A stretch of DNA of 41,602 nt from a virus. Below are positions 1 through 41,602 of the stretch, piece by piece (positions within the stretch are counted from its first letter, which is position 1; each line of letters begins with the position of its first letter). A model generated the notes under the pieces. The model ran no database searches, was not told where the DNA came from, and was given only the letters and a program-made list of their open reading frames with translations. Location of the stretch: the IMG/VR virus record IMGVR_UViG_3300035158_000318, positions 1-41,602 of that record, one strand, 5' to 3'. The position numbers and the translations under genes were made by a program.

Positions 1-32
1 GGAAGAAAAAATAAAAGAAATAACTTTTATTG

Positions 33-299
33 CTACTTATAGTTGACGATTAATCTTTCAATGTTTGACATAGGGATATAAATCTCTTGCTTTTTTTCTC
101 TGATAGTAATTCCAAACACATCAACTTTAATCTTGCAATGTTTGGATTCATAATTTCCAACTCTCATGTTCTTATAATACAAAGTTATTTCTTTTATTTT
201 TTCTTCCTTGGTTTTCTTTTCTTCTTTCTTCTTACCTACAAGATCTTGTACTTTTTCTTTTACCTTTTCTGCTCTTGACTTTTTTCCTTGCTTTGCCAT
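33..299 (-). CDS. Lys-rich hypothetical protein with MAKQG start
   Basis: An 88-residue protein that I do not recognise. Residues 1-40 are mostly Lys and Glu and probably a charged helix. Residues 45-88 alternate hydrophobic and polar residues like a small beta domain (IKVDVFGITI, then EIYIPMSNIERLIV). The ATG at 299 has a strong ribosome site, AAAGGAG, 8 nt upstream, inside the end of the preceding gene. It is the last gene visible before the left edge. The start region nearly repeats that of the gene at 7900-8163. Confidence 0.7.
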   Translation of the reverse strand: MAKQGKKSRAEKVKEKVQDLVGKKKEEKKTKEEKIKEITLYYKNMRVGNYESKHCKIKVDVFGITIREKKQEIYIPMSNIERLIVNYK

Positions 300-498
300 G
301 TGAATCTCCTTTCTTATGATTTGTGTCCCATCTTACTTTGATGAATGGAAACAACTTCTGTAGTTCTTTTGCTTCCTTCTTGATTTGTCTTAAATGATTA
401 AGAACAATCTTTGCAAAATCATTTAATCTTTTTAACTTCCTTCTTGCTGCATCATAGTTTGTTATTTCAAGCTTTACTTTCATTTTATTCTTCTTCAT
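232..498 (-). CDS. Basic helical hypothetical protein
   Basis: Up to 88 residues. The likelier start is the internal ATG at 483 (MKVKLEI), because 498 lies in the end of the preceding gene. Residues 15-50 form a charged helix rich in Lys, Arg and Leu. The last 23 codons overlap the next gene in another frame and read as low-complexity basic sequence (KARKKVKSRKGKRKST), so the functional part is probably the first 60 residues. No family recognised. Confidence 0.55.
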   Translation of the reverse strand: MKKNKMKVKLEITNYDAARRKLKRLNDFAKIVLNHLRQIKKEAKELQKLFPFIKVRWDTNHKKGDSHGKARKKVKSRKGKRKSTRSCR

Positions 499-820
499 AT
501 ATTAAATCATCATTGTCTCTTGGGAAATTCCTTATATAAAGCCCTTCATTACCAACCTTTACATCATGTATAGGGAAATCAATTACTTCACCATCTTCAA
601 GCATTATAGATATTCTAGCTTCAACATCATTAACCTGAATACAATCCATACTTCCTGTTTCTTTCACCATCTTCCAAATAAGATCTTTAACTGTCATTTT
701 CTCTTGTGGCAGTCTTGGTGTTTTAACTTTATTATGACAACTGTTCTTTTTAAGATGTTCATCAAGTTCTTTTTCTTCTTTAAAAGATTGCCCACATATT
801 ATACATATATAACCAAGCAT
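485..820 (-). CDS. C2H2-type zinc-finger protein
   Basis: A 111-residue protein with an N-terminal C2H2-like finger: CIICGQSF at residues 6-13, then His22 and the Cys28-His29 pair. This pattern usually binds one zinc and may contact nucleic acid. The remaining ~80 residues are a compact acidic domain (VNDVEARISIMLEDGEVIDF) that I do not recognise. The ATG at 820 is preceded by GAAAGGAG. It lies in the run of small genes at the end of the early operon, where several proteins carry Cys pairs. Confidence 0.7.
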   Translation of the reverse strand: MLGYICIICGQSFKEEKELDEHLKKNSCHNKVKTPRLPQEKMTVKDLIWKMVKETGSMDCIQVNDVEARISIMLEDGEVIDFPIHDVKVGNEGLYIRNFPRDNDDLIYEEE

Positions 821-832
821 GTTATTCTCCTT

Positions 833-1168
833 TCATTTAAAGATCTTCACAACAATAAACCTTATAACCCATACTTCCAGGCTAGGATGGCCCATTGCTT
901 CTATAAATGCTTCTGCTGATCCCCATAGGCCCCCTTCAAGCTTTTCTTCTCTATCTGTCATATCTCCTAACTGCTCTTTATATGGATCTTCTGTTAGCCT
1001 TAATATAGCAACACGTTTTCCACCTACCCTGGGGTTCTTGTCATATGCTTGAATAAGCTGCCCCTTCCTGAATTGCTTGGCATATTCATCTTGCCAGAAA
1101 CGTCTTGTAACTTTCTTCTTTAATGATAGAAGGGCAGGCGTTGTATATGCAAAGCTTATGATTCGCAT
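833..1168 (-). CDS. ASCH/PUA-like domain protein
   Basis: The 111-residue sequence has the layout of ASCH-type phage proteins: an early motif KKKVTRRFW at residues 17-25, then a basic loop AYDKNPRVGGKRVAILRL and an acidic stretch EEKLEGG before a final hydrophobic strand. ASCH domains have a PUA-like fold and are thought to bind RNA or modified bases. The role here is inference. The start overlaps the preceding gene by 13 nt, which suggests translational coupling. Confidence 0.6.
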   Translation of the reverse strand: MRIISFAYTTPALLSLKKKVTRRFWQDEYAKQFRKGQLIQAYDKNPRVGGKRVAILRLTEDPYKEQLGDMTDREEKLEGGLWGSAEAFIEAMGHPSLEVWVIRFIVVKIFK

Positions 1169-1356
1169 GATTTTATTTTGAATAATCCCATTTCTATTCT
1201 TACTTTATTGCAGGTTTCACCAACATTTTCACATACAATTACTTTTTCATAAAAAGGGCATTCTTCACCAATACATTCTGGAAAATATTGTTGTTTAACT
1301 ATTCCATCAACACCTTTATTTATTGTTCTTTCATCAATCCTATATGGGCATTTCAT
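1156..1356 (-). CDS. Cys-rich small protein
   Basis: A 66-residue protein with Cys at positions 3, 28, 33, 42, 49 and 64, including CIGEECPFYE, likely a zinc-binding knuckle. Its start has the SD AAAGGAG and overlaps the preceding stop as ATGA. The end overlaps the ASCH-like gene by 13 nt. It belongs to no family I can name; short CP-x-R-x(n)-CPFY proteins of this kind are common phage hypotheticals. Confidence 0.65.
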   Translation of the reverse strand: MKCPYRIDERTINKGVDGIVKQQYFPECIGEECPFYEKVIVCENVGETCNKVRIEMGLFKIKSCES

Positions 1357-1553
1357 TTCTTTCTCCTTTGTTTGTTTGTTATTCTTTCCATTGTTATTGT
1401 AATTGAATTCATCTTTTTCTTTATCTTGAATGTTCCAATAAAATCACATGGATATTCTACCCTTCCTATAAATCTACACTTTTTACCGAATTTCTTTTTA
1501 AGGGCTTTTTCTATAGCCTTTAATAATCCATCAGTATCAATTGTTTTAATCAT
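1353..1553 (-). CDS. Hypothetical basic protein
   Basis: A 66-residue, strongly basic protein (KKKFGKKCRF, KIKKKMNS, NKQRRKK) of unknown function. There is no SD: the ATG at 1553 sits 2 nt downstream of a 16-bp palindrome, TTCATTACATAATGAA at 1556-1571. That placement suggests either regulation at this start or re-initiation after the preceding gene. The stop overlaps the next start (ATGA). Confidence 0.6.
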   Translation of the reverse strand: MIKTIDTDGLLKAIEKALKKKFGKKCRFIGRVEYPCDFIGTFKIKKKMNSITITMERITNKQRRKK

Positions 1554-1555
1554 TT

Positions 1556-1571
1556 TTCATTACATAATGAA
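1556..1571. repeat. Palindrome copy 1 (TTCATTA-CA-TAATGAA)
   Basis: A perfect 7-bp inverted repeat with a 2-bp centre that fills the 19-nt gap between two genes. It is one of four near-identical copies; the others are at 9019-9034, 14770-14785 and 35533-35548. It could be an operator or a small RNA hairpin next to a start codon. Confidence 0.7.
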
Positions 1572-1572
1572 A

Positions 1573-1755
1573 TTAATCTTTTAAAGCTAAAGTTAATTTC
1601 AATTCTGCTACTTCTTGGCAATTATAACAAAGTTCATTTTCTTCTGTTATAACAACTGGTTCTTGCCATGATCCATCATAATCATTTTGAACTATCTTTG
1701 CATATTTAACCGTTTGTGCAATATCATCACCACATTTTTTACATGACATCTTCAT
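1573..1755 (-). CDS. Zinc-ribbon mini-protein
   Basis: A ~60-residue protein with CKKCGDD at residues 5-11 and CYNCQE near residue 43, a two-knuckle arrangement typical of treble-clef or ribbon zinc domains. The region between is acidic and Tyr/Trp-containing. The start overlaps the end of the preceding gene; the ATG at 1755 or the one at 1749 could be used, after AGAAGGTG. Function unknown, probably a nucleic-acid or protein interaction module. Confidence 0.65.
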   Translation of the reverse strand: MKMSCKKCGDDIAQTVKYAKIVQNDYDGSWQEPVVITEENELCYNCQEVAELKLTLALKD

Positions 1756-2209
1756 CACCTTCTTCTTTGTCTAAATCATATCCTGATTTATATAATGATT
1801 CTTTATCAGAATAAATAATTGGATCAATAAAGCCAAATTCATTAAATTCAATCCTTATATCTTCTTCAGGAACATTGGCAATCTTTGCAAATAACTTGAT
1901 ATATATTGGATTGATTTTTTCTTTTAGCCATTCAATTCTTTTTCTTCTTTGCCTATCTGCTCTTACTGAATCTGGAATGTCCTCATATATTGATAATCCT
2001 GTAATCCAATTCCATTTCAATATAAGATTTCTTTTCCAGGGCTTTGCACATAATAGATATAAACAAGCATTTTTTCTTCTCATATATAGTTGTGCTTCTG
2101 CTATTTCATTTCTAAATTGTTCAAATTTTTCATCAATAGCTTCTCCTGGAACATAATCAACACAACCAACAACAGGATGTTCTAAAGATCTGCATTCCCC
2201 ATCTATCAT
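1739..2209 (-). CDS. Hypothetical protein
   Basis: A 156-residue protein of unknown family. It has an N-terminal segment with two Cys (GECRSLEHPVVGC), a central helix rich in aromatic and basic residues (CAKPWKRNLILKWNWITGL), a basic helix (RADRQRRKRIEWLKEKI) and an acidic tail (DLDKEEGDEDVM). The start is in ATGA overlap with the preceding gene, so it is likely translated by coupling. It lies among small early-operon accessory genes. Confidence 0.65.
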   Translation of the reverse strand: MIDGECRSLEHPVVGCVDYVPGEAIDEKFEQFRNEIAEAQLYMRRKNACLYLLCAKPWKRNLILKWNWITGLSIYEDIPDSVRADRQRRKRIEWLKEKINPIYIKLFAKIANVPEEDIRIEFNEFGFIDPIIYSDKESLYKSGYDLDKEEGDEDVM

Positions 2210-2505
2210 TTTTTATTTTTACCTTTTTCTTGTGGAGTCATTTGAATTACAAGATCTGTACTTAAAGACATTGCAGGCTTAGTGATGTGGAGAACACCAA
2301 TTTGATGATCCTGTGGTTTTAAAGTAACAATAAGCTTTTTTTCGTAAACAGGAATTGTTAATGTCATTCCACCTGGCAAAATAATATAAAGCCTTGCAAG
2401 TGCATCACTTAATGATTTTAACTCATTTTTTATTTGCTTTAATATTAATTCAGGTGTAACTATTTGATGTTCTCCACTTCCACCTTTACTAGCTTGCTGA
2501 TTCAT
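2206..2505 (-). CDS. Hypothetical protein
   Basis: A 99-residue protein. Residues 1-45 are likely helical (ELILKQIKNELKSLSDALARL). The rest looks like beta strands (YIILPGGMTLTIPVYEKKLIVTLKP), ending in a basic tail. It could be a small oligomerising protein. No family recognised. Its ATG shares bases with the preceding TAA (TAATG) and its stop overlaps the next start (ATGA). Confidence 0.65.
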   Translation of the reverse strand: MNQQASKGGSGEHQIVTPELILKQIKNELKSLSDALARLYIILPGGMTLTIPVYEKKLIVTLKPQDHQIGVLHITKPAMSLSTDLVIQMTPQEKGKNKK

Positions 2506-2696
2506 TACTTAGATCCCTTTTTCTTCTTTGAAGCTTTAGGGGCCTTACCAACTGAATCAACAATTGATTTGCGGCAGCCTTCACACAAATTATCAGAAAG
2601 CTTAACAACTACATTATTGTTAAGCAAATTGTGTGTTTCCACCTGACCTTTTACTTCTGATTCTTGACGCTTCTTTCCACATCTTGGGCACTTCAT
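2505..2696 (-). CDS. Zinc-ribbon protein
   Basis: A 63-residue protein with CPRCGKK at residues 3-9 and CEGCRKS at about 38-44, a classical zinc-ribbon pattern, followed by a Lys/Ser-rich tail. The start has a strong SD (GAAAGGAGAATAAT). It probably stabilises a small DNA-, RNA- or protein-binding module; the partner cannot be told from sequence. Confidence 0.7.
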   Translation of the reverse strand: MKCPRCGKKRQESEVKGQVETHNLLNNNVVVKLSDNLCEGCRKSIVDSVGKAPKASKKKKGSK

Positions 2697-2715
2697 ATTA
2701 TTCTCCTTTCTGTTG

Positions 2716-3132
2716 TTAAACTGGAATAAACTTACTTCTTTTTATATATTCTTTATAACTGATTTTTTTTATTAACTTTATTCTTTTTGCCAATATTGTG
2801 CCATATGGAAAATTGTCTTTAATTAAAACACGTAATCCATTATATTTATCATAAAAATACATGTTATCTTTCATTGTTTTTTCATAACAAGCTTCTTCAT
2901 ATTCACATTCAAAAATGCAATATTTGTCTTTAACAAGTTTTGTTCTGTTTGTAGTAAAAAATAAATTTATTGAAACCAAATCCTGAAATATAGCTAAATA
3001 TCCACAATTGTAATTTGGTTTTGTCCATTTATTTTTAATATAATTAACACATCCTGAAGAATCATATACAATTGCTGAATAATATTTATTATCAATTTTT
3101 CTTACTAATTTATATCCTTTGTTTATTTCCAC
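2716..3132 (-). CDS. Hypothetical protein, GTG start
   Basis: I place the start at the GTG at 3132, because AAAGGAG sits 6 nt upstream; the longer ATG at 3156 would put the SD inside the gene. This gives 138 residues: a beta-rich N-terminus (YKLVRKIDNKYYSAIVYDSS), a WTKPN motif followed by CGYLAIF, two more Cys, and a basic C-terminus. Proteins with this YKLVR...WTKP...LAIF layout recur in phages without assigned function. AT content is high even for this genome. Confidence 0.6.
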   Translation of the reverse strand: MEINKGYKLVRKIDNKYYSAIVYDSSGCVNYIKNKWTKPNYNCGYLAIFQDLVSINLFFTTNRTKLVKDKYCIFECEYEEACYEKTMKDNMYFYDKYNGLRVLIKDNFPYGTILAKRIKLIKKISYKEYIKRSKFIPV

Positions 3133-3145
3133 TTTAATCTCCTTT

Positions 3146-3792
3146 TTATATTTCAAATTCCAATTCTTCTGGATATTCCGTTAATCTCTTTTCATTATGA
3201 TAATCTAAATTGTCTTTCATAAAAATTGGGATATTATACGCCTTTGCTTTATCAATTAATACATTCAGCCATTCTTTTCTTGGTTGTCTTTTGCAAGGCC
3301 TTTCCATAGCACCTATAATAAGCCATTTAACAGGTGGTATTATATGATCCACTCTATTTAAAAATGGTTCTACACTTACAAAACAATTTTCATTTGGCTT
3401 CAGAATCTTCTTAATATGTAAATATGCTACTTCTCCTGTGATAGTAACACCTTTCCAACAATTATCTGGAAAAACTATATCCATATATCTATAAGGGTTT
3501 TTGGTAAGAAATAAAAATCTATGTTGTGGATATTCTTTACATGTATCAAGAATTTTATGAATGACATCATATGTAACCCAATCACCAAACAAATCTGCCA
3601 TGCTGCATACAAATATCTTGCTTGGCTTCTTGATCTTTTTCAGTTTTTCTAATCTCTTAGGATGATATGTTGGTTGAAAACCTTGTGGATATAAAGCTGT
3701 TCCCGGGCATAACAATACCAACAGCCATTATTGCAGCCTGTAATGGGATTCCAGGTATAATCACACCATTCTATCTTTGTTTTATTTACCAT
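3146..3792 (-). pseudogene. DUF5131 (phage Gp37/Gp68-like) gene, frameshifted
   Basis: Reading from the ATG at 3792 gives MVNKTKIEWCDYTWNPITGC and then the Cys cluster CNNGCWYCYAR, the usual start of DUF5131, a radical-SAM-like family of phages. Just after CYAR the frame breaks at about 3700-3708, and the rest (PGTALYPQGFQP, CSMADLFGDW, FLFLTKNP, SVEPFL) continues in another frame to 3146. The total of 647 nt is not a multiple of three. About 8-12 expected residues between CYAR and PGTALYP are missing, and CCGGGAA sits exactly at the junction, so a deletion between short repeats is likely. An assembly or sequencing error is possible. Confidence 0.75.
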
Positions 3793-3979
3793 ATCCTTTT
3801 GCTTTTTTAATATCATCAACAAATTCACAACGAACCCAACTTGTAACTGCTGCTTTCATTTCTTCAACGCTTATTTTTCCCCAAGTGATGAATGTGCAAT
3901 TAATAAAATATATGCAATCATCAATCTTTGTTTCTGGACCAACATAAATTACTGCGTTCTTGATTATCATATAATCCAT
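3782..3979 (-). CDS. Hypothetical protein
   Basis: A 65-residue protein: a beta-like N-terminal half (MIIKNAVIYVGPETKIDD, then CIYFINCTFITWG) with two Cys, and a helical C-terminal half (ISVEEMKAAVTSW). No family recognised. Its ATG overlaps the stop of the resolvase gene (TAATG), and its end overlaps the DUF5131 start by 11 nt, so it belongs to the same coupled gene string. Confidence 0.6.
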   Translation of the reverse strand: MDYMIIKNAVIYVGPETKIDDCIYFINCTFITWGKISVEEMKAAVTSWVRCEFVDDIKKAKGYGK

Positions 3980-4366
3980 TATCCTATCTCCTTTATCTTT
4001 CCAAAATATGCTAACAAGTAACCGTCTGCTATTCCATGATGTGGCTTCTTTAGCTTTCCTGGTGTAAGATCCACATCAGGGAACAACCTTTCACATGCAA
4101 GAATAGATCTGCCTTTACCTTCCCCAATAATACCACTATAAACTGTCTTTGTCCATGTTCTTGGTGGTGGTGTTATATAGGGAATCCCCAGGCCAACACA
4201 AAGCCCCATTAATAAGCCATATCCACACATAAGCTTACCTGTAGCCACAATGCCCTGTTTTGGGAATGTGTGTTGCTGTTCAATAATAGCTTGCACATAG
4301 TCTGTTGCATCCTGAAAGCCTTTTAGAATGTCCCTGATTCTGTTTTCATCATACCATTTCTTTTTA
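3979..4366 (-). pseudogene. RuvC-like Holliday junction resolvase, 3' part
   Basis: This is the C-terminal ~129 residues of a phage RuvC-like resolvase: KKKWYDENRI, the acidic active-site strand AIIEQQHTFPKQG, GYGLLMGL, PPRTWTK, and the terminal HHGIADGYLLAYF with the last metal-binding residues. The first 36 residues lie 1.4 kb upstream at 5789-5898. Joining 5898-5789 to 4366-3979 gives 498 nt, an open frame of 165 codons, the normal size for this family. As it stands, this part could only be made from an internal GTG at 4296 and would lack the first catalytic Asp. Confidence 0.85.
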
Positions 4367-4406
4367 TTGGTAAAACTACTTAAGATTTAAATACCTGATA
4401 CAATAA

Positions 4407-5645
4407 TCATTTTCTAAGAATAACAACGCTCTCCCGAGATGGAATCCTCCCATACATTTTCATCTGCTGTGCACTATTGCCACGGTATCGAGCCACTATT
4501 ATTTTCTCACAAGATAATCCAATCTGTTCACCGATTTCGGCTGTCAGTTTATCAACTTCAATAGGCTCCCCATAATACTGAGCATTACCAACAACAAATG
4601 CAATCTTTGCATTATTTTTACATACTCTCTTTATTTCACTTAACGCACAAGAAATATCTAAAAAATAACCTCTTAACATCTCAATGATCCGTACTTCGTG
4701 TTTTTTCATTTGGATTCTGTTTATGACATCAGAAAGTATTATTGGCTCCTTGTAACCGTTACTCCTTGGCCTATTCGGATGGGACTCTGGGTGTGACTGA
4801 AAGCTTTGATAGCGCAACCTTCGGGTATCATGCCAAGAGAGAAATCCGAACATTAACTCAACGCTAAAAACTCTTGTGTAATCATGTCGATTAGGATACG
4901 GAGGTGAAGTAATCACAGCTGAATATGTATTTTCTTTATCAGGTAGGGCACGCACGTCCGAATTCTTAACACACCATTTTCCTTGTTGATGAATCCCGCA
5001 ATCTTCAACATCTTCAATCATGAGATTCACTTGTTTCGAAAAGTCACGCATAATTCCAGATGATCTATTACTTTTATTTACCCATTTCAACCATCCTCCG
5101 CTAGACACAGCTCTACTGTATTCCGGAATCGTTGCCAACAAAGCAAGTTTAAAGAAATCTCGCTCAGCTTTATATGTTCTAAGGTTGACAATATCTGTCA
5201 AAATTGATTCGAAAGTCCCAAGCATCTTCCCGGGTAGCGCCTTATATATTAAATCAGGATAAGTTTTCTTTGTCCCATTCCATTTACTTGTATCAATAGT
5301 AGATTTTAGTGAACCCCAAGATGCCTTCAAATGCCTTAGATTGAAGTTGGTAAGCTTAACCTTAGACGCAAGCACAGCTAACGGCGACAAGTCATAACCA
5401 GTTGCAGAGATTCCTTTTTCTTTTGCAGCTAAGAGTGTTGTCCCAGCACCCACAAAAGGATCGAGCAACCGAGATCTCTTATCTAAATCCCATTCTTCAA
5501 TTAATGTATGTACAAGCTCGCTAGTAAAACTATGAGGGAAAATCAACCAACGATGAATTAATTTATTTGTTAAAGGTCGAGAGGTTACCCACCATTTCCA
5601 TCCTGTCTGCTCCTTAATTGGGTATTTTTCTCTAACTATCGTCAT
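4407..5645 (-). CDS. DNA amino-methyltransferase (N6-adenine or N4-cytosine)
   Basis: A 412-residue SAM-dependent DNA methyltransferase. The SAM-binding motif is LLDPFVGAGTT near residues 60-70, with GYDLSP at 83-88. The catalytic motif is ITSPPYPNRHDY at 245-256. About 180 residues between them probably hold target recognition, giving the order motif I - middle - motif IV. TSPPY enzymes modify exocyclic amino groups of A or C. The ATG at 5645 lies 6 nt after the stop of the HerA-like tail, as in an operon. Codon use is unlike the neighbours. Host-derived restriction or defence origin is inference. Confidence 0.85.
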   Translation of the reverse strand: MTIVREKYPIKEQTGWKWWVTSRPLTNKLIHRWLIFPHSFTSELVHTLIEEWDLDKRSRLLDPFVGAGTTLLAAKEKGISATGYDLSPLAVLASKVKLTNFNLRHLKASWGSLKSTIDTSKWNGTKKTYPDLIYKALPGKMLGTFESILTDIVNLRTYKAERDFFKLALLATIPEYSRAVSSGGWLKWVNKSNRSSGIMRDFSKQVNLMIEDVEDCGIHQQGKWCVKNSDVRALPDKENTYSAVITSPPYPNRHDYTRVFSVELMFGFLSWHDTRRLRYQSFQSHPESHPNRPRSNGYKEPIILSDVINRIQMKKHEVRIIEMLRGYFLDISCALSEIKRVCKNNAKIAFVVGNAQYYGEPIEVDKLTAEIGEQIGLSCEKIIVARYRGNSAQQMKMYGRIPSRESVVILRK

Positions 5646-5651
5646 TCTTCG

Positions 5652-5788
5652 CTAGTGGCCTATCGATTGGTATGCTGGACGCGGAAACTCGATCTTTACA
5701 GGTTGTCTATAAATTGGATGGGACAAGAGTAATTCACCTGCATCTAAACGTGTCAAATGAGCTTTCATATCTTTTGCAATAAATCTAC
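5652..5788 (-). pseudogene. C-terminal remnant of HerA-like (DUF87) ATPase
   Basis: An open frame reads ASRFIAKDMKAHLTRLDAGE, then LLLSHPIYRQPVKIEFPRPA and a TAG at 5652. This resembles the end of HerA/DUF87 ATPases, where a beta segment around LDAGE and a PVKIxFPRP strand follow the ATPase core. Only ~45 codons are present, with no start and no Walker motifs; the rest was lost at the insertion edge. It ends 6 nt before the methyltransferase start, so the two were probably neighbours in the donor operon. The family call rests on the LDAGE/PVKI pattern only. Confidence 0.5.
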
Positions 5789-5898
5789 TTGCCAATATCA
5801 ATAACTGGCATCCTATAGCCTGCAACTGAATTCATAGATTCATCAATTGCACCTATACCACCTGTAAAGCCTGGATCTATTCCTACATATATTTTCAT
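5789..5898 (-). pseudogene. RuvC-like Holliday junction resolvase, 5' part
   Basis: The ATG at 5898 overlaps the preceding stop (ATGA). It opens MKIYVGIDPGFTGGIGAID, the first strand of the RuvC/RNase H fold with the catalytic Asp in IDPG at residue 8. It continues to RMPVIDIG and then runs out of frame at a TAG (5785-5787) inside the insert. The remaining catalytic residues (Glu in IIEQQ, His/Asp in HHGIADG) are in the 3' part. In phages this family resolves branched DNA before packaging. Confidence 0.85.
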
Positions 5899-6206
5899 GA
5901 TTTCTCCTTTAATAATTTATCAATTCTTTTCTGTATATCTTCACCTGTTTGCATCATGTAATCAATTTCCCACTCTAATTCTGGATCAAAAACACGTTTT
6001 CTGTTTCTCCAATCCCATTTAGGTGGTTTTGCAATACGTGTTTCAGGATGATTAAACAATCTCATGCAATTTCTACATTGCCATATACATTCCATTCTTT
6101 TTGCTTGAAATATATCTTTACTATGACAATGTGGACATACTGTTATTGTAGGTGATTTATCATCACGTTTTTGAAACCGTTTCTTTATTTTATTAAATAT
6201 ATTCAT
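5895..6206 (-). CDS. Zinc-ribbon protein
   Basis: A 103-residue protein with a basic N-terminus (FNKIKKRFQKRDD), a ribbon formed by CPHCHSKD at 24-31 and CRNCMRLF at 44-51, then an RKR-containing linker and an acidic helix (FDPELEWEIDYMMQTGEDI). Zinc ribbons of this shape often bind DNA. The gene starts by overlapping the stop of the LmbU-like gene and ends on the resolvase start (ATGA), so it may act with them in recombination. That role is inference. Confidence 0.65.
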   Translation of the reverse strand: MNIFNKIKKRFQKRDDKSPTITVCPHCHSKDIFQAKRMECIWQCRNCMRLFNHPETRIAKPPKWDWRNRKRVFDPELEWEIDYMMQTGEDIQKRIDKLLKEKS

Positions 6207-6817
6207 TACTTGAATACATCTTCTCCTTTCAGGATCTTGCCTATATCTTCAATGATGATTCTGATAGGCCTGCCTTTTTTCTGTTTCAGAAGCTTCTTTA
6301 ATCCATCCCTGTATCTTCCTAATATATCATCTGTTGTGTTCCCCTGTGGCTTCTTTGGCTTGCTTGATTTTCTCTTTGAAGGGAAATCCTCATCAACCAC
6401 TTCACGCAGTTTTGATACTGATAGTTTCTTTTTCTCTGCAAGATCCAGGTACTTCTTCTGATCCTTTACATCAAGCTTTGCAATAGCCTGGTGATGGGAA
6501 AATGAAAGATTCTTGTTCCTGTTTTCAGGTGGAACATGTGTTGCTACGGATTGATAATTTGCAAGAGTCCCATATTCTCTGTGTGTGGCTTCTGCTATCT
6601 GATAAGCCTTTTCCCCAAATTTACCTACCCCAAATCTCATAGCATCACCAAGCCAGAATTGCCCACGATCAACAACACTCTTTAATATACTCATCAAATC
6701 CATCCATTCTGGCAAAGATATTGCCTTGTCAATTACCAGGCCTTCAGGTGTGAACTTGCAATATTTCTGTGTTACTAAATTGTTGCCTGTTACCATCAAT
6801 TCTTTTCCATTACTCAT
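6206..6817 (-). CDS. LmbU-like DNA-binding protein
   Basis: A 203-residue protein. Residues 35-135 follow the pattern of LmbU-type regulators and their phage relatives: LPEWMDLMSIL, QFWLGDAM, then EATHREYGTLANYQSVA, VPPENRNKNLSFSHHQAIA and the leucine-rich LDLAEKKKLSVSKLREVV. That last block looks like a helix-turn-helix. A Lys/Pro-rich linker and a basic C-terminal helix (RDGLKKLLKQKKG) follow. LmbU family members bind DNA as regulators; in phages they sit near replication genes. A role in early-gene control is inferred. Confidence 0.6.
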   Translation of the reverse strand: MSNGKELMVTGNNLVTQKYCKFTPEGLVIDKAISLPEWMDLMSILKSVVDRGQFWLGDAMRFGVGKFGEKAYQIAEATHREYGTLANYQSVATHVPPENRNKNLSFSHHQAIAKLDVKDQKKYLDLAEKKKLSVSKLREVVDEDFPSKRKSSKPKKPQGNTTDDILGRYRDGLKKLLKQKKGRPIRIIIEDIGKILKGEDVFK

Positions 6818-6909
6818 TTTTTACCACCTTTCTTTTTTGCTGTTATGCCTTCATATTCACAATATTTGCATCCTTTGCCTTTACATTTTGGGCAAAGTTT
6901 TACTTTCAT
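6814..6909 (-). CDS. 31-residue zinc-knuckle mini-protein
   Basis: A short frame with ATG at 6909 overlapping the upstream TAA (TAATG) and a stop overlapping the LmbU-like start (ATGA). It encodes MKVKLCPKCKGKGCKYCEYE and a Lys/Gly tail. CPKCKGKGCKYC is a DnaJ-like zinc repeat. The exact fit between two genes supports it being translated. Function unknown. Confidence 0.7.
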   Translation of the reverse strand: MKVKLCPKCKGKGCKYCEYEGITAKKKGGKK

Positions 6910-7103
6910 TATCCTAGAAATATCATAAAAATCACAGATACAATAACAATGATTGCAAAGCAGCCTATGATATTCATTATAGGTTTAACCATTGGATCAA
7001 AAAGCTTTCCTGCCCAACTGATTTCATCATATACAGGCCAGAAGCACATGATTATTACAAAGCCCATTAAAAGAATCACTATTGCTGCCTTTACATATTT
7101 CAT
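6909..7103 (-). CDS. Two-span membrane protein
   Basis: A 64-residue protein with two hydrophobic segments, VKAAIVILLMGFVIIMCFWP (residues 4-23) and IGCFAIIVIVSVIFMIFLG (46-64), separated by a short loop with acidic and basic residues. It is probably an inner-membrane protein. It could be a second holin-like or superinfection-related protein, but it lies in the early operon far from the endolysin. The ATG at 7103 has the SD AAGGAG. Confidence 0.65.
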   Translation of the reverse strand: MKYVKAAIVILLMGFVIIMCFWPVYDEISWAGKLFDPMVKPIMNIIGCFAIIVIVSVIFMIFLG

Positions 7104-7125
7104 ATTCTATTTCTCCTTACCAGGG

Positions 7126-7201
7126 AAAGGGGAAAGGCGAAGGTCATGTATGAGACAACATGTATAAGTGTATGCGAAGCACTTATAAACCTTTCCCCTT
7201 T
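7126..7201 (-). ncRNA. Candidate structured RNA, three-way junction
   Basis: The 109-nt gap between genes holds a 12-bp perfect outer stem: AAAGGGGAAAGG at 7126-7137 pairs with CCTTTCCCCTTT at 7190-7201. Inside are two hairpins: TATAAGTG pairing with CACTTATA, and a shorter CATGT/ACATG stem. Together they form a three-way junction of 76 nt. It lies just upstream of the SD of the membrane-protein gene, so it may control that gene, protect or process the mRNA, or be released as a small RNA. It is not a tRNA: there is no T-arm and no 7-nt anticodon loop. Confidence 0.55.
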
Positions 7202-7212
7202 TACCCCCATTA

Positions 7213-7773
7213 TTAACTTGTCCTTATTGTTAATGATTGCTTGAAATCAACAGACATTCCACCCTTAATGATTTCACCTGTGCTTTCAAAATGTTCTTTT
7301 GCTTTCTTCTTATCAAGCACCTTTTGTTCAGGTATGATTCTGATACATTTTTTCCATTTCTTCATTATCTTTTCTTCATCTATCCACGTAATGGTAGGCT
7401 TTTTCTTTGATAGAGATATAGATCCCACATCAGGAACCTTTACGCTTTTGCCACCTGTACTTGTTGGCTTGATGTTGGGATTAAGCTTGATAGATTGCTT
7501 TATGATTTCCCTTACTCTGTCTTTTTGGGCCTGTTTACTGGCTATCTTTTCTTTGACTTTCTTCTGAATTTCAAACAGATATACGTTCAATTCTGTTAGT
7601 TCTCTATCAAGGAACATATCTGCAAACATCATCTTTCTATACCAAAAGAGATCAACACCCCTTTGATCTTTGTTTTCTTTTGATACTTCATTAAGCTTTT
7701 CTTCTGTTACGTTTTCTTCTATCCAAGTATTGTTCATTCCTTCAATTTCAAATACTTTTTCTTTGCCTACCAT
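7213..7773 (-). CDS. Gp157-like protein
   Basis: A 186-residue protein resembling the siphovirus Gp157 family: a helical, coiled N-terminal half (LTELNVYLFEIQKKVKEKIA) followed by GSISLSKKKPTITWIDEE, a block around VLDKKKAKEHFESTGEIIKG and the final LTIRTS. Family members accompany recombination and replication genes and have been linked to phage resistance, with no known enzyme activity. The start has the SD AAAGGAG. tRNA-Arg lies directly upstream. Confidence 0.65.
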   Translation of the reverse strand: MVGKEKVFEIEGMNNTWIEENVTEEKLNEVSKENKDQRGVDLFWYRKMMFADMFLDRELTELNVYLFEIQKKVKEKIASKQAQKDRVREIIKQSIKLNPNIKPTSTGGKSVKVPDVGSISLSKKKPTITWIDEEKIMKKWKKCIRIIPEQKVLDKKKAKEHFESTGEIIKGGMSVDFKQSLTIRTS

Positions 7774-7788
7774 TTCATTCTCCTTTCC

Positions 7789-7862
7789 TAGGCCAGAAAG
7801 GATTTGAACCTTTAACCTACAGATTAGAAGTCTGTTGATCTATCCTGTTGATCTACTGGCCC
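7789..7862 (-). tRNA. tRNA-Arg (anticodon UCU)
   Basis: A 74-nt cloverleaf reads cleanly on the minus strand. The acceptor is GGGCCAG/CTGGCCT with one G-U pair. The D arm is GATC/GATC around AACAGGATA. The anticodon arm is ACAGA-CTTCTAA-TCTGT with anticodon TCT, and the T arm is AAAGG-TTCAAAT-CCTTT. The discriminator is A and CCA is not encoded. It reads AGA, the arginine codon favoured in this CpG-poor genome, so it likely supports translation of phage genes. Confidence 0.92.
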
Positions 7863-7899
7863 TAAATACTAATTTAATAGAGATTAGTAGTTTTTAGCA

Positions 7900-8163
7900 C
7901 TACTCCTTTTTCTTTTCACTCTGCCTTGTTACTTTTGCAGATATAGAATCCTTTGCATTTGCATGGTTCAACGTCAATGTCATTCCAGAAGCCTTAATAC
8001 TCTTTCTTTTTGCCATCTGCATTTCATGAATCAAGGCCTGTTCTGCTTGCTTCAGCTTGTCATTCAAAGCATCACGTTCACTTTTAACTCCTACATATCT
8101 TTCTGCTGCCTTACCTACTGGATCTTTGCTGCCTGTGCCTGGAAGCCTTCCTTGCTTTGCCAC
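7900..8163 (-). CDS. Hypothetical protein, GTG start, MAKQG N-terminus
   Basis: An 87-residue protein. The GTG at 8163 follows AAAGGAG at normal spacing. The sequence is MAKQGRLPGTG, then a helix likely forming a coiled coil (ERDALNDKLKQAEQALIHEMQMAKR) and a strand-like SGMTLTLNHANAKDSI before a basic tail. No family recognised. Between its end and the tRNA is a small ACTAAT/ATTAGT hairpin (7868-7888). Confidence 0.65.
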   Translation of the reverse strand: MAKQGRLPGTGSKDPVGKAAERYVGVKSERDALNDKLKQAEQALIHEMQMAKRKSIKASGMTLTLNHANAKDSISAKVTRQSEKKKE

Positions 8164-8231
8164 TTGAATCTCCTTTCATTATTTTGTTCATATGGTTCAA
8201 ATCCCTTTGTATATCTAAAAACTGTCTCCAT
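8115..8231 (-). CDS. Possible small protein with unclear start
   Basis: The gap between the genes at 8163 and 8281 is open in one frame and reads as coherent protein: IKVFAHKGFISGNQGC, then METVFRYTKGFEPYEQNNER, ending at TAG 8115 inside the next gene. The only in-frame ATG is at 8231, which gives 38 residues. The frame stays open upstream to a CTG at 8294, which would give 59 residues. Either a rare start codon is used, or this is the remnant of a gene, or it is chance. Confidence 0.35.
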   Translation of the reverse strand: METVFRYTKGFEPYEQNNERRFKWQSKEGFQAQAAKIQ

Positions 8232-8280
8232 ACATCCCTGATTGCCAGAAATAAAGCCTTTATGAGCAAATACCTTTATT

Positions 8281-8535
8281 TCATTTCTTTTCAGGATCTT
8301 CTTTTTTCTCTTGTATGGTTAAGCAATTCAAGAACCAATGTTCCATTGCACATTTAAACAATCTCAGATCTTTATCAACTTCAACATCAAGCCAAATCTC
8401 ATTTCCCATAAGATCTTTATCTGCATAGATTTCAATACCTACCCTTTCCTTTCCTTTTACTATGTATTTTATTGCCCTGAATCTTTCCTGCCCAAATGAA
8501 TGTTTCCATAATACTTTAGGTTGTTTTGCTACCAT
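8281..8535 (-). CDS. Hypothetical protein
   Basis: An 84-residue protein of unknown family, probably a small beta-alpha fold: VLWKHSFGQERFRAIKYIVKG, VGIEIYADKD and WLDVEVDKDLRLF are consecutive strands, then MEHWFLNCLTIQ and an acidic-basic tail. The start is well defined by AAAGGAGAAGGAA before the ATG at 8535. Confidence 0.65.
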   Translation of the reverse strand: MVAKQPKVLWKHSFGQERFRAIKYIVKGKERVGIEIYADKDLMGNEIWLDVEVDKDLRLFKCAMEHWFLNCLTIQEKKEDPEKK

Positions 8536-8555
8536 TTCCTTCTCCTTTCAGTTAA

Positions 8556-9005
8556 TTAACCAAAAAATTCTAACATATTACTATTATTAACTTTATCCAA
8601 ATTAGGTACTATGTTTTCTGCTATAGTCTTTCTGTTGCTTGTTACAATATATGGTAAAAATTCAACTTCAAAAGAACTTATACCATCTTCAATACTTACT
8701 AGTTTTGCCTTTACCAATAATAATAATGCTCTCCATCTTTGTTTTATTCCTTGTTCCCATTTTTTAATCTGATTTTCAGTTGATGTTTTTCTTCCTGTTG
8801 GTGTAAGCTTAAATTCATCATCACTCATATTAGGTAATTCAAGTTGCATCCTTATTGCCTTTCCATGATATTCAAATAGAATAGCTGTAGATAAATCCCC
8901 TCTTATATACGCAAATTTAGATGCCCCAAATCTTGTAAGTTCTTTTTCAATATCCATTATAGACTTTCTAAAATCTACTCTTGTATTCCTTGCATATCTC
9001 CCCAT
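8556..9005 (-). CDS. Conserved phage hypothetical protein
   Basis: A 149-residue protein with a pattern I associate with a widespread phage/plasmid hypothetical: SIMDIEKELTRFGASKFAY near the start, a central IRMQLELP, then the signature KQRWRALLLLVKAKLVSIED followed by SSFEVEFLPYIV. No activity is established. It often neighbours recombination genes, as here. The SD GAAAGGTGAAGT precedes the ATG, and a 16-bp palindrome (9019-9034) lies 13 nt upstream of the start, so it may be individually regulated. Confidence 0.65.
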   Translation of the reverse strand: MGRYARNTRVDFRKSIMDIEKELTRFGASKFAYIRGDLSTAILFEYHGKAIRMQLELPNMSDDEFKLTPTGRKTSTENQIKKWEQGIKQRWRALLLLVKAKLVSIEDGISSFEVEFLPYIVTSNRKTIAENIVPNLDKVNNSNMLEFFG

Positions 9006-9018
9006 ACTTCACCTTTCT

Positions 9019-9034
9019 TTCATTATGTAATGAA
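9019..9034. repeat. Palindrome copy 2 (TTCATTA-TG-TAATGAA)
   Basis: A perfect 7-bp inverted repeat in the leader of the gene starting at 9005, just upstream of its ribosome site. It matches copies at 1556, 14770 and 35533. The position fits an operator or a translational control hairpin. Confidence 0.7.
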
Positions 9035-9069
9035 AAAATACATATTAATATAAAAGATTTTATTCTTTT

Positions 9070-9240
9070 TCAGAAACAGTAGGTCCTGTGAATATGTGGA
9101 TAAGTTATAATATCCACATATATCAATCCATTATTATTATATTTTTTCTTATCAACAGATTGTGGATAAACTGTTAATAACTTTTGAATAACTTTCAAAA
9201 TATTATTCTTTGATTCTTTCTTTGATAGTTTCTTTGCCAT
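9070..9240 (-). CDS. Small basic protein in origin-like region
   Basis: A frame of 56 residues from the ATG at 9240: MAKKLSKKESKNNILKVIQK, then a Tyr/Asn/Ile-rich half ending THIHRTYCF-like. The SD is weak (GAGTGG, 14 nt away). The DNA underneath contains DnaA-box-like 9-mers and inverted repeats, which may impose the odd C-terminal composition. It may be a real small protein or only an open frame in AT-rich DNA. Confidence 0.35.
   Translation of the reverse strand: MAKKLSKKESKNNILKVIQKLLTVYPQSVDKKKYNNNGLIYVDIITYPHIHRTYCF
9092..9180. other. Candidate replication origin (DnaA-box cluster)
   Basis: TGTGGATAA, the complement of the DnaA box TTATCCACA, occurs at 9095-9103 and 9161-9169. A one-mismatch copy, ATATCCACA, is at 9110-9118. 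The first and third sit in a perfect 11-bp inverted repeat, ATATGTGGATA/TATCCACATAT, with an 8-bp centre. The second lies inside an imperfect inverted repeat TTATCAACAG/CTGTTAATAA. A 12-bp direct repeat CAAACTATTATT follows at 9287-9310, and the whole of 9020-9380 is very AT-rich. It adjoins the DUF3987 NTPase gene. Origin function is inferred. Confidence 0.55.
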
Positions 9241-9245
9241 AATAA

Positions 9246-9392
9246 TCATAACCACTCTTGATACTTATTCATTGATTTGAATTTCAAACTATTATTCAAA
9301 CTATTATTACAATGTAAATAACCGTTAATAATATAATATTCCAATAATAAAGCTTTGACACAATAATTAATTTTCAAATCTTTATGTTCCAT
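9246..9392 (-). CDS. Possible 48-residue protein
   Basis: The ATG at 9392 overlaps the end of the NTPase gene by 11 nt. The frame reads MEHKDLKINYCVKALLLEYY, then an Asn/Ser/Leu-rich repeat (NNSLNNSLKF) and MNKYQEWL. The repeat comes from the 12-bp iteration at 9287-9310. Overlap with the preceding gene favours translation, but the composition could simply follow from the iterated DNA of an origin. Confidence 0.35.
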   Translation of the reverse strand: MEHKDLKINYCVKALLLEYYIINGYLHCNNSLNNSLKFKSMNKYQEWL

Positions 9393-10521
9393 TTGTTTCC
9401 CTGTAGATTTCTGTTTTCCTACCAGGTTTAATTTTATCATCATACACCTTTTCTATCTTTTCCCTGGCAATAAGATCCTTTAAAGCAATATCAAGATATT
9501 TTGCTGTAATCCTAGTTGATGTTAATAGTTCACTCTTTGTTCTTTTACCTGCTTTGATTGCTTTCAATGTTTTCTTTGTGTTCTCTTGATATTTATCAAA
9601 TGTGATTTCTTCTTTTTCCATATGTTCAAGTTGCCATCCTAACCAGTTCACTCTTGTAATTGCATCCTTAATAACATCTTCTTCTATATTACGATTTTTG
9701 TTTTTTGCCCTTTGTAGAATCATTGAAAACTTAAAAACATAGATTTGCAGCCTATGTGCTGAAGCAGACATTACTCCTTCTTCACAATGCTTTGCATCAA
9801 ACTTATGGAACCATTCAATATAGATATTCTTTACTTTATCAAAATTATATACTGTCTGATCTTCTTTTAAACTTAGATCTGCAAGCCATCTTACAAGCTT
9901 ATCCCTTTTATCTGCATCTTCTGTTGGTGGAAAAGGCTTAGGTTTTGGCCTTTTTGTAGCAGGGATTAATAAGAACCTTGGCAAGAATCCACCTGAAAAA
10001 TCACCTTCTTTTACTCCACCTAAAAACCAAGCCAATGTTGTGCCTGCCATCATACTGAAACAAGGCCTGTTGATTTCTATTTCTTCATTCCTAATCGTTC
10101 TTCTATATCTTGGTGGGCAGGCAAAGAACTTTGTTAATATGCTTTTTGTTCCTATCATATAACTTCTGTCCATAAGATCTAATAGGTTCTTTAACTCATC
10201 CCATACAAACACACCATATGGCCTTTCAGCCAACATTTTAATCATCTGTTCATAACTAAATTCATTGTCATAAACATGATTCTTTCTTAATCTCATTAAC
10301 AGACGTTCACCAATTTCAATGCAGGTAGATTTCTTGTATGCTGAAGAAGGTCCTATAAGTATTGTCCAGAGATTTGGGAAGATCTCTGTTGCACCAAATG
10401 GCATATAATAATGATTTCCCATAACTGTTGCCAGAACTGTCATACCTATATACTCATGATAGATCCTGGGGGCATCTGTCATTTCAGATGCAAAATCAAC
10501 ATATTCTTTCAGCCAGTTCAC
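9382..10521 (-). CDS. DUF3987-type replication NTPase
   Basis: A 379-residue protein resembling DUF3987 proteins of phage and plasmid replication modules. A P-loop-like GPSSAYKKST is at residues 57-66, a Walker-B-like YGVFVWDEL at 102-110, an arginine-rich FFACPPRYRRTIRN follows, then MAGTTLAWF and FLPRFLLIPA. The C-terminal third looks like a winged helix (KSELLTSTRITAKYLDIALK). Relatives are thought to load or act as helicases. The start is the GTG at 10521 with AAAGG 10 nt upstream. It borders the candidate origin. Confidence 0.7.
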   Translation of the reverse strand: MNWLKEYVDFASEMTDAPRIYHEYIGMTVLATVMGNHYYMPFGATEIFPNLWTILIGPSSAYKKSTCIEIGERLLMRLRKNHVYDNEFSYEQMIKMLAERPYGVFVWDELKNLLDLMDRSYMIGTKSILTKFFACPPRYRRTIRNEEIEINRPCFSMMAGTTLAWFLGGVKEGDFSGGFLPRFLLIPATKRPKPKPFPPTEDADKRDKLVRWLADLSLKEDQTVYNFDKVKNIYIEWFHKFDAKHCEEGVMSASAHRLQIYVFKFSMILQRAKNKNRNIEEDVIKDAITRVNWLGWQLEHMEKEEITFDKYQENTKKTLKAIKAGKRTKSELLTSTRITAKYLDIALKDLIAREKIEKVYDDKIKPGRKTEIYRETNGT

Positions 10522-10559
10522 TAACTATCAAACCTTTCTCCATGCAACCACCCCATTTT

Positions 10560-10772
10560 CTATGCCCTACTAACAGCATCTTTCAATCTGTTAAAAATAA
10601 GGTCCTTATTCTTTGCAAATTCACGCCAGATCCTTCTTCTTTCCTGCCTTGAATATCCTGCCCTTTTCATATAATTATCAAAGTCATTCAATAATATCTG
10701 TGCTTTCATAACACGTTTCAATGCTCTTTCACGCCTGAACCACCTGATATACCATTTAACCCATCTTATCAT
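10560..10772 (-). CDS. Arg-rich helical small protein
   Basis: A 70-residue, very basic and aromatic protein: MIRWVKWYIRWFRRERALKR, then ILLNDFDNYMKRAGYSRQERRRIWREF. Likely two or three amphipathic helices that bind nucleic acid. The ATG overlaps the preceding stop (ATGA). It lies directly ahead of the NTPase gene and could be an accessory DNA-binding protein; this is inferred only from charge and position. Confidence 0.6.
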   Translation of the reverse strand: MIRWVKWYIRWFRRERALKRVMKAQILLNDFDNYMKRAGYSRQERRRIWREFAKNKDLIFNRLKDAVSRA

Positions 10773-11212
10773 TTCTTACCATCCTTTGATTTTAAATAAG
10801 CAACAAGATTATTGTAGCCATGATAAAGCTTTAACAATACATTTTCTTTTGATAGATCTTCCATGTGTAATTCTGTCAAATCTATCTCATCAGGCAGTTG
10901 TGGCATTACTTCATAATTTGGGCTTAATGCTGCAAACTTTGCATATTCATCAAGCCTTTCATTCCTTTCTAATATCTGCATGAAATGAAGAACCTGATCA
11001 TATGCATTTTCTTGGCCTAAATACTGTGCTGCAGAAATGTCTTTTTTGGTTTTTACTGATAGCATCTTGCATTCAGTAACAACCTTCTTTGCTTGTTGAA
11101 TCTGCATAACAAGATCATTCCATAGAAAAGCTTTTACCAGGAAAGCAAGTATATCTTCTTTCTTGTCTTTATTGTTATCATAGAATTTTTCTGCTTTTTC
11201 AATTGCTTTCAT
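10769..11212 (-). CDS. Hypothetical helical protein
   Basis: A 147-residue, mainly helical and Lys/Glu-rich protein (AIEKAEKFYDNNKDKKEDIL; ILERNERLDEYAKFAAL). No motif or family recognised. It starts 2 nt before the end of the zinc protein upstream and ends in ATGA overlap with the next gene, so it is part of the replication gene string. Confidence 0.6.
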   Translation of the reverse strand: MKAIEKAEKFYDNNKDKKEDILAFLVKAFLWNDLVMQIQQAKKVVTECKMLSVKTKKDISAAQYLGQENAYDQVLHFMQILERNERLDEYAKFAALSPNYEVMPQLPDEIDLTELHMEDLSKENVLLKLYHGYNNLVAYLKSKDGKK

Positions 11213-11214
11213 TT

Positions 11215-11721
11215 CTACCCCTTCCCATTTACCATGCCATATATGGCCCTAGTTTTTATGATCCAATTCCAAATCTTTTTTCTATATTCATCATTTTTAT
11301 TCAGGCTATTTCTTTCTTTTTTATACAAGCTGAAAAACCTTCCAATTCTTTTGTTACTCCATTTAACAAGTTCATCAATATGGAAATAAACAATATCTTC
11401 ATAAGGTTCTTTTGTTTTGCTGAATATTTCCCTTACACTATCCAAGCATTTCCCACAGCATAAATAACGATCAACGAACTTTCCTTTTGGAAATAAACTG
11501 TTTTTAATTTCTTCTTTAAGAATTGCTTCAATTGTAATCTTGTTGCTGCCATAATATCTTTTAACATAGTAAGCCAAATAAAGATGAACATCTTCCCTGC
11601 AGATCTCACACAAAAATTGCTGCTTCCTTGGTTTGACACAGGCAGGAATGACGGGTAAATCATCCCTGCCATGTGTCCTGGTATGTGTACCAAAAGCTTC
11701 AGAGAAAGGATCTTTATCCAT
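11215..11721 (-). CDS. Zinc-binding hypothetical protein
   Basis: A 168-residue protein with two Cys knuckles: CEICRED around residue 38 and CCGKCLDS around residue 88. They are separated by a helix-rich segment (YLAYYVKRYYGSNKITIEAI). The C-terminus is basic and Trp-containing (KKIWNWIIKTRAI). The spacing suits one or two zinc sites. Its ATG lies in the last codons of the ATPase gene, so the two are probably co-translated. Confidence 0.6.
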   Translation of the reverse strand: MDKDPFSEAFGTHTRTHGRDDLPVIPACVKPRKQQFLCEICREDVHLYLAYYVKRYYGSNKITIEAILKEEIKNSLFPKGKFVDRYLCCGKCLDSVREIFSKTKEPYEDIVYFHIDELVKWSNKRIGRFFSLYKKERNSLNKNDEYRKKIWNWIIKTRAIYGMVNGKG

Positions 11722-12745
11722 TGTAATCTGATAAAATTTGCTTGAACCTTTCTACCTTTTCATCATTATCAAGGAAAGCCACCCATATGCTATTCTTGAT
11801 CTTATCAACAGAAATGTTTTGCCAACCACCTTTAAAAAGGGTATCAAAATAATCACTTGCTGCGGCAGGATCTACTCCTACTTCCTGGACCCTTTTCAAA
11901 ACCTTGTCAATGGCGGCCTGTTTCTGCTTGCTTACCTTAGATTTAGATGAAGCTGAATTAGCCGATTTGGGGGCATTTCCTGCCTTTTTTGATACTCCCG
12001 TACTGGCATTGGCCTGTTTTTGGCTTGTACCCTGCTCATTTCCTTCAAAACAGCCTAAAATTGCCTTATATCCTGCCCCTTTCTCAAGGTTTATGATCTT
12101 ACCATCAAGTTCGGGGACCCTTGTACCTGCTTCTACTCCCTCATGGCTTAGGAAGGCTAATTTACGCTTTATGATACCTTCTTCTGTTTCTCCATATAAA
12201 TAACCAATGATGTCAACCTTGGCTGAAAGGAATCTTGCAAGCTTCCCAGGAAGGTCTATTGTCTTTACTCCTGACTTGCCATCTTCCGTTACTGTAAGCT
12301 TGCTGTGTGCAATCAGGATCTTTGTCATATTGAATGCCCTGATCTTCTCTACAAAAGAAAGGACCATATCCCTTGCCATTGCCCAATCTGAACCATATGC
12401 CCCTTCTCCCATTTGCTTCTGATTCTTCTTTCCACACACAAATCTTTCCACCCAATCATTGACAATATCAATGGTATCAATGACAAGTGTTTTGTAGCCA
12501 TGACCGCCTAGGGCCAATTCATCAAGGATGTGGTGAAGTGCTTCACCGTTCTTTGGGTTCAGCCTATAGCAATCAATATAGTGTGCCCCACCTTCAAGAT
12601 CTATAACCAATGGCTTTGGAAATTCCACAGCCAATGTTGTCTTTCCTACTTTTGGTGGACCATACAGAAGCCATATCTGATTTTCTGGATAGCCTGAAAC
12701 TGCCTTTGTGATCTCCTTTGGTAATAAAGATCCCTGCTTTGCCAT
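11714..12745 (-). CDS. Sak4/RecA-like AAA ATPase (phage recombinase)
   Basis: The start is set at the ATG at 12745 (MAKQGSLLP), preceded by AAGGGGG, giving 343 residues. Walker A GPPKVGKTT is at 29-37, Walker B TLVIDT at 86-91, and KILIAHSKL is the third sensor-like strand. This is the minimal RecA core of the phage Sak4 group, which works with single-strand annealing and ssDNA binding. A Ser/Ala/Lys linker (residues ~250-285) separates a C-terminal helical domain (VLKRVQEVGVDPAAASDYFD). It lies upstream of the NTPase and origin region. Confidence 0.8.
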   Translation of the reverse strand: MAKQGSLLPKEITKAVSGYPENQIWLLYGPPKVGKTTLAVEFPKPLVIDLEGGAHYIDCYRLNPKNGEALHHILDELALGGHGYKTLVIDTIDIVNDWVERFVCGKKNQKQMGEGAYGSDWAMARDMVLSFVEKIRAFNMTKILIAHSKLTVTEDGKSGVKTIDLPGKLARFLSAKVDIIGYLYGETEEGIIKRKLAFLSHEGVEAGTRVPELDGKIINLEKGAGYKAILGCFEGNEQGTSQKQANASTGVSKKAGNAPKSANSASSKSKVSKQKQAAIDKVLKRVQEVGVDPAAASDYFDTLFKGGWQNISVDKIKNSIWVAFLDNDEKVERFKQILSDYNG

Positions 12746-12845
12746 TTTATTCCCCCTTCTTCTTTGCACTTGACATAGAGTCAAGATTTGGTAAATATAT
12801 AATTACTTTCTTCTTTTGCGATCAGTAAGCCATTCATTTTCACCT

Positions 12846-12876
12846 AAAGGCCTAGGACTTTCAATCTTAGGCCTTT
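12846..12876 (-). terminator. Intergenic hairpin, possible terminator
   Basis: AAAGGCCTA pairs with TAGGCCTTT across a 13-nt loop, directly after the stop at 12881. On the minus strand it is followed by only three T, so termination would be partial. On the plus strand a T-rich tract follows. The rest of the 135-nt gap holds TTGACATAGAGTCAA (12769-12783), a 5-bp inverted repeat, but I see no clear promoter there. Confidence 0.4.
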
Positions 12877-12880
12877 TCTT

Positions 12881-13372
12881 TTATTTCTTTTCTTTCTGTT
12901 TTTCTTCTTGTTCTTTTACTACTCTATCAAAATCTTCTTTTGTATATTCTCTCAAACCAAAATGCTTTCTTATTGCATTTATTCTTTGAACCAATCCACC
13001 TGAAAGAATATCAAGGCAAGCACCAAAACCACCACCACCCATTTCATTGTATTGGCTTATTGGTACTGTTCCTTCCAACATATTAAGCCACTTAAACAAA
13101 TCTTCTTTACTATCTAACCATAAAGCTGTTTCTCTCATTTCTTTTTCAATTTGTTCACCAGTTAAGCCTTGTGATTCCCAACCATCACATCCTGAACAAG
13201 ATCCATACCACCATTCATAAAAAACATATTTACCATCTTTCTCCAAAACAAAGCTTGCATGGCCTTGATAATCATCAACTGAATCTTCCCATATAATATT
13301 CCAATCTTTCCATATTTCTTCTGCAACATCACCATATCTGCAATGTGATGCTACTGATTCGCTGAATTTCAT
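12881..13372 (-). CDS. Conserved phage hypothetical protein
   Basis: A 163-residue protein with a recognisable but unassigned core: DDYQGHASFVLEKDGKYVFY followed by WWYGSCSGCDGWE, a Gly/Cys/Trp cluster typical of a family of phage proteins of unknown role, then a helical ETALWLDSKEDLFKWL. A Gly-rich turn (EMGGGGFGAC) precedes the C-terminal helices. The SD AAAGGAG is clear. A candidate structured RNA fills the 102-nt leader upstream. Confidence 0.65.
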   Translation of the reverse strand: MKFSESVASHCRYGDVAEEIWKDWNIIWEDSVDDYQGHASFVLEKDGKYVFYEWWYGSCSGCDGWESQGLTGEQIEKEMRETALWLDSKEDLFKWLNMLEGTVPISQYNEMGGGGFGACLDILSGGLVQRINAIRKHFGLREYTKEDFDRVVKEQEEKQKEKK

Positions 13373-13397
13373 TTCCTTCTCCTTTCAAATAAAGAAA

Positions 13398-13465
13398 GGG
13401 CATTGCCCCGACGGGGAGTCTTTCAAGCCGAACCAGTTTGACTTGGTAGGCTAAGGACAATGCCC
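13398..13465 (-). ncRNA. Candidate structured leader RNA, three-way junction
   Basis: In the leader of the gene starting at 13372, GGGCATTG (13398-13405) and CAATGCCC (13458-13465) form a perfect 8-bp closing stem. Inside, CCCC-GAC-GGGG makes one hairpin and AGCC..ACCA/TGGT..GGCT another, giving a compact 68-nt three-way junction. On the minus strand the 3' half can refold as GGGC-AAT-GCCC followed by TTTCTTTATTT, a weak terminator. A switch between the two folds is possible but unproven. The loop side carries AAAGACTCCCCGTC, similar to the G6 leaders nearby. Confidence 0.5.
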
Positions 13466-13474
13466 ATATGCTAG

Positions 13475-13693
13475 TCATATTTTGAATAGCCTTTTGAAAA
13501 ACTGAATGATCCTTTGAAAAATACTTGGCTTTCTTTCCACAATATCATAAACGATTTCGCCTGGCTGCGTTTTTCTTTTCATCTTTCTTGTCTTTACATT
13601 TCTATCTTTATCCCATCTAATAGATCCATCTTTGTTGTATTTCTTGCTTCTTGCCATCTTCTTTAATACAGCCTTTTTAACTGCTTTACTCAT
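13475..13693 (-). CDS. Basic protein with amphipathic C-terminus
   Basis: A 72-residue protein, rich in Lys and Arg throughout, ending in SIFQRIIQFFKRLFKI, which forms a markedly amphipathic cationic helix of the kind that binds membranes or RNA. The leader contains GACGGGGGG. The start overlaps the preceding gene by 8 nt. Function unknown. Confidence 0.65.
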   Translation of the reverse strand: MSKAVKKAVLKKMARSKKYNKDGSIRWDKDRNVKTRKMKRKTQPGEIVYDIVERKPSIFQRIIQFFKRLFKI

Positions 13694-13883
13694 TTTTACC
13701 CCCCGTCTTTACTTTGATCCACCTGAAATATCTTGCAATTGGTTGATTAACAAATTCTACTTCCCAATACTCAAGGCCATATGCTTTTACTTCATCTATC
13801 TTCTTAATAAGTCTTGCTTTACCTTCAGAATCTGATTCTGTGTTTGGGCCTTGATAAATTTCAACAATGTCTCCTGGCTTCAT
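13686..13883 (-). CDS. Small beta-barrel-like hypothetical protein
   Basis: A 65-residue protein: MKPGDIVEIYQGP, then GKARLIKKIDEVKAYGLEYW, EVEFVNQP and YFRWIKVK. The PGDIVEI opening and strand pattern suggest an SH3- or KOW-like barrel, common in small phage proteins of unknown role. The G6 leader of the next gene is encoded within its last codons (KTGG). Confidence 0.65.
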   Translation of the reverse strand: MKPGDIVEIYQGPNTESDSEGKARLIKKIDEVKAYGLEYWEVEFVNQPIARYFRWIKVKTGGKNE

Positions 13884-13910
13884 ATTTCCCCCCGTCTTTT
13901 TGGTTTTGCC

Positions 13911-14054
13911 CTATATAGAACCTTCAAAATGCTTCTTGCCAAAAAAAGCATTAACTATACTCCCCAACTTTTTCTTTTCTTCTTCCGTCATTTCAACTAA
14001 AACCGTTTCAAATCCAATTGTTACTGCCACCAATGCTTTTTTTTCTTTCTTCAT
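13911..14054 (-). CDS. 47-residue protein
   Basis: A short gene in an otherwise empty gap: MKKEKKALVAVTIGFETVLV, then EMTEEEKKKLGSIVNAFFGK and a short tail to the TAG at 13911. It has a G6 leader at proper spacing like its neighbours, which is the main support. The fold is probably a strand followed by a helix. No family recognised. Confidence 0.7.
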   Translation of the reverse strand: MKKEKKALVAVTIGFETVLVEMTEEEKKKLGSIVNAFFGKKHFEGSI

Positions 14055-14081
14055 TTTACTACCCCCCGTCTTTGTTTGTGG

Positions 14082-14246
14082 TTAATCGTTAACTACTAAT
14101 TCTACTGTGAATACTTGGTGAATCTTTTCCATCTTCTCATAACATGCATTTGCACTATTTACACTTTTGAAAGCCTTTACATCTTTTAAAACTAATAATC
14201 CATCATCATCTATTCTACCAACCACAAAAACTTTCTTTTTCTTCAT
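14082..14246 (-). CDS. 54-residue protein
   Basis: A short gene with a G6 leader: MKKKKVFVVGRIDDDGLLVL, then KDVKAFKSVNSANACYEKME and a strand-like FTVELVVND. The beta-alpha-beta pattern suggests a small compact fold. The neighbouring 47-residue protein also begins MKK and has similar layout, so the two may be distant paralogues; that is inference. Confidence 0.7.
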   Translation of the reverse strand: MKKKKVFVVGRIDDDGLLVLKDVKAFKSVNSANACYEKMEKIHQVFTVELVVND

Positions 14247-14289
14247 TTTGTTTCCCCCCGTCTTTTTGGGTTTGCCCTATGCAAAACCC

Positions 14290-14325
14290 TTATGTTGTCC
14301 CCACCGTTTGATGAGGACACCATAA
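14290..14325 (-). other. Intergenic hairpin
   Basis: TTATG-T-TGTCC pairs with GGACA-C-CATAA (two 5-bp blocks around a 1x1 mismatch, 14-nt loop) right after the stop of the first early gene. A second small stem GGGTTT/AAACCC follows before the next G6 leader. No T tract follows, so it is more likely an mRNA stability or processing element than a terminator. Confidence 0.45.
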
Positions 14326-14330
14326 AGATT

Positions 14331-14603
14331 CTACCTTTTCCTATTGGCCCATTCATCTAATACAATCCATGAAGCAGATACGCCATCAATCACAAGTGAA
14401 TTGATTGAAAATTCTGGAAACCTTACCTTGTGGCCTGCATTCAGAAGATTGTAAAGACCTTTCAGTTTTGTTGCAGGATTTCTGTGCCAATTCATAATAA
14501 CATTGGCAACAAATGATGCTTCTTTGTTTCTCTTGCAGATGGCATTGTAATAATCCATCTTCTTCATTCTGGTTTGATTTACTGCTTGGTGTAACTGGTT
14601 CAT
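14331..14603 (-). CDS. First gene of the early operon, hypothetical
   Basis: A 90-residue protein: a helical N-terminus (QAVNQTRMKKMDYYNAICKR), then FVANVIMNWHRNPATKLKGL and strands ending SASWIVLDEWANR. No family recognised. It lies ~40 nt downstream of the strongest promoter in the window, with a variant G6 leader, so it should be among the earliest and most expressed proteins. Candidates include a host-takeover or regulatory protein. Confidence 0.65.
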   Translation of the reverse strand: MNQLHQAVNQTRMKKMDYYNAICKRNKEASFVANVIMNWHRNPATKLKGLYNLLNAGHKVRFPEFSINSLVIDGVSASWIVLDEWANRKR

Positions 14604-14639
14604 TTTAGACCCCCCGTTTATGATTTTTAAACTAACTGC

Positions 14640-14668
14640 ATTCTACTTCATGGAATAAATATTGTCAA
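14640..14668 (-). promoter_or_regulatory. Early promoter, sigma70-like
   Basis: On the minus strand TTGACA (14663-14668) and TAGAAT (14640-14645) are separated by exactly 17 bp, close to the sigma70 consensus. Transcription would begin near 14633 and run into the gene at 14603. The surrounding ~270 bp between the lysis genes and this gene are AT-rich and otherwise noncoding, apart from the terminator and palindrome below. Confidence 0.85.
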
Positions 14669-14769
14669 GTAAAAAAATAGGGGTCATTGCATTTTTCTTG
14701 TAAATAAGCCTAAAATAAGGGCTTTTTATAGGCTAGATAAAGTTTTACTTTAACTTACAATATCACTTT

Positions 14770-14785
14770 TTCATTACGTCATGAA
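14770..14785. repeat. Palindrome copy 3 (TTCATTA-CG-TCATGAA)
   Basis: A 16-bp palindrome with one arm mismatch relative to the other copies, touching the T tract of the late terminator and ~100 bp upstream of the early promoter. A degraded form (TTCATTGTGTAATG) lies at 14883-14896 within the end of the hydrolase gene. Confidence 0.65.
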
Positions 14786-14811
14786 AAAAAGGGGAAGCTG
14801 AAAGCCTCCCC
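14784..14811 (-). terminator. Rho-independent terminator of the late operon
   Basis: Minus-strand GGGGAGGC-TTTCA-GCTTCCCC (one internal mismatch, 14791-14811) followed by seven T. It stands 65 nt after the stop of the alpha/beta hydrolase and closes the head-tail-lysis transcription unit before the early promoter. Confidence 0.9.
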
Positions 14812-14875
14812 AATCGTGTTAAATAGATACCCCCAAGAATCAATATTGTATTGGTAATCTTGGCTTCATCTATGG

Positions 14876-15796
14876 TCACGCTTCATTGTGTAATGCTTTA
14901 TAAAGATCCCACATTCTTAAACCAATAATCCTTCCCAAGTTCCTAGAAGTTGCATATTTTGTGTGGGCAACAAATGGAAGATTTCTTTTCTTCCCCAAAA
15001 ACCATATATGTTTATCATACAATTCAACTTCCGTTTCTTTATAAAAATCTGTAAAGAATGGAACGATAGGTGATGAAAGTGGATCTCTTACAGAATAAAA
15101 ATTTATCCATTTTGGATTAATATTTAATATTTCTTCTTCTGGAAATTTGGGTTTTATACCACTTGCTGAAAGCCAATCAAAATATGAACATGGACTACCA
15201 TATGTGATTAGAGTATTAAACTTCAATCCTTTTCTTGTCTTTTCAATTAGATCTGTATTGAAACTATTTCTTCCAATTTCATGACAGAATTTAAAAAGGA
15301 TTATTGATCCCAAGCTATGGCCTACAAGAATTGTTAATGTCTGGCTATTCTCTGGAAGTCCATCAATTTCCCTTCTTTTTTGTGATTCAATAACAGCAGC
15401 TTTCAATGTTTCTTTTACTTCTCCCCTGAAAAATTTCCATTGCATTTCATTGAAACTCATTATCACATCACCAATACTTGATATTATAGCATCACTAGCA
15501 CCTTTTGTAATCTTATTCATTAACCAATTCCAGGGACCAAATCCAGATTTATTTTTTTCTATGGCAGTTCTGTATTTATCTCTGAATATATCTTGAATCA
15601 CCTGGGCCTTACTGCCCCAATCAACAGAATATACATTAAAGAAATCTTCTGTGATCTTCCCTTTGGAGATCTTACTTGAAAAATTCAGAATGTTCTTATA
15701 CATAGGTTGGAACCATTCAGCTTTTCCATCTTCATAATACCAGTTACCAACACCATGACAGACAATAAGATTTATTCTCTTTTCGTACTCTATCAT
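14876..15796 (-). CDS. Alpha/beta hydrolase (lipase/esterase-like)
   Basis: The start at the ATG at 15796 has TTGGGGGG upstream and overlaps the preceding TAA, giving 306 residues. The fold is indicated by LIVCHGVGN (residues 10-18, strand and oxyanion turn), NVYSVDWGS, and the nucleophile elbow LVGHSLGSIILF with Ser161 in GHSLG. FINTL-like strands and YGSPCSYFDW follow. As the last late gene after holin and endolysin it resembles a third lysis enzyme that could attack outer-envelope lipids, as LysB does in mycobacteriophages. That role is inferred; family substrates vary widely. Confidence 0.7.
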   Translation of the reverse strand: MIEYEKRINLIVCHGVGNWYYEDGKAEWFQPMYKNILNFSSKISKGKITEDFFNVYSVDWGSKAQVIQDIFRDKYRTAIEKNKSGFGPWNWLMNKITKGASDAIISSIGDVIMSFNEMQWKFFRGEVKETLKAAVIESQKRREIDGLPENSQTLTILVGHSLGSIILFKFCHEIGRNSFNTDLIEKTRKGLKFNTLITYGSPCSYFDWLSASGIKPKFPEEEILNINPKWINFYSVRDPLSSPIVPFFTDFYKETEVELYDKHIWFLGKKRNLPFVAHTKYATSRNLGRIIGLRMWDLYKALHNEA

Positions 15797-16293
15797 TATT
15801 CCCCCCAATCTCCCCACTTTGCATGACTTGGCCTTATTCCTAATTCATAACCAATATCTACATGGATCCCCCAATCATATATTCCTATTCTTTTGAATCC
15901 TGCAGCTTCAGCCATTTTAGCCATTTCTAGCGGTGTTATATTGCTATAATCTGAATCTATATCATATGCCCCACCCCACATATGAACTGATCTTGGTGAA
16001 GCATTTAGGATTTCAGAATTATGTTTTTCACAACTATATGATCTATTGATCTTTAATCCCCTGGGAGATCCAGTATTTTCATTATATGAATAAACCATTG
16101 TTCTTAAATTATTAAGCAATTCCAATCCATATGGAATTACAACAACTGATCCATGACAATGTGGGCAAGGGTCCCCTTCTTTTGTATGGCATCTTAGTTC
16201 ATGAAGAAAAAAACTTGGAATATCTCCATTTGGTGGATTAATAAATCTTACTCTGTAATTTGGATTCAATAACTTTTTATCTATGTCTGGCAT
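15796..16293 (-). CDS. M15-type peptidase endolysin
   Basis: A 165-residue protein with the zinc peptidase pattern of the M15 family: SVHMWGGAYDID with His104 and Asp111, and WGIHVDIG with His144 and Asp146. ELLNNLRTMVYSY near residue 60 and SYSCEKHN fit Peptidase_M15_3. An extra CPHCHG at 43-48 sits in an insertion and may bind a second metal. The enzyme would cleave peptidoglycan peptide cross-links. No signal peptide, so it needs a holin; the gene just upstream is a candidate. Confidence 0.8.
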   Translation of the reverse strand: MPDIDKKLLNPNYRVRFINPPNGDIPSFFLHELRCHTKEGDPCPHCHGSVVVIPYGLELLNNLRTMVYSYNENTGSPRGLKINRSYSCEKHNSEILNASPRSVHMWGGAYDIDSDYSNITPLEMAKMAEAAGFKRIGIYDWGIHVDIGYELGIRPSHAKWGDWGE

Positions 16294-16575
16294 TTAACCA
16301 TCCCTCCTGAAAAGAAAATGATTAACCAAATTAACAATGATAGAAGTTATAATGCCTGATACTCCACCACCTGTGGATCCTCTAACTGTGGAAGATTTCT
16401 TAATGCCATCAAGTGTTTTATCCATTTCAGAATGCTTGCCTTCATGAAAAGCCATCTTTTTTTGTAGCTTATCCACTTTATCATCAATACTTTTCACATC
16501 CTGTTTAAGATCATTATGCTTTTCTGTAAAATCATTCTTCAAATCAGTAAAAGCTTCTTTCAATTCTTGTTCCAT
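16294..16575 (-). CDS. Holin-like protein with coiled coil
   Basis: The ATG at 16575 has AAGGAGAT at ideal spacing, giving 93 residues. Residues 1-65 are a long charged coiled coil (NDLKQDVKSIDDKVDKLQKK). The C-terminus has a Gly/Thr-rich linker and one hydrophobic segment, GVSGIITSIIVNLVNHFLF, ending FRRDG. This architecture matches hemolysin XhlA-like or coiled-coil holin-associated phage proteins. Its place directly before the endolysin supports a role in lysis. Confidence 0.6.
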   Translation of the reverse strand: MEQELKEAFTDLKNDFTEKHNDLKQDVKSIDDKVDKLQKKMAFHEGKHSEMDKTLDGIKKSSTVRGSTGGGVSGIITSIIVNLVNHFLFRRDG

Positions 16576-16585
16576 ATCTATCTCC

Positions 16586-19500
16586 TTATACGCTATTATC
16601 AATCTCTATAAGTTTCAATGTTACTTTAGGATCTCTATCATTGACATTTGGAATAATATTATTTCCATAAACAAGGAATCCTACTGTACCATTACCATCA
16701 AATTCTGTTGGAATAACATCAACATTTACTTTTATTCTATTCCACATTTCAATTGCTATTCCTACATATGGCACTATAAGTTCTAATAACCTTAATGGCT
16801 TGTAATGCCAATTAATAAGGGTTTTACAAAGCTTTTCTGCCGATGCTTCATCACGTATATGCCAGGCATAATAAATTAATGTCCTATCTTCATTGATCTT
16901 ATCAAAAGCTGTTTCTAATCTTGCCTTGTATGTGGCTTCTTCACTATCAAAATTACTTGTTGTTCCTGTTGCATTTGTTCTTTGACAGAATTTTATTTCA
17001 CTAAAAGCCTTGTCTTTTTCCTGGGGAAGAATAGGTTTATAATGAACTTCTACTCTTGTATAAACATCATCTAAAGAAGAATAGCCTGCTTTCCATACTG
17101 CCCTGTTTTCATTATCTATTGCAATATCTGATTCCGTTAAAGTTCTTAAAACAGATCCACCTGCATATTCATCATGTGCAATTGCAATATCACCATCATA
17201 TCTTTCAAAATAAAGAATTCTGCCATCACTACATATTTCACCAATTACATCACGCATCTTCTTTGGTTCATTATAAAATACACTTGCCATTTTCCAATTA
17301 TCAGTATTTCTTTCTGTATATGCTTCATCAAAGAAAGGTTCTGATAAATCTGAAGCAGATACATCTTCAATATCGTTTCTCATAATATCTTCAAGAACTA
17401 CACTTGGATTCTGTATTAATGTGCCTGAAGTGCCATTGAAATATCCACCAGGATTCTTTCTTGCTTCTGCTTTTGCATATGGAAGATGTTCATACAAATC
17501 AACAGCAAAGTTGATTCTTAAAGCAAACAAATATATTGTTGTGCGAATAGTTGTTTTGTGTGCTGAAGGATCTATTTTGCATAATATTGAATAGCAAGAA
17601 TCAGATAATTCATTAATATCAGATAATGTTATATCGTTATAATATCCACCAAGCCCTGCCTTTCCCATACCACCAAAATTCAATTTATATATATTATCTG
17701 CACCATCAATATTATTGATTGAATCAGTAACAGCAGATCCCGCAGGTGGGAAATCATCAGCTTCAAGAATTGGTATTAAATCATCAGAAGAATCTTCACG
17801 CTTGTTCTTTATTACTTGAAGAACATTCTGTGCTGTATCAACAGGATATGATGCATTCACTTCATCAATCAATGTATAGCATGTTGCTTTCAGATTTGGA
17901 TACATCACAAGGATCTGCCCACTAATCCCTATTTGTTGAAAGTGAAGATCCATTCTGTTCACTTTGAAATCAGGGGGGGCAGTAAAGCTTGTTTTTGTGT
18001 TTCTTAATTCAGCAAAAGTTGATGTATCCCTATCAAGAATATTGATATATAATCCTGATGCTGTGTTCTTCTCATATAATTGATATGAAGAACCTGCTTC
18101 TTCATTTCTTGGAAATCCGATTTCTAAAGGGTAAAAAATATGCTCACAATCTGCAAGCCTTCTTACATTTTCATGATTCATCTTATATATTGTTGCCCCA
18201 TTTGCATGTGTTCTATCAGCAGCCAATGGTGTTTTGTTCTTGTAATTTCTATCAACATATATTCTATGTGGGCTTGTTGTTATTTTCCACAGATACATCA
18301 ATTCATCACCAATTCTTAATATAACAGCTTCTGTTTTCTCGCTTGATACTTCATCATTATAATTTGCTTTTACCTTTGTTGCATCATCAACATCAATCAG
18401 ATATTCTGTTGCATTAACTTCTTCTGCTGTTTGGGCTTTTGTATCAAATCCCAACATGATCTTGTTTTCATTTCCTATCACTTTATAGCCCAAACTGATC
18501 TTCCATTCACTAAATGATATTGATGCATCACCTTCACCAGTTACTTTTGTAAGTGTTCCAGAAGATAAAGGATCATTTGTGCCTGATGTTCTTGCACAAG
18601 CCAATGTTCCAGATCCACCTGAAATGCTTTTGCTTAATATGGTGAATTCACTTGAATTATTAGAATAAATATCCCCTGGGCCTGGCTCATTTGTGATGCC
18701 ACTTACTTCAAAGATGAAATGTTCTGTTACATCTGACCTGATCTTATATGCTTGTTTTGCGTCATTATCCCAAACCCTTATTTCCTGAAGATCTTTCCAT
18801 TCCAAATCATCAAATTCAAAATCTGGATTATTTGCAATTTCACTTGTTACCACACAAGGCAAATAAGCATCTTCATCTGTCCAATTCCCATGAGAAATAG
18901 GAATCATCTTTCCCCTGAATCTTTCTTCAGCAGTATCATCAAGAATTGTTCCTATAATTTTATTTCTTAACTCTCCCAAGCTTCTTATTGTTAATATAGC
19001 TTCATCACGCCCTAATCTTATTCCAACAACTTTTCCTGTAAAAATAACATCACTTGTAGCTTCAGACATTGTAGAACCATAACCACATCTTATTTCACAT
19101 TTATGGCCTACAAATTCATCAAGCCTATCATTAATATCTCCTGATAATATTTCCAATCTAACATCAACATCACCTATTCTTGCCAACATTGAATCAAATA
19201 TATTCCCTCTTTGATCTATTGAACCTATAGAAATCAATGATGATTTTACATTTGCATCAGTAAAACTTGAATTTGGAATATTCCCAAATACATATTGATT
19301 TTTTCCAGATCCCCAAGAATCATTAGGATTCTTTTTAATAGACAGATACCAATAAAGCAGGCCCCCTTCATCCATATTCTTTCTTACATTATATTTTAAT
19401 TCCCTTCCTGCATAAATACCTGGTTCAACATAGATGTAATCAGTTTTTGTTTCATCATCTGATCCTTCAGCATTTGTTGCAGTTAATGTTACTGTGTACC

Positions 19501-19672
19501 AACCAGGCCAATCATATTCATGTGAAGGATTCTGTAATGAAGAAGATTCACCATCCCCAAAATCCCAATTCCATGATGTTGGTGAACCTGTAGATAGATC
19601 AGAGAAATTAACGGTTAATTTACAATCACCTGATGTTGGAGTGCCAGAAAAATCAGCTACAGGGATAGCCAT
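16586..19672 (-). CDS. Large tail tip/hub protein with PKD domain
   Basis: A 1,028-residue protein. Residues 1-84 form a PKD domain (VADFSGTPTSGDCKLTVNFS, SWNWDFGDGESS, YTVTLTATNAEG). Residues ~90-300 resemble phage tail hub proteins (FDSMLARIGDVDVRLEILSG, VIFTGKVVGIRLG). A ~70-residue module around GDIYSNNSSEFTIL is shared with another tail protein here. The rest, ending FLVYGNNIIPNVNDRDPKVT, resembles tail-associated receptor-binding proteins. It lies between the small tail protein and the lysis genes, as tip proteins do. PKD domains often bind surface glycans or proteins. Confidence 0.75.
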   Translation of the reverse strand: MAIPVADFSGTPTSGDCKLTVNFSDLSTGSPTSWNWDFGDGESSSLQNPSHEYDWPGWYTVTLTATNAEGSDDETKTDYIYVEPGIYAGRELKYNVRKNMDEGGLLYWYLSIKKNPNDSWGSGKNQYVFGNIPNSSFTDANVKSSLISIGSIDQRGNIFDSMLARIGDVDVRLEILSGDINDRLDEFVGHKCEIRCGYGSTMSEATSDVIFTGKVVGIRLGRDEAILTIRSLGELRNKIIGTILDDTAEERFRGKMIPISHGNWTDEDAYLPCVVTSEIANNPDFEFDDLEWKDLQEIRVWDNDAKQAYKIRSDVTEHFIFEVSGITNEPGPGDIYSNNSSEFTILSKSISGGSGTLACARTSGTNDPLSSGTLTKVTGEGDASISFSEWKISLGYKVIGNENKIMLGFDTKAQTAEEVNATEYLIDVDDATKVKANYNDEVSSEKTEAVILRIGDELMYLWKITTSPHRIYVDRNYKNKTPLAADRTHANGATIYKMNHENVRRLADCEHIFYPLEIGFPRNEEAGSSYQLYEKNTASGLYINILDRDTSTFAELRNTKTSFTAPPDFKVNRMDLHFQQIGISGQILVMYPNLKATCYTLIDEVNASYPVDTAQNVLQVIKNKREDSSDDLIPILEADDFPPAGSAVTDSINNIDGADNIYKLNFGGMGKAGLGGYYNDITLSDINELSDSCYSILCKIDPSAHKTTIRTTIYLFALRINFAVDLYEHLPYAKAEARKNPGGYFNGTSGTLIQNPSVVLEDIMRNDIEDVSASDLSEPFFDEAYTERNTDNWKMASVFYNEPKKMRDVIGEICSDGRILYFERYDGDIAIAHDEYAGGSVLRTLTESDIAIDNENRAVWKAGYSSLDDVYTRVEVHYKPILPQEKDKAFSEIKFCQRTNATGTTSNFDSEEATYKARLETAFDKINEDRTLIYYAWHIRDEASAEKLCKTLINWHYKPLRLLELIVPYVGIAIEMWNRIKVNVDVIPTEFDGNGTVGFLVYGNNIIPNVNDRDPKVTLKLIEIDNSV
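18505..18715 (-). repeat. Shared module, copy in tail tip protein
   Basis: Encodes FEVSGITNEPGPGDIYSNNS, then SEFTILSKSISGGSGTL and GTLTKVTGEGDASISFSEW. The same pattern, with about half the residues identical, appears in the tail-tube-like protein at 23781-23985. Confidence 0.75.
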
Positions 19673-20077
19673 TTAAACCACCTTGTACCAATAAGGGAAT
19701 TTAATATTATACCTTTGCGGCCTTATTAACTCTAATACGCCTTTTAGATCCCTTCCACCATTATAATATGTTACTGATAAAGCATTGCCATCACCATTTC
19801 CAAGATCAGTTGCAGGTGGTGGTGTTATTGTAAATGGATATAATCCAAATTTTGCAATATCAGTTATATAATCCCTTAAAGAATCACCTTCTAATTTTAA
19901 AACATTTCTTATAAATATTATTCCATGAATAATTTCTGGACCATTATCATATGTTTTTCTTGTGGCATCTGCAGTAATAATGGTTTTCTGATTAAACCTT
20001 ATAGGCCACCATATTGTTCCATATGCAGGGTTTTTATGTATTGTTACAGTTCCAATTGTAATTTGTCCTGTTGGCAT
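19673..20077 (-). CDS. Minor tail protein
   Basis: A 134-residue, beta-rich protein (GQITIGTVTIHKNPAYGTIW, ITITPPP-like FTITPPPATDLGNG, ELIRPQRYNIKFPYWY). It sits between the tape measure and the tip protein, the usual place of distal tail or tail-associated proteins. The start is preceded by GAAGGAAGG within the end of the tape measure gene. Exact homology not recognised. Confidence 0.6.
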   Translation of the reverse strand: MPTGQITIGTVTIHKNPAYGTIWWPIRFNQKTIITADATRKTYDNGPEIIHGIIFIRNVLKLEGDSLRDYITDIAKFGLYPFTITPPPATDLGNGDGNALSVTYYNGGRDLKGVLELIRPQRYNIKFPYWYKVV

Positions 20078-20078
20078 A

Positions 20079-22127
20079 TTAAGCCCTTCCTTCTTCAGCA
20101 GCCCATAATGGCAAAATGTTATCCCTGAACCAATCTTTTTCGCCTATAGGATTATTGATTATAATTGTTCTTGTTGCACCTGGCATTCCCATATCAATTA
20201 TTTCTTTTAATCTGTCAAATCCACCTACTCTTGCAAGATCTTCACCACTTAAAAAAGCTTCTCCTGGGGAAGCACTTACTTGAACATTGTCTGCAGTAGC
20301 AGATCCCGTTCCCCTAACAACACCACCAGTTCTGAATGTCTGTGCCTGTATCTTTGCAACATTTGCCATTCCTGCACCAATAGTTGTTGCCATCTGAATA
20401 AAAGCAATAACAGGATTTAATTTTGACCAGTTTCTTAATACAGCATTTGCAGCAGCAAAAGTATTTATTATGGCTTCTGCAATTGCAATTTCCTTCATTG
20501 TTTGTGCATTATCTTTTGATGCACTTGCAATTGTTTCTAAGTTCCTAACTATTGATTGACCTGCATTAATATTATAGCCAATCTCATTCATTAATCTTTG
20601 TCTTTTAAGATTCAAATATTTTTCATCTAATGCATCCCTTTTCTTTTTATAAACTTCTGCTAATGTATAAATTGCTTCTTCATTACCTTCTACAAGCCTT
20701 AATTGTTCTTCATACCATCTTCCTATAACTTCTAGTTCTTTATCATATCCTTCTTCCATTAATTCTAATCTTAAAGCCTGCATTGCTTGTTGCTGTTGCA
20801 GGATTTTATCATTAAATTCTTCAAGATCTTCCAATGTTTCTAATCCACCAAAACCTTCAAATGATATTTCTTCTCCCGTCTTAACAACAGATTTCATTGC
20901 TTTATTTATATCATTCCATGCAATTTCTACTTGTTTCCAAGAATCAGCAGCCTTTTTAGCAGATTCTTCTTGAATCTTTCCTGTCTCCTTCATAATGCTT
21001 TCTATATTTTCAATATCTTTTAAAGCTTCACTACTAAATGCAGAAGCAAATACTTTAATCAGCCATGTTAAACCCATAATAACTTGATTAATGGCCCTTG
21101 CTATTGAACCAAACAATAATTTTACTGACTCAAAAGTAGCTTGTATTATTAACCCAGCCTTTGCCATTGCAGTAAATGTATTCAAAGCAAAATTCATAGA
21201 ACCAGTTAAAACATTTGTTGCTTTTGCTGTTCCAAACATTATCTTTACAATACCTTCAAATGAAGCTTTGAAAACTCTAGCCATTCTTGTTATTGCAAAT
21301 CCAACGATCTTGGACCATTCCTGCACTTTGCCTTCTTTCCTCATCCTAATCATCCAATCTCTGATGGATTTAAGCTGATTCCTTACTTCTGCAAAAGCCC
21401 CTGATCTTCCAAGTTCCACCATTGCCAATGTAAGATTATCTCTTATTGTTGATGTCAATCCACCAACAGTTAATGATAATCTTTCCATCATTCCATCAAA
21501 TCTGCCCATTTCCTTTGTGAATTCTTCCCATACAACCTGACCGCTTATCCCTGATTTCTGCATTGCTTCAAGCTTTGATCTTACTGTACCTGAGAGGATT
21601 CCCATTCTCTGCAATGCAAGTGCTGCTCTCCCCCAGGGCCTGCCTGCCTGCAATGCACTATACATTCTTCCTACATGAAGGCCTACACTCTCAAAATCTT
21701 TTCCTGTGGCAGCAGCCATGTCTCCTACCATCTTCAGGCTGTCACCTGTAGCAAGGAGATCTCCACCAAAGATTTGCAGGACCTTACCTGCTTTGACAAT
21801 TTCACCTAATTGGAATGGTGTTACTGCTGAGAATTCAGCATATTCTTGGATTCTTCTTTGTGCTAATTCTTCAGATCTTAGGAGAACACCTAATTGAACC
21901 TGGAACTTTTCAAATTCTGTATTTACTCTTACAATGTTTTTGGCAAGATTAACCATGCTTCTTGACATGGCCCTGCCAAATTTCATAGCAAGCTGTGCAG
22001 AGAATACAGCCCCAAATATTTTACCAAATGATATAGTCTGTTTCTTGACTTTACCAATAGTTCTGCCAAGCTTTTCTACTCTGGCTGTACCCTTATCATC
22101 AACTGATATAACTAATTTTAATGCCAT
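20079..22127 (-). CDS. Tape measure protein
   Basis: A 682-residue, mainly helical protein with the typical tape measure start (ARVEKLGRTIGKVKKQTISF), a TMP-domain segment (EYAEFSAVTPFQLGEIVKAG, GKDFESVGLHVGRMYSAL), a hydrophobic central region and a Gly-rich end (FRTGGVVRGTGSATADNVQV). It fixes tail length; at ~0.15 nm per residue the tail would be near 100 nm. It lies directly after the frameshifted chaperone pair, as expected for siphoviruses. Confidence 0.9.
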   Translation of the reverse strand: MALKLVISVDDKGTARVEKLGRTIGKVKKQTISFGKIFGAVFSAQLAMKFGRAMSRSMVNLAKNIVRVNTEFEKFQVQLGVLLRSEELAQRRIQEYAEFSAVTPFQLGEIVKAGKVLQIFGGDLLATGDSLKMVGDMAAATGKDFESVGLHVGRMYSALQAGRPWGRAALALQRMGILSGTVRSKLEAMQKSGISGQVVWEEFTKEMGRFDGMMERLSLTVGGLTSTIRDNLTLAMVELGRSGAFAEVRNQLKSIRDWMIRMRKEGKVQEWSKIVGFAITRMARVFKASFEGIVKIMFGTAKATNVLTGSMNFALNTFTAMAKAGLIIQATFESVKLLFGSIARAINQVIMGLTWLIKVFASAFSSEALKDIENIESIMKETGKIQEESAKKAADSWKQVEIAWNDINKAMKSVVKTGEEISFEGFGGLETLEDLEEFNDKILQQQQAMQALRLELMEEGYDKELEVIGRWYEEQLRLVEGNEEAIYTLAEVYKKKRDALDEKYLNLKRQRLMNEIGYNINAGQSIVRNLETIASASKDNAQTMKEIAIAEAIINTFAAANAVLRNWSKLNPVIAFIQMATTIGAGMANVAKIQAQTFRTGGVVRGTGSATADNVQVSASPGEAFLSGEDLARVGGFDRLKEIIDMGMPGATRTIIINNPIGEKDWFRDNILPLWAAEEGRA

Positions 22128-22130
22128 CTT

Positions 22131-22574
22131 TTACCTTTTCTTATTTCTCCTTGCCCTTGCTTCCATTTCAGCTTTTCTTCTTGCTTGTTCTCTCTTTTCT
22201 ATAATATGATTTCTCAAGTAACATAATGAATATTCTGCTGCTTGCCAAAAATCTTCTTCTTCCATGAATACTTCACCACTTATATGTTGAAGCATTGTAA
22301 CTGTTGGCATTGAATTTCCATCAAGTGGTGATAGGTTCAATGCTCTTATAAATATTTGCCAAAAACTATAAAGCTCATGGTTGTTAGCCATAAGCTTTTT
22401 CATATTTATTGGCTTTGAAGCATTTTTCGTTAACTTACAGTTTCCAGTTATATCACATACTGGCTTGCCTGTTTTTACATCAAGTTCTAACTTTTCATCT
22501 TCGTCATACTGGCATCTAAAGCAACTATTCAGATCCCACTTATGATCTATTGCTGCTTCTAGCCAGATTTCAAG
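22131..22574 (-). CDS. Tail assembly chaperone, GT extension (-1 frame)
   Basis: The frame entered by a -1 shift at 22574-22580 reads LEIWLEAAIDHKWDLNSC, FRCQYDEDEKLELDVKTGKP, CDITGNC and then MKKLMANNHELYSFWQIFIR and so on to 22131, 147 residues. It makes a G-GT fusion of 260 residues with the upstream gene, as in lambda. Cys pairs in CFRCQ and CDITGNC may bind zinc. In this family the fusion and the short form together guide tail tube assembly on the tape measure. An internal ATG at 22403 exists, but the upstream coding sense argues for the fusion. Confidence 0.8.
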   Translation of the reverse strand, partial: LEIWLEAAIDHKWDLNSCFRCQYDEDEKLELDVKTGKPVCDITGNCKLTKNASKPINMKKLMANNHELYSFWQIFIRALNLSPLDGNSMPTVTMLQHISGEVFMEEEDFWQAAEYSLCYLRNHIIEKREQARRKAEMEARARRNKKR

Positions 22575-22912
22575 TTTCCCAAACCACCACCCATAAATTC
22601 AATAATTGCATCCCTCATTTTTGCTTCAAACATAAGTTGTTCAAATACTGCTGTTCTGTGTTGATCTGTAAACTCCAATGGTTTTGTCTTTCCAGGATTA
22701 TCAGGATCAGCAACAACAATTTCTTTCCAACCAACAATATGTCTTTCTGTCATGTAAGTGCCCAATGATTCATCATCTTTGCAACCTGCTTTTCTTGCTT
22801 CTTTAATCATAGCAGATCTTTGTTTCATGGTTGGCCTTTCAAGAAGGATTATAGCACCATCTTTCCAAGGCAGTTCTTTCTTCCTTTCAATCGGGACAAA
22901 CTTTAAAGCCAT
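22559..22912 (-). CDS. Tail assembly chaperone, G protein
   Basis: A 117-residue protein (MALKFVPIERKKELPWKDGA; MIKEARKAGCKDDESLGTYM; ending EFMGGGLGNLKSG). It stands between the tail tube genes and the tape measure and ends 40 nt after a slippery heptamer, the lambda gpG arrangement. Most ribosomes would finish here; a minority would slip into the GT extension. SD GAAAGGATGGAG. The functional call rests on position, the slip site and the continuing -1 frame. Confidence 0.75.
   Translation of the reverse strand: MALKFVPIERKKELPWKDGAIILLERPTMKQRSAMIKEARKAGCKDDESLGTYMTERHIVGWKEIVVADPDNPGKTKPLEFTDQHRTAVFEQLMFEAKMRDAIIEFMGGGLGNLKSG
22574..22580 (-). promoter_or_regulatory. -1 programmed frameshift site GGGAAAC
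   Basis: On the minus strand, G GGA AAC lies in the gene G frame (TTG GGA AAC TTG), a perfect X-XXY-YYZ heptamer; lambda uses GGGAAAG at the same place. After slipping, the ribosome reads CTT GAA ATC TGG and continues for 147 codons. Confidence 0.85.
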
Positions 22913-22951
22913 TTCTCCATCCTTTCTGGAAGGTCCCTTGACCTTCCTTTG

Positions 22952-24319
22952 CTATTCCCTCCGCATTTCATTTGTGGAATTAGCATTTGTTGTGATTAGA
23001 TAAATAGGCCCATTCTGGACAGTAGCAAATCCATGCCTTTCATATAAGCTGAATGGATCAAATCCAGTATCTTTTGGGCCAGAAGCAAGTCTTATTGTGT
23101 TTTGTGGCACATCATCATCAGTTACTTCAGAATCTGCTACAACAAGATTTGGCATATAAAGCCTGAATTCATTATTAGCAGATCCAAGTGCTGCCCATAT
23201 CTTAACAGCACATTGTTTTAAGCTATCTCTATAACCAAGATATGTGTCAACACTATGCCTTGCCAATGTTAGATTGCAATCTACAGAATAAAAGCCTTCC
23301 ATTACTGGTTCTGTCAAACGGTTTGAAGATTCTGTATCTTGTATAATTTGCATTGGCATATCTACAGTTACATCAAAATCAGAAATAGCAAGATCCACCC
23401 AGGAACCACCTTCAGGCTTTAAAGACACAGTTAAATGTCTTACAAGTGCCCTTCTTGCAGATCCTGCAACATTAGCAGCAAATGTCCATGAACTACTGCT
23501 ATAATCTCCCCTTTCTTCTTTATATCCCACCACTCCATAACTATATTTTATTGATTCTCCTGCAGATCCAGAGAAGTTCATTCTTTTACACATGGAATCT
23601 CTGAATCTATGATCGTTGGGGCCACGTTTAATTCCTATTGTTGCCATCCTATTTTTTCTATCTGCTGAATTCCAATCTCCTGCAGTTCTTTCATTTGGAT
23701 TTGAAGCCCTGTATTCTGCATTTTCCCTTTCATGTTTATCAAGTTCAAACAAATGAGCATAATAGATACTGCTTGTGGCACTAAAGGAAATTGAAGCATC
23801 ACCTGAACCACTTACCCTTGTTAATGTTCCTGAAGATTCAGGTGGATTGCTTCCGCTTGTTCTCTTTGTCAATATAGTTCCTGCCCCACCTGATAGATTC
23901 AATGCTGTTATAGTAAATTCACTTCCATTATTACTATAAACATCATTGACAGATGGATATGTAGTTATTCCAGAAACTGTGAACCAACAAGCGGTTTGTG
24001 GACTATTGCCAGGATCTTCAAAGCCAAATCCCCAATAATGTAATCTATCCATTCCTTCATAACGGACATATCCACCAATATCACCTTCCGTCATTAATAG
24101 AACAAGATTTGGAACATCTTTGTAAGCCTGCCCGTCAATAGCATCATCTTCATTAATTTCAATGCTACCAACTACAGAAAATTCAGTATAAGGAAATGCA
24201 TGGCCTGCACCTAAAGTCTGTGCTGATGCAGATCCCCCCCATACTTCTGTTGCACCTTGAAGTTTACCTGGCTGAAGCCTGAAAGCCATTATAGCTTCAA
24301 CTTTTTTTGTTTCTGCCAT
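22952..24319 (-). CDS. Tail-tube-like protein with inserted module
   Basis: A 455-residue protein. The N-terminus (FRLQPGKLQGATEVWGGSAS) leads to an inserted ~70-residue module (WFTVSGITTYPSVNDVYSNN). The C-terminal part, LARHSVDTYLGYRDSLKQCA to MPNLVVADSEVTDDDV, parallels the neighbouring tail tube protein (RHDADTFPTWRDAL to IPNFVLSEVSITEDDV). It is therefore probably a second tube or tube-decorating protein. Its SD ACGGGGG lies inside a TATAAG/CTTATA stem, which might limit translation. Confidence 0.65.
   Translation of the reverse strand: MAETKKVEAIMAFRLQPGKLQGATEVWGGSASAQTLGAGHAFPYTEFSVVGSIEINEDDAIDGQAYKDVPNLVLLMTEGDIGGYVRYEGMDRLHYWGFGFEDPGNSPQTACWFTVSGITTYPSVNDVYSNNGSEFTITALNLSGGAGTILTKRTSGSNPPESSGTLTRVSGSGDASISFSATSSIYYAHLFELDKHERENAEYRASNPNERTAGDWNSADRKNRMATIGIKRGPNDHRFRDSMCKRMNFSGSAGESIKYSYGVVGYKEERGDYSSSSWTFAANVAGSARRALVRHLTVSLKPEGGSWVDLAISDFDVTVDMPMQIIQDTESSNRLTEPVMEGFYSVDCNLTLARHSVDTYLGYRDSLKQCAVKIWAALGSANNEFRLYMPNLVVADSEVTDDDVPQNTIRLASGPKDTGFDPFSLYERHGFATVQNGPIYLITTNANSTNEMRRE
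23781..23985 (-). repeat. Shared module, copy in tail-tube-like protein
   Basis: Encodes FTVSGITTYPSVNDVYSNNG, SEFTITALNLSGGAGTIL and GTLTRVSGSGDASISFSA, matching the module of the tip protein at 18505-18715. It is absent from the paralogous tail tube protein next door, so it looks inserted. Confidence 0.75.
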
Positions 24320-24350
24320 TATAAGCCCCCGTTCTTATGAACTTATATTA

Positions 24351-25334
24351 TTATGTGTATGTTAGAATTGCCTTTACAGCAGAATTGAAAGCCATATTGC
24401 CATTTTCATAACTTGCCCCAATTCCGTTTCTTCCAACTTGGGCAACAAATTCAATTCCTGCTACATCATCTTCAGTTATTGATACTTCAGATAATACAAA
24501 ATTAGGAATTTGAATCTGCAGAATATCAGTTGCTGATCTATAAATCATAATATCAGCCTGAAGCTTTGTTAAAGCATCACGCCATGTTGGGAATGTATCA
24601 GCATCATGCCTTGCAATTTTGCCCCTGAACATGACTTCAGGCCTTCCTGCTTGTGCTGATAATGGCTGTAATGTTCCCTGAGCATTTGCAAAATGATTAT
24701 CAAATTGGTTGTTAATCTCCACTTCAAAACTTTCAAGCAACATATTATCACCTGCAGCCAAGGCATCTGCATGATCCCCAATCCTTATATATCCATTTGT
24801 TTCTCCTGCATTGTAATGAAGTAATCTTTTATCAACATCTGGATTTGTAGAAATTGATGGGAAATTTCCAACAGCTTCCCTAACCTCAGCTTTCCAACCA
24901 ACAACTTCAGATGAATATGTAACTTTCTCACCTGCATTTGAAGCAATAACAAGATTTTTTAAGTAGCAGCCTGCATATTTATAACATTTCTGAGAATCAA
25001 GCCCTGCAATACTCAAAGAAATTTGATTTTTATCTACTGGCAATGTATATGTTATTGTTCCAGGTGCAGATCTTGCACCAAAAGCAGCGTGTAGAATAGG
25101 ATCTATAGTTCCACAATCTATTTCACCAACTAAGGACCCTTCAATCATTCTGCTACCTTGATTTGGTAGATCCCTAACAGCAATTCCAACAATACCTTCA
25201 TCTTGAATCATATCAAATCCTTGATCTACTGTGAAGGAAGTGAATGGTTGAAGAACTGTAGGTGCTAAATAAGTTCCTGGTGTTGTTTCATATCTTGCCG
25301 CTACTTTCCTTAGAACTTTAATTGTGCTTGCCAT
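24351..25334 (-). CDS. Major tail tube protein
   Basis: A 327-residue protein with the layout of siphovirus/myovirus Gp44-like tube proteins: KVAARYETTPGTYLAPTVLQ at the start, a middle with GTIDPILHAAFG and GEKVTYSSEVVGWKAEV, and strands to the end (MIYRSATDILQIQIPNFVLS). It would polymerise to form the tail tube. Paralogous to the next gene downstream. SD GGAGG at 7 nt is not overlapping; the start of the ATG is well placed. Confidence 0.7.
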   Translation of the reverse strand: MASTIKVLRKVAARYETTPGTYLAPTVLQPFTSFTVDQGFDMIQDEGIVGIAVRDLPNQGSRMIEGSLVGEIDCGTIDPILHAAFGARSAPGTITYTLPVDKNQISLSIAGLDSQKCYKYAGCYLKNLVIASNAGEKVTYSSEVVGWKAEVREAVGNFPSISTNPDVDKRLLHYNAGETNGYIRIGDHADALAAGDNMLLESFEVEINNQFDNHFANAQGTLQPLSAQAGRPEVMFRGKIARHDADTFPTWRDALTKLQADIMIYRSATDILQIQIPNFVLSEVSITEDDVAGIEFVAQVGRNGIGASYENGNMAFNSAVKAILTYT

Positions 25335-25336
25335 TT

Positions 25337-27181
25337 TTATGCCTCCGTATCTTTTGTTTCCATCTGGAAACCAATCCTTAAAACAGCCATGTTTATCTTT
25401 TCTGAAAATGGCTGATAATAAAATTCAAAATCATGATCTCTTAACACTTGTAAGAATTTATCGCTAACTTGAACAGGTGGATCATCATGAAAACTGAATA
25501 AAGCAGTTTTAATATCCTGGCAAAAATTAACCAAGTCCTTCATATCGTCACCATCTGTTCTGCTTGGAACAGCAGCATATGTGTATGCATAAAATTCAAA
25601 TCTAATATCTTCTTGAATATCTCTTTGACTTACTGGACCTTCCCCTTTACCTGCATCTACTAATATTTCCACCCAGGGGTAACTTGTTGATGGATTCTTT
25701 AACATTCTATCATGTTCAAGATCTCCCAAATCTCCAACAATGATATTTGCAGCCAATAAAGTATGGAAATAACCATTTCCTGTTGTAATATCTGCAAGCT
25801 TTAATCTTATGGCTTCAAGCAATTCATTAATATAGCTTTGTAAAGTAGATCTACAAACTGTTGTTACCATATCGCTTGGTTGGCCTTCAACTGTATTAGA
25901 ACCAACACCTGTTACTCTTGCCCAATATCTTTGTTTATCTTGCAATCCACTAAATTCATATAATTGTGTTCCTGGGCTTATCAATGATACATTATTTTTT
26001 ACATAAGGACCACCAACAGCAGTTGCAAGATAGACATTACAACCACCACTTGATATTCCACTTGGATCTGTCCATCTTAATGTTATTTTGTCACCTGTTA
26101 GTGTGCCTGTTTGATCTCCATTTGTTAAAGTAAGATCTGTTGCTACTCCTGGGGCAGTAACATCAGGAAGCCCAATATTCATATATTCACTTGCACCAAT
26201 TGAAGGCTGTGTAAGATCTCTTAAATTGCCATGAATATCATATTGGAAATGTGCCTTGTTGGGATCTGAATCAAGATTATATCCTGCTTGATAAAGCACA
26301 CTAGCTGTTTTAATAAATGCAGGAATATTGCCTAATAAATAACAATCTTTCCAGGGGTCCTTATTAACAATATTTCCAGAACCACCATAATCATCTGCTG
26401 TTCCATCTTCTGTGCATACATTATAACATCTTACATCTTCAGTTCCATTATGTTCTCTAACAGCTTTATTTGTTATATATGATTTCGGCTTATCTAAATA
26501 TGTATTATAGATATATACATGTAGATTTGAATTTCCTTGTGCCCTAATATGATTTCTTGCAGGAGAATTAGCAGCAAATAAATCAATAAATTCACAATGA
26601 TATATTTTTAATGTTGAAGAACCAGTTGTTAAATAAGCATGAACACCAATTGAATAATCATTCCCACCAATCTTTAAAAATACACAATTTGCTACAATAA
26701 TATTTGTTTTGTTTTGATATGCTAATCCAAAAGCATGTGCCCCACCTGGGCCTTTTGCTTGTGCTGAAATAAAACAATTTTTAACAATTGAATCATTATT
26801 TGGTGTAATTCCACCATAACCCCATGTGCAATTCCCTTCATGATTAATATTATATCCATCTAAAATCATATGTTCTGCTAACCAATGAACATATAAATTA
26901 ACATTGGATCGTAAAACAGTTCCATGTCTATATGTGGCAACACCACCATTCAAGAATGTGTTTTGATTGATTCCATGAATATAATCTGAAGCTGTGCATG
27001 TTATACCACTCCAATTTACTTGTTCATCATAAATATTAGCAGTTCCACCTGCATGTGTATGAAATGTTTGAATTCCCTGGCCTGTAAGATCTCCACTATA
27101 AGTAGAATTAAGCCAATCTCTATAAGCAAGATGTGTAGAAAAATCTTTACCTGATCCTATATGTTTTAATGTTGCAGCCAT
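25337..27181 (-). CDS. Beta-helix/FN3/tail-terminator-like fusion
   Basis: A 614-residue protein in three parts. Residues 1-330 begin ATLKHIGSGKDFSTHLAYRD and hold a right-handed beta-helix repeat region (NLYVHWLAEHMILDGYNINH, NDSIVKNCFISAQ) capped by IGASEYMN. Residues 345-440 are an FN3-like domain (DKITLRWTDPSG, GLQDKQRYWARVTGVGSNTV). Residues 450-614 (LEAIRLKLADITTGNGYF, PWVEILVDAGKGEG, FEFYAYTYA) resemble a phage tail terminator/completion protein. The C-terminal part would cap the tube and the rest would project outward. The fusion is unusual. Confidence 0.65.
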   Translation of the reverse strand: MAATLKHIGSGKDFSTHLAYRDWLNSTYSGDLTGQGIQTFHTHAGGTANIYDEQVNWSGITCTASDYIHGINQNTFLNGGVATYRHGTVLRSNVNLYVHWLAEHMILDGYNINHEGNCTWGYGGITPNNDSIVKNCFISAQAKGPGGAHAFGLAYQNKTNIIVANCVFLKIGGNDYSIGVHAYLTTGSSTLKIYHCEFIDLFAANSPARNHIRAQGNSNLHVYIYNTYLDKPKSYITNKAVREHNGTEDVRCYNVCTEDGTADDYGGSGNIVNKDPWKDCYLLGNIPAFIKTASVLYQAGYNLDSDPNKAHFQYDIHGNLRDLTQPSIGASEYMNIGLPDVTAPGVATDLTLTNGDQTGTLTGDKITLRWTDPSGISSGGCNVYLATAVGGPYVKNNVSLISPGTQLYEFSGLQDKQRYWARVTGVGSNTVEGQPSDMVTTVCRSTLQSYINELLEAIRLKLADITTGNGYFHTLLAANIIVGDLGDLEHDRMLKNPSTSYPWVEILVDAGKGEGPVSQRDIQEDIRFEFYAYTYAAVPSRTDGDDMKDLVNFCQDIKTALFSFHDDPPVQVSDKFLQVLRDHDFEFYYQPFSEKINMAVLRIGFQMETKDTEA

Positions 27182-27639
27182 TATATTGGTTCGCCATCAA
27201 CTTCTTTTATTTCAACATCATTTTGCCATGATTTTGGTGCAGTTACTACTTGGGCTTTCATATCACCTGATAAATCAATAACTGGATCTACAATATCAAT
27301 TTTTGGATAATCACCATTTTGTTCAAAATTTTCTTTTGTTGTAATATTTCTGTTTCTATTTATTTTAATCATTTCTTCATCTGATATGAAACCACCATCA
27401 GCTTCTTTAAATTTAACTTTTAATTTTCTTCCGTTAACAATCTTATCATATTGTGCTTTTGAAATTCTTACTTTCTTTAAGATAAAGAAGCTTAATTCTT
27501 GCCAACCAAAATCCCAACCATTTGGATATAGTTCTTGTATGTGGCCTTCTGTAGCAGGATCTGCACTTATCCTTGCTATTACTACTTTTGTATCAGTAGA
27601 TTTACTATTTTCATCCCATATCCAATACAGTTCTGGCAT
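27181..27639 (-). CDS. Hypothetical tail protein
   Basis: A 152-residue protein with aromatic N-terminus (MPELYWIWDENSKS), a central basic strand-helix region (ILKKVRISKAQYDKIVNGRK) and an acidic C-terminus. It stands between two beta-helix proteins and overlaps the next start by TAATG. It may be a small connector or fibre chaperone. No homology recognised. Confidence 0.55.
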   Translation of the reverse strand: MPELYWIWDENSKSTDTKVVIARISADPATEGHIQELYPNGWDFGWQELSFFILKKVRISKAQYDKIVNGRKLKVKFKEADGGFISDEEMIKINRNRNITTKENFEQNGDYPKIDIVDPVIDLSGDMKAQVVTAPKSWQNDVEIKEVDGEPI

Positions 27640-27652
27640 TTAATCTCCTTTC

Positions 27653-29107
27653 TTAATATTCCCAATGCTTATATCCTCTACCTGCTGCTACTGCTCTTTG
27701 AAATTGACTTGCCCCAATATCCCATATCCCACCAACAGGCCTTCTTCCTGAATTATGATTCATATCATCTGTGAATTCCGCATTAAGATCTACACCATCA
27801 TTTATATCATCATCATTTTCTTTTAATCTCATATCTCCGTTTGTCCAATTTTCAACCTTATCATGCTTATCAAGATTTCTTTTTGCTACTGTTGGTGATG
27901 TATTATCTTCTGAAATACATTGTGCTGTTGTTTCACCACCACCTAAAACATTAAAATCTGTTCCATTGTCTTGTGCTAAAATATTCTTTAAAGTATGTGT
28001 GCCATGACTTGTTGACTCTCTATGAAATCCTATTGTTGATTTAATTATAGTTACATTTTGTGTTTTCATTGTTACAGCATGACTTGCAAATCCACCATGT
28101 GTTGCTATTGCACAACCATTTTGCCAAGTAGTATGATCTTTAGAAAATCCATTAATAACAGTATTGCGTAAATTAAAAGTAGAATTTGCTAGATTTTGAT
28201 AGGTAGTAACACCACATGTACTTACTGCATCACCTTCAAATAAACATCTATTACATAACAAAGTAGCTTGATTATTTAAACCTGTTACATAAAGCCCTAT
28301 ATTATAATTTGAAGCCCCTCTACAATCAAAAGCTATTTGTGAAAGTTCTACATTTTTAATATCACCAGTAAATTTCACATTATCATAATTTGCATAATTT
28401 ACTCTTGCACCAGTACATGCATCATAATTTTTTCCATCCCATGCTGAACCTGGTTTTGCTGTTAATGTTAATTTATATCCATTTGTATCAATATCTAAAT
28501 TACATGGTGATGTGCAATCTGTTTCTTCATTTTCATGAAATCCATTACAATCATCAGTCAAAGTTATAAGATCATCAGCAAATGCAGTAATATCTTCAAA
28601 ATCTTTTCCTGAACCAATATATTTATCACCCTCAGAAGTAGAACCAGGGGAAAGCATTTTAAGCGGATTTACTCTTGTATCTTGATCTTCATGTTTTAGA
28701 ATATCAACCAAACTACAATTCAATATTATTGGTGTTACAGAACAATTTTTATCATAAATATCTGATAGTTTTGATGCAGATATTCTTCCTTCCTGCATCA
28801 ATAATGTTAAATCAACAAAATAATCTCTTTTTCTTACAGGTCCATCTTGTAAATCATAAAACATATCCCAGGGGCGTTTACCATTTTTATCTACTCCATA
28901 TAATAGCTTCTTAATATTGAAATCATTTATAGGATCAAGATTATCATTAACAATAAGGATGGCGTAATGCTTCAAAGTTAATTTACCATTGAAATAATTT
29001 TCAGGTCTTATATCACAGATTGCACCATCACATAAGGCTGTAAGATGTCTTTTCTTTAATGGATTAGGTTCAGAATTTCCAACTTTAATTCTCAAGGCAG
29101 ATGGCAT
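27653..29107 (-). CDS. Beta-helix tail protein
   Basis: I choose the ATG at 29107 (MPSALRIKVG) because AAGGGGGG precedes it; an upstream ATG at 29167 would add a leader-like KKVYIFLFLLFFMIRG that does not suit a tail protein. The 484-residue product has an N-terminal ~150-residue domain with tail-type features (LKHYAILIVNDNLDPINDF) and then, from KYIGSGKDFEDI, a right-handed beta-helix region (VELSQIAFDCRGASNYNIGL, KTQNVTIIKSTIGFH) ending DIGASQFQR. It shares its entry and cap motifs with the beta-helix protein two genes on. Confidence 0.65.
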   Translation of the reverse strand: MPSALRIKVGNSEPNPLKKRHLTALCDGAICDIRPENYFNGKLTLKHYAILIVNDNLDPINDFNIKKLLYGVDKNGKRPWDMFYDLQDGPVRKRDYFVDLTLLMQEGRISASKLSDIYDKNCSVTPIILNCSLVDILKHEDQDTRVNPLKMLSPGSTSEGDKYIGSGKDFEDITAFADDLITLTDDCNGFHENEETDCTSPCNLDIDTNGYKLTLTAKPGSAWDGKNYDACTGARVNYANYDNVKFTGDIKNVELSQIAFDCRGASNYNIGLYVTGLNNQATLLCNRCLFEGDAVSTCGVTTYQNLANSTFNLRNTVINGFSKDHTTWQNGCAIATHGGFASHAVTMKTQNVTIIKSTIGFHRESTSHGTHTLKNILAQDNGTDFNVLGGGETTAQCISEDNTSPTVAKRNLDKHDKVENWTNGDMRLKENDDDINDGVDLNAEFTDDMNHNSGRRPVGGIWDIGASQFQRAVAAGRGYKHWEY

Positions 29108-29210
29108 TATTGCCCCCCTTATCATAAAAAATAAGAGGAACAAAAAGATATATACTTTTTTCATCATTTAACCCTTCAAACAAATAGCGTTTAAAGATAG
29201 TATTTGACAT
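29085..29210 (-). CDS. Possible 41-residue protein
   Basis: An ATG at 29210 with AGGGGA 8 nt upstream opens MSNTIFKRYLFEGLNDEKSI, then YLFVPLIFYDKGGNNAICLE, and ends 23 nt inside the beta-helix gene. It competes with a leader-like extension of that gene in another frame. Either could be the translated frame. The 100 nt further upstream hold only an A/T-rich CTGTC/GACAG hairpin. Confidence 0.4.
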   Translation of the reverse strand: MSNTIFKRYLFEGLNDEKSIYLFVPLIFYDKGGNNAICLEN

Positions 29211-29309
29211 CTTTTATTCCCCTGGTTAGCTGTCTAAAAAGTCTTTTTTTCAAATGACAGATCAGACAACAAATAATAAGTCAATACTACCCAACCACAT
29301 TAATAATAA

Positions 29310-29645
29310 TTATGTAACCTGGTAGATCTCTTTTAAGCCAAAATTAAGCTCATAATTTGTTGGTGGTGTTCCTGTATATGCTAATGATACCCCTTCATTT
29401 TTTGCAATACCGTTCTTGATTCCTTTTTCTCCAAAGTTTTGACCATCAGCACAATCTGCAGCATTTCTGCCACGCCATACAACAGTAGTACCAATCTTTA
29501 ATTCTGCCATTCCTGCACCATCACCTTTGATTGATACATATGTAATGGCATATTGCTTGTTTGCATCAGCAGCAACAGTTAATGCAGCATTAGAACTTGA
29601 TTTTGGTATCACTTCACCAAATCTATAATCTTCTGTTGGGGGCAT
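29310..29645 (-). CDS. Small beta-rich structural protein
   Basis: A 111-residue protein: AALTVAADANKQYAITYVSI, GMAELKIGTTVVWRGR and GVSLAYTGTPPTNYELNFGL form a likely jelly-roll or immunoglobulin-like sandwich. It has the SD GAAAGGAG and lies between gp10-like and tail genes. It may be a decoration or tail-attached domain protein. Function inferred from position and fold. Confidence 0.55.
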   Translation of the reverse strand: MPPTEDYRFGEVIPKSSSNAALTVAADANKQYAITYVSIKGDGAGMAELKIGTTVVWRGRNAADCADGQNFGEKGIKNGIAKNEGVSLAYTGTPPTNYELNFGLKEIYQVT

Positions 29646-29658
29646 ATTGTTCTCCTTT

Positions 29659-30186
29659 CTATAAACTTACATTTCTTACTGCTTCTGCTCTTTCTCTTAT
29701 AATATCTTTCATTCTAATCTTCTGATCCTTAACAGCAGGAAAGAAAAAAGGCCTTTTCTTTCTTGACTTTATATGGCCCCTTTCTTCATGTAATAATCTA
29801 TATTTTATTGCTGCTTTATCTTTTCCGCTTGGTAAAGGTGCATGTAATGTTCCTTGGTATATTACTTCTGGCTGTTCTTTTAATATCCTTATCTTTGCCC
29901 TTAAAAATCTACTCTTATTTAATAGTTTTCCCGTCTTTGTTTTTATATCCCATCTTTTACCTGACCTGAAGATGTTTACTAATGTATCTGTTCTTGATGT
30001 TAATCTTGAAGGATGTGGTTTTTTACTCCTATTCTTTGATAATATATATTTTCTCCATATCCTTGTTCTTATTTCATCAATATTAAGTGCTAAAGCTTTT
30101 AATATCCTCTTTCTGTAAAGCTTTTGGATCTTCTTGATCTTTCTTTCTATCTTTACAGCGTTTGTTGTTATCTTGGTTTGTGGCAT
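29659..30186 (-). CDS. HK97 gp10-like head-tail/tail completion protein
   Basis: A 175-residue, very basic protein. The N-terminus is a helix (KIERKIKKIQKLYRKRILKA). The later part has a gp10-like ending, AIKYRLLHEERGHIKSRKKR followed by PFFFPAVKD, where family members carry a RPF-x-x-PA motif. Such proteins help join or complete the tail. The start shares a frame overlap of ~100 nt with a small ORF upstream; its SD is weak, so coupling is likely. Confidence 0.65.
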   Translation of the reverse strand: MPQTKITTNAVKIERKIKKIQKLYRKRILKALALNIDEIRTRIWRKYILSKNRSKKPHPSRLTSRTDTLVNIFRSGKRWDIKTKTGKLLNKSRFLRAKIRILKEQPEVIYQGTLHAPLPSGKDKAAIKYRLLHEERGHIKSRKKRPFFFPAVKDQKIRMKDIIRERAEAVRNVSL

Positions 30187-30238
30187 ATTGTTCTTTAAAT
30201 TCTTCCAATGTTAAATACTGTCTTTTTCTTCTAATCAT
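30083..30238 (-). CDS. Possible small ORF overlapping gp10 start
   Basis: From the ATG at 30238 the frame reads MIRRKRQYLTLEEFKEQYAT and then continues 30 codons inside the gp10-like gene as highly charged sequence (CKDRKKDQEDPKALQKED). The first 17 residues look protein-like and fill the gap after the capsid gene. There is no clear SD, only a hairpin upstream. It may serve as a coupling leader. Confidence 0.4.
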   Translation of the reverse strand: MIRRKRQYLTLEEFKEQYATNQDNNKRCKDRKKDQEDPKALQKEDIKSFST

Positions 30239-30246
30239 AATAATTT

Positions 30247-30283
30247 GATGGGGGGAAAAGCCCGAAAGCTTCTCCCCACCATC
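30247..30283 (-). terminator. Hairpin after the capsid gene
   Basis: Minus-strand GATGG-T-GGGGA-G-AAGC pairs with GCTT-T-TCCCC-C-CCATC around a 6-nt loop, just after the capsid stop. No T tract follows, so it probably protects the abundant capsid message or attenuates rather than ends transcription. Confidence 0.5.
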
Positions 30284-30295
30284 CTTTAACAAGAA

Positions 30296-31255
30296 CTATG
30301 CATCAACCTTCAGCAGATGGGCAAAGTATGGATCAATCACTTTCTCATCTGTGTACTGGCGAACTCTGAAAATATCACTTCTCTTGCTTTCTTCCCTGTA
30401 CTGTTCAACTACCAGATTATCTGGCGAATCCTGAACCCACAGGAAGGTTCTACCAACACAAGGTTGTTCAAGGTTTGCACGATCAGTAGCAATGACCGCC
30501 ACCATAGCATAATCATCTGACCATATTTCAGCACCTGAATATGTTGCTTCCTCATTGGCACTATTCCTAATGCCTTTGGCAATAAGAATATTGGGAATGT
30601 CAAACATATCAGCAAGTGCATTAATCAGAACCTGCTCTGCTGTCCTTGATGTGTACTTAACAGCATCATTGATGGCTGTGTTAGCCACAATTCTGTTAAG
30701 ATTTGTTTTGTTGATTATTAGGGCGTTAGGTTCAAGGCCACAATTGATTCTTACCTTCTCTTTTGAAGCCCTGATCTGTCCCCTAATATCTGAAGCTACA
30801 TTGTCCCAGGGGGCACTTGAATAATCCGTATAAAGTGCAGCACCTGTCCATGTGGTTGTGTTAAAGAGTAGATCCGCTATCCTCTTTTCCTGGACTTGAA
30901 GAACTTTTCTACCGATTCCATTTGTGGTAACTAATTCAGCATTGAAATCAGAAGAATACAAAGCCCTTTTATCATCAGAAAGAGGACCCTCAAGGCCATT
31001 CTCTTTACAATTATAATCTTTATCCTTTGCCTTCAACTGAACTCTGTTGTAACCACCATCAGCAGCCCGTTTTGTATCGGCATCAGATGTTATAGATTCC
31101 CTCATAATTGCAGAGAATGCAGCAGCCTTCTTTTGTGTTTCAAACAAAGTAAGGGCCTTGATCCCTATAAATTCATCTGTTTGAGTAACATACTCAATAA
31201 AGGCTTGCCCAAGATCTAATCTTGGCTTTGCGTATGATCCGCTATATTGTGGCAT
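30296..31255 (-). CDS. Major capsid protein (HK97 fold)
   Basis: A 319-residue protein of the lambda-E/HK97-like class found after a protease and decoration gene. Features include GYNRVQLKAKDKDYNC, the domain ALIINKTNLNRIVANTAIND followed by VKYTSRTAEQVLINALADMF, and IPNILIAKGIRN. The C-terminus VRQYTDEKVIDPYFAHLLKV is typical of this group. It has a strong SD (AAAAGGAG) and a stable hairpin after its stop, consistent with high expression. Confidence 0.8.
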   Translation of the reverse strand: MPQYSGSYAKPRLDLGQAFIEYVTQTDEFIGIKALTLFETQKKAAAFSAIMRESITSDADTKRAADGGYNRVQLKAKDKDYNCKENGLEGPLSDDKRALYSSDFNAELVTTNGIGRKVLQVQEKRIADLLFNTTTWTGAALYTDYSSAPWDNVASDIRGQIRASKEKVRINCGLEPNALIINKTNLNRIVANTAINDAVKYTSRTAEQVLINALADMFDIPNILIAKGIRNSANEEATYSGAEIWSDDYAMVAVIATDRANLEQPCVGRTFLWVQDSPDNLVVEQYREESKRSDIFRVRQYTDEKVIDPYFAHLLKVDA

Positions 31256-31293
31256 GTTTTTCTCCTTTTATTCTATTGTTTGAAGATCAGCTA

Positions 31294-32034
31294 TTAAGCT
31301 ATCTTCTCTACAAGCACAAAGATGTCAAAAGCAGCAGCAGCAGATGCAAAAGCAATCAAATCTGAAGCAGCAGCCAATTCATCATATTCTGCAACAATTG
31401 TTCCACCTGCAACAATGGCATCATCAGTTGTGCCCTTGGCAACATTGGCTGTGATGTCATTTGTTCCATTTGTAAGCTTCACATTTGCAGCAGTTGTGTC
31501 CCTGGAAATCAGCCACCAATCAATTACTTTGCACTTGAATGGTACTGAATCTTGTATTTTTACACCAGGATCTTGGGCATCTGTGATTCCAGATTTTCTG
31601 AAAAGCACAGTAATTGCACCATTGCCACCTTCAGCTTCAATGGCAATTGTAGCACCATCAATTTCACCTGCAGCACCATTATCACAAGTGATTTCAATGG
31701 AATCACCATCTGCAGTAGCAGCTTCAAGGGCTGTTCCAATGGCAGTACCACTTGATGTGTCTTGTACCTTCCCATCATCCCCACCATAAATAACAGCACC
31801 TGCAGAAAGCCCTTCAGCAGCAATAGCTTTATAGGTTCTTGAAGCAGATCTAAGGGCAACAGTTACATACTCCCCACTATCAACCTTATTCTGTGTAAAA
31901 CCTATGAAATCTTCCCCTGCATCAGCGTATTCAACTTGTGTGCCTGATCCAGTAGAAAGCTTAACACGTCTAAAAGCTTCAAGTGCTTCACCTGCCACAA
32001 AAGCTTTTAGTCCAGTTTCGTTTTGCTGTGTCAT
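31294..32034 (-). CDS. Head decoration protein
   Basis: The start is the ATG at 32034 (MTQQNETGLKAFVAG) with AAAGGAGG upstream, giving 246 residues. Residues 1-115 resemble DUF2190-like decoration proteins (ALEAFRRVKLSTGSG, EDFIGFTQNKVDSGEYVTVA, GLSAGAVIYGGDDGKV). The C-terminal ~120 residues form an added, Ala/Gly-rich beta domain (PFKCKVIDWWLISRDTTAAN). It would bind the capsid surface and stabilise it. The extra domain is larger than in lambda gpD. Confidence 0.65.
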   Translation of the reverse strand: MTQQNETGLKAFVAGEALEAFRRVKLSTGSGTQVEYADAGEDFIGFTQNKVDSGEYVTVALRSASRTYKAIAAEGLSAGAVIYGGDDGKVQDTSSGTAIGTALEAATADGDSIEITCDNGAAGEIDGATIAIEAEGGNGAITVLFRKSGITDAQDPGVKIQDSVPFKCKVIDWWLISRDTTAANVKLTNGTNDITANVAKGTTDDAIVAGGTIVAEYDELAAASDLIAFASAAAAFDIFVLVEKIA

Positions 32035-32098
32035 TAGCAATCCTCCTTTAATTGTTTCTTAAACGATTCAAAATAATCCAAACCTATAATGACTTGAA

Positions 32099-33589
32099 CT
32101 ATTTTCTTTCTTTCTTTTCACCAGTATCAGTTTTCTTCAAAGCCTCAGTAAGACTGCATTTATGCTTTTCAGCATATTCTTTTGCCCTGGCAAGATGCTT
32201 TGAACCATCTTCATCTTTCCCTGACAGATTAGGCTTAGGTGGTGAACTGGGTCCAAGATTAGGTACTTGACCTTTCCGCATGGCTTCAATCTTCATGTCC
32301 TTCAGCTTAATAACGGCATCCTTTACAGGTGTACCATCATTGATTAGCTTCTTGACCTCATCATTGAAACCTTTTACTTCCTTGTAACCTTCAGCTTCTG
32401 AAAGAATTGCAGAAACCCTTTCCCTTTCAGCCTTCAACGCCTGCTGTTCATCCTTCTTATCAGGATTTTCAGGCGGTGTTTCTTTATCCTTTTCAGGATT
32501 TTCAGGCGGTGTTTCTTTATCCTTTTCAGGATCTTCAGGCGGTGTTTCTTTATCCTTTTCAGGATCTTCAGGTGGATTAGGATCAGGATCTGCATCAGCA
32601 AGAACTGCACCAACCAGATCAGGCCTTTTTTCCTTCAGTTCTTCCAACGTAAGATTTTTTAGGCTCATTTCTTCATCTCCTTTCAAAGATGTGTTAAAAT
32701 GTGATCCATCATCTGATGAATCCAAATAAACCCTAACTGTATTTTTACCACTTAGGGCATTGACGCTAGTATTTTCATCTGCACCCAATGGGCACAAGCT
32801 GAACTCCCGTAAATATGATTTCCTGATAATATATCCAGGACCTTTGAATGTATAACCATTAACTTTTTCAGATTTTCCATTTTCAACAAATTGTAATGCC
32901 CCCCTACCTCTAGGTGGAACATAGATGCTTGCTTGAAATGGAAATTTATCATCAAGCAATCCAATGGCCCTTGCACCTTCTTCTGTTTTATCAGTAAGAA
33001 ATCCTTCTGCAATAAGGCCTTCTTCATCATCAAGCTTTATTTTATCTGAATGCCCAAGAATCTTGCTTGTATCATGTTCAAACAATACAGGCTTATCTTT
33101 TCTTCCTATCTTCAAGCCTTCACGATCAATAACAAGATCCCCGAACCATCCCCTGTTATCCATAATCTTGAATGTGTGGGCAATCATCCTGAATCTTCTT
33201 CTTGTAGTTCCATCTTCTCTTTTTGCAAGTTCAACCTTTATTGGAATATCTTCTTGCCTGAATGTAAGAGCAGATTTTGGAAGATCTACATAGCTTAGTT
33301 TCTGTTTTGGTTTTGTTGCAGGTTCAAACCTTGTATATTTTATTCCATTCTTCTTTAACCATGATTTAGCTTGTGTTGCTGTAAAATATTTTGTGGGAAA
33401 TCTCAGGCTTTGTGGAATAGGATTATCAGCAGGCTTGTCACGCCCTCTCATTTTACCCCAAATGATACCAATAGTTTTTGGTACTTTCTTGCTACCATAA
33501 ATTGTTCCACCTTTTGTTCTCTTGAATGTTGCAGGATTAAACTTTTTTGGATCCTGTAACCTGGCAGCATGTTCATTTGGATATGGCAT
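32099..33589 (-). CDS. Prohead protease with scaffold domain
   Basis: A 496-residue protein. Residues 1-90 have an XkdF-like start (FPTKYFTATQAKSWLKKNGI). Residues ~100-290 are a protease-like domain: KPVLFEHDTSKILGHSDKI with candidate catalytic His, and YLREFSLCPLGADENTSV with the Ser. Residues ~330-385 are a tandem 11-residue repeat, then a charged helical scaffold (RERVSAILSEAEGYKEVKGF). Protease-scaffold fusions mature the capsid from inside. It lies between portal and decoration genes. Confidence 0.75.
   Translation of the reverse strand: MPYPNEHAARLQDPKKFNPATFKRTKGGTIYGSKKVPKTIGIIWGKMRGRDKPADNPIPQSLRFPTKYFTATQAKSWLKKNGIKYTRFEPATKPKQKLSYVDLPKSALTFRQEDIPIKVELAKREDGTTRRRFRMIAHTFKIMDNRGWFGDLVIDREGLKIGRKDKPVLFEHDTSKILGHSDKIKLDDEEGLIAEGFLTDKTEEGARAIGLLDDKFPFQASIYVPPRGRGALQFVENGKSEKVNGYTFKGPGYIIRKSYLREFSLCPLGADENTSVNALSGKNTVRVYLDSSDDGSHFNTSLKGDEEMSLKNLTLEELKEKRPDLVGAVLADADPDPNPPEDPEKDKETPPEDPEKDKETPPENPEKDKETPPENPDKKDEQQALKAERERVSAILSEAEGYKEVKGFNDEVKKLINDGTPVKDAVIKLKDMKIEAMRKGQVPNLGPSSPPKPNLSGKDEDGSKHLARAKEYAEKHKCSLTEALKKTDTGEKKERK
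32461..32575 (-). repeat. 33-bp tandem repeat in scaffold region
   Basis: Three full and one partial copies of a 33-bp unit encode PEDPEKDKETP (with PEN variants). It makes a charged, extended linker between protease and scaffold. Copy number may vary between isolates. Confidence 0.85.
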
Positions 33590-33592
33590 TTT

Positions 33593-35245
33593 TTACTCCT
33601 TTCCACTTTTTATAATTTCTACTACTTCATCAACAATATCATCTTTTATTTTATCGTAAAACCTTTGACCTGCTGATTTTTCTTGTGGCTCAGGCAACTT
33701 TAATTCTTTTTTCTTTTCTTCTTCTCTAGCTTTTTGTTCAAATACTCCTTCCCATTCCTTACCTTGTGTGGCTGTTTCATCTGCATGTGTAGATAAATTA
33801 TGTTTTATAGCCATTATAGCAGCTTCAATTTCCTTTTTAGGATCCACCCATTGCCAACCTGGGGTAATCCATCTGGCTTTTGTCCAGTAATATCTGTTCT
33901 GCCAGTAATTTGGTATTTGCAATTCATCTTTTAAATAAGCTTCATCAATAACCCTTGCATATGTTGGTTGACAATATTTCCTTATCAAACTTTTTTGTTC
34001 TACTTTAAAATATCTTCTTGCTTCTAATAGTGCTGCTCTTGCAGAACTATAATTTGTTTTGCTGAAATCTTTTAATACAAGCTCATATGGAAGATTTGTA
34101 GATGTTCCAATCGTTCTATGCATCAATTCTACAAACTCTTTGAATTGTTCTCCTGGCCTTGTTGGTTTGAAATCAAACACTTCATCATCTTCACCTAAAT
34201 ATTCAACCATTCCTGGCTCAAATTCATTTATTCTTTGATCTGCACCGTTTGTATCACTCTTTAAATTCCTGGCAGCATTCCATGCATCTTTCTTTCTTAT
34301 AAATAATCCATAACAAGCTGTTATTCTCTTTGCTACCAATTCAGCTTCAAGATATGAATTAAGATCCTGAAAAGATAATATTGCAGCAGCAAATAAAGGA
34401 ATTCCCCTATTTTGACCAGTTCTTAAAATATCAAAAACATGATAAACATTTTTCTGTCCTAAATCGTTATATGCTTTTATTGGAACCCAATCATTATCTT
34501 TCTTTTTATAAATTGAACTATCAGGATGATTGGTTTTTATATAATAAGTTACTGGCCTTCCCCAATCATCAATTTCTACTCCTTCTCTCAAATATCCATT
34601 TCCCTTCAGGCCATATGGTGTTGTTAATCTATCTGCTTCAATAAGTTCTATTGAAAATTCATATGGGCTTTCCATTCTTTTTAACATTCTTGGAATTATA
34701 ATAATATCACCGTTTTCAAGTTTTTGCCTTTGAACCAATTTCTGTGTTTCATAATAATTTAACAATCCAGTAATATCAGCATGTTCTTCCCACTTGTTCC
34801 ACACATCTTCAATTCTTTTTTCCCAATCTATAGCCTTTAGTTTTGTTATTCCCAATGCTTCATGGTTTATTGAACTCTGTGGAATAATACCATCACCAAC
34901 AACATTGTTTACAATTGTATCAGTAATTCCTTTTGCTACTGAATCATTCCTGTTAAGGTCCCTTGATCTTTCCCTTAATGTTGCAAGTTCACCTAAAATA
35001 ACAGTATCTGCTGAACCTCCACTTGGAACCCAATTTGTTCTTAACCTTGTTCTTTCTGCACCACGATAATTAGAAAGAATACTTATTGCCCATCTTGCAC
35101 GTTTTCTTTGAAGTGATTTTCTTGGTGAGAATACACCTATAAAATCATCAATCCTATCACCAAAAGATCTTCTTGGATTATCTTCTTTAGCTTTGGGGTC
35201 TGCTGAATTCTGCATAATTTGTTGTTCCACCTTGTCTGGATCCAT
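33593..35245 (-). CDS. Lambda-family portal protein
   Basis: A 550-residue protein from the ATG at 35245 (35215 and a TTG at 35260 are also possible). It has the lambda gpB-like pattern: RGAERTRLRTNWVPSGGSAD, LRERSRDLNRNDSVAKGITD, VVGDGIIPQSSIN, WNKWEEHADITG and LELIEADRL-like SIELIEADRLTTP. Near the end, YELVLKDFSKTNYSSARAAL and WVDPKKEIEAA are diagnostic. Twelve copies form the DNA entry ring. The first ~25 codons overlap the gpW-like gene. Confidence 0.85.
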   Translation of the reverse strand: MDPDKVEQQIMQNSADPKAKEDNPRRSFGDRIDDFIGVFSPRKSLQRKRARWAISILSNYRGAERTRLRTNWVPSGGSADTVILGELATLRERSRDLNRNDSVAKGITDTIVNNVVGDGIIPQSSINHEALGITKLKAIDWEKRIEDVWNKWEEHADITGLLNYYETQKLVQRQKLENGDIIIIPRMLKRMESPYEFSIELIEADRLTTPYGLKGNGYLREGVEIDDWGRPVTYYIKTNHPDSSIYKKKDNDWVPIKAYNDLGQKNVYHVFDILRTGQNRGIPLFAAAILSFQDLNSYLEAELVAKRITACYGLFIRKKDAWNAARNLKSDTNGADQRINEFEPGMVEYLGEDDEVFDFKPTRPGEQFKEFVELMHRTIGTSTNLPYELVLKDFSKTNYSSARAALLEARRYFKVEQKSLIRKYCQPTYARVIDEAYLKDELQIPNYWQNRYYWTKARWITPGWQWVDPKKEIEAAIMAIKHNLSTHADETATQGKEWEGVFEQKAREEEKKKELKLPEPQEKSAGQRFYDKIKDDIVDEVVEIIKSGKE

Positions 35246-35429
35246 TAATCTTGGCTTCAAGTTCTTTTTTCATATCGTAAAGCTTATCTAAGGGAACATG
35301 GCGAAAATCACGATTTGTGGATCTGTACTCCTGGACCGCAGGTTTACCAATTGCATAATCCCCACCGTTGACAATATAGAAAATTGCGTCATTTACCGCA
35401 TCAAGAATTTGCTGATCTGTTGCCGCCAT
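35187..35429 (-). CDS. gpW-like head-tail joining protein
   Basis: An 80-residue protein: ATDQQILDAVNDAIFYIVNG, then strands around AVQEYRSTNRDFRHVPL and a helix DKLYDMKKELEAKI, as in lambda gpW, which fills the portal channel end. Its position between terminase and portal is the standard one. The end overlaps the portal start. A putative promoter lies immediately upstream. Confidence 0.75.
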   Translation of the reverse strand: MAATDQQILDAVNDAIFYIVNGGDYAIGKPAVQEYRSTNRDFRHVPLDKLYDMKKELEAKINGSRQGGTTNYAEFSRPQS

Positions 35430-35438
35430 TACGCCTAT

Positions 35439-35466
35439 AAAATACCATGTATATAAAAATAGTCAA
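35439..35466 (-). promoter_or_regulatory. Possible promoter of the head operon
   Basis: Minus-strand TTGACT (35461-35466), 16-bp spacer, TATTTT (35439-35444) preceded by TGG, an extended -10 like element. It lies right after a terminator and just upstream of gpW. AGGTT-GTAT-AACCT (35480-35493), an inverted repeat upstream of the -35, may be an operator. Confidence 0.5.
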
Positions 35467-35497
35467 ATATGTGTGTTACAGGTTGTATAACCTATAT

Positions 35498-35523
35498 AAA
35501 AAAGCCCCACTATGTTGTGGGGC
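35498..35523 (-). terminator. Rho-independent terminator after the zinc-finger gene
   Basis: Minus-strand GCCCCAC-AACATA-GTGGGGC (7-bp perfect stem) followed by six T. On the plus strand it is also followed by T, so it may work in both directions. It separates the packaging genes from the head operon. Confidence 0.85.
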
Positions 35524-35532
35524 CTAGTTTTT

Positions 35533-35548
35533 TTCATTATATAATGAA
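35533..35548. repeat. Palindrome copy 4 (TTCATTA-TA-TAATGAA)
   Basis: A fully symmetric 16-bp palindrome 9 bp from the terminator stem and just after the stop of the zinc-finger gene. Same sequence family as copies at 1556, 9019 and 14770. Confidence 0.7.
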
Positions 35549-35558
35549 TTTATAGACG

Positions 35559-35810
35559 CTATTCTTGTTCATGGGATTTGAAATTTCCCTTGCAATTCTT
35601 GCATCTGTGATACCTTAATTTCCCCCTTGTTGAAGTGATTTTTGTACGTTTAGAACCACAATATGGGCATCTAGTGGGCACATAGACCACACCACTTATA
35701 ATATCATCTGATACAGGCTTTTTTGGCTTCTCAGGGCCATTTTCACGCCTTGATCTATTCCCCAACCAATTATTCTTCTTTTTTAACCAGGCACTTGTCA
35801 TTAAAGCCAT
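35559..35810 (-). CDS. Ogr/Delta-like zinc-finger protein
   Basis: An 83-residue protein with CPYCGSKRTKITSTRGKLRY then HRCKNCKGNF, i.e. C-x2-C-x(20-22)-C-x2-C, the pattern of the Ogr/Delta late-gene activators of P2-like phages. The N-terminus is basic (WLKKKNNWLGNRSRRENG). Family members recruit RNA polymerase to late promoters. Here it precedes a terminator and a possible head-operon promoter, so it may activate that promoter; this is inference. The start overlaps TerL by 10 nt, SD AAAAGG. Confidence 0.6.
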   Translation of the reverse strand: MALMTSAWLKKKNNWLGNRSRRENGPEKPKKPVSDDIISGVVYVPTRCPYCGSKRTKITSTRGKLRYHRCKNCKGNFKSHEQE

Positions 35811-37666
35811 TTACCTTTTCTTCTTGATCCATTAACCCAACTTTGTTTATTGCTTCTTATGCCCTCTTTTGGCTTTGCTTCTACAACATCTTCATCTTTC
35901 CGCATAAACTGAACACCAATCATATCAGCAGCAACAATATTATAATTCTCTGCATCAAAATAATCATTTCTCAAACCCCTTTTCACAAGCAACCATTCTT
36001 CTTTTGTCTGCCCTGTTTTTTTATCTCTTATTATCACTTTATGTTCTGCACACATTTGATTCAAATAAACCATTGAAACATTCTGATGTAGATGCCATTT
36101 GCTTTCAAGAAGCCTTTGCATTTTGTCTTTAAAGTAAGATGTATCAACGTGCCATACTCTAAGGCCCCCAGGAACAGCCTTGCCAGTTACAGGATGTTTA
36201 TCTACTCCTGTTGCATAAAAAGGGACCCCTTTCTTTAAATTTTGATGTCCCATTATTGGCCTGCAAAGGTCCTTCCACCTTCTACAAAAACTATATACTT
36301 CATTTTTTTTGTATCTTGCATCTATACAAACCAACCTAACAGATAAATAACTTTTGGTTCCCTGAATCTTATATTTAGTTTTGAACATAACAGTTTCTAC
36401 TTGTTCCCAACTTTCAAGCCTTTGTTCTTTTACAAGCCAACTTTCTTCAAGATACCCCCAGGCCCTTATTATAGTTATAAAATACAATTTATTTTTTTCT
36501 TCCTGAACATCTACAGATCCCAATAATATTATTCCACCTACAGGAATAATGTTTGCAGGATAATTCAATTCTTTCATCCTTAACTGATCTGGCTTTGTTT
36601 CTTCTATCTTTTCTTCCCATATATTAGCCTGCCAAGAATTAACAAAGTTCATTAATGATTCTATGTAATCTTTTGATCTTAAAAACTCAGCAGCAATTTC
36701 ACTAAAAGTCAACCAGGGGCTAACATAGCAACCAAGCCAGAAACCAACATGCCTTCTACTTACAAAACCTTCTTTATTGATAATATCTGGAATCCACTTA
36801 CCCTTGTTTACCATTCTTTGTTTATCTTTTTCTTCAAGTCTCTTTTTGCACTTAATACATTCATACCAAGCTAATCTGTTCTTTTGTATTTTCTCTGGAT
36901 CTCTTTCGTCTTTAGGAAATTTGATTTGTTCAAAACACAATACTTGATATTCACCACATCTTGGACATGGAACATGAAACATATATTTATAAGAAGCTTC
37001 ATATGATTTGAATATGAAACCTTCTCTTGTTGTTGGTGTGGAATCTTCAACAATCTTTCTATTCCAATATGTTCTTGTTCTCTCTGTAGATAATTTTATT
37101 GGATCTGCTTCTTTACCTGAAAATTTTGGATATTTATCTGTTTCATCTAAGAATAAATATCTTATTGCCCTTTGTGCTAACTCTGCAGGGCTGTATGCCC
37201 AGGAGAAATAAGCTATCATTCTATCAAGCCTTAACTGGACCTGGCCTATATCATGCAAATTCCCTGTTTTATGCATTATCAATGATTCTGAAAGATTCAA
37301 CATTGGTTGTACTCTATTTTTATTTAAAGCTTTAGCGTCTGTTTCTCTTGGTGAAACAAACATGGCAGGTCCTGGATCTTCATCAATACAATATCCCAAC
37401 ATATTAAGAAGGCACTCTGTTACTCCCAACTGTGTTGCTTTCATTATTGTGATTCTTTCTACTTCAGGATCTGTGAAGGCATCCATTATGCCTTTTAGAT
37501 ATGGCGTTCTTGATGTGTGCCATTTACCTGCTTCTGCAGATGTCAATTCATCAAGAACCCTGTTCTGATCTGCCCATTGGCTAACTGTGATTTCCCTGGG
37601 AAGCTTCCATGCAGCTTTTTCTTTTTCAGAAAATATTGATGTATCTATTTTTTTTCTACTGGCCAT
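35801..37666 (-). CDS. Terminase large subunit (GpA-like)
   Basis: A 621-residue protein of the lambda GpA class. Residues 20-60 are EITVSQWADQNRVL and HTSRTPYLKGIMDAF; the ATPase motifs are MKATQLGVTE (75-84, Walker A variant) and YLFLDETDKYP (170-180, Walker B). A zinc knuckle CPRCGEYQ...CIKCKK follows, then the nuclease region with LLGSVDVQEEKNKL and CIDARYKKNEVY, and NYNIVAADMIGVQ near the end. It cuts and pumps DNA into proheads. There is no strong SD; a tiny ORF ends 5 nt before the ATG. Confidence 0.9.
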   Translation of the reverse strand: MASRKKIDTSIFSEKEKAAWKLPREITVSQWADQNRVLDELTSAEAGKWHTSRTPYLKGIMDAFTDPEVERITIMKATQLGVTECLLNMLGYCIDEDPGPAMFVSPRETDAKALNKNRVQPMLNLSESLIMHKTGNLHDIGQVQLRLDRMIAYFSWAYSPAELAQRAIRYLFLDETDKYPKFSGKEADPIKLSTERTRTYWNRKIVEDSTPTTREGFIFKSYEASYKYMFHVPCPRCGEYQVLCFEQIKFPKDERDPEKIQKNRLAWYECIKCKKRLEEKDKQRMVNKGKWIPDIINKEGFVSRRHVGFWLGCYVSPWLTFSEIAAEFLRSKDYIESLMNFVNSWQANIWEEKIEETKPDQLRMKELNYPANIIPVGGIILLGSVDVQEEKNKLYFITIIRAWGYLEESWLVKEQRLESWEQVETVMFKTKYKIQGTKSYLSVRLVCIDARYKKNEVYSFCRRWKDLCRPIMGHQNLKKGVPFYATGVDKHPVTGKAVPGGLRVWHVDTSYFKDKMQRLLESKWHLHQNVSMVYLNQMCAEHKVIIRDKKTGQTKEEWLLVKRGLRNDYFDAENYNIVAADMIGVQFMRKDEDVVEAKPKEGIRSNKQSWVNGSRRKGKWL

Positions 37667-37670
37667 ATTG

Positions 37671-37742
37671 CTAAATGTATTTACCTAAAAAACCTAGATA
37701 TGATATTGATGAAACATTATGTCCTTTACATTTTGGGCACAT
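37671..37742 (-). CDS. 23-residue mini-ORF upstream of TerL
   Basis: An ATG at 37742 inside the end of the methyltransferase gene reads MCPKCKGHNVSSISYLGFLG and stops 4 nt before the TerL ATG. CPKCKGH resembles the other zinc knuckles. As TerL lacks a good SD, this ORF probably couples its translation. It may have no other function. Confidence 0.5.
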   Translation of the reverse strand: MCPKCKGHNVSSISYLGFLGKYI

Positions 37743-38673
37743 ATTTTAACCTTTCTCCTATTGCTTCAATAACATTAACAGTTACTGCATTTCCAATACA
37801 TTTATATCTTTGTGTATCTGATATGCCTTCTGTCCAATTATCAGGAAAGCCTTGTAATCTTTCACATTCTAAAGGTGTAAGCTTTCTAACTCCAAAATTT
37901 CCTTCTATTGCTTGCCCTGATTGACTATCAAGGCAATATGTAAGCCCATCTTTTCTTGATAATGGGCCACTACCAACTGCATTTTTGTTTTTCTTTATAC
38001 TTGGGCGATCGATCGATCGCTTTTGAAGATTATGAACAACAATAATTGTTCTTTGACCATGATTATCAATACCTTTATAATAATTTCCATCTATTGCTGT
38101 TGTAACATCTTTATTGATCTTGCCTTTTTTAATCTTTCTAATACTGTTTTTGATAGGAAATATCTCTGGCCTGGGTTCTTTTCTAATATATCCGATAATG
38201 AAGATTCTTTCCCTGTTTTGGGGTACTCCGTAATTCTTGCTGTTACACACCTGCCATTGACAGTCATACCCCAATTCATGTAAGGATTGAAGGATTGTTG
38301 TAAATGTTCTTCCACCATTATGAGAAAGTAATCCTTTGACGTTCTCAAGGAAAAAATAATTGATTTTTTTATCCCATAAGATCCTGCATATTTCAAAGAA
38401 CAAAGTGCCTCTTGTATCTCTGAAGCCTTTTCTTTTGCCAGCATGACTAAAAGCCTGGCAAGGAAATCCTGCACAGAGCATATCGGCCTTTGGGATGGAA
38501 ATAGATTTAATTGCTCTGATGTCTCTTTCATGTAATTCTCCTTTCCCAAAATGTTTTCTATAAATCTTACAAGCATATTTATCTATATCATTTGCCCATA
38601 CACATTTATGGCCCGTTCTTTCTAACCCAAGCCTGAAACCACCTATACCACAGAATAAATCTATAAATGTCAT
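37726..38673 (-). CDS. C5-cytosine DNA methyltransferase (Dcm-like)
   Basis: A 315-residue enzyme with the ordered motifs of the family: FIDLFCGIGGFRLGL (I), WANDID (II), AGFPCQAFSHAGKRKGF with catalytic Cys72 (IV), FFLENVKGLL (VI), GVPQNRERIFIIGY (VIII), and the final KLTPLECERLQGFPDNWTEG / RYKCIGNAV (IX-X). It methylates C5 of cytosine at an unknown site, probably to evade host restriction. Between VIII and IX a short target region contains a DNA palindrome at 38005-38020. It lies between terminase subunit genes; TAATG overlap with TerS. Confidence 0.92.
   Translation of the reverse strand: MTFIDLFCGIGGFRLGLERTGHKCVWANDIDKYACKIYRKHFGKGELHERDIRAIKSISIPKADMLCAGFPCQAFSHAGKRKGFRDTRGTLFFEICRILWDKKINYFFLENVKGLLSHNGGRTFTTILQSLHELGYDCQWQVCNSKNYGVPQNRERIFIIGYIRKEPRPEIFPIKNSIRKIKKGKINKDVTTAIDGNYYKGIDNHGQRTIIVVHNLQKRSIDRPSIKKNKNAVGSGPLSRKDGLTYCLDSQSGQAIEGNFGVRKLTPLECERLQGFPDNWTEGISDTQRYKCIGNAVTVNVIEAIGERLKYVPKM
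38005..38020. repeat. 16-bp perfect palindrome with three GATC sites
   Basis: GCGATCGATCGATCGC lies within the target-recognition part of the C5-methyltransferase gene (coding RSIDRPSIK). It is perfectly symmetric and contains CpG four times, which is striking in a CpG-poor genome. Confidence 0.8.
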
Positions 38674-39179
38674 TATTCGCTGAACTTTCTTATTATATTT
38701 TTTATTCTTTCTCTTAACACTACTTCAATTTCTCTTGGTTCCAATCCAGATAGCCTAGCAGCCACTTCTCTTGGTAAAGCTAAAAAAGCCCGTTTCACAA
38801 TGTGAATACGGGCCACCCTGCCTTCTTCTACTTCTTTTCTGCTTATCAATTCACCAATCTTTTTTCTATAATCTAATTCCTCACTTTTTGCTTTCCACTT
38901 TCTATAATCCTGATCCCATGCTGATCTTGCACCAGTTATCTTATCAATTCTATCTTGCTTCCAATTTTTTATTATCTCTATATCATAAAAACCATCAGAT
39001 CTTGTTGGCATTCCCTGGGCTTTCCACTTCTCCACAGCCTTTATTGTAACACCAAATTTCTTTGCTACTTTACCTAATGTATCTACACAGCCATCAGGGA
39101 TAAATTTTTTGTTGGATTTCCTGACACTCTTTTTCTTTTTTTTGTTGGATTTCCTAACATTTCTTTTCTTCTTTGGCAT
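38673..39179 (-). CDS. Terminase small subunit (Nu1-like)
   Basis: A 168-residue protein. The N-terminal ~25 residues are a Lys/Arg-rich repeat (VRKSNKK twice, from a 15-bp DNA repeat at 39108 and 39141). Then comes a winged helix-turn-helix, TLGKVAKKFGVTIKAVEKWK followed by AQGMPTRSDGFYDIEIIKNW, as in Nu1, and a helical C-terminus that would bind TerL (SRKEVEEGRVARIHIVKRAF, LPREVAARLSGLEPREIEVV). It recognises the packaging site, which may lie close by. Confidence 0.85.
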   Translation of the reverse strand: MPKKKRNVRKSNKKKKKSVRKSNKKFIPDGCVDTLGKVAKKFGVTIKAVEKWKAQGMPTRSDGFYDIEIIKNWKQDRIDKITGARSAWDQDYRKWKAKSEELDYRKKIGELISRKEVEEGRVARIHIVKRAFLALPREVAARLSGLEPREIEVVLRERIKNIIRKFSE

Positions 39180-39180
39180 A

Positions 39181-39357
39181 TTATTGGCATCTGCTGCAAG
39201 GCTGATTTGAACAATCTTCTATCTTTATCAATTTACAATATGATGGAATATGGAAATTCTTTAGGCATGAATCACATAAAGCAAAAGGCCTTCCCTGTAA
39301 TCCCAATTCAGTATTGATAAAACGATATAGCCTTGTTTCATTTTTTATTTTTTCCAT
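39181..39357 (-). CDS. 58-residue Cys-rich protein
   Basis: The gap before TerS holds a gene from the ATG at 39357: MEKIKNETRLYRFINTELGL, then QGRPFALCDSCLKNFHIPSY, CKLIKIEDCSNQPCSRCQ and a TAA 1 nt before the TerS ATG region. Six Cys (CDSC, C, C, CSRC) suggest one or two zinc sites. The start overlaps the previous gene by 20 nt. No family recognised. Confidence 0.7.
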   Translation of the reverse strand: MEKIKNETRLYRFINTELGLQGRPFALCDSCLKNFHIPSYCKLIKIEDCSNQPCSRCQ

Positions 39358-39529
39358 TAAGCTTCTTTCTTAACTCTCTTATGATCTCTGCTTTTCTTAA
39401 TAGTGATTTTTCCCTTTTGTAATCCCTTTTCTTCAATAAATCGTTTTCCTGCCTTAATTTATAATTCTCCTGGATCAATTCCATTCTGTCTTTCTTTTTG
39501 TGATGTGGCAATCTTGTTGAAGTTGTCAT
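39338..39529 (-). CDS. Coiled-coil small protein
   Basis: I place the start at the ATG at 39529, in TAATG overlap with the preceding stop, giving 63 residues: MTTSTRLPHHKKKDRMELIQ, then ENYKLRQENDLLKKRDYKRE and a basic helix to the end. It is a charged leucine-containing coiled coil, perhaps a dimeric DNA-binding or anti-termination accessory. Inference only. Confidence 0.6.
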   Translation of the reverse strand: MTTSTRLPHHKKKDRMELIQENYKLRQENDLLKKRDYKREKSLLRKAEIIRELRKKLNGKNKK

Positions 39530-39831
39530 TATGATTTCAGTTCTTTCCTGAATATATGCCAACAATTTTTACAAGTTTTTAAGCTTTTTGTTTTTATAAA
39601 CTCTTTACAACTTTGTGGGTTTTTATGTGGTGGACATTTAGGTATAGCTGTTTCATATGTTAGCTTCCATAGTTTTTTAAACATATGTTCATATCTTATT
39701 CCTCTTGCAATTTTACCAACTAAAACAGCACACCAAAATTCACCACTTTTCCTTTTAATATGTTTATCCAACCATTTTATTGCTTTTACACGAAAACGCC
39801 TTTTCCATATCCAATTATTCTTCTTTGCCAT
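39529..39831 (-). CDS. Basic zinc-binding protein
   Basis: A 100-residue protein with aromatic and basic N-terminus (NNWIWKRRFRVKAIKWLDKH) and a C-terminal Cys set: CPPHKNPQSC, then CKNCWHIF. This likely forms a small zinc site. No family recognised. It is the third of several small genes before TerS. Confidence 0.6.
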   Translation of the reverse strand: MAKKNNWIWKRRFRVKAIKWLDKHIKRKSGEFWCAVLVGKIARGIRYEHMFKKLWKLTYETAIPKCPPHKNPQSCKEFIKTKSLKTCKNCWHIFRKELKS

Positions 39832-39832
39832 T

Positions 39833-40111
39833 TTATTCCTTTCTACTCTTACTTATCAGAACTTCACCAATTTCTTTTAGCTTTCTATTGGCTTCACCAT
39901 TTTTACTATAAAGAGTAGCAAGTTGTTTTTCATATAGATTTAATTTTTCTACTATCTTCTTGCCCTGGATAGTATCAATAGGATCAGCAAGCTTATGAAT
40001 AAGCTCACCTTCACATTTAATCACACCAACATTTGTATCTTCCCATACTTCAAAGGTCCATCTGTCTTTCCATTTAGGATCTTCCATCTTCTTTTCTTTC
40101 TCCTTTGCCAT
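39833..40111 (-). CDS. Hypothetical protein
   Basis: The start is taken at the ATG at 40111 (MAKEKEKKMEDP) after AAAGGGG, giving 92 residues; the longer frame overlaps the upstream gene. A short strand segment (RWTFEVWEDTNVGVIKCEGE) precedes a coiled coil (QGKKIVEKLNLYEKQLATLY). No family recognised. Confidence 0.6.
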   Translation of the reverse strand: MAKEKEKKMEDPKWKDRWTFEVWEDTNVGVIKCEGELIHKLADPIDTIQGKKIVEKLNLYEKQLATLYSKNGEANRKLKEIGEVLISKSRKE

Positions 40112-40127
40112 TGTTGCCCCTTTCTTT

Positions 40128-40961
40128 TCACCAGGAACTAAAATATCCTTGTGTAATTTCCATGAGCAATTCTTCAGCCTTTTCATATTTTGGTTCGTTT
40201 GGCAAACTACTTTTAACATATGCTTCTTCAGCCATCTTAAACAATCTTTCTGCTTCTTCTTTTACTTTTTCAAGCTTCCATTCACCACGCTTAATTGAAA
40301 TCAACTGGTGATTATCTTCTCTGAATACATATAATTTCCCTTCAGTTAAAAATTCTATTCCCATTCTTAACAATCTGATTAAATGTGCTGCATTTTTACA
40401 ATCATATCCAAATCTTTCCACAAGAGCCTTTCTCTTTGCCCCCATATATCCTTCACATTTGAAATGCGTCATTCTCTTGAATTGTCCATATGCATAACCA
40501 TTAAAAGAATGATAAACTTTCTTTGATACAAATAAATCCCGATTATCAATAATCAATTTCCCTGTTTCTGTCATTTTTATATAATGATGTGGCTTTAACC
40601 ACAAAAGAGATAATACATTTGGATTGCTTTTTAATAACAACCTGAAATATTTTCTGATTTCATAGACAACTGAATCCCATTCTTTCAGCTTTTTTTCTTT
40701 TTGTTCAAATCTTTGAAACCCAAAATAATTTTCTTTTGATCCTATACACACACCCATAATATCTTTATCATCAATGGAATTAGGATTATTCTGTGGTATA
40801 TAAGTATTATGTGCTATAGATCCCCTGAAACCCAACAATATCACATTATCAGGTAACAATTCTTTTTCTTCTTCTTTTGATAGATGTTTCAAGGCTTTCT
40901 CCTTTTTTAAAACAAACTTTCCACAACATGGACATTTGACAATTGAATAAAGGGAACTCAT
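40128..40961 (-). CDS. RlaP-like nucleotidyltransferase with zinc finger
   Basis: A 277-residue protein. CPCCGKFVL at 10-18 is an N-terminal zinc knuckle. A pol-beta-type nucleotidyltransferase follows: GFRGSIAHNTY (44-54) with the GS motif, and SIDDKDIMGVCIG (62-74) with the metal-binding Asp residues, as in the RlaP/PF10127 family. The helical remainder (VERFGYDCKNAAHLIRLLRM) matches that family's C-terminal part. RlaP relatives are linked to RNA repair; the substrate here is unknown. It could modify host or phage tRNA (inference). Confidence 0.75.
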   Translation of the reverse strand: MSSLYSIVKCPCCGKFVLKKEKALKHLSKEEEKELLPDNVILLGFRGSIAHNTYIPQNNPNSIDDKDIMGVCIGSKENYFGFQRFEQKEKKLKEWDSVVYEIRKYFRLLLKSNPNVLSLLWLKPHHYIKMTETGKLIIDNRDLFVSKKVYHSFNGYAYGQFKRMTHFKCEGYMGAKRKALVERFGYDCKNAAHLIRLLRMGIEFLTEGKLYVFREDNHQLISIKRGEWKLEKVKEEAERLFKMAEEAYVKSSLPNEPKYEKAEELLMEITQGYFSSW

Positions 40962-41116
40962 TTACACCTATTCTTCATTTGCATGAATTCTCTACACTTT
41001 CTAACTTTGCAATCATAAGAAATATATCTTTTGGTTAATGGGCATATTTGACCACCGCTTCTTGTATAATAAGCCAATTTATAGTTCTTGCAGATTCCAC
41101 AGATTTTATCAGCCAT
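40958..41116 (-). CDS. Cys-rich small protein
   Basis: From the ATG at 41116 (overlapping the preceding gene) it has 52 residues: MADKICGICKNYKLAYYTRS, then GGQICPLTKRYISYDCKVRK and CREFMQMKN. Cys in CGIC, CPL, C, C and C suggest a zinc module of the kind found in short phage proteins ahead of nucleotidyltransferases. ATGA overlap with the next gene. Confidence 0.65.
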   Translation of the reverse strand: MADKICGICKNYKLAYYTRSGGQICPLTKRYISYDCKVRKCREFMQMKNRCK

Positions 41117-41378
41117 CAATAACACCACCTTTAATTTCTCTTTCCGTAAGATCTCCTTTTCCACAAACAAAAGGTCCACCTGGATATAAAGCAAATACTT
41201 TTGATTTCTTATGCCAAAAAATAGATCCTGTTCCTTTACATTTATCACATTCTATTGGTTCTAAACATCCCCAGGCTATACCACCACAACAACCGCAATC
41301 TATTTCAAACCAACCATTGCCAATATCTCTTGCAGGGCTATAAATAGTTTTTTTAGTTTCAGAATTCCAGTATGCCAT
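41109..41378 (-). CDS. DnaJ-like Cys-rich protein
   Basis: An 89-residue protein (ATG at 41378 or the adjacent one at 41381) with CGCCGG, CLEPIECDKCKGTGSIFW and a later CGKG. CDKCKGTG is a DnaJ-type zinc repeat. The N-terminus is aromatic (AYWNSETKKTIYS). SD GGGGGA. Function unknown. Confidence 0.65.
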   Translation of the reverse strand: MAYWNSETKKTIYSPARDIGNGWFEIDCGCCGGIAWGCLEPIECDKCKGTGSIFWHKKSKVFALYPGGPFVCGKGDLTEREIKGGVIDG

Positions 41379-41545
41379 CATTCCCCCAATTTTAGATTAT
41401 ACTTATCTTCAAGAAACAACATGAAAGCTTCAACTATTCCAGACACACCACTAAGAAAAAACAAATCTATAAAAGAACCAAGTTTGTTATCAATACACCA
41501 TGCTATAAATTCTGTCATAAGCTTGCTAACTGTTTTCTTTTCCAT
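41378..41545 (-). CDS. 55-residue protein
   Basis: A gene near the right edge: MEKKTVSKLMTEFIAWCIDN, then KLGSFIDLFFLSGVSGIVEA and FMLFLEDKYNLKLGE. The middle is a hydrophobic amphipathic helix. SD AAGGGGG is 5 nt from the ATG, and the TGA overlaps the next ATG (ATGA). The remaining 57 nt to the edge hold an AAAAAAT/ATTTTTT hairpin and no gene. Confidence 0.65.
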   Translation of the reverse strand: MEKKTVSKLMTEFIAWCIDNKLGSFIDLFFLSGVSGIVEAFMLFLEDKYNLKLGE

Positions 41546-41602
41546 GATACCCCCTTACCCTACCCCCAAAAATCATGTGAAAAAATTGCCATTTTTTGAC
41601 AA

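Follow-up and report, generated by a model that had tools for sequence, protein, structure and literature searches.

A fragment of a tdtA-type operon with a complete methyltransferase gene interrupts a RuvC-like resolvase gene in a phage record

The virus record IMGVR_UViG_3300035158_000318 from IMG/VR, 41,602 bases long and analyzed here in its entirety (the window), carries a broken RuvC-like resolvase gene on its minus strand. The two parts of this gene are separated by an insert with the remnant of one gene and the whole of another; in the direction of transcription, the features of the locus are as follows:

5789-5898, minus strand: 5' part of the resolvase gene, 36 codons, with the first catalytic Asp in the motif IDPG (translation)
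4367-5788, minus strand: insert of about 1422 bases with CAA at both edges; the ends are uncertain by about 3 bases
5652-5786, minus strand: tail of a gene for a HerA/TdtA-type ATPase, with its 44 terminal codons and the stop (tblastn)
4407-5645, minus strand: complete gene for a predicted TSPPY SAM-dependent DNA methyltransferase of 412 aa (profiles, alignment, model)
4367-4406, minus strand: about 40 non-coding bases from the methyltransferase stop to the resolvase 3' part (sequence; no Rfam match)
3979-4366, minus strand: 3' part of the resolvase gene, about 129 codons and stop, open throughout (translation, alignments)

The 5' part of the resolvase gene starts at position 5898 behind a ribosome-binding site (AAAGGAG) and reads MKIYVGIDPGFTGG...DIG, followed by a single K and a TAG stop at 5787-5785; the 3' part, which carries the remaining catalytic residues, is read from 4368 to 3979 as NKKKWYDENRI...EIG and stop. 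Neither half contains stops or shifts, and excision of 4367-5788 leaves 110 + 388 = 498 nt, or 165 codons and a stop. The joined protein matches the PHROG_1770 Holliday junction resolvase profile over residues 1-162 (1.8e-21), shares 27-36% identity with uninterrupted phage resolvases in alignments that extend through the joint, and keeps 20 of 24 conserved positions, the tenth lowest count among 81 sequences and still inside the range of intact relatives. Translation, profile match and alignment thus agree with the first-pass annotation of this DNA, which had described a split resolvase with these coordinates, this frame and 165 codons. By profile and conserved residues the protein belongs to the RuvC-like phage resolvases; what it lacks is the single uninterrupted frame. 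Since the cut after approximately codon 36 leaves the first catalytic residue on a 37-residue stub, separated from the rest of the enzyme, resolvase activity has very probably been lost. No second resolvase was recognized among the phage genes scanned, although many small genes are without assignment.

The same annotation had proposed that related viruses be searched for an intact resolvase, and such genes exist: the 80 best viral relatives kept from a profile scan of viral contigs all run through the joint in an uninterrupted frame, so that among the PHROG_1770 relatives examined the gene is interrupted only here. The loop at the joint measures 17 residues in the joined protein; lengths of 16 and 7 are the most frequent among the aligned rows, and 15-17 residues are present in 36 of the 81. 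Little or nothing was therefore lost or gained at insertion. Searches with the resolvase, the methyltransferase, the capsid and the Sak4-like protein yielded no close relative of the phage, and hence none with an empty site; a terminase search found a best relative at 51%, and no resolvase was seen in those records. As the genes flanking the relatives' resolvases show no synteny with this locus, the empty site is seen at the protein level only. A literature search on interrupted phage resolvases returned nothing pertinent.

The insert opens with the end of an ATPase gene, RFIAKDMKAHLTRL...SIGH, which is truncated by the 5' junction and lies out of frame with the resolvase; six bases separate it from the methyltransferase gene. 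PADLOC and tblastn results confirm the initial reading of the cargo as a whole TSPPY methyltransferase with a truncated HerA-like tail. The insert is foreign to the phage: its tetranucleotide distance from the phage is surpassed by only one of 388 phage windows, and the codon usage of the methyltransferase gene is the most deviant of 17 large genes compared. The CAA trinucleotide that had been reported to flank the insert is indeed present at both edges; it is weak evidence, as a match run of at least three bases at a fixed junction arises in 7% of random pairs, and a target duplication can hence not be told apart from chance.

The insertion is clean, has CAA on either side and leaves a joint that is in frame, as could be expected of a dedicated mobile unit (intron-, intein- or transposon-like) with a modification enzyme as cargo and a splitting or regulating effect on the resolvase; yet each form of this idea conflicts with the anatomy of the insert. 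An intron is rejected: the sole Rfam match in the window is a tRNA, not an intron, and an intron core would not fit, since HerA coding begins right at the 5' edge and the methyltransferase stop lies only about 40 bases from the other end. An intein is excluded because the resolvase frame stops at 5787. The transposon reading was likewise discarded, since a check of repeats, ends and families revealed neither terminal inverted repeats nor a recombinase in the insert, in keeping with the earlier observation that a transposase was missing. A second copy of the insert, which had been suggested as a target of search elsewhere in phages, was not found in viral collections. Altogether, a dedicated mobile unit is highly improbable; the earlier proposal that the insert might split the resolvase conditionally is not supported, and a spliced 498-nt message, which was to be sought, has no basis in the sequence.

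The truncated neighbor gene leads instead to a bacterial operon. The gene order and spacing of the insert recur in 20 bacterial loci, where a HerA tail lies directly upstream of the methyltransferase gene; by tblastn, the phage tail is 88.6% identical to that of locus L013, with identities of 77-89% in seven loci and 80-89% in the closest six. Where the contig is long enough, the operon order is type IIG enzyme, NurA-like nuclease, HerA ATPase and methyltransferase; the type IIG enzyme, which often accompanies the other three genes in bacterial loci, matches PADLOC PDLC03630. A 375-aa operon protein shows a weak profile match to NurA (PDB 7f6d_H, 0.003), and the 585-aa HerA-type ATPase matches the HerA chain 7f6d_B (5e-53). 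L205 carries the complete operon (1084, 375, 585 and 409 aa), and L206 likewise has all four genes. The same four-gene order and nearly the same sizes characterize the tdtA operon of ICETh1 in Thermus thermophilus HB27 (TTC1877-TTC1880), which consists of four co-transcribed genes whose products are the type IIG enzyme (1106 aa), the NurA-like protein (377 aa), TdtA (568 aa) and the PF01555 methylase (410 aa; PMC5365140), and in which loss of the methylase had only minor effects on DNA donation (PMC7767461).

Set against this arrangement, the insert comprises the 3' end of gene 3 and all of gene 4. The tdtA-type assignment was made by gene families, order and size, with the Thermus genes taken by description: the end of the ATPase gene and the methyltransferase of about 410 aa with PF01555 occur in the insert itself, and the type IIG and NurA-like genes in its bacterial relatives. 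Both of the latter are absent from the phage window, where the operon is represented by no more than its last gene and a stub of gene 3. On these grounds the insert is the 3' end of a tdtA-type operon, without rearrangement and cut within the third gene. The notion of a new kind of insertion is consequently not supported, as the DNA comes from an operon that is widespread in bacteria; the underlying observation, that a modification enzyme has been inserted whole into a resolvase gene, is. BREX-related HerA capture systems (PMC12839542) were considered and dismissed, for their gene set differs and has no NurA. The truncated gene belongs to a HerA family whose profile matches 7f6d_B of the HerA-NurA complex of Deinococcus (PDB 7f6d); compared to that complex, the phage has only the last 44 codons, and restriction and methylation genes are additional in the bacterial operons.

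The operon type spans at least six bacterial phyla. Its genes were located in L013-L017, L019-L021, L023, L027, L030, L031, L035, L039 and L041, and further in L046, L047, L052, L205 and L206; their distribution reaches well outside Thermus and includes Planctomycetota, Bacillota, Nitrospirota, Armatimonadota, Chloroflexota, Pseudomonadota and further groups. Among viruses, full-length HerA relatives at 34-35% were observed in Marinitoga camini virus 1 and in a faecal phage (viral loci of HerA and methyltransferase relatives: KP836355.1 38543-40141, MT836743.1 5665-7305, L003 2450-4701).

The methyltransferase itself appears to be intact. It matches PADLOC MTase_II PDLC03224 (4e-65) and Pfam PF01555 and contains the SAM-binding motif DPFVGAGTT at residue 62 and the catalytic TSPPY at residue 246; these motifs and its full length mark it as a predicted Type II-like DNA methyltransferase. 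It keeps 101 of the 106 positions at which 16 relatives are invariant, a share that lies within the range of 94-100% seen among the relatives themselves. A structure model built from 26 sequences has a mean pLDDT of 90.7 and matches methyltransferases. In the phylogenetic tree, the protein falls within a fully supported clade of 16 whose internal branching leaves its exact position open; the HerA gene lies upstream in 10 of the 15 bacterial members of this clade. By profile search, the closest bacterial relative is that of L013 at 58%, and no donor above this value emerged among approximately 1,500 genomes searched. No phage relative exceeds 22% over the length of the protein; the distant relative at this level is found in Haloarcula virus HJTV-2. 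In HJTV-2, the methyltransferase relative adjoins an Eco29kI-type nuclease gene (L003 2450-4701 in the same list of loci).

These findings argue for a real capture of bacterial DNA, which we consider likely whether or not the phage benefits; the fuller account, capture of a bacterial 3' operon fragment by illegitimate recombination, with inactivation of the resolvase and an orphan, possibly protective methyltransferase as the outcome, is reasonably probable as a whole. The phage genome would have broken within the resolvase gene, and a 1.42-kb bacterial fragment would have been joined in by illegitimate, non-homologous recombination during infection; the fragment would have brought along the last 44 ATPase codons and the whole methyltransferase gene of a tdtA-type operon, and its insertion would have separated the first catalytic residue from the rest of the resolvase. 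Upstream of the 5' junction, the HerA frame has no HerA similarity, and no long word shared with the donor therefore explains the 5' joint. The intact resolvase halves and their kept conserved positions fit a recent event, although neither dates the insertion; the capture looks like a recent, one-off occurrence, not like a new kind of mobile element.

The same junctions bear on the possibility that a chimeric library or amplification molecule, or a faulty assembly path, has placed a bacterial fragment in a phage contig. The insert is known from a single record without a close relative, donor and phage could come from one sample, and the adjacent DUF5131 gene is frameshifted; but both junctions fall at neighboring phage bases and restore the resolvase in frame, which two independent misjoins rarely do, and an assembler would have had no long shared word to work with at the 5' junction. 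An artifact is thus less likely than real capture, and on its own terms rather unlikely. The DUF5131 gene follows the resolvase (window 3146-3828, minus strand) and has a radical-SAM-like CxxxCxxC motif; its frameshift lies near 3685-3699, with profile positions 1-32 in the open reading frame 3649-3828 and positions 46-221 in the frame 3146-3721. Given this frameshift, the stretch could be a decaying or faulty one.

Captured DNA could also be a neutral or harmful passenger, with the methyltransferase not made and the record representing a defective phage or a decaying prophage. The broken resolvase and the frameshifted DUF5131 gene beside it would suit such decay, as would the regulatory setting of the methyltransferase gene: it is oriented along phage transcription, and its ATG has no clear ribosome-binding site, while the coupling to HerA translation is gone as the preceding HerA tail does not lie in a translated frame. 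Against this, no stops occur within the resolvase halves or the methyltransferase, their conserved positions are retained, and the scanned structural genes are full length; a mere passenger is accordingly regarded as improbable.

If the captured gene is expressed, its consequence would follow from how restriction-modification works. The methyltransferase, if translated, would modify phage DNA at the site that its parent system recognizes, and this methylation would be expected to protect the phage from the partner type IIG enzyme and its NurA-HerA machinery; such protection is doubtful because of the missing clear ribosome-binding site and the position of the HerA tail outside a translated frame. 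Selection for a shield against a tdtA-type operon of the host, paid for with the resolvase, is a tentative and rather doubtful extension of the capture scenario; if true, that host operon would restrict phages besides donating DNA. Phage orphan methyltransferases derived from restriction-modification systems are likewise complete, without nuclease and possibly protective; in contrast to these, the present gene sits inside a core phage gene together with a piece of its donor's neighboring gene. This truncated neighbor names the donor operon, and the locus can be read as the scar left when a phage acquired a gene from bacteria. The scar links the TdtA-type operon, so far studied for DNA donation in Thermus and found across many phyla, to phages, and raises the question whether the operon restricts phages and whether its fourth gene gives immunity.

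Three further genes on the minus strand of the window can be added. The phage has a second methyltransferase of its own, a C5-cytosine enzyme (37726-38673; PF00145, 7e-97). A tRNA-Arg gene with the anticodon TCT is located at 7789-7862, and an RlaP-like nucleotidyltransferase is encoded at 40128-40961 (PF10127, 2e-15).
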